Origin: a virus
DNA: 26,581 nucleotides
IMG/VR virus record: IMGVR_UViG_3300032083_000703
Span: 1 to 26,581 of that record
Direction: 5' to 3' (one strand)
Numbering within the stretch: position 1 is the first letter of the stretch; the number at the start of each line of letters is the position of its first letter. Of this stretch, positions 1 through 26,581 are shown one piece after another. The translations under genes and the position numbers were made by a program. The notes under the pieces are model-generated. The model did no database searches. It worked only from the letters and a program-made list of their open reading frames with translations, and had not been told where the DNA came from.

Positions 1-186
1 ATACTCTATAGTATTAAAAGTAATACTTCAGAAAACAAAAGAATAGACATACTCTTAAACAAAACTCGTGAAGAGATGGCAAAAGACTATGTTACTAAAA
101 ATGAATTAAAAGATGACATGGGAATACTCATGGATAGAATAGATAAAATTGGAGAAAAGCTTGACAAACTCTTTGAAGCAAAGTAA
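1..186 (+). CDS. 3' end of a small coiled-coil protein (partial)
   Basis: An open frame enters from the left edge and ends at a TAA at 184-186, giving 61 residues with no stop. The visible part is charged and heptad-like, ending in a Lys/Asp/Glu-rich helix with regularly spaced Ile and Leu (MDRIDKIGEKLDKLFEAK). This resembles the cytoplasmic coiled-coil tail of small phage membrane proteins that carry an N-terminal transmembrane helix, such as the one at 10007-10294, but the N-terminus is outside the window and no family can be named. It lies 15 bases before the next gene on the same strand. Function unknown. Confidence 0.6.
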   Translation: MLYSIKSNTSENKRIDILLNKTREEMAKDYVTKNELKDDMGILMDRIDKIGEKLDKLFEAK

Positions 187-189
187 AAT
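161..189 (+). promoter_or_regulatory. Candidate sigma70-type promoter upstream of the 686-aa gene
   Basis: TTGACA at 161-166, a 17-base spacer and TAAAAT at 184-189 (11 of 12 consensus positions). The predicted start lies near 196, leaving only about 6 bases before the ATG at 202, so the message would be nearly leaderless. The site lies inside the end of the preceding gene. In such AT-rich DNA a chance match is possible. Confidence 0.4.
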
Positions 190-201
190 AGGTTTATAAC
201 T

Positions 202-2262
202 ATGGCAAGAAAAAAACAACAAAAGAAAAAAAGAAATAAAAAATATCAACAAAAGTATACTACTGGTGGGCGTGTAGATATGTCTAAAGGTGGTAGAGTA
301 AGCTATCAAGTTGGTGGTTTAAATAAAAAAGATATAGATGGAAGATTTGACCCAAGAGATGATTTTATGTCTATAGGTGGACCGGGTGGTGGTAAATATG
401 AACCTGAACCTGACCCAGCACCGACTCCTGCTCCAACTCCAGCACCTACTCCTTCACCAACTCCTGCACCTAAAACTAGCGAAGAAATTGCTAGAGAATC
501 TGTAGAAGCTGCTGCAAGAGGTGAAGTTCCTGAAGCTGCTGTTATGGATGATATTTCTATAACAGATGGTACAAAACTTGTTACAGGAAGAGACCAACAA
601 ACTACAACTATGGCAGACCCTACAACTGTAGGACAACAACAAGCTGAAGGACAAACACCAGAACAAGTAACAACAGGTACTGCACAAACTGCAGACATGC
701 CAACTGATGTACCTGCTGCAGAAATAACAGAAGATGAATTAGATATTGTAGATACTGAAGCTCAAGTAGATACTGCACAAGGAAGTAAAGAAGATATTAA
801 ATTAGCAGAAGCTGCAAAAGTAGATAGAGTTGCACCTACTGAAGGTGCTGATGTTAAAGACCCAGAAGGTGCTTTAGCAGCAAGAGTTGTAGGAACATTA
901 AGTCCAGAAGCTAAAGCAGAAGCAGCTAAAAATGCTGGTACAACTTTAGCTAGAGTTACTAGAGCTAAAAAACAATTAAGAAATGCAGGACTACCTGAAG
1001 ATGCTATTACTGAATTAGGTAATGACCCTGAAACTTTAGAAGCTAGACTTATGGAGTTTAGTGAAGCTGAAAGAGGTATTATAGCTGGATTACCTGAAGA
1101 AGCTTTAGTATCTAATCAGATAGATAGTTTATTAAATGGTATGGAAAATGGTGAAATACCTGCATGGGCTAAACCTGCTGTTGCTAGTGTAGAAGCTATG
1201 TTAGCAAGAAGAGGTCTTAGTGCTTCTAGTGTAGGTAGAGATAATTTATTTAATGCTATTATACAAAGTGCTGTACCTATAGCTCAAAGTAATGCACAAG
1301 CTATACAACAAAGTGTATCTCAACAAAGAAGCATTGAGGCACAAGCTGCAGAAGCTGATGCACAAAGACAACAACAAGTAAACTTAGATAAAGCTAATAA
1401 AGTATTTGGTATGAATATGGCTCAATTTAATGCTGACCAACAAACAGAGTTAGCTAATAGTAAATTTTTACAAACTGTAAGTTTAACAGAAGCTAGTGCA
1501 GACCAACAAAGTGCTATGCAAAATGCAGTCTTAATGTCTCAAGCTAATTTAGCTGAAGCAAGTTTAAATCAACAAGCACAAATACAAAATGCTAAAAACT
1601 TTTTAGCTATGGATATGGCTAATTTAAATGCTGAACAACAATCAAATGTATTAAGAGCACAACAAACACAACAAAGATTATTATCTAATCAAGCTGCTAC
1701 TAATGCTGCTGCTCAGTTTAATGCAGCAAGTGAAAATCAAACTAATCAATTTATGGCTAGTTTAAATGCACAGGTTGAACAATATAATAAAACACAACAA
1801 AATGCAATGGAACAGTTTAATGCTACTCAAACAAATGCTGCTTCAGCTAGAGATGCTCAAAGAGCTGCTGATGTTGAAAAGTTTAATACACAATTAGCTG
1901 CACAGATAGAACAATTTAATTCTAATCAAGACTTTGCAAGAAATCAATGGAATGCTCAAAATCAAGCAGCAGTTGAACAGTCTAATACTCAATGGAGAAG
2001 ACAAGTTAATACTGCTAATACTGCAATGCAAAATCAAATTAATATGCAAAATGCACAAAATGCTTTTAATTTATCAGGTTCAGCAATGTCATTTTTATGG
2101 CAAGAAATGAGAGACCAAGCTGATTATGATTTTAGAGCAAGTGAAAATGAAAAAAATAGAATAGCACAAATAGTTAATACTGCTCTTGCTTCTGAACCAG
2201 ATAAATATGGTAGTAGTGTTAAAGATATAACAGCTATGATAACTTCAATATTTAGTACATAA
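202..2262 (+). CDS. Large Gln/Asn/Ala-rich phage structural protein, function unknown
   Basis: 686 residues, probably a virion component. Residues 1-20 are strongly basic (Lys/Arg/Gln), followed by short Gly-rich stretches (TGGRVDMSKGGRV) around 21-39. A Pro-Thr-Ala repeat follows at about 73-91, then an acidic Thr/Ala/Glu-rich region to about 230. From about 350 to 640 the protein is a long alanine-, glutamine- and asparagine-rich helix-like region with recurring Gln-Phe-Asn and Asn-Ala-Gln units about 10-11 residues apart. That spacing suggests a repetitive rod or coiled coil rather than an enzyme. I recognise no catalytic motif. It heads a run of virion-like genes, which suggests an internal, tail or head-associated role. 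Its start has no clear Shine-Dalgarno; the ATG context (ATAACTATGG) is nearly the same as at the next gene. Certain as a gene, uncertain in role. Confidence 0.75.
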   Translation: MARKKQQKKKRNKKYQQKYTTGGRVDMSKGGRVSYQVGGLNKKDIDGRFDPRDDFMSIGGPGGGKYEPEPDPAPTPAPTPAPTPSPTPAPKTSEEIARESVEAAARGEVPEAAVMDDISITDGTKLVTGRDQQTTTMADPTTVGQQQAEGQTPEQVTTGTAQTADMPTDVPAAEITEDELDIVDTEAQVDTAQGSKEDIKLAEAAKVDRVAPTEGADVKDPEGALAARVVGTLSPEAKAEAAKNAGTTLARVTRAKKQLRNAGLPEDAITELGNDPETLEARLMEFSEAERGIIAGLPEEALVSNQIDSLLNGMENGEIPAWAKPAVASVEAMLARRGLSASSVGRDNLFNAIIQSAVPIAQSNAQAIQQSVSQQRSIEAQAAEADAQRQQQVNLDKANKVFGMNMAQFNADQQTELANSKFLQTVSLTEASADQQSAMQNAVLMSQANLAEASLNQQAQIQNAKNFLAMDMANLNAEQQSNVLRAQQTQQRLLSNQAATNAAAQFNAASENQTNQFMASLNAQVEQYNKTQQNAMEQFNATQTNAASARDAQRAADVEKFNTQLAAQIEQFNSNQDFARNQWNAQNQAAVEQSNTQWRRQVNTANTAMQNQINMQNAQNAFNLSGSAMSFLWQEMRDQADYDFRASENEKNRIAQIVNTALASEPDKYGSSVKDITAMITSIFST

Positions 2263-2277
2263 TAAAAGGATATAACT

Positions 2278-2937
2278 ATGGGATTATTTAAATCAATTAA
2301 AAAAGCTTTTAAAAAAGTAGGTAAAGCAATTAAAAAAGTTGTTAAAAAAGGCGTAAGTGCTGTTAAAAAAGTTGCTAAAAAAGTTACATCTAGTAAAGTA
2401 TTAAAAACTTTAATAGGAGCTGGAATGATATTTGCAGGACTTGGAGGACTGGCTGGAAGACTTGCTACAAAACCGGGATTTTTTCAAAGCTGGGGAAAAG
2501 CTGCATCAACATTAGTTGATACTAAAATAGGAGCAATATTTAGACCTGCATATAATTTTACTACTGGTGTTGGTCAAGGTTTAGGTCCTTTTGGTGGTAA
2601 AGGTCCTTTTGGATTTAAAACACCTCCTCTTTCACCAACAGGCAAACCTATGAAAGCTCCCGGTGGAGTTGGAAAATTTATAAAAGACGCAGCAGGTACA
2701 ACAGCTACTGGATTAATTTCAGGGTATGCTCAATCTGAATTATTTCCTAATGACCCTCAAAGCAATCCTGCTGGATTATCTGTAGAACCAGATGAAAGAC
2801 TTGCACCAGTAGAATTTGCTTATCAAAATTTAGGCATTAATGCAAGTGATGCTTATAGTAATTTAACTTATGGTAGAGAAGATTTAGGTTATATATCTCA
2901 ACCTTTATATCAACAAGAAACTTTACAAGTAGGATAA
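2278..2937 (+). CDS. Basic amphipathic/membrane-active virion protein, possible gp14-like internal protein
   Basis: 219 residues. Residues 1-42 are an extreme Lys/Val/Ala amphipathic stretch (for example KKAFKKVGKAIKKVVKKG) and are followed at about 44-62 by a Gly/Ala/Leu-rich hydrophobic helix (LIGAGMIFAGLGGLAGRLA). The rest is Gly/Pro-rich and has no motif I recognise. A cationic helix plus a hydrophobic segment resembles membrane-active peptides and fits a protein ejected into the host envelope during DNA entry. T7 gp14 is of similar length and sits in a comparable place, just before the two large internal proteins, but I infer this from order and size, not sequence identity. An AAAGGA stands upstream of the ATG. 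The next gene begins one base after its stop. Confidence 0.65.
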   Translation: MGLFKSIKKAFKKVGKAIKKVVKKGVSAVKKVAKKVTSSKVLKTLIGAGMIFAGLGGLAGRLATKPGFFQSWGKAASTLVDTKIGAIFRPAYNFTTGVGQGLGPFGGKGPFGFKTPPLSPTGKPMKAPGGVGKFIKDAAGTTATGLISGYAQSELFPNDPQSNPAGLSVEPDERLAPVEFAYQNLGINASDAYSNLTYGREDLGYISQPLYQQETLQVG

Positions 2938-2938
2938 T

Positions 2939-3727
2939 ATGATAGAAGAACAAAAACAAGAAGAACAAGTTTTAGAAAAAGAAGTTAAAGAAGAAAATCA
3001 AAAAGAATTAAAACCAATTCTTTCTACATCTCTTACTGATGCTTCTACTCAAGCTATTTTACAAGCTTTAGAAAATGGTGTATCTGAAGAAGAATTATTT
3101 TCAATAGGTGAAACAAATACACCAAAAATTAGAGGTGAAAATAAATCTAATCAAGAAAGTTTAAATGAACTTGCAGATTTATCAAGTCAAGGTAGACCTA
3201 TACCCGGACAAAGTTTAGTAAATAGTCCTGAGTCTAAATATCCTTGGGAAAATCCTCCTACATTTTCTAATCCTAGAGAAGCTTTAGATGATGTTACTAC
3301 TACTATTTTAAGTCCCGGTGTAGCTAAAAATATTGTTCAAGCTTTATCAAAAGGTGCAGCAGCAATAGATTTATCTATGGGAGTTTTATATTCTAAATTT
3401 TTACAAGGAGATATTTCTATTGATAATTTATTATTATTAGCTGAACCAACTACTTATATGATTATGGCTTTAGGTGAAGAAGCAAACATAAAATATAATA
3501 TTGAAGGTAATGACTTAGATGAGTTAGATGGAGATGATTTAAAAGAAGAATTTGAAAATAAATTAAATGAATTTAATACGGCAGTTGGTAATATTAAAAA
3601 TATAACTAAACAAAAAATTAACACAGAAACTATAGATGAAAAAATAGTTCCTCCAAGTATATTAGAAAAAGTAAAAGAAACTGGTTCTGAAATACGACAA
3701 AGTTTATTAGATAGAGGAGAAAAATAA
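2939..3727 (+). CDS. Hypothetical acidic phage protein in the virion gene run
   Basis: 262 residues, starting with a Glu/Gln/Lys-rich stretch and ending in a charged helix. The middle (about 110-190) is moderately hydrophobic and helical, but there is no convincing membrane span or signal peptide. I recognise no domain. Its stop overlaps the next start (TAATG at 3725-3729) and its own start follows the previous stop by one base, so it is probably translationally coupled within the virion operon. It could be a scaffold or minor internal virion protein, but that rests only on position. Confidence 0.6.
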   Translation: MIEEQKQEEQVLEKEVKEENQKELKPILSTSLTDASTQAILQALENGVSEEELFSIGETNTPKIRGENKSNQESLNELADLSSQGRPIPGQSLVNSPESKYPWENPPTFSNPREALDDVTTTILSPGVAKNIVQALSKGAAAIDLSMGVLYSKFLQGDISIDNLLLLAEPTTYMIMALGEEANIKYNIEGNDLDELDGDDLKEEFENKLNEFNTAVGNIKNITKQKINTETIDEKIVPPSILEKVKETGSEIRQSLLDRGEK

Positions 3728-5577
3728 TGGATTTAAAAAGTTCAAATGTTGGACAATTAGCAGGTTCAATATTATCTAGAAGAAATAAAGAGTATAAAGA
3801 TAGAGCAAAAAAAGGCATAGCTTTTTCTTTATTTGCAAATTTTATAGATGAAGCTAAAAAAGGATTAAAACAAGGAAAAATAGATGCTTTAGAAGATTTA
3901 GCAACTGAATATAATCCTATTTTTACAAGAAATTCAGAGGTATATAATAATCCTATTAATGCTTCTAATAGACAAAATTATCAATTATATACGCTAGAAC
4001 CAAAAGAATATTTACATAATGCTGCTGTTGCAAAATTTAATGCAGACCCTGATTTAGTAAGAGAGTTAGGTGCAAATCCTTGGAATGAAGTAACTAAAGA
4101 AAATTTAGATGAAGATGATTATAAATATGCTATGGAAATATATGAAGCTTTTCAAGCTGATGAAAAAGAAAATATTGAAAGTTTAAAAGATAAACCTTAT
4201 ATAAATAATTTTACATTAACAGATTATAATAAAGCTGCTACAGATGCATATAATGCAGCAGTAGATTTAATTCAAGATGACCCTACTAAAAAAAATATAG
4301 TCAAACAATTTTTTAACAAAGCTTTTAAAACTAGAAGAGTTAGAGAACGAAATATAGAAAGATTACAAAAAAGATTTCCTGAAGCTTTTGAAGAACAAGA
4401 CATAAAAATAGGAGATATAATTAGTGTAAATACAGATGTAATTGATTTAACTAATAATTTAAAAAAGAAAAAAGATTTAGAAATAGCACAGTTAAATGCT
4501 GAAGGTTTATCAACTACTCCAAAAAATAAAGAAGAAGAAACAATTAATAATGTAATAGAACAAAATGATGAAGCTAATAAAACAGTAGTAGCTACTTATG
4601 GTTCAAGTCAAGTTCTAAGAACATATAATTTTACAACAAAAAGAGATAATTTAATAATAGAAAAAGAAAATTTTATAACAAAAGTTAATAAAAAAGATTA
4701 TGTACTTAGAGAAGAAGATATAGGAAAAGCTATAGAGTTAAATGCTAGTATTCCCGGATTCCCCGGATTACAAAATATTTTACCTTCTGAAAGAGGAGAT
4801 TTATTAAGTGCAATACAAAAGATTAATTCTAATCCAGAGTTTAGACCTTTAAGTCCAGATGTAGGTTTAAATATTGCTGAAACAAGAGCATATGCAAAAG
4901 TTATATTAAATAGAATGCCTGAACAAGCAATAGATTCTGAATTAAAATTAAGACAAACTCAAGCAGAAATGAATCAAGTAATAAAAATTGACCCTATTGA
5001 GGTAGACAGATATTATCAAAATTCCCAAATAAACCAAAGAGTAACAAGTGCTATATTATCTTATATGTCAAGATATATGGATGACACTACATTTAAGTAT
5101 ACAGGTAATTTATCTGGTCAAGAACAAGATGGTTTTGTATATCATGTTATAGAAGGAGCTTTACAATTACAAAAAATAAATGAAAATTTATCTTTTGATG
5201 ATGCAGTACTTCGAACAATTCCACAACAAACTACAGGTATTTATCAATATAAAGATAAAGGAGCATTTCCTCTGAAACAAACAAAAGCTGACATATATAG
5301 AACTGAATTTGTAGATATGGAAGTTATAGACTTTATGGAATACAAAACACTAGAAACTCCTCGAGATGCTAAAACTGCTGTAGAGTTTCTTAATACTAAA
5401 AGATATTTACAAAATAGAATATTAAAGAAAGGAACAGATAACCAAAAAGAAGAAACTTTCGTACCTGCTGAAGGTAAAGAATTTTCACGAGATAATTTTA
5501 GATTTTTTACAATTAATGTAGGAAGCGAAGCAGCTCCTTTATATAAATGGACATTTGAAAAACTTCCAATACAATAA
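3727..5577 (+). CDS. Large helical virion protein, possible gp15-like internal protein
   Basis: 616 residues, mostly charged and helical, with no signal peptide, membrane span or catalytic motif that I can identify. The first 60 residues include a basic helix, and several Asn/Glu/Lys-rich stretches separate more compact segments. It lies between the small basic protein and the 1279-aa protein with a lysozyme-like end, the place occupied by gp15 in T7-like phages. That positional match is the only ground for an internal-virion role. A GGAG lies just before the TAATG junction with the upstream gene, so initiation is probably both coupled and supported by a Shine-Dalgarno. Alternative roles such as a tail-associated protein cannot be excluded. 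Confidence 0.65.
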   Translation: MDLKSSNVGQLAGSILSRRNKEYKDRAKKGIAFSLFANFIDEAKKGLKQGKIDALEDLATEYNPIFTRNSEVYNNPINASNRQNYQLYTLEPKEYLHNAAVAKFNADPDLVRELGANPWNEVTKENLDEDDYKYAMEIYEAFQADEKENIESLKDKPYINNFTLTDYNKAATDAYNAAVDLIQDDPTKKNIVKQFFNKAFKTRRVRERNIERLQKRFPEAFEEQDIKIGDIISVNTDVIDLTNNLKKKKDLEIAQLNAEGLSTTPKNKEEETINNVIEQNDEANKTVVATYGSSQVLRTYNFTTKRDNLIIEKENFITKVNKKDYVLREEDIGKAIELNASIPGFPGLQNILPSERGDLLSAIQKINSNPEFRPLSPDVGLNIAETRAYAKVILNRMPEQAIDSELKLRQTQAEMNQVIKIDPIEVDRYYQNSQINQRVTSAILSYMSRYMDDTTFKYTGNLSGQEQDGFVYHVIEGALQLQKINENLSFDDAVLRTIPQQTTGIYQYKDKGAFPLKQTKADIYRTEFVDMEVIDFMEYKTLETPRDAKTAVEFLNTKRYLQNRILKKGTDNQKEETFVPAEGKEFSRDNFRFFTINVGSEAAPLYKWTFEKLPIQ

Positions 5578-5593
5578 AATATTAAAATAACTT

Positions 5594-8500
5594 ATGCCAA
5601 TTTTTGATAATAAAACTAACTTTACCAAATTTAAACCTGATGCAGTATTTGAAGATTTAAAACCAAAAGATACTCTAGCAAGTTTAAGAGATGATGATGA
5701 ATTTGTTAAAAGAACTGAAAGATTTTTAGATTCTGTTAATGAAGGAGAAGGTGTTGGAGACCTTTATCAATATTTTAGAGGAACAGATTGGAATTTAGGA
5801 GATGCTACTGCTTTAGGGCTAAGTGCTCGTAATTGGACAGAGGAACAAAAATCAGATTATAATTATCTTAGAACAAGATGGGATAATGCTTCTGTAGGTG
5901 GTAGAGGTCCAGAAAGAAGACAATTAGCTATTGATGCTACACAAGAAATTTTAACTGACCCTGCTAATTGGCTTTCTGCTGTTCTAATTCCTTGGACAAT
6001 GGGTAGTTCTGTAGCTGGAAGAGTTGCTGCTGGTGAAGCTGCTAAATTAACAATTAAAGAAGCAGTAAAACAAGGAGTTAAACAAACTGTTAAAACTAGC
6101 GTAGGTAAAATAGGAAAGGGTATTACTAAAGTAGTGCCTTTTCAAAATTTAAAATCGCCATTAACAACTGCACAAACTTATGGAGTTCTTTCCTTAGAAG
6201 GAATGGGGTATGCTGGTACTCATGATTATGTTCATCAATCAGCCGATTTAGCAACATATCGTAGAGATGAAAGAGATTTTATGCAAACTGCTAAAGTTGC
6301 TGCAATGGGAGGTTTATTAGCTCCTGCATCTTTTGGTGCTGTTAAAGGTGTAACTTATACAGTTCCTAAATTTATGAAAGCTGTTAATGAAGAACGAATA
6401 GCTAGAATAGATAATAATGAAAATTATAAAAGTAATTTTCCTGTTAAATTAACTGCTAGTTTTTTAGATGGTGCTAGAAAAGCTTTATATATTGGTGTAT
6501 TGCCAGTTAGACCTACAAGTTTATTTAAAAGTAAAAGTAAAAAAGATAAAGATTTAAATACTGTATTAAAAATACTCAGATATGATGCTGATGAATTTTT
6601 TGTAGCTCCAAAACCCGGAGAACAAAAATTATTAGATTTAGATTATAATGAAAAGTTAAAGAAACTTTTTGGTAATAGACAAGAAGAATTATATTCTATT
6701 ATTTTAAAATATAAATTAAGAAGTCATCATAGTGTATTTAATCCTATTAAAGGAGATAAAAGCGTAAAAACTAAAGTTAAAAGATTTTTATCTAGTCCTA
6801 CTGTTAAACAAGTTTTATCTGAAGAAACTGATTTAGACTTAGCATATTATTTAAGAACTGGTAATACTACTAAATTTGTTAATGGAAAACAAATTAAATT
6901 AGCTGATAATATTATAGGTGCTGGTAAGGAGATGAGAAAATTACTAGATAATATTTATAATGATGCTGTTAAACTAGGATTAAATCCTAATAAAGTTCCA
7001 GATTATTTTCCTCGTGCTTGGAGAATAGATAAAATAAAAGCTAATAAAGATGATTTTATTGAAAGAATAATAAAAGCAGAAGGTAGTACTTTTTCAAGTG
7101 CTGAAAAACTTTGGAAACAATTAGCTACAGAAGGAAGTCTTGAATCTAGTTCTAATGTAGGTTTGTCAAAAACAAGATTAAAAGCCGAAAGAAGATTATT
7201 AAAATTAAAAGATAAAGATTTTGCTGATTATTTAAGTAATGATGTTGAAAATGTTTTATTAAAATATATTGGAGAAACTTCTGCTTTACTTACTAGAACT
7301 GAATTGTTAGGAGAAGATTTAACAGCTTTTACTAAAAGATGGATAAATAAAATAGAAAAAAATGGTAATATTAAATTAACTTCAAACGAAAAAAAATATT
7401 TAGAATTAATGTATGAAATTACTACTGGTCAAAGAGGTAGAATTAATACATCAAAAACAGCACTTGGTTTTATTCCTATTGGTAAAATTGGTGCAGGACT
7501 AAATGATTTGTTGACAGTATCAATGCAAACTTCTATGTTAGGCTTTTCTGCTATTACAAGTATAGCAGAAATTGGAGTACCTTTATTATTAGGAGCAAAT
7601 TATAAATTAGGAACAAATGCTTTTACAAGAGCTGCTAATCAAAGTGGTAAGGAATTTTGGAATAAACAAAAAGCAAATTTTGGAATTGGAAATCCTAATA
7701 AAGAAGTAAGACCTGCTGATAGATTAGATTTAAACGCTTTTATGAACTCTATTAATTTAGGAGTAGAAGACAGAATAACTGCTATTTATGGTCAAGCAAT
7801 AACTAGACCAGCTACTAAAATACAAAATGTTTTTTTTAAGACTATTGGATTACATGACTTAACAAGATTTTTACAACTTGTTGGTTATGACATGGGTAAA
7901 AATTTAATATATAAAAATTTAAAAACTTTAGTTGATAATCCAAATATGAATCCAACTAATAGAAAACTTTTACAAGACTCATTAGCTGAATTAGGTATTG
8001 ATGCTAATGAAGGTATAAAGTGGGTTCAAAGAGGAGGAGAGCACACAGATGATTATTATTTAAATCAAGTAAGAGCAGGAGCTAATAGATACACAAATGA
8101 AGTAGTTATGAATCCTACAGCAGCTTCGAATCAAAAACCTTTAATACATTCTTTCGCTACTACAAAATGGATGTATGGATTGTTAGGTTTTATAACAGCT
8201 TTTTCTAATGGACCTTTAAGAAACGTTTTAAGAAACATAACTAAAGATTCTAGAAGTGTTGTTAATGGAGCTAATCCTTTTTCTGGTGGTGGAAATATAT
8301 CTACAGGTAGAGCTGTAACTGGAGCTGCTTTTATGTATAGTATAGGTTTATTAAATTATACTTTTAGAACTGGTGGTAAAAATTATGAAGATTTAGAAAG
8401 TGGTAAAATTTCTGAAGCAGATTTTATCAAAAGAGTATTATCTTATTCTGGTTTGTTAGGTCCATTAGAAATACCAATAAGATATGAATTTGCTGAAAGA

Positions 8501-9433
8501 TATGAAAGTAAACCTTTGGCTGCACTTGGAAGTATTACTGGTCCTAATGTATCTGATGTAATAGATTATCTTACTGGTTTTTTACAAGAAGGTGAATTCT
8601 TAGAAACTATATTTAAAAGAATGCCTTTTAGTGTTACTTTTAAAAGTTTACATCCAGAAAAATATCGAGAAGTATTACAAGAAGTTAGAAGAATTGATAG
8701 AGAAGTTTTAAATTTAAAAGGAGAATTTCCTGAAAGACCTTTAAAAAATCCTTTACCTCCAATTAGAGAATCAAATGTAACAGGTGGTTTAATAACAGGA
8801 CCAGAAGTTCCTGACACTAAAGAAAACCCAGCAGATAGAGTAGACCCTTTTACTGGTATGCCTTACGCTGACCAGATGACTAGGCTTGGATTGGTTGAAG
8901 GTGGTCCAATCGATAATTTAGATAAAGTTTTAATCAAAGCATATAATCGTTTAAAAAAACAAAATCCTGAATATGAAAACATAATTTATAAAGATTTTAA
9001 AAACGAAGCAATTATGTTTTCTCAAAATACTAAAAAAAATGAAAGTGATAATAGAAATTTAGAAAGAGGTACAAATGAATTAGGAAGTAGTGCTTCAGGG
9101 TATTATCAAATACTAGAAGGAAGTGTTCCTACTGCAATTAATAGAAGTGCAGTTTATTTTACTCCAGAAGAACAACAAAAATTATTTGGAAAAATAAAAG
9201 AAACTAAAGATTCTTTTTATGGTAGTGAGGAAATACAAGATTTATTATTTTTTTCAAATATATTTCAAGCAAAAGGAAGTGACCAATACTTAGGACCTGC
9301 TTTATTTTTAAAAGATAAAAAAGCTGCTAGAGACGCATATTTGTATAATCATCATACTCTTTCTTCTAAAAACCCACAATATAATGAAGCTACAATAAAA
9401 AGAGCTAATAAAACTTGGGATATAGAAGAATGA
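5594..9433 (+). CDS. Giant internal virion protein with C-terminal lysozyme/SLT-like domain
   Basis: 1279 residues, the largest gene here. The N-terminal part has Ala/Gly-rich, moderately hydrophobic segments (about 125-160 and 205-260), a charged middle, and further hydrophobic stretches around 640-680 and 850-930. Near the end, Glu1150-Ser in NESDN is followed 14 residues later by GSSASGYYQIL (from 1164). This is the layout of the catalytic Glu-Ser and the G-x-x-Q motif of soluble lytic transglycosylases. The known model is T7 gp16, ejected into the periplasm and carrying a muramidase domain that opens peptidoglycan for DNA entry; in T7 that domain is N-terminal, whereas here it is C-terminal. 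The gene follows virion-like genes and ends in an ATGA overlap with a 45-aa gene. The virion role is inferred from size, order and this motif; the enzyme activity is not shown. Confidence 0.75.
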   Translation: MPIFDNKTNFTKFKPDAVFEDLKPKDTLASLRDDDEFVKRTERFLDSVNEGEGVGDLYQYFRGTDWNLGDATALGLSARNWTEEQKSDYNYLRTRWDNASVGGRGPERRQLAIDATQEILTDPANWLSAVLIPWTMGSSVAGRVAAGEAAKLTIKEAVKQGVKQTVKTSVGKIGKGITKVVPFQNLKSPLTTAQTYGVLSLEGMGYAGTHDYVHQSADLATYRRDERDFMQTAKVAAMGGLLAPASFGAVKGVTYTVPKFMKAVNEERIARIDNNENYKSNFPVKLTASFLDGARKALYIGVLPVRPTSLFKSKSKKDKDLNTVLKILRYDADEFFVAPKPGEQKLLDLDYNEKLKKLFGNRQEELYSIILKYKLRSHHSVFNPIKGDKSVKTKVKRFLSSPTVKQVLSEETDLDLAYYLRTGNTTKFVNGKQIKLADNIIGAGKEMRKLLDNIYNDAVKLGLNPNKVPDYFPRAWRIDKIKANKDDFIERIIKAEGSTFSSAEKLWKQLATEGSLESSSNVGLSKTRLKAERRLLKLKDKDFADYLSNDVENVLLKYIGETSALLTRTELLGEDLTAFTKRWINKIEKNGNIKLTSNEKKYLELMYEITTGQRGRINTSKTALGFIPIGKIGAGLNDLLTVSMQTSMLGFSAITSIAEIGVPLLLGANYKLGTNAFTRAANQSGKEFWNKQKANFGIGNPNKEVRPADRLDLNAFMNSINLGVEDRITAIYGQAITRPATKIQNVFFKTIGLHDLTRFLQLVGYDMGKNLIYKNLKTLVDNPNMNPTNRKLLQDSLAELGIDANEGIKWVQRGGEHTDDYYLNQVRAGANRYTNEVVMNPTAASNQKPLIHSFATTKWMYGLLGFITAFSNGPLRNVLRNITKDSRSVVNGANPFSGGGNISTGRAVTGAAFMYSIGLLNYTFRTGGKNYEDLESGKISEADFIKRVLSYSGLLGPLEIPIRYEFAERYESKPLAALGSITGPNVSDVIDYLTGFLQEGEFLETIFKRMPFSVTFKSLHPEKYREVLQEVRRIDREVLNLKGEFPERPLKNPLPPIRESNVTGGLITGPEVPDTKENPADRVDPFTGMPYADQMTRLGLVEGGPIDNLDKVLIKAYNRLKKQNPEYENIIYKDFKNEAIMFSQNTKKNESDNRNLERGTNELGSSASGYYQILEGSVPTAINRSAVYFTPEEQQKLFGKIKETKDSFYGSEEIQDLLFFSNIFQAKGSDQYLGPALFLKDKKAARDAYLYNHHTLSSKNPQYNEATIKRANKTWDIEE

Positions 9434-9567
9434 TACTATATACAGAAGAACAACTTGAAAGAGCTTACAAGATTTATAGAATACATCAAATAGAAAAAGA
9501 GTTAAGCTTTATGAAGTTAGAAGATTTTAGAATTTTATACGAAGAGTTAGTAACAGAGATATTATAA
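9430..9567 (+). CDS. Small hypothetical protein (45 aa)
   Basis: A 45-residue frame that exactly fills the gap between its neighbours: its ATG overlaps the stop of the 1279-aa gene (ATGA at 9430-9433) and its TAA overlaps the start of the next gene (TAATG at 9565-9569). It begins MILYTEEQLERAYKIYR and is an acidic helical protein with regularly spaced Leu, Phe and Tyr. There is no membrane span or known motif. The tight junctions on both sides are the main evidence that it is a real coupled gene. Function unknown. Confidence 0.65.
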   Translation: MILYTEEQLERAYKIYRIHQIEKELSFMKLEDFRILYEELVTEIL

Positions 9568-10007
9568 TGGGTTTTCCTTTTGAAATTATAACTATGTTAG
9601 CATCAACTGTGCTTGGTGGTGTGATGAGTGTGTGGGCTGAGAGTAGAAAAGCTAAAGCAGAAAATGAAAAGCTTCTTATTACTCGTGGTGAGTTTGATAT
9701 AAAAGCTAAGAAGCAATCACTTAATCATGGATTAAAAGATAAAGGTTTTGCATGGACAAGAAGAATTATAGCCCTTACTTCTGTATTTGCTATTGTTCTT
9801 TTACCTAAACTTGTAGCAGTTTATTATCCAGATGTAAGTGTTACTGTTGGTTATACTCAATGGAATCCCGGTGGTTTGTTTAGAGCCGGTAGAGAGATGT
9901 TTGAATGGATAACTTTTAAGGGTCTTGTAATTACACAACTTGACACTAACTTAGTATCAGCTATTATAGGTATGTACTTTGGTGGTAGTTTAGCAAAAGG
10001 AAGATAA
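9567..10007 (+). CDS. Three-span membrane protein, possible holin or lysis-associated protein
   Basis: 146 residues with hydrophobic segments at about 5-23, 66-87 and 119-141, separated by a basic linker (about 25-65) and a loop containing TQWNPGGLF. No signal peptide or catalytic motif is seen. A small multi-span protein right after the virion genes and just before other single-span proteins suits a holin or other envelope protein acting late in infection, but no holin family is recognised. It overlaps both neighbours by one base (TAATG), so it is co-translated with them. The alternative is a membrane-embedded virion or superinfection-exclusion protein. Confidence 0.6.
   Translation: MGFPFEIITMLASTVLGGVMSVWAESRKAKAENEKLLITRGEFDIKAKKQSLNHGLKDKGFAWTRRIIALTSVFAIVLLPKLVAVYYPDVSVTVGYTQWNPGGLFRAGREMFEWITFKGLVITQLDTNLVSAIIGMYFGGSLAKGR
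9940..9967 (+). promoter_or_regulatory. Candidate sigma70-type promoter ahead of the membrane/curli block
   Basis: TTGACA at 9940-9945, a 16-base spacer and TATTAT at 9962-9967 (11 of 12 consensus positions), inside the end of the 146-aa gene. If active it would start near 9974 and transcribe the 95-aa, 63-aa, csgF, csgG, curlin and FecR genes separately from the virion genes. A chance match is possible. Confidence 0.35.
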
Positions 10008-10294
10008 TGGACACTAGAGATTTTATGACAATATTAGAGTCTGTAGGTATTCCTGCAGCCTTTGCAGTTGCTGCTGGTTGGATGGTATATAAATTATTTA
10101 ATGCTTTAATAGCAGATGTACATAAAAAATTAGATACGCAACATAGTATGATAGTTGCATTAATAGACAGAGTAAGACAAATGGATAATGATATGATAAG
10201 AATAGACTCTATGGTAAGAACAGCTATGGGAGTAACTATAGATGTAGATAGGTTAGCAAGAGCAGATGGAAAAAAAGACCAACGAAAAGATTAA
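10007..10294 (+). CDS. Small single-span membrane protein with coiled-coil tail
   Basis: 95 residues: one N-terminal transmembrane helix at about 12-32 (Ala/Val/Gly-rich), then a long charged helix with heptad-spaced Ile, Leu and Met (about 38-75), and a Lys/Asp/Arg-rich end. The architecture (short external end, one span, cytoplasmic coiled coil) is common among small phage lysis-cluster proteins, but no family is recognised. It is joined to the upstream membrane protein by TAATG and overlaps the next gene by 29 bases. It could be a holin partner or antiholin; this is inference from context. Confidence 0.55.
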   Translation: MDTRDFMTILESVGIPAAFAVAAGWMVYKLFNALIADVHKKLDTQHSMIVALIDRVRQMDNDMIRIDSMVRTAMGVTIDVDRLARADGKKDQRKD

Positions 10295-10457
10295 TAAAAA
10301 AATACTACAAGTAGTAAACCTTTCTCCAAGTGAATCTTGGTTAGAAAAAATTGTAGAAGTACATCCTATGAAACAAATTGCAGTTGCTTCGGTTATACAA
10401 ATATCTGTATTAGGATTTATGGCTATGTCTATGTTAATAATTAATTATATATTTTAA
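10266..10457 (+). CDS. Small C-terminally anchored membrane protein
   Basis: 63 residues: a basic N-terminus (residues 1-13, Lys/Asn-rich), a short helix and a hydrophobic segment at about 38-62 that ends the protein (...MLIINYIF). The predicted ATG lies 29 bases inside the preceding gene and has no strong Shine-Dalgarno; an internal Met codon at 10369 would give a shorter protein that still contains the span. It ends four bases before the start of csgF. No known family. The coding call rests on the hydrophobic pattern and the tight packing. Confidence 0.45.
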   Translation: MEKKTNEKINKKILQVVNLSPSESWLEKIVEVHPMKQIAVASVIQISVLGFMAMSMLIINYIF

Positions 10458-10461
10458 TAAA

Positions 10462-10956
10462 ATGAAAATAAAACCAACATTTAAAAGTAAAAAAACTGAT
10501 AGGAACTGTAAGTTTTGTATGTTCTTTTGGTCCATGTTAATTATGTTTTGGTCTGTTAATAGTATATCAGATGAGATGGTACATCAATTTAAAAACCCTA
10601 GCTTTAGTGGTATGGGAACATCTGCACATTATCTTACTATAGAAAATCAAGAGTTTAATAGAAAGATGAGTATCAAAGAAGAACTCAAAGCTTTACAGGA
10701 CCAGATTAAAAGAGACAAAGAAAACACAACACTTGCAAGGTTTATAAGAAACTTAGAGTCTAGAATATATGCACAGCTATCAAGACAATTAGTAGAAAAC
10801 TTATTTGGAGAAACTCCTAGCGATAGTGGTGTATTAACTTTAGAGGGCAATACAATCGAATATAGTGTTGTCGATGGAATAATAACTTTGAAAATTACGG
10901 ATTCAGATGGAAATACAACGACTATTTCTTTGCCTATTGGTAGCTTTACCTTTTAG
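10462..10956 (+). CDS. csgF: CsgF, curli assembly factor of the CsgG secretion pore
   Basis: 164 residues. In bacteria CsgF is exported, its N-terminus inserts into the CsgG outer-membrane channel, and it helps couple curlin secretion to surface nucleation. Here a basic N-terminus (1-17) leads to a hydrophobic signal segment at about 18-33, with likely cleavage near 36. The mature N-terminus carries HQFKNPSFSG (41-50), matching E. coli FQFRNPNFGG. The region after it (about 90-164) has the family pattern: a helix (RFIRNLESRIYAQL), then an EYSVVDGIITLKITDSDGN-type beta end similar to the E. coli C-terminus. A longer charged linker separates the halves. It overlaps csgG by 50 bases. The position matching E. 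coli Asn17 of the CsgF constriction appears to be Thr53. The assignment is strong from motif and neighbour. Confidence 0.85.
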   Translation: MKIKPTFKSKKTDRNCKFCMFFWSMLIMFWSVNSISDEMVHQFKNPSFSGMGTSAHYLTIENQEFNRKMSIKEELKALQDQIKRDKENTTLARFIRNLESRIYAQLSRQLVENLFGETPSDSGVLTLEGNTIEYSVVDGIITLKITDSDGNTTTISLPIGSFTF

Positions 10957-11764
10957 TGGCTGTGCAGTTTTAAATCAAAATAAAGATTTATCTTTAACAA
11001 GAGATACAGAACCTGCCAATATTTTAGATTTACAATCAGTTGCATTAGCTGAAGTACCTCCTGCTAAAAGAAAACCAATAATAGCAGTATATAGAGATAG
11101 CTTTCAAGACTTAACAGGACAAAGAAAAAGTAACAGTAGCTTTGCTTTGTTTAGTACAGCAGTCACACAAGCTCCTGAAGCATTACTTATAAGAGCTTTA
11201 AAACATGCTGCTAACGGAGAATTTTTTAGAGTTGTTGAACGAGTAGGATTAGATAATCTTACAAAAGAACGACAACTTATTCGGTCAACCAGAGAAAACT
11301 TTGAGCAAGACCAAAAGCTCCAGCCTTTATTATTTGCTGGTCTTATAATACAAGGTGGAGTAATTAGTTATGACACAAATGTAGAATCTGGTGGTATTGG
11401 TGCTAGGTATTTAGGAATAGGTACAAGTAAACAATACCGAGAAGATGTAGTAACTATATCATTACGATTAGTTTCTGTATCAACAGGTGAAATATTAGTA
11501 GAGACTACAGTTTCTAAAAATGTTTTATCTACAAGCGTTTCTCAAGATGTCTTTAAATTCTATGAACAAGGTACAGAACTTGTAGAAATAGAAGGAGGAG
11601 TAGCTGAGAACGAGGTGGGTTCTATAGCTTTGCAAAAGGCAATAGAAGCTGGAGTATTTAACTTAATAGAAACAGGAATAGAGAGAGGGTATTGGGAATA
11701 TGAAACAATTAAAATTGATGAGCCTAGTTGTGATGTTGACTGCGTTGACAACATACGGGGCTGA
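10907..11764 (+). CDS. csgG: CsgG, outer-membrane lipoprotein pore of the curli (type VIII) secretion system
   Basis: 285 residues, close to the 277 of E. coli CsgG, which forms a nonameric outer-membrane channel for unfolded curlin. Residues 1-18 are a lipoprotein signal and LPFSGC places the lipidated cysteine at Cys19. The family core is very clear: VYRDSFQDLTGQ (61-72), FSTAVTQ (82-88), then SYDTNVESGGIGARYLGIG (154-172) and LRLVSVSTGEIL (186-197). The C-terminal helix region (241-263) ends IETGIERGYWE, as in E. coli NDGIDRGLWD. In the constriction loop, Phe56 (E. coli mature numbering) is kept as Phe82, but Tyr51 and Asn55 appear replaced by Ser77 and Leu81, with one extra residue nearby. 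The start lies inside csgF and is the only one that supplies a signal peptide. No CsgE gene is seen. Confidence 0.95.
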   Translation: MEIQRLFLCLLVALPFSGCAVLNQNKDLSLTRDTEPANILDLQSVALAEVPPAKRKPIIAVYRDSFQDLTGQRKSNSSFALFSTAVTQAPEALLIRALKHAANGEFFRVVERVGLDNLTKERQLIRSTRENFEQDQKLQPLLFAGLIIQGGVISYDTNVESGGIGARYLGIGTSKQYREDVVTISLRLVSVSTGEILVETTVSKNVLSTSVSQDVFKFYEQGTELVEIEGGVAENEVGSIALQKAIEAGVFNLIETGIERGYWEYETIKIDEPSCDVDCVDNIRG

Positions 11765-12416
11765 TAACGAAATATACATTGACCAATCAGGTGCTACTGC
11801 TAATATAGATTTAGAACAACTTGGTTCTGGAAATATAATAGGTGGATTAAATTCTGTTGCAGGAACTTTAACTGCCCTAGATTTAGATGGATTAAATCTA
11901 ACTCTAGATATTAATCAAATAGGAGATAGTAATAAATTTCTTGGTGATATACTAGGAGATAATATTACAGGATTTTTTGAATTTGATGGAGACAGTAATA
12001 CATTTACTATACAAGCAGACCCAACCAATACTTATGGTATTGATAGTTCTAATTTTAATGTAGATACTACTGGAGATAGTAATACTTTTACATTAGATGT
12101 AGGTACAACTGCTATGGCTAGTAATACAGATTTAGACTGGATTATTAATGGTAGTAGTAATACATTTGATTTTGATATAAACTACGATAGTGGTACTTCT
12201 TATGTTGATGTTGATGGAGATAGTAACAATGTTACTTTTACAGGTAGTGGTTATGCTGGTGGTTATTTTTACTTAGACCAAACAGGTAACTCTAGAACTT
12301 TTAACATACAACAACTTAGTACATTAGACAATGATTGGCTCAAGATACTTTCAACTGGCAATAATGGTACTGTCTGTGTTATCCAAAACGATGGTGGCAC
12401 AACAGTCGGATGCTAG
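11700..12416 (+). CDS. Secreted curlin-repeat (CsgA/CsgB-like) protein, likely CsgG substrate
   Basis: 238 residues. Residues 1-21 are a Sec signal peptide (hydrophobic 7-17, likely cleavage after TYGA). The mature part is a series of short repeats around a Gly-(Asp/Asn/Ser)-Ser-Asn core followed by alternating Thr/Phe/Ile. Core glycines lie at 42, 75, 97, 125, 151, 173, 196 and 220, spaced mostly 22-28 residues, like curlin's 22-23-residue beta-strand repeats (Gln-x-Gly-x-x-Asn-x-Ala). Only some units keep the preceding Gln (EQLGSGN, NQIGDSN, DQTGNS); others have Asp. The protein is very acidic, with almost no Lys or Arg. Cys226 and Cys238 could form a C-terminal disulfide. Placed directly after csgG, with a 65-base overlap, it is the obvious secreted cargo, either fibre subunit or nucleator. 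A separate second curlin gene is not seen. Confidence 0.8.
   Translation: MKQLKLMSLVVMLTALTTYGADNEIYIDQSGATANIDLEQLGSGNIIGGLNSVAGTLTALDLDGLNLTLDINQIGDSNKFLGDILGDNITGFFEFDGDSNTFTIQADPTNTYGIDSSNFNVDTTGDSNTFTLDVGTTAMASNTDLDWIINGSSNTFDFDINYDSGTSYVDVDGDSNNVTFTGSGYAGGYFYLDQTGNSRTFNIQQLSTLDNDWLKILSTGNNGTVCVIQNDGGTTVGC
11922..12370 (+). repeat. Degenerate in-frame curlin repeat units in DNA
   Basis: Related 13-14-base units around GGAGATAGTAATAC start at about 11922, 11988, 12072, 12150, 12216, 12285 and 12357. Their spacings (66, 84, 78, 66, 69 and 72 bases) are all multiples of three. They encode the Gly-Asp-Ser-Asn cores. The residual DNA similarity suggests growth by internal duplication followed by divergence. 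Confidence 0.65.
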
Positions 12417-13437
12417 TATTGGAAGCGTAACAGAACTTAAAGGTAATAGCAGGATTGTAAGAGATGAAACTTACGATGCTGCTTTATCTTTTGGTATAGA
12501 AAGTTTTGACAATGTTGAAACTTCTAATGGTAGAATAGGTATAACCTTTGTTAATAATAGTCAAGTAAGATTAACAGAGCATTCACAATTAGTTATAGAT
12601 GAATTTATCTATGACCCTAATCCTTCAAAGTCTACAATGGCTTTGAATTTTGCTAGTGGAACTGCAAGGTTTATTACTGGCAAGTTAAATAATATAAACA
12701 AAGAAAACATTTCTATTAGTACGCCAAGTGCTAATGTGTCAATTCGTGGAACTGATTTTACAATTACAGTAAATGAGATTGGCGAATCGTTAATTATATT
12801 ATTACCAAAAGCAGATGGAACTCCTAGTGGAGAAATATTAGTAGCAACAGGTGCAGGAGAAGTAATTCTTAACAAGCCCTATCAAGCTACTACAGTTTCT
12901 ATGTTTGAACTAGAACCTACTAAACCGGTTATATTAGATTTAACTTTAGAGTTAATAGATAATATGTTAATAGTTAATCCACCAAAGGAGAATATAAATG
13001 TACAGGGAGAAGATGGAAGTAGCAGTTCTAATGTTCTTGATGCTAACTTCCTTGACTTTGATGATTTAGATGTAGACTATCTAGCAGAGGATGAGTTAGA
13101 ATTTACAGAACTAGATATTAATTATTTAGATGTAAACTTTCTTGAAGACTTGTTAGATATTATACAAGATGTAAATGAGTTAGACCAAACAGAAACTTTA
13201 TTGAAAGCTGACTTTGATTTAAAAGGAACAACTATGGGTTTTGATTCTAACACACAAGTTAATACTTTTACTACAGATAATGTCGTAACATTTTTAAAAT
13301 CATTAGAAGATACAGTAAGATTAGATTTAGATAAGACAGGTTCTTATACTGTTATCCTTGTGCAAAATGGAAAGAGTACACAAATTGTAGTTAATGGTGG
13401 TGGTTCTTCTACTATTAAGATAAAACAAGGGGATTAG
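12331..13437 (+). CDS. Exported FecR-domain protein
   Basis: 368 residues. Residues 1-23 form a signal peptide (hydrophobic 8-17, likely cleavage after TMVA). Residues about 30-190 are a FecR domain: a beta-rich start SIGSVTELKGNSRIV and the hallmark STPSANVSIRGTDF at 130-143. FecR domains are extracytoplasmic; in the founding FecR they relay iron-citrate signals to a sigma factor, but many lone FecR-domain proteins have no sigma or anti-sigma partner, and none is visible here. Residues about 234-285 are an acidic Leu/Asp-rich repetitive stretch (units such as LDANFLDFDDLDVDYL), followed by a beta-rich C-terminal domain. It overlaps the curlin gene by 86 bases, exactly covering its signal peptide. 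Secretion or envelope exposure is likely; its partner could be the curlin fibre or the CHASE2 cyclase across the junction. It is the last + strand gene before the convergent junction. Confidence 0.8.
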   Translation: MIGSRYFQLAIMVLSVLSKTMVAQQSDASIGSVTELKGNSRIVRDETYDAALSFGIESFDNVETSNGRIGITFVNNSQVRLTEHSQLVIDEFIYDPNPSKSTMALNFASGTARFITGKLNNINKENISISTPSANVSIRGTDFTITVNEIGESLIILLPKADGTPSGEILVATGAGEVILNKPYQATTVSMFELEPTKPVILDLTLELIDNMLIVNPPKENINVQGEDGSSSSNVLDANFLDFDDLDVDYLAEDELEFTELDINYLDVNFLEDLLDIIQDVNELDQTETLLKADFDLKGTTMGFDSNTQVNTFTTDNVVTFLKSLEDTVRLDLDKTGSYTVILVQNGKSTQIVVNGGGSSTIKIKQGD

Positions 13438-13560
13438 AGAAAATTGACATCACAGAATGCCCGAGGTTAAACATTTAGAGGGTAGTTAATACCTTTGCTT
13501 CAAAAAGAACTATTATTCAACTACGGGCTTCTCCGTGCCTCTGAGAGGATTTAGCTATTT
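13438..13560. terminator. Folded convergent junction, probable two-way terminator
   Basis: 123 non-coding bases between the ends of the FecR gene (+) and hsp20 (-). It is locally GC-richer than its surroundings and full of complementary pieces: AGGGTA/TACCTT (13479-13484 with 13490-13495, loop GTTAA), GTAGTT/AACTAC (13482-13487 with 13519-13524), GCCCG/CGGGC (13459-13463 with 13524-13528), ACGG/CCGT (13523-13526 with 13533-13536), and CCTC/GAGG (13538-13548) followed by a T-rich stretch ending at 13562. Some pairings exclude each other. Stopping both operons is the simplest role; a small RNA is possible. No tRNA fits. Confidence 0.5.
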
Positions 13561-13974
13561 TTACCTAGAAATTTTAATTTTTTTAGGCTTTTGCTCATCT
13601 GGAATGTTTTTACTTAGTTCAATAAGTAATATTCCATCAGCAACACTAGCTTTTTTAACTTCAACATACTCAGCTAGAGCAAATGATTTATAAAATTCTC
13701 GTTCAGAAATTCCTTTGTGAACAAATTCTATATCATCTTCTCTATCTCCATAACATGCAGAGACAGTTAAAGTATTATCTTCTATTTCAATATCAATATC
13801 AGACTTATTAAATCCTGCCATTGCTATTTCAATATAATATGTATCACCTTTTTTAAGAATATTATAAGGTGGATAGTTTGATTGAGGTATTGATGCTCTT
13901 TGTAATGTATTAAACATTTCATCAAACCCTACTGAGAACGGGCTGAATTGCCCAAATGCTTTTATGTTTGTCAT
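13561..13974 (-). CDS. Small heat-shock chaperone (Hsp20/IbpA-type)
   Basis: 137 residues from the ATG at 13974, chosen over an upstream in-frame ATG at 14022 because GGAG stands five bases before it and the shorter form matches IbpA-type proteins. Small heat-shock proteins are ATP-independent holdases that bind unfolding proteins in the cytoplasm. Visible features: an N-terminal arm with FSPFSVGFDEMF; an alpha-crystallin domain at about 35-125 with YNILKKGDTYYIEIAMAGF, the LTVSA strand and the usual GILLIELSK ending; and a Lys/Pro-rich tail ending KKIKISR. Hsp20 genes occur repeatedly in marine phages, where a role in folding virion proteins is suspected. It is the last - strand gene before the junction and has its own consensus promoter and a possible temperature-sensing leader, so it need not depend on the replication operon. 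Confidence 0.9.
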   Translation of the reverse strand: MTNIKAFGQFSPFSVGFDEMFNTLQRASIPQSNYPPYNILKKGDTYYIEIAMAGFNKSDIDIEIEDNTLTVSACYGDREDDIEFVHKGISEREFYKSFALAEYVEVKKASVADGILLIELSKNIPDEQKPKKIKISR

Positions 13975-13977
13975 ATT

Positions 13978-14026
13978 AACTCCTTTATAAAGCAAGTTAT
14001 TGAGTGCCGACCTTTCGCACACCCTT
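13978..14026 (-). promoter_or_regulatory. hsp20 5' leader with ROSE-like RNA thermometer candidate
   Basis: The transcript from the promoter at 14033-14060 would have a leader of about 53 bases with two hairpins. The first is GUGC/GCAC at 14020-14004. The second, at 13998-13978, pairs AACUUGCUUU with AAAGGAGUU, hiding the Shine-Dalgarno. The UUGCU opposite AGGAG, with an unpaired or mispaired G, is the hallmark of ROSE-type thermometers, which control small heat-shock genes in Alphaproteobacteria. The leader is shorter than classic ROSE elements. This rests on hand folding only. Confidence 0.45.
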
Positions 14027-14032
14027 ATCTAT

Positions 14033-14060
14033 ATTATAATACTTATTTTAAATTTGTCAA
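14033..14060 (-). promoter_or_regulatory. Consensus sigma70 promoter for hsp20
   Basis: On the - strand, TTGACA (14060-14055), a 16-base spacer and TATAAT (14038-14033). Both hexamers are perfect; the spacer is one base short of ideal. It overlaps the end of the cyclase gene, whose stop is at 14043-14045. Predicted start near 14026. Confidence 0.7.
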
Positions 14061-15851
14061 GGGTTTAGGAAAATAAATTGTTATTGGTTCTGATTTACCT
14101 TTTACTAATATACTATCTATCTTTTCATAATCAAAACAATCACCTGCTAAGTCTTTAGTGTACTCAGATATAATTATCTTCCATTGTTTATAATCATTTC
14201 TACCAGCAGTAGCTTCTAATCTAGCTGATAAGTTTACAGCATCTCCAACAACAGAGTAATCAAACCTTGTTTCGCTTCCCATGTTGCCAACAATACAAGT
14301 TCCGGAGTTGACACCAGTTCCTACATTGATAGGTGGTAAGTCTAATCCTTGTTCTTTAAATTGTTTATTAAGTTCTAAGGTTGCTTCTTCTATTTCTATT
14401 GCAGATTTAATAGCTAACTCTGCATGATTCTCACAAGGAAGAGGAGCATTCCAAAATGCCATGATACAATCACCCATATACTTGTCAATAGTTCCACCAT
14501 TAGCTAGTATAATCTTTGTCATCTTATCAAGATAAGTATTAATAAGTTCTACTAAACCTTCAGGGTCATCATTGTTTTTAAATACTTCTGACACAGGAGT
14601 AAAGCCCATGATGTCAGTAAATAAGAATGTCATTTCTTTTCTTTCTCCACCTAGCTTTAAAAGCTCTGGATTCTTTTGCAACATAGCAACCATATCAGGA
14701 GAAAGATAAGTACCAAACTGTTTCTTAATTTGTTGTCTTAATTTAAATTGTGTTCTAAAGTTTAAATAGAATTGTTGTAGGGCAATAAGTGTCATACATG
14801 TCATACTCCATGTGACATCTATAAGATACCCGATAGATATAAAGTAATAACCAAGAGAGCCTACTGAAGCTATTGAAGTTCCTGCTAATACCATACCCCA
14901 TGTAATACCAAAATAACTTATTACAAAAGCTATTAGCAACCCTGATATAACTAATATTAGTAGTTCTACAAACAATCTATAATCAGGTATGAACGGAGAG
15001 TCAATCAAAATACTTTCTGCAAGGGCAGCCTGTATCTTGTGTGGTTCTAATAGCCCATTTGGTGTAGCTAAAGTAGGCATAACACCCTCTGCAGTGACAC
15101 CTACAAATACAAACTTACCATAGACATTCATTTCAGATAGTGTAGTTTGTGGTGTATTAACCCAGCTAATCCACTTACGACCAAGACTATCTGTTGATAT
15201 TGGCTCAAGTCCTCTAACTCTTATTTGTTGTATACCATTTTCATTTGTTTTTATTTGATAAGTGTTAGAGTTGAGTAAAGTTTTTAATACTTCTATTCCA
15301 TAAGAAGCAACCCAACCATCAGGAGTTTGTTGAAGTAAAGGTATTCTTCTTACAAGATTGTCTACATCTACTGGAGCAGACACAGCACCTTGAGCAGAAA
15401 CTTCTTGAAGCTCTGGTATATTTTGTATGAATCCTTTAGCTATCGGTAAGTTTACATCTGGTCCTAATATAACTGTACCATGTGTCTTAGGATATTCTCC
15501 ATTGTTAAACTCTGGCATAGCTAGTACACTAGGAGCATAAGATAATGTTTCTTTAAAAACTTCATCGCCCCCAAACCTATCTGGTTGTGGAAATAATATA
15601 ACCCAACCTACACCTATAGCACCTTTGTTAATTAAATCTATTTGTATTTGTGCTAAGTCTTGTCTAGGAAAAGGATAGCCTCCTCTTTCTTGTACATCTT
15701 CTTCTGTTATATTTAAAATTACAAAGTTATCAGAAGGCTCTGGTGTTTTTATAAAAGCATCAAAGGTTTTTAACCTCATAACTTCTAAAGGTGTTACATT
15801 AAATATTAAAGGTAATGTTAATAAACTTAGTAATAAAACAGCCCACTTCAT
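14043..15851 (-). CDS. CHASE2 membrane-bound class III adenylate cyclase
   Basis: 602 residues. It should make cAMP from ATP in the cytoplasm under control of an extracytoplasmic sensor. Order: N-terminal membrane segment (about 3-18); CHASE2-type sensor (about 25-288) with FDAFIK and later KFVFVGVTAEGV; three membrane spans (about 292-312, 316-338, 342-362); a short linker; then the cyclase domain (about 400-595). All catalytic residues are present: metal-binding Asp413 (FTDI) and Asp461 (MGD), adenine-selecting Lys457 (DKYMGD) and Asp531 (FDYSVVGD), and transition-state Asn540 and Arg544 (NLSARLE). The Lys/Asp pair predicts ATP, not GTP. Its start overlaps the stop of the 76-aa gene (TAATG), so it belongs to the replication-side operon. 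Such sensors are common in bacteria and rare in phages. A FecR-domain gene lies just across the junction, a pairing also seen in bacterial genomes. Signal and target are unknown. Confidence 0.9.
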   Translation of the reverse strand: MKWAVLLLSLLTLPLIFNVTPLEVMRLKTFDAFIKTPEPSDNFVILNITEEDVQERGGYPFPRQDLAQIQIDLINKGAIGVGWVILFPQPDRFGGDEVFKETLSYAPSVLAMPEFNNGEYPKTHGTVILGPDVNLPIAKGFIQNIPELQEVSAQGAVSAPVDVDNLVRRIPLLQQTPDGWVASYGIEVLKTLLNSNTYQIKTNENGIQQIRVRGLEPISTDSLGRKWISWVNTPQTTLSEMNVYGKFVFVGVTAEGVMPTLATPNGLLEPHKIQAALAESILIDSPFIPDYRLFVELLILVISGLLIAFVISYFGITWGMVLAGTSIASVGSLGYYFISIGYLIDVTWSMTCMTLIALQQFYLNFRTQFKLRQQIKKQFGTYLSPDMVAMLQKNPELLKLGGERKEMTFLFTDIMGFTPVSEVFKNNDDPEGLVELINTYLDKMTKIILANGGTIDKYMGDCIMAFWNAPLPCENHAELAIKSAIEIEEATLELNKQFKEQGLDLPPINVGTGVNSGTCIVGNMGSETRFDYSVVGDAVNLSARLEATAGRNDYKQWKIIISEYTKDLAGDCFDYEKIDSILVKGKSEPITIYFPKPLTNLK

Positions 15852-16081
15852 TAGTCTGTCATTATCCTAGCATTTAAATTAGCCTCTATGTAATTATGTA
15901 TCTCATCTAGTTTAGTTGTTCCTTCTCGTATTACAGTTTGTAATGTTGCATATTCTTCTGCTGTAAAATAAGGTCTAAGTTCTTTTATATCAGTAGTTGT
16001 TCTTTCAGTAATTAATTTACCTGCTCTGTTGTAAAGAACTTTGTACCCTATTAATATTGCTTCCTCTCTTTTTGATTTCAT
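15851..16081 (-). CDS. Small hypothetical protein (76 aa)
   Basis: 76 residues, mostly charged helix (MKSKREEAILIGYKVLYNR at the start), with no membrane span, signal peptide or recognised motif. AAGGAA stands upstream of the ATG, and the stop overlaps the start of the adenylate cyclase (TAATG at 15853-15849), so the two are translationally coupled. That coupling makes a regulatory or stoichiometric link with the cyclase possible, but nothing in the sequence proves it. Confidence 0.6.
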   Translation of the reverse strand: MKSKREEAILIGYKVLYNRAGKLITERTTTDIKELRPYFTAEEYATLQTVIREGTTKLDEIHNYIEANLNARIMTD

Positions 16082-16090
16082 TAGTATTCC

Positions 16091-16339
16091 TTATACTATA
16101 AATTCTGTTACTAAATTTCTAAATAAAAAGACAAGACCAACAGCATTCAAAATAATTAATGCCCTATCTTTCCATAACATACCAACACATAACCAACCAG
16201 ATACTCCTACTATAGATAGAACTAAGTCATAAATTTCCATACCCTGTATGCCTCGTAAAGACATAGCTGTTACAACTATAAAACTAGAAACCCATTTTAT
16301 AAACCAAGCAGTATCTTTTTTATCACTTAGTCTACTCAT
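16091..16339 (-). CDS. Small multi-span membrane protein
   Basis: 82 residues with hydrophobic segments at about 12-27, 38-55 and 60-78, the last containing a short LWKDRALIILNAVGLVFLF block. No catalytic motif. Its start overlaps the end of nrdB by 8 bases. It resembles small membrane proteins often seen near replication and nucleotide genes of marine phages, but I cannot name a family with confidence. An inner-membrane location is likely; the role is unknown. Confidence 0.6.
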   Translation of the reverse strand: MSRLSDKKDTAWFIKWVSSFIVVTAMSLRGIQGMEIYDLVLSIVGVSGWLCVGMLWKDRALIILNAVGLVFLFRNLVTEFIV

Positions 16340-17306
16340 TTAAATCACTAAAGGTTATGTTGTCTTGTCTTCCTCTAAGTCCTGCTTTCATGTATGTTGT
16401 TGCTCTACCTTCAAAAAAGTTTTGATGTTCAACACCCATGACTTCATCAATCCAACCTAGAGGATTCTCACGTTGGTCATAGTTAGTCTTAAGACCAAGT
16501 TGTAATAGTCTTCTATCTGCTATGTATCTATTGTAAGCGTACATATCTTTCTTAGTTAGTCCTTGTAAATCTCCCATCTCAAACACAAGGTCTAAAAATT
16601 TATCTTCAAGTGTAACCATTTGTCTACATATTTCATATAGTTCTTTCTTAAAATCATCTGTCCATATGTCTAAGTTTTCTTGTATAAATTCTCTAAAGAG
16701 TTTAGTCATAGCTTCTACATGCATTGACTCATCACGAATAGAATAAGTAACTATCTGACCCATGCCTTTCATCTTTCCAAATCTAGGAAAGTTTAATAAA
16801 ATTGCAAAGCTACTGAAGAGTTGTAGTCCTTCTGTAAAAGCAGAATAAACAGCAAGAGTTTTAGCTATAGTTTCTTTCTTAGCTTTTGTAGGTTTAAAGT
16901 TACCAACATAATCATGCTTGTCTGCCATTTCTTCGTAGTCAGCAAAAGCTTTGTATTCTATTTCTGGCATACCAACAGTATCAAGTAGTAAGCTGTAGGC
17001 ATGTTGATGTATAGATTCCATGTTAGCAAAAGATGACATCATCATTCTTGCTTCTGGCTTTTTAAATACAGGCATATATTTATCTATATATCCTGAAGCT
17101 ACATCTACATCTGACTGAGTAAACAATCTAAATATTTGTGTAAGTAAATTCTTTTCTTTGTCTGTAAGTTCTTGCCAATCTTTTACATCTGTATGTAATG
17201 GTACAGATTCTGGCATCCAGTGCATTTGATTCTGTAGTACATAGTAGTCAAACATCCAAGGATATTCAAATGGTTTATAATAATCTCTATTGCCCAACAA
17301 ACTCAT
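16332..17306 (-). CDS. nrdB: Class I ribonucleotide reductase beta subunit (NrdB)
   Basis: 324 residues. NrdB houses the di-iron centre and tyrosyl radical used by NrdA to turn ribonucleotides into deoxyribonucleotides, supplying phage DNA synthesis. The expected ligands are in order: Asp66, Glu97 and His100 (ANMESIHQHAY), Glu159 (FTEG), Glu193 and His196 (RDESMH). The radical tyrosine is Tyr104, seven residues after Glu97 as in E. coli (Glu115/Tyr122). The protein is shorter than E. coli NrdB (376) but within the range of phage and class I forms. GGAG lies upstream of the ATG; the start overlaps the 72-aa gene by 20 bases. It lies in one operon with nrdA. No NrdI is seen, which favours class Ia over Ib. 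Confidence 0.95.
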   Translation of the reverse strand: MSLLGNRDYYKPFEYPWMFDYYVLQNQMHWMPESVPLHTDVKDWQELTDKEKNLLTQIFRLFTQSDVDVASGYIDKYMPVFKKPEARMMMSSFANMESIHQHAYSLLLDTVGMPEIEYKAFADYEEMADKHDYVGNFKPTKAKKETIAKTLAVYSAFTEGLQLFSSFAILLNFPRFGKMKGMGQIVTYSIRDESMHVEAMTKLFREFIQENLDIWTDDFKKELYEICRQMVTLEDKFLDLVFEMGDLQGLTKKDMYAYNRYIADRRLLQLGLKTNYDQRENPLGWIDEVMGVEHQNFFEGRATTYMKAGLRGRQDNITFSDLNE

Positions 17307-17505
17307 ATCTATTCTCCTTTAATAATTTTAAATGTTCTGTTGCTTCTGCATACTCTTCAAATAATTTAGATATAGTATCTACTGTATTAGGGTGGTCAGC
17401 TACACCAACACCCTCTCTAAAATACATTTGAAGATTGCATAAAGCTTCTGATTGTTCAGCTTTATATCTATCATACAAAGCATCATATAGTTTTTCTTTT
17501 ATCAT
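17287..17505 (-). CDS. Small hypothetical protein between nrdA and nrdB
   Basis: 72 residues, an acidic helical protein (start MIKEKLYDALYDRYKAEQSE) with no membrane span and no CxxC glutaredoxin motif; the single Cys is at residue 23. It fills the space between nrdA (whose stop codon directly precedes its start) and nrdB (20-base overlap), so it is co-translated with the reductase. No family recognised. A reductase accessory role is possible only by position. Confidence 0.6.
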   Translation of the reverse strand: MIKEKLYDALYDRYKAEQSEALCNLQMYFREGVGVADHPNTVDTISKLFEEYAEATEHLKLLKENRYEFVGQ

Positions 17506-19401
17506 TTATCCCTCACAGGCTATACATTCCACATCATCTAACTTGATTCTTGGAACTTTAATGTTTACATTCTCTACATTTCTAGCTGCGTTAGACCTAA
17601 AGTAGTAGAGTGATTTAAGTTTATTCATACCATACCAATGAACATCATTAACATACTGCATGTATTCATCGTGTATCTCTTGACCTTCAGTTGCCTTTGG
17701 TAAGGTAAAGAATAAGTTTACGGATTGTGCTTGACATATAAATTGTTGTCTTTGATATGCGTGTTCTACAATCCAGATTTGATTTATTTCATTTGCTGTT
17801 TTAAATATTTCTTTTTCTTCATCAGTAAGTATATCTAAGTGTTGTACTGACCCATCTTTACTTGCGATGTCTTTCCAAATATTTTCTAACTCTTTAACTT
17901 TCAATCCTTTGGATTTAAAAATCTTTTCGAGAAATTTGTTTTTAACTTGATAGCTCCCTGATAAAGTTTTATGAGTATAACAGTTAGCTCTATAAGGCTC
18001 GATACTAGGAGAAGTGCCACTACATATAATCCCACTACTAGCGTTAGGAGCAACAGCAAGTAGGTTAGCGTTTCTACGACTTGAACCATGTATGTCAGGA
18101 GCTTCACCCCTTTGGATAGCCAACTCTTTAGTAGCTTGTAAAGCTTTTGATTTAATGTATGTGAAAGCTGTGTGATTAAACCCAGTTGCAAAAATTCCCT
18201 CGAAAGGTATGTTCCTAGATTGTAGATATGCATGAAACCCCATTGCACCCAAGCCGAGACTTCTTTCTCTATACGCCGAATAGGCAGATTTAGTATATCC
18301 TTCTTTGTCTTCTTTAATATATTTAGAAAACCTATTGTAATTTGCATTATATCCTCCTAGTTGTGATGTGTCTACTGCGTTTTCAATATAGTGTTCTATT
18401 ACATTGTCTAACATTGTTATTAAATCTAATATAAAATTATCATCTTTAGACCAAGTATCAAAGTGTTCTAAGTTTACAGAAGACAAACAACATACTGCTG
18501 TTCTTTCTTCGTTAGTTGGTAAAGTTATTTCAGAACATAAGTTGCTTTGTCTAATTTCTAAACCTAAATCTTTTTGTTGTTTAGGTAAAGCTTCGTTACA
18601 AGTATCTATGTTTACCATATATGGCTCACCTGTTTCTGCTCTTGCATGTATAAGCTGCCACCATAAATCTCTAGCATTAATAACCTTAACAGCTTCGTTA
18701 GTTTTAGGGTCAATCAATCTCCAGTCTTCATCATTTTTTACTGCATCTAAAAATGAATCTGTTATGTTTACTCCATTATGTAGGTTAAGACATTTACGAT
18801 TAATATCTCCACCAGATTCTTTACGCATGTTTATAAACTCTTCTATCTCTGGATGACTTACATCCATATAAGCAGCATAAGAACCTCTTCTAGTAGTGCC
18901 TTGATTAAAGGCTAACATCTGAGAATCTACAACATGCATGAATGGAATTGAACCAGTAGAACGACTGCCATGAGTAGTAGAAATCCCGTTACTCCTAACA
19001 TCGCCCCAATATCCACCAATGCCTCCACCCGAACTTGCCAACCATATGTTCTCATCATAGTGATTAGATAAACCATGACGACTGTCAGGAACATAATTAA
19101 GGAAACAAGAGATAGGTAGCCCACGACTTGTTCCCCCGTTACTAAGTATAGGAGTGCTAAACATGAACCAACGAGAGGAACTGTAGTTATAAAGTCTTTG
19201 AGCCAGTTCAAAATTTGTTTCCCCTTTGTAGGTTGCTCCGTAGACTGAGGCTCTTGCGAATGCTTCTTGTGCATGTGTTTCTCCTTCCCAAAAATATCTA
19301 TCTTTAAGTGTATCTAAACTAAATTTATCAAACTCTTTTTCTTTATCGTAGTCTATTTCAATTCCTAAGTAAGGCTTAGTTCCTATTTTATCATCAACCA
19401 T
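17506..19401 (-). CDS. nrdA: Class I ribonucleotide reductase alpha subunit (NrdA) lacking the ATP-cone
   Basis: 631 residues, clearly shorter than the 761 of E. coli NrdA. Catalytic residues are all there: Cys99 (PISCFLN, redox partner), Asn287, Cys289 and Glu291 (SNLCSEI, thiyl-radical site), Cys304 or Cys305 (VCCLSSVN), the tyrosine pair Tyr599/Tyr600 (SLYYFRS) that carries the radical from NrdB, and the C-terminal shuttle CIAC (Cys626 and Cys629) for re-reduction by thioredoxin or glutaredoxin. The protein begins almost directly with the catalytic domain, so the N-terminal ATP-cone that lets dATP switch the enzyme off appears absent, as in other phage enzymes. Expected effect: dNTP output not limited by dATP. 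It overlaps the end of the preceding DUF3310-like gene by 8 bases and is followed by the 72-aa gene and nrdB. Confidence 0.95.
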   Translation of the reverse strand: MVDDKIGTKPYLGIEIDYDKEKEFDKFSLDTLKDRYFWEGETHAQEAFARASVYGATYKGETNFELAQRLYNYSSSRWFMFSTPILSNGGTSRGLPISCFLNYVPDSRHGLSNHYDENIWLASSGGGIGGYWGDVRSNGISTTHGSRSTGSIPFMHVVDSQMLAFNQGTTRRGSYAAYMDVSHPEIEEFINMRKESGGDINRKCLNLHNGVNITDSFLDAVKNDEDWRLIDPKTNEAVKVINARDLWWQLIHARAETGEPYMVNIDTCNEALPKQQKDLGLEIRQSNLCSEITLPTNEERTAVCCLSSVNLEHFDTWSKDDNFILDLITMLDNVIEHYIENAVDTSQLGGYNANYNRFSKYIKEDKEGYTKSAYSAYRERSLGLGAMGFHAYLQSRNIPFEGIFATGFNHTAFTYIKSKALQATKELAIQRGEAPDIHGSSRRNANLLAVAPNASSGIICSGTSPSIEPYRANCYTHKTLSGSYQVKNKFLEKIFKSKGLKVKELENIWKDIASKDGSVQHLDILTDEEKEIFKTANEINQIWIVEHAYQRQQFICQAQSVNLFFTLPKATEGQEIHDEYMQYVNDVHWYGMNKLKSLYYFRSNAARNVENVNIKVPRIKLDDVECIACEG

Positions 19402-19690
19402 TTTTGTCTTCTCCTAAATGATACTTCGTATCTTCTAAAGCTATTGCTATTATAGCATAGTGTATTATTTTTAGCAAGTCCATTTCTGCATTTGTGCCAT
19501 CTTTTTTACCACACCTCATAGCATACTTCATAATGTTACCCATACAAAAACCTTCTCCATGTCCTGCATCTATTATCATATCGGTAGCTTGATACTTTCC
19601 TTGTGCATAATGTCTTTCGTATGTACCATCAACATATCTTTGTATCTGTTGTATGATATTATCTTCATTAAATTTATATTTCATTTCCAT
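19394..19690 (-). CDS. DUF3310-like protein (T7 gp1.7-related family)
   Basis: 98 residues, or 96 if the second Met (ATG at 19684-19682) is used; both starts overlap the end of the endonuclease I gene. The core GFCMGNIMKYAMRCGKKDG (47-65) followed by a helical MDLLKIIHYAIIAI block matches the DUF3310 family as I know it, found in many phages and including T7 gp1.7, reported to be an unusual nucleotide kinase. Its place between endonuclease I and nrdA suits a role in nucleotide supply. The family call rests on this motif; the kinase activity is only by analogy. No P-loop is visible. Confidence 0.65.
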   Translation of the reverse strand: MEMKYKFNEDNIIQQIQRYVDGTYERHYAQGKYQATDMIIDAGHGEGFCMGNIMKYAMRCGKKDGTNAEMDLLKIIHYAIIAIALEDTKYHLGEDKNG

Positions 19691-20112
19691 TCCTCTGGTA
19701 ATGTTTCTTCACTATACCATGTAAAGTTATTTGTTTCTGCCCATTCAGCATGAGTTCTCTTAGTTCCATCTTTTCTTTTTTTAGCCTGTGGCATAGGAGA
19801 AAAAGGTTTCTGAAATAGAAAGACTAATTCATAATCTTCTACTATTTCTTTAAGAGCTTCTCTTATCCAAATATATTTACTGTATTCAGAGTAATCCCAA
19901 AACCTCCCCTTTGCTTCTAGTAATATTATTTTACCATCAATTTTTTTAATAAAGTCAGGCTCGTATTTATGCTCAACAACATAATCTATGTTTTGATTAT
20001 GATGTTCCCAACTTTTTAAAACAGATTGATGTATATCATATTCCCATTTACTATCATACCCTTTAGGTACATTAACTTTTTTAGGTCTAGGTTTTCTAGG
20101 TTTTCTAGCCAT
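19681..20112 (-). CDS. T7-type endonuclease I, Holliday-junction resolvase
   Basis: 143 residues, close to the 149 of T7 gp3. This enzyme cuts branched DNA and, in T7, resolves recombination intermediates and helps degrade host DNA. A basic N-terminus (MARKPRKPRPKKVNVP) is followed by the nuclease residues in the T7 spacing: Glu24 (SKWEYD; T7 Glu20), Asp53 (YEPDFI; T7 Asp55), and Glu66 and Lys68 (LLEAKG; T7 Glu65/Lys67). The end, LPEEWK, resembles the T7 LIPAEWIK. Its start overlaps the stop of the 81-aa gene (TAATG). Part of the DNA-processing run between the polymerase and nrdA. Confidence 0.9.
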   Translation of the reverse strand: MARKPRKPRPKKVNVPKGYDSKWEYDIHQSVLKSWEHHNQNIDYVVEHKYEPDFIKKIDGKIILLEAKGRFWDYSEYSKYIWIREALKEIVEDYELVFLFQKPFSPMPQAKKRKDGTKRTHAEWAETNNFTWYSEETLPEEWK

Positions 20113-20357
20113 TAAAGTAAATCCTTTAATTGTACATTAGGATTTCTTTTTACTTGTTTATAAAACCATCTTAAACTATAAGCACTTAACATAAATTTAT
20201 TGTTAGCAAAGAGATGAGTTTGTTCTGGTAAAAATTCATGTAAGTTTTTCTTATTAATTTTAGAAGTATCTTCTCCTTCTGGTATCATAGTTCTTAACCA
20301 ATCAATTAACATACCCTCTGCTTTTCTTCTTAACTGTTTAGACTTATTGCCATTCAT
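20112..20357 (-). CDS. Small hypothetical protein of the replication operon
   Basis: 81 residues, basic at the start (MNGNKSKQLRRKAEG) with a Trp/Tyr-rich helix near 54-70 (MLSAYSLRWFYKQVKR). There is no membrane span and no nuclease motif. It overlaps the exonuclease gene by 14 bases and endonuclease I by one, so it is co-translated between two DNA-processing enzymes. The basic, aromatic make-up could suit nucleic-acid binding, but no family is recognised. Confidence 0.6.
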   Translation of the reverse strand: MNGNKSKQLRRKAEGMLIDWLRTMIPEGEDTSKINKKNLHEFLPEQTHLFANNKFMLSAYSLRWFYKQVKRNPNVQLKDLL

Positions 20358-21132
20358 AATTTTTCACCAGTTGCCAATATCTTAATACGCTATTAAACAT
20401 TTCTTTATGTTTCGCATGTGATTCTTTATCCCATATATGACACAAGACTAATCCTGTATCTGCTCTGTCTACAAATATAGAAACTCTTGTAGGGTCATCT
20501 ATATTACAACCTTGTGCATAAGCAGAAAGTTGCATACCATGTTCATCGTATACTAATTTACTAGGGTCTTTACCTTCAAGGTTATCTTTAGTTTTAAAGT
20601 CCACAAAGATACCGGACTTTGAATACAAGTCTATCTTACCACCATAACCTTGATTAGCACAGAAAGAATCTTCTGCAATCCAATCTTCTTCAGGAAAGTT
20701 TTTATCTAACCATGCTTGTATAATCTTATAAGGTTTAGTTTTAGCTTGACCTAAGAAACCTTTTTCAATTTGAGCATGTATTCTTGTACCTTCCTTTGCA
20801 GCTTTAGAACCAATCTGTTTAGCATCAGCCTTACATCTATACACAAAAGAATCCATAGATTCTTCATCTCCTATGTCTAGTGTTGCTGCAGATTTTATAG
20901 CCTGAGTTATCTTCCAATTCTCTAATGCAGGTTTTGCAACCATGCCAAGAATAGTAGTAACAGAAGGAACAAGTCCTATACTTTTAGCATCTCTTAATGT
21001 GGTGTTTCTTTCTTTACCATTAGCACCTATGATAGTATACATAGGTTCTCCCTCAAGAGAATACCAATGTCCTGATTCGGATGTAAACTTATTATACTTA
21101 TCTAATTCAGTTTTGTCAATACCTTTAGTCAT
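20344..21132 (-). CDS. PD-(D/E)XK exonuclease, RecB/Cas4-like
   Basis: 262 residues. Motifs in order: His119 (GTRIHAQIEKG), Asp168 (GGKIDLY), Asp178-Phe-Lys180 (FVDFKTK) and the Gln201-x3-Tyr205 motif (MQLSAYAQG). This His/Asp/D-x-K/Q-x3-Y series is typical of the RecB/Cas4 group of nucleases. In T7-like phages of marine bacteria such a gene takes the place of T7 gp6, the 5'-3' exonuclease that removes RNA primers, degrades host DNA and aids recombination; that role is inferred from position behind the polymerase. The four Cys of Cas4 iron-sulphur clusters are not evident. The start overlaps the 137-aa gene by 8 bases. A perfect sigma70 promoter lies inside its first 14 codons. Confidence 0.8.
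   Translation of the reverse strand: MTKGIDKTELDKYNKFTSESGHWYSLEGEPMYTIIGANGKERNTTLRDAKSIGLVPSVTTILGMVAKPALENWKITQAIKSAATLDIGDEESMDSFVYRCKADAKQIGSKAAKEGTRIHAQIEKGFLGQAKTKPYKIIQAWLDKNFPEEDWIAEDSFCANQGYGGKIDLYSKSGIFVDFKTKDNLEGKDPSKLVYDEHGMQLSAYAQGCNIDDPTRVSIFVDRADTGLVLCHIWDKESHAKHKEMFNSVLRYWQLVKNYEWQ
21091..21119 (-). promoter_or_regulatory. Perfect-consensus sigma70 promoter inside the exonuclease gene
   Basis: On the - strand, TTGACA (21119-21114), a 17-base spacer and TATAAT (21096-21091): 12 of 12 consensus bases at ideal spacing. It lies within codons 5-14 of the exonuclease gene. Transcripts would start near 21084, miss that gene's start and serve the 81-aa, endonuclease I, nrdA and nrdB genes. 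Confidence 0.6.
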
Positions 21133-21538
21133 TTTTTAGTTCCTTAAATGTTTTAAATACATCAGATGTAAATAATTTTTGTATATTTACTAACCACATT
21201 CTACTTGCGTTGTGGTCGCCCCCACTTACAGATTTTTTAAAGTCTAACTTTTCTATAAGTTGTTTTAGTTTTGGTACATCAAATATAAATGTACAGAATA
21301 TATTATCTTCAATACAAAGATTATGAAACCAGAAGTCTGCTTCTGTTGTGATTATACCGGAGGGTTTACCATATGATTCATATTCAATACATATGTTTCC
21401 TGTCTTCATCCACATACCTCGTTCAGATTTTACTTCTATCTTTTTATTAGTAAGCATATCTGATATTTTATCTTCTCTTATTGTACCATATTCTAAATCT
21501 ATGTCAAACTTTTTTCTATTTTCTTTAGTGGGTTTCAC
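21125..21538 (-). CDS. Putative PD-(D/E)XK-fold protein, possible nuclease
   Basis: 137 residues starting with GTG at 21538, preceded by GGAGG at a proper distance and overlapping the polymerase stop by 14 bases. The first half contains FDIDLEYGTIRED and then KIEVKSERGMWMKTGNICIEYES, which resembles the acidic residue, E-x-K and following strand of the PD-(D/E)XK nuclease fold. The second half has no motif that I know. Lying between polymerase and exonuclease, it may process replication intermediates or host DNA, or be an inactive relative. The fold is a tentative reading from one short motif. Confidence 0.5.
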   Translation of the reverse strand: MKPTKENRKKFDIDLEYGTIREDKISDMLTNKKIEVKSERGMWMKTGNICIEYESYGKPSGIITTEADFWFHNLCIEDNIFCTFIFDVPKLKQLIEKLDFKKSVSGGDHNASRMWLVNIQKLFTSDVFKTFKELKND

Positions 21539-23258
21539 TCCAATTACCTCCTACTTTATATTCGCCTGTTAAATTACATCGCATGTTAAATTGCTCTGTT
21601 ACCTTTTCAATACTCTCAACACCTAATCTACCAACACAATCTGCTTGAGATTCTTTTACTTGTAGTTGCCATTCATCATGTATGTTAGCTACAAACTTAG
21701 CATCAAAGGTATTAAGTTGTATTAATTGATATAAGTTTATCATAGCTTGTTTCATAACAATAGCACCTCCACCTTGTAGTAAAGTATTAAGAGAAGAATG
21801 TTGACTTCTTACATGTATTCTTCTACCATCAATACCTTTTAAGAAACCTCTGTTAGAAGCCTGTTGAACTCTATCTTTTAGTTTCTTTAAGGCAGGTAAG
21901 TTAGCAAAGAATCTTTTCTTTAAAGCTTTACCTTTCTTTATATCACCATTAATAATACTACCTATCTTAGCATCTCCTGCTCCATATATTAAAGCATATA
22001 TAAATGTCTTAGCTTGGTCACGAGTTTTTAATCCTGCTAATTTCTGATTGGTTGAATGTATATCTCCGTTAATAACTTCTTCAATATAATCAGCATCGTT
22101 CATGTAATGTGCTAACATTCTAAGTTCAAGACCACTAGCATCTATACCTACAAGTCTATATCCTTCTGGTACAGTCCAACAAGAACGACATTCCTTACCA
22201 TAAGGACTATGTATGTTAGGAACTTGAGCCATGTTAGGACCTCTATGTGTCATTCTACCTGTAATAGTTCCGTTAGGTATAACTCTACCATGAACTCTAT
22301 CATCTTTTAATTCATCTATCCATGATGATACTTGTGCAATTCTTTTTTGATACAGTAAAAAGTCAGCTATAAGTTTAGCTTCTGTTATATGCTCAATCTT
22401 TTTAAGTGTAGCTTCATCTACAATAGGTTGACCAGTAGGAGTAAACCTTTCTGGTTTCCAACCAAAGTCTATAAGATATTCTCCTATCTGTTTACGACTA
22501 CCTAAATTAAACTCAACTAATTTCTTACGCATAAATGGTTCGTGATTGTTTGATGTAAGTATATTAGAATACTCCTCATCAGTAAGTCCTCTCTTACTTA
22601 ACTCTCCATCTTTTCTAATGTAAGGAGTTACAAGTTTATCATCAACCCATTTAGGTTTAAATGTTTTTTGAACCTCATCTTCTACATCTGCCATGTTTTG
22701 TTTTAGTTTTGCTAACAAAGTCATAGCTTGTTTACTATCAAAATAAAATCCAGTCCTCTCTTGTTCACGCATTATTACAGCAGTTAATTGTTCTAAATCA
22801 AAAGACTGTTTACTAAATCCCATACCTTCTTTCTGTAAGAATTTATATACAGCTTCGTTAAGAACCACATCTTGCACACAATAATCTAACATCTGTGGTG
22901 TGTAGTTGTCAAACTCTGGTTGCTCTTGTTTAGGTATGCCTAATCTATAACCCCAAGTTTTTAAACTATGTCCGTTCTCTCTGATAGGATTATATAATCT
23001 TGACATAACTAATGTATCAATAATCTTTCCAGAGTATGTAAAGTTAAATAACTTTTTAAGTACCGGTAAATCAAAACCTATAATGTTATGACCAATTAAA
23101 GTCTTAGCACTTCTTAATAAATCTAAACCATCTTCGAGTTCATCTGGTCCAAACTTATATGTAGTACCATCAACTTCTTTAGCTACAATACACCATACTT
23201 TTGTAGCATCAAGGTCATCTGTTTCAATATCAAATACTATATTAGAAATCTTCTGCAT
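21525..23258 (-). CDS. T7-type family A DNA polymerase with proofreading domain
   Basis: 577 residues from the ATG at 23258, chosen over an upstream ATG (23309) because GGAGG stands in front of it and the exonuclease motif then starts at residue 8. Exonuclease: Asp10 and Glu12 (FDIET), Asn58 and Asp63 (GHNIIGFD), Tyr126-x3-Asp130. Polymerase: motif A Asp373 and Glu378 (GIDASGLELR), motif B Lys417-x3-Tyr421 (KTFIYALIYGAG), motif C His527-Asp528-Glu529 (HDEWQLQV). Motif B has Tyr where T7 has Tyr526 and E. coli Pol I Phe762. Both catalytic centres are intact, so this should be the replicative enzyme. It is about 130 residues shorter than T7 gp5 (704); most of the missing length probably includes the thioredoxin-binding insertion. 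It overlaps the primase-helicase by 17 bases. Confidence 0.93.
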   Translation of the reverse strand: MQKISNIVFDIETDDLDATKVWCIVAKEVDGTTYKFGPDELEDGLDLLRSAKTLIGHNIIGFDLPVLKKLFNFTYSGKIIDTLVMSRLYNPIRENGHSLKTWGYRLGIPKQEQPEFDNYTPQMLDYCVQDVVLNEAVYKFLQKEGMGFSKQSFDLEQLTAVIMREQERTGFYFDSKQAMTLLAKLKQNMADVEDEVQKTFKPKWVDDKLVTPYIRKDGELSKRGLTDEEYSNILTSNNHEPFMRKKLVEFNLGSRKQIGEYLIDFGWKPERFTPTGQPIVDEATLKKIEHITEAKLIADFLLYQKRIAQVSSWIDELKDDRVHGRVIPNGTITGRMTHRGPNMAQVPNIHSPYGKECRSCWTVPEGYRLVGIDASGLELRMLAHYMNDADYIEEVINGDIHSTNQKLAGLKTRDQAKTFIYALIYGAGDAKIGSIINGDIKKGKALKKRFFANLPALKKLKDRVQQASNRGFLKGIDGRRIHVRSQHSSLNTLLQGGGAIVMKQAMINLYQLIQLNTFDAKFVANIHDEWQLQVKESQADCVGRLGVESIEKVTEQFNMRCNLTGEYKVGGNWSETH

Positions 23259-24903
23259 CAAATGTTTCCTCCTCTGATACTTCATGTAATCTACCTGTAT
23301 CAATATCATATCTTAAACTACAAGCCATTCCTGTATCTCCTGTGTATCTTGATTTCAATACACGAACTTTAGTTATGTTAGCCTCATCAGGATTCTCTGC
23401 CTGTTGATTTCTTTCTAAAGCTATAACACAATCTGATAGTTGTGCAATACCTTGTGAACCTTTTAGATGTGATAGAGATACTTGTATTCCCTTTTCATGT
23501 CCTCTATCTCCTTGTGCTCTACGCAAATGTGATACTAATATCATACCTACTCCTGTTTCTTCTACAAGACTACGCAATCTATTCATAAGCATATCAATAC
23601 CTCTGCGTTCATCTCCTTCAGTAAGCACATTAACAAGCATGTGCAAGTGGTCAACTACTACCCAATCACACTCGCACCCTACAATAATATACCTTAACTT
23701 AGAAAATATTTCATCTATATCAGTAGCCCCTAAGTGTGCATGGATAAATACTCTACCTTCTTGTATTGCACTATCAAACAAAGTGTGTAGTTCTTCTTCT
23801 GTATATTTACTTCTTTTCTCTGATAAATATATTCTATCGTTAGCTTCAATAGATACAATACCATCAGCAGTTCTTATCCAATTTTCTTCTAGTGCTATGA
23901 TACCAACATTATCTTCTGTGTTCTTTATAAGATGATGTTCCAACTCCCTAGTGACACTAGACTTACCTAGTCCTGTGCCACCGGTAAGAGTTACGAGTTC
24001 TCCTTTACGCATACCATATAACTTCTTGTTCAATCCTTCCCAAGGATATGCAATACTTTCTTTCTCCTCTCTGTTTAACCAATCGTTCTTTTTACTAGAC
24101 AACTCCATGATACCAGAGGGAGTATAAGTCTTAGCTTCCCACCATGCAGTAGAAAACTCTTGAAACTTTTTCTTAGCTAACATCTCGTTAGCATCTTTAT
24201 ATCCATTAGGTAAGTTTATTATCTTAGCTTTACTTGGTTTAAGTATTCTTGCTACCTGTCGTGAAGCTTCAATACCTGCCTTGTCGTTATCAAAACATAA
24301 GACTACATTATCAAAGCTTTCTACAAACTCAATACTTTCTCGTATATCTTTAACAGCAGATGAAGCACCTCGTTTAATTGATACTACACTAGACTTGCCT
24401 TGCATTAATTCATAGACTGCCATAGCATCACATTCACCTTCTGTTATGGTTAAATACTTACCACCTTTGTTACGATACAACTGCTCTCCGAACAATCCTG
24501 TACCTTGAAATGTACCATTACATGCAAAGTTTTTATTGTCAACATACCTAGTCTTAGTAGCAACTATCTCACTACCATTATGAAAAGGGTAGATGTGTTG
24601 CTTGACTTGACCATTGTGGTCTTTAACAATCTTAACACCATACTTCCTAGCAGTCTGCTCTGATATATTTCTATCAGTCAAAGCTCCATATATTCCTGTA
24701 TAAGAATTTAGGAAAGATGTTTCTGGTTGTTTCATGGGTACAATAGTATTAGTATTTGTACTCATATCATCTGCATTGTCATAGTCTGGAATGAAAGCAT
24801 TACAGCTAAAACATTTAGCAGACCCATCAGCATTTAAAGAAACAGCATCACTACTATCACACTTTGGACATGGTAGTTTGTGTTTAATAAATTGTGTGTT
24901 CAT
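23242..24903 (-). CDS. T7 gp4-like primase-helicase
   Basis: 553 residues, near the 566 of T7 gp4. It unwinds the fork and lays down RNA primers. Zinc ribbon: Cys12, Cys15, Cys31, Cys34 (CPKC...CFSC). TOPRIM primase core: Glu155 (EGECDAM) and Asp205-Asn-Asp207 (DNDKAG). Helicase: Walker A GGTGLGKSS at 308-316, a Glu pair at 339-340 (ALEEN) in the position of T7's catalytic Glu, Walker B Asp418 (VVVDHLHM), then SHLRR at 458-462. The last residues, EEETFDAEDF, form an acidic tail ending in Phe, as in T7 gp4, where it docks on the polymerase. GGAG precedes the ATG. The gap upstream is the largest inside this operon's replication genes and folds into a structured leader. The neighbours (SSB, polymerase) complete the replisome. 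Confidence 0.95.
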   Translation of the reverse strand: MNTQFIKHKLPCPKCDSSDAVSLNADGSAKCFSCNAFIPDYDNADDMSTNTNTIVPMKQPETSFLNSYTGIYGALTDRNISEQTARKYGVKIVKDHNGQVKQHIYPFHNGSEIVATKTRYVDNKNFACNGTFQGTGLFGEQLYRNKGGKYLTITEGECDAMAVYELMQGKSSVVSIKRGASSAVKDIRESIEFVESFDNVVLCFDNDKAGIEASRQVARILKPSKAKIINLPNGYKDANEMLAKKKFQEFSTAWWEAKTYTPSGIMELSSKKNDWLNREEKESIAYPWEGLNKKLYGMRKGELVTLTGGTGLGKSSVTRELEHHLIKNTEDNVGIIALEENWIRTADGIVSIEANDRIYLSEKRSKYTEEELHTLFDSAIQEGRVFIHAHLGATDIDEIFSKLRYIIVGCECDWVVVDHLHMLVNVLTEGDERRGIDMLMNRLRSLVEETGVGMILVSHLRRAQGDRGHEKGIQVSLSHLKGSQGIAQLSDCVIALERNQQAENPDEANITKVRVLKSRYTGDTGMACSLRYDIDTGRLHEVSEEETFDAEDF

Positions 24904-24924
24904 ATTCTATCTCCTGTAAAAAGT

Positions 24925-25017
24925 GAGGCGTTGTTTATAGGATGCTTATATAAACCCATCCAACAAGGAATATTCCTTTAAGTGCCTTCCTGTACTAATC
25001 GCTTAGTAGCACACCTC
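24925..25017 (-). promoter_or_regulatory. Folded 5' leader of the primase-helicase gene
   Basis: Non-coding. Read on the - strand, GAGGUGU (25017-25011) can pair with ACGCCUC (24931-24925) with one G-U pair, which on the + strand would be a C-A mismatch; this favours a - strand RNA. Inside lie three hairpins: UACUAA-GCGA-UUAGUA (25008-24993, GNRA-type loop), AAGGAAUAUUCCUU (24978-24965) and GGAUG/CAUCC (24961-24940). ACUUUUU follows, then the GGAG of the primase gene. Possible roles are attenuation, RNase III processing or ligand sensing. Confidence 0.45.
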
Positions 25018-25023
25018 GTTGTA

Positions 25024-25326
25024 TTACGATACCTCGTTTAAAGAATCATCTTCATCTGAAGTTTCTTCTTCAATAGTTGGTCCACCATCTTCTGTTGGTG
25101 TTTCAACTTCTGTTGGTGTTTCCACCACAGCTTCAGGGCAATCAGCTAGTAATGTTTCAAGCTGACCTTGATGCCCCTGTGTAGCAAAGTTTAGTGCTTC
25201 AGTTAAAGTATTTAATGTTCCCATTTTGTTTATGCTAATAGTAGCACTCATTCTGGAATCACTATTCTCTATCTTTGAAACATCATAAACTGTTTCGCCA
25301 CTCTCGTTATTGATGGTAATAATCAT
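25024..25326 (-). CDS. Small protein with acidic repeat tail, function unknown
   Basis: 100 residues. The first 65 form a compact, mixed domain (start MIITINNESGETVYDVSKI); from about 66 the protein is Glu/Asp/Thr/Pro-rich, with a tandem VETPTE repeat and a run of Glu and Asp near the end. It follows the SSB gene by two bases without a clear Shine-Dalgarno of its own (coupled). An acidic tail in a replication operon may act as a DNA mimic or protein-docking tail, but unlike the SSB and helicase it does not end in Phe. Family unknown. Confidence 0.6.
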   Translation of the reverse strand: MIITINNESGETVYDVSKIENSDSRMSATISINKMGTLNTLTEALNFATQGHQGQLETLLADCPEAVVETPTEVETPTEDGGPTIEEETSDEDDSLNEVS

Positions 25327-25328
25327 AG

Positions 25329-25742
25329 TTAAAACTCCTCGTTATCATCAAAAAATTCTGACCCATCTTCAGCTTTGTATTCAACAAGCTCAACAACCTG
25401 AACAGCTTGGAGGTCAAGACTTTTACCAGACTTACCTGCATACTCCCATTCAAATTCGCTACATTGAACTCTAACTTTAGAGCCATTACCTACAGCTAAA
25501 TTAATATCCTGTTTGTTTTGGTCAATCAATCTTGGAGCATTCCTAATCATTCCATTAGGACCATTCACTTTTCGTTTGACAATCAAGGCAGGACCTTCAT
25601 TCATCTGCTTTACTGTATGTCCACGACTTGCAAAATCATCTGCAACAGTCTGGTCAACAACTAAGTTGACTGTATATACAGGTTCAAAAGTCGTATTAGG
25701 TGTCTTAATACTTGCCCAATACGCTGTTCCTTCTACTATCAT
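25329..25742 (-). CDS. Single-stranded DNA-binding protein (gp2.5-type role)
   Basis: 137 residues. A beta-rich N-terminal domain (YWASIKTPNTTFEPVYTVNL, later KVRVQCSEFEWEYAG) suits an OB fold. The acidic C-terminal tail EDGSEFFDDNEEF ends in Phe, the signature of phage SSBs like T7 gp2.5 whose tail contacts polymerase and helicase. It is shorter than T7 gp2.5 (232). AGGAGG stands in front of its ATG, the strongest ribosome site in the window, and a perfect promoter lies about 140 bases upstream, fitting a protein needed in large amounts. It leads the replication genes (acidic protein, primase-helicase, polymerase). The call rests on tail, size and context; direct sequence similarity was not tested. 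Confidence 0.75.
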   Translation of the reverse strand: MIVEGTAYWASIKTPNTTFEPVYTVNLVVDQTVADDFASRGHTVKQMNEGPALIVKRKVNGPNGMIRNAPRLIDQNKQDINLAVGNGSKVRVQCSEFEWEYAGKSGKSLDLQAVQVVELVEYKAEDGSEFFDDNEEF

Positions 25743-25774
25743 ATTTACCTCCTATGATTAAGTTTGAAGTTGTT

Positions 25775-25807
25775 AAAAACTAGGAGAGTTGTGAGCCAAC
25801 TACTCTC
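25775..25807 (-). terminator. Attenuator-like hairpin in the SSB leader
   Basis: On the - strand, GAGAGU (25807-25802) pairs with ACUCUC (25789-25784) around a 12-base loop. CUAG and then UUUUU (25779-25775) follow. A competing pair, CAACU/AGUUG, can form with the upstream part of the leader. The four-base spacer before the U-run and the large loop make it a weak terminator; it lies between the promoter at 25880-25908 and the SSB start. Confidence 0.35.
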
Positions 25808-25879
25808 GGAGTTGTGGTTAGAACCAAACCTACTAATACATGGAGATAGAGGGCTTGTTCGGTTGCTCATTGAGATGCT

Positions 25880-25908
25880 ATTATACACTATTTAATTCTC
25901 CATGTCAA
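25880..25908 (-). promoter_or_regulatory. Perfect-consensus sigma70 promoter of the replication operon
   Basis: On the - strand, TTGACA (25908-25903), a 17-base spacer and TATAAT (25885-25880). All 12 bases match and spacing is ideal. It sits over the end of the 61-aa gene and would start near 25873, giving a leader of about 130 bases before SSB. This is probably the main host-polymerase promoter for SSB, primase-helicase and DNA polymerase. Confidence 0.75.
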
Positions 25909-26077
25909 GTAAAATATTATCTAAATGTTCTACATTTACATCATCTAATATTTCTACAATAAAATTATCGCCTTTGTATTCTACACTATGAGCAATAGTA
26001 ATGTTAGCTTTTTCTTTTAGCATTACTAAACTCTCTGTAAACTCTTTGTATTCTTCTTTGGTTAGTGTTGATTTCAT
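25892..26077 (-). CDS. Small acidic hypothetical protein (61 aa)
   Basis: 61 residues (start MKSTLTKEEYKEFTESLVML), with a helical first half and a likely beta-containing second half (DNFIVEILDDVNVEHL). No membrane span or motif. Its start overlaps the stop of the 79-aa gene (TAATG), so it is co-translated with it. The operon's main promoter lies over its 3' end. Function unknown; early small phage proteins in such places often act on host functions, but nothing here shows that. Confidence 0.55.
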   Translation of the reverse strand: MKSTLTKEEYKEFTESLVMLKEKANITIAHSVEYKGDNFIVEILDDVNVEHLDNILLDMEN

Positions 26078-26316
26078 TATTCGTTCTCCTCGTTGTTTTC
26101 TAATTCATTATGTCCTACTTTTTCATGGTATGTGACATAGTTTGATAGAGCTTCTATGTCATCATACACATACCCTATTTCATTTGACATTATCTCTTGG
26201 TCTTCTTTTATATCACGAACTTCGTTCATAACATTATTAATGTTGTAGTTTAATAAAAACCACATACAACATATCATACCTATGATTGCTATTTGCATTA
26301 CTAATTTGTGTGTCAT
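26077..26316 (-). CDS. Small single-span membrane protein with acidic coiled-coil tail
   Basis: 79 residues: a hydrophobic segment at about 5-23 (MQIAIIGMICCMWFLLNY) followed by a charged heptad-like helix (about 26-60) and an acidic end (ELENNEENE). The layout matches the 95-aa protein on the other arm in outline but not in sequence. GGAGG precedes the start. Its ATG overlaps the stop of the 35-aa gene. Function unknown; probably in the inner membrane with the tail in the cytoplasm or periplasm. Confidence 0.55.
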   Translation of the reverse strand: MTHKLVMQIAIIGMICCMWFLLNYNINNVMNEVRDIKEDQEIMSNEIGYVYDDIEALSNYVTYHEKVGHNELENNEENE

Positions 26317-26420
26317 TTATTCCTCCAATATTTTTCATCTAATAAAATAATTACAAGTCCTGTTAAACAAAAGCCTACAAAACTTCCAAGAATTATATAA
26401 CCTATAATATCTCCTAACAT
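26313..26420 (-). CDS. Tiny membrane protein (35 aa)
   Basis: A 35-residue frame beginning MLGDIIGYIILGSFVGF, almost entirely one Gly/Ile/Leu-rich transmembrane helix (about 4-27) with a charged end (LDEKYWRNK). The stop overlaps the next start (AATGA), and its own start overlaps the upstream 55-aa gene by 7 bases. The overlaps on both sides and the clean hydrophobic pattern are the evidence that it is real. Function unknown. Confidence 0.5.
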   Translation of the reverse strand: MLGDIIGYIILGSFVGFCLTGLVIILLDEKYWRNK

Positions 26421-26581
26421 AATCTATCCTCTGCTAATTTAATTACTTGTTCTTCATTATACCATAAACCTGAATAAGTTTCAAGTGTTCCATTTCTCCA
26501 TGCAACATAGTATCTTTTATAGCCAAACATTCTATCGAAGAATACGCTATAACAACCATGTGTTTTAATTAATACTCTCAT
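26414..26581 (-). CDS. Small hypothetical protein at the window edge (55 aa, may be partial)
   Basis: An open frame from an ATG at the last base of the window to TAG at 26416-26414, 55 residues (start MRVLIKTHGCYSVFF). It is basic and aromatic (GYKRYYVAWRNG), with a helical end. The frame could extend beyond the window, so the start is not certain. No motif recognised. It contains a near-consensus promoter for the genes downstream. Confidence 0.5.
   Translation of the reverse strand: MRVLIKTHGCYSVFFDRMFGYKRYYVAWRNGTLETYSGLWYNEEQVIKLAEDRLC
26456..26484 (-). promoter_or_regulatory. Near-consensus sigma70 promoter
   Basis: On the - strand, TTGAAA (26484-26479), a 17-base spacer and TATAAT (26461-26456): 11 of 12 consensus positions at ideal spacing, inside the 55-aa gene. 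The predicted start near 26449 would serve the 35-, 79- and 61-aa genes and read on into the replication operon. Confidence 0.5.

Follow-up and report, generated by a model that had tools for sequence, protein, structure and literature searches.

The mobile regulatory cassette of T4-type phages appears to be the nearest idea to the RNA analysed here. These cassettes (PeSLs), of which Arbiol et al. reportedly gave an account in 2010, are said to be small intergenic structured units that are shuffled between genes and phages, each consisting of an early promoter plus a stem-loop. The RNA of this study, termed type A, is likewise a small, shuffled, structured intergenic cassette, and the same cassette is found at different gene borders of different phages. 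In contrast to the stem-loop and early promoter of PeSLs, type A contains a covarying pseudoknot. In the window, i.e. the whole stretch of viral DNA under analysis (26,581 nt), a scan of the region for sigma-70-like promoters gave two weak matches with 1.0 expected.

SAR11 bacteria and their phages count among the most abundant biological entities in the sea. Mobile hairpins are known as REP, Rickettsia palindromic and double-hairpin elements. Like type A, they are short, devoid of ORFs, intergenic, foldable, recurrent and sometimes nested. Type A differs from REP-type elements in its specific pseudoknot, in its one or two copies per positive phage record and in its strand specificity. Small self-cleaving ribozymes (pistol, twister, HDV-like) combine compact pseudoknotted cores with variable peripheral stems, and some reside in phages. 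The pseudoknotted core is common to both, whereas type A has neither an Rfam match nor a recognised active-site signature.

Two further systems are documented. PMC3014915 describes a pseudoknot in the T4 gene 32 leader with UUAA(A) repeats beside it. This translational operator of the single-stranded DNA-binding protein (SSB) shares with type A a pseudoknot in phage replication mRNA. It lies upstream of the start of SSB itself, whereas type A lies downstream of SSB and before the primase, is also found beside other genes and has a closing stem (P1). The position of the element, 3′ of SSB and of a further ORF, thus departs from a gene 32-type SSB operator. In the Pelagibacter methionine genes, the SAM-II-like motif is a simple pseudoknot with covarying stems and conserved loops, typically within 10 nt of the start codons (PMC2704228). 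Both are simple covarying pseudoknots, and the motif comes from the likely host lineage; type A differs in being tied to no gene class, in its closing stem and in having no Rfam match. Among the literature matches listed, which come mostly from outside subscription journals and were judged by titles and the starts of abstracts, none reports a structured RNA of pelagiphages like type A.

As a defined RNA family with a pseudoknot, a 61-nt copy and natural presence/absence variants, type A is directly testable. It bears on whether phages trade RNA modules in the way they trade genes, and on what intercistronic pseudoknots do.

Locus and conserved fold

Among annotated phages, the primase of the window is closest to those of the Pelagibacter phages HTVC103P and HTVC104P (45–46% identity), and the window is therefore probably derived from a pelagiphage-like virus. 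Since it comprises a whole record and the records of relatives reach ~54 kb, it is probably a fragment. ARAGORN detects no tRNA or tmRNA gene in the window, and a tRNA reading is rejected.

The original prediction described 120 bases kept non-coding before the primase-helicase gene. This is correct: no ORF of at least 60 aa overlaps 24904-25023 on the minus strand. It also named the gap an SSB-primase intergenic region, which is right for the primase side, while the immediate upstream neighbour is a 100-aa ORF with SSB beyond it (Table 1). A U-run and then the ribosome site AGGAG follow P1, as had been predicted.

Table 1. Positions of the type A copy, its parts and the neighbouring genes in the window
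Feature	Position	Strand	Remarks
SSB, Gp2.5-like	25329-25742	-	phrog_112; one gene further upstream than the 100-aa ORF
Upstream gene, 100-aa ORF without family	25024-25326	-	stop codon ends 6 nt ahead of the type A element
Type A pseudoknot RNA, whole element, subtype A2	24925-25017	-	93 nt; model R1 match 24922-25020
P1 closing stem, 5′ arm GAGGU	25013-25017	-	partner 24925-24929
P2, 5′ arm GUGC	25009-25012	-	4-bp hairpin; 4/4 pairs change on both sides in A2
A2-subtype hairpin UACUAA-GCGA-UUAGUA	24993-25008	-	GNRA loop; inside P2 loop
Pseudoknot, 5′ strand AGGAA	24987-24991	-	in P2 loop; partner 24966-24970
P2, 3′ arm GCAC	24982-24985	-	pairs with P2 5′ arm (A2 alignment)
Joining strand UUAAAG	24976-24981	-	read from sequence
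Pseudoknot, 3′ strand UUCCU	24966-24970	-	middle hairpin of the original prediction
P4	24933-24964	-	
P4, outer part GUU/AAC	24962-24964 / 24933-24935	-	without covariation
P4, inner hairpin GGAUG/CAUCC	24957-24961 / 24940-24944	-	inside P4
P1 closing stem, 3′ arm GCCUC	24925-24929	-	innermost G forms the U.G wobble
Ribosome-binding site AGGAG of the primase-helicase gene	24911-24915	-	read from sequence
Downstream gene, primase-helicase	23242-24903	-	phrog_239, E 6.6e-173

By sequence comparison, type A is a closing stem (P1) around a predicted H-type pseudoknot, lying in sense orientation between two replication-region genes. Positions 25017 and 24925, between which the original prediction had placed its leader, are the exact outer ends of P1. 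Within that leader a closing stem and three hairpins had been drawn. P1, the GCGA hairpin and GGAUG/CAUCC are retained; the middle hairpin (AAGGAAUAUUCCUU) more probably represents the pseudoknot's 3′ strand, in which UUCCU pairs with AGGAA of the P2 loop.

Across the family, GGAU or GGAA in the P2 loop pairs with AUCC or UUCC located 3′ of the joiner UUAAAG or UUAAAU. An optional P4 comes next, then ACAACG (ACAUUA in L154, ACACCG in L175) and finally the 3′ arm of P1. Copies range from ~56 to 140 nt, one of them (L048) measuring 61 nt. We define type A by P1, P2, the pseudoknot and UUAAA, all stems pairing, and each of these is present in the window copy. The match of model R1 to this copy (66.7 bits, E 8.2e-15) arises by construction, the window copy being one of the 29 training sequences.

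Single-sequence folding was discarded as evidence, since it fails to show the pseudoknot and its z-scores for the window are weak: -0.74 for the 141-nt region (43/200 shuffles equally good) and -1.51 for the 93-nt element (11/200). The fold of P1, P2 and pseudoknot is decided by comparison of related sequences and not by folding energy. Alignment A2 comprises 29 sequences, most of them found with a descriptor that includes UUAAA, P2, four of the five pseudoknot pairs, a P1 of at least 5 bp and the wobble G. L154 and L175 were added by hand, L018 and L028 were omitted (P2 misaligned by MAFFT), L167, L170 and L172 were held out, and L081, L082, L004 and L009, with a long P4 insert, stayed unaligned. 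In A2 the covariation score is 0.306, compared with 0.088 ± 0.010 after shuffling (0/500) and 0.033–0.087 with slid partners, controls which ignore the relatedness of the sequences. Of the 602 paired cells 93.0% hold a pair (shuffle mean 77.1), and 91 cells are changed on both sides (shuffle mean 30.0), two of the A2 measures being equalled by 1 and 4 of 500 shuffles.

The individual stems contribute unequally. In P1, 6 of 8 pairs vary on both sides, and the three outermost are unpaired in 10–13 of the 29 sequences. The pseudoknot keeps equivalent pairs in 29/29 sequences and changes on both sides at 2 of 5 pairs, one of which is UA in 15 sequences and AU in 14. Of the 8 P1 pairs RNAalifold recovers 5, together with the whole of P2 and an inner stem of P4. 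P2 exists in ten versions, each with its complement (GUGC, UAGC, AUGC, UUGC, GUCC, GCUC, UGGU, UAUC, AUUC and UAGU), which is hard to explain other than by a real stem. Nineteen columns of A2 are invariant, including UUAAA, which is identical in all aligned copies and also served as the search anchor.

Because the members of A2 were mostly chosen by a pairing descriptor, covariation was counted again in a second alignment (A6), whose 16 sequences were collected without a pairing criterion from an exact inserted module and the anchors TTAAAG and AACAACG. The misfits L162 and L191 were retained, misaligned; L170, L172, L178 and L094 were left out, and L346 stands for the same element in L186. 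The score of A6 is 0.308, against 0.126 ± 0.014 in shuffles that likewise ignore relatedness (0/500). Its cells are paired in 93.1% of 360 (shuffle mean 79.7), and the count of further pair types is no better than in shuffles (288/500). The exact-module search places the type A frame in 20 of 26 distinct contexts; P2 is fully paired in 18 of the 20, L162 and L191 being the poor fits. Compensatory changes, by which the original prediction proposed to judge the structure, are thus present in both alignments, and comparison establishes the fold and the family at the level of sequence.

Peripheral parts are variable. The GNRA-capped hairpin in the P2 loop is confined to four sequences (window, L020, L154 and L175), in which 87.5% of cells are paired; its pairs are incomplete in L020, L154 and L175, and L175 has a GGGA loop and a C-G to G-C change. 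The inner P4 hairpin GGAUG/CAUCC becomes GAAUG/CAUUC in L154 and GAGUG/CACUC in L175, and the relatives' inserts at the P4 site differ. Other copies have an insert in the UUAAAG loop. Inserts occupy three loop positions, and P1, P2 and the pseudoknot stay intact. The model recovers the held-out copies with a long UUAAAG-loop insert at E 1.6e-12 or better; these are L170, L172 and L167, the last with identical copies in L014 and L184. Many loci from different scans are the same contig, for instance L014 and L167.

Searches in known families and annotated genomes gave few matches. In agreement with the original prediction, which had suggested an Rfam search, Rfam 15 returns no match at the gathering threshold in the window and none at E ≤ 1 for 10 related loci; the one match of the element region, a Drosophila snoRNA at E 1.2, is far below threshold and meaningless. 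The model finds no credible match in 10 marine phage records (best E 0.035). By blastn against annotated phages, the 120-nt gap has no match, and the 81-nt L168 region hits eight chance-like records at E 2 or worse. A 331-nt query across the gap hits 11 records with 8–23% query coverage each; the two Pelagibacter matches and the CHOED matches were rejected, as they lie in primase coding sequence. Two sets of candidates were also put aside. A loose type A pattern in viral contigs gave 53 stretches that are chance-like on reading. In bacterial genomes a loose pattern gave at least 119 stretches, of which 80 were scored with the model. Three reach E < 0.01 with the help of the selecting pattern (L286 1e-4, L241 7e-4, L264 0.009) and are taken as chance because none has P2 plus pseudoknot on reading.

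Strand, position and exchange

The strand of the RNA can be read from P1. Its innermost pair is U.G in 28 of 29 A2 sequences and U-A in one; the opposite strand would give A.C. The wobble G was part of the search rule; opposite it, all 28 sequences with that G have U and none has C. The wobble had been predicted to work in the minus-strand RNA exclusively, and this is borne out. The nearest upstream ORF lies on the same strand in 31 of 34 type A copies. Among the remaining three, no ORF was found for L181, and for L020 and L175 the choice fell on a 51-aa or an overlapping 117-aa ORF. Given the wobble and these same-strand ORFs, the RNA in coding direction is likely the selected molecule.

Type A tends to sit directly behind genes. 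In 27 of 31 copies no more than 25 nt separate P1 from the upstream stop codon (exceptions L165, L011, L154 and L190), many of the 27 being the same primase gap in relatives. Away from the primase this holds at 5 of 9 sites (L046, L176, L177, L187, L189). In the primase gap the next start codon follows ~20 nt past P1 in most copies; at 6 of the 9 other sites the next same-strand start is at least 60 nt away. The adjacency to stop codons may reflect merely where insertions are tolerated.

The occupant of the primase gap changes between relatives. A primase scan of viral contigs (at least 80 matches, best 80 loci kept) shows several alternative RNAs at one place and no single conserved leader in the upstream regions of the 80 closest loci listed. 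Type A occupies 26 of these gaps (one cut), type B 15 and a simple hairpin (type C) 29; other small hairpins and other inserts account for 3 each, other contents for 2, and 2 gaps are truncated, the label C and the other gap labels having been assigned by regular expressions. None is empty among the 78 that could be classified, a deleted gap in relatives being what the original prediction had named as counter-evidence, yet the distant isolate HTVC115P has a primase gap of just 21 nt. The gap of HTVC104P carries a different insert without a model match.

Type A also occurs away from the primase start, in L176, L177, L181, L187, L189, L175, L154 and L190 and as a second copy in the L046 record. 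Positive records have one copy each, and two in 1 of 20. L190/L346 represents another phage group: the window-type records examined contain homologues for 2 of its 25 ORFs, and its portal shares 46% identity with the HTVC023P portal. The core of its type A largely matches four other copies, and the flanks outside P1 differ. At 15 sites the site's own P1 arms form 4–9 consecutive base pairs, on average 7.1 compared with 4.0 for swapped arms (0/20000 permutations). This comparison includes two pairs that belong to the core, arms shared by L174 and L177 and by L175 and L189, and a mismatch after 4 bp in L190, and 65 of 200 swapped arms still reach 5 bp.

Presence and absence vary at a gene end whose protein terminates in GFVIHV. 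Record G003 carries there type A plus a 112-nt type I module. In the 14 relatives listed, seven run directly to the next ribosome site, six have other inserts and one is unclear, and the off-site type A copy of G003 is missing from the relatives examined. Type A copies therefore come and go. On this comparative ground type A is an exchangeable cassette at gene borders, in contigs related to two pelagiphage groups, and its strand and position are likewise established by comparison.

Possible roles

We suggest, with a probability of roughly 45%, that type A is an exchangeable cis-acting intercistronic RNA that would serve as a boundary or stability element on polycistronic mRNA. Transcription across the primase gap, the action in cis and the boundary function are inferred. 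The polycistronic mRNA would then carry type A, which might protect the upstream message at its 3′ end or mark a site for processing, and leave the downstream ribosome site accessible. The neighbouring genes would thereby obtain separate mRNA lifetimes. Such a boundary is consistent with the location of the element downstream of stop codons, with the unobstructed ribosome site and with its replacement by a plain hairpin or another RNA in close relatives. Interchangeability with other RNAs at one border fits a general structural role better than ligand sensing. However, HTVC115P does without the element, as do the seven insert-free relatives at the GFVIHV site. Moreover, a plain hairpin seems to serve equally at the same border, so that the pseudoknot exceeds what a boundary needs; its conservation beyond these needs favours a function of the element itself, i.e. 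catalysis or mobility. The original prediction of an undescribed cis-acting RNA of marine phages accordingly stands for the RNA, its strand, the lack of an Rfam match and the occurrence in pelagiphage-related contigs, its cis action being the inferred part.

A somewhat unlikely alternative is that type A is a selfish mobile RNA-structured element that does the phage no service, its pseudoknot being conserved since mobility needs it. Largely identical cores within dissimilar flanks, across sites and in another phage group, would be expected of such an element, as would presence and absence at one site and P1 arms that vary between sites yet pair (7.1 vs 4.0 at 15 sites). Another module, type I (112 nt), is 97–98% identical in several contexts, and modules are nested in one another in L154 and L014. 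On the other hand, a reverse transcriptase (PF00078) is encoded in 0 of 14 records, some of them fragments, and copies remain at one per positive record, or two in 1 of 20. The P1 evidence is softened by the two core pairs, the shared arms and the 65 of 200 swapped arms that reach 5 bp, and the exchange is explained equally well by ordinary recombination at short flanks that co-infecting phages have in common. A broader picture, to which we attach a low chance, is that pelagiphages carry a set of RNA modules (types A, B, I and inserted M), mobile and nested in one another, whose spread depends on conserved folds and not on proteins. They would enter hairpin loops at gene borders and persist through selection at the RNA level, possibly with catalysis.

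Phages are known to carry small ribozymes, and type A could be a self-cleaving one that cuts the polycistronic message between cistrons. The compact pseudoknotted fold, the 19 invariant columns of A2 (with the anchor UUAAA among them), the U.G that ends P1 in 28 of 29 sequences and the sense orientation between genes would suit it. Without a match to any Rfam family or a recognised cleavage-site signature, this reading is very doubtful.

Type III antitoxin RNAs are pseudoknots as well. An RNA acting in trans or as a decoy, such as a mimic pseudoknot directed against host defence, would agree with an accessory, variable and exchangeable element and with the rows of several modules at a single border (L177, L014). 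Single copies without a tandem array, and the tight fit in the primase gap between the stop codon and the next ribosome site, make it highly improbable.

A transcription attenuator or ligand-sensing leader setting the ratio of SSB to helicase expression, as originally proposed, is scarcely plausible. In the primase gap, the window and many relatives have a U-run after P1, but none follows directly at L174, L176, L177, L187 and L189, so that a stem with a direct U-run is not a feature of every copy. The surrounding genes also differ from site to site: the RNA recurs at further gene borders and in a contig whose genes are mostly unrelated, and in the primase gap most of the 80 relatives listed have another RNA or a plain hairpin in its place. 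For the same reasons a specific tie of type A to SSB or helicase is unlikely. Processing, which the original prediction had offered beside attenuation, may apply. A terminator scan finds no site at 24850-25150; it covers hairpins with loops of 3–8 nt and is therefore no test of P1, whose loop is too large.

Other RNA modules

A second structured RNA precedes the SSB gene itself, at 25761-25887 of the window on the minus strand, with the motif GAGYAACC..AGCCCUCUAUCUCCA..GGUUUGGCU..ACUCCGAGAGUAGUUGGCUC..AACUCUC. By a loose filter the motif is found in 97 of 125 leaders including duplicate contigs, of which 53 are distinct, and is missing in 28, among them L082, L089, L091, L092, L165 and L179. 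In the 33 of 53 that were aligned, 5 of 12 predicted pairs change on both sides, the best being 18 AU/14 GC and 21 CG/10 UA. On reading, GAGAGU may pair alternatively with ACUCUC. Rfam gives no match at gathering for the window and none at E ≤ 1 for the 10 related loci, some of which end short of the leader. Possibly this RNA is an autoregulatory leader of SSB.

Type B is an RNA of ~90–150 nt, depending on the insert, in the primase gap or elsewhere (L012, L010, L001, L024, L175, L154 and others). It has a conserved AAUNAGAACUA..CC, and its stems seem, by eye in alignment A3, to covary: GAGGUUAG/CUAACCUC and GUGGCUAG/CUAGCCAC, with the further variants CCUU/AAGG, ACUU/AAGU and CUGU/ACAG. In L154 a type A2 copy is nested within type B.

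The non-coding 112-nt type I module, TAGACTGATTTTT...CTAGC, lies at L334:8414-8526 on the minus strand. It is 97–98% identical in L334, L026, L031, L032, L092 and L177 and less so in other loci. Two inserted modules were also noted. The first, GTAGTCCATACATAGTATCGGCT, is exact in 37 viral-contig stretches (L014, L026, L164, L175, L187, L190 and others), lying within type A, within a plain hairpin or on its own, and the stems flanking it change yet pair. The second, GAAGUCUG...GGAGUGACGA (GGGUGACGA in L003), is present in L003, L010 and L154; presumably it resembles a kink-turn, with CUGA opposite GUGACGA, an impression from reading. Finally, L177:8839-9400, L168 and L174 are long non-coding stretches between genes, with several foldable-looking modules in a row.
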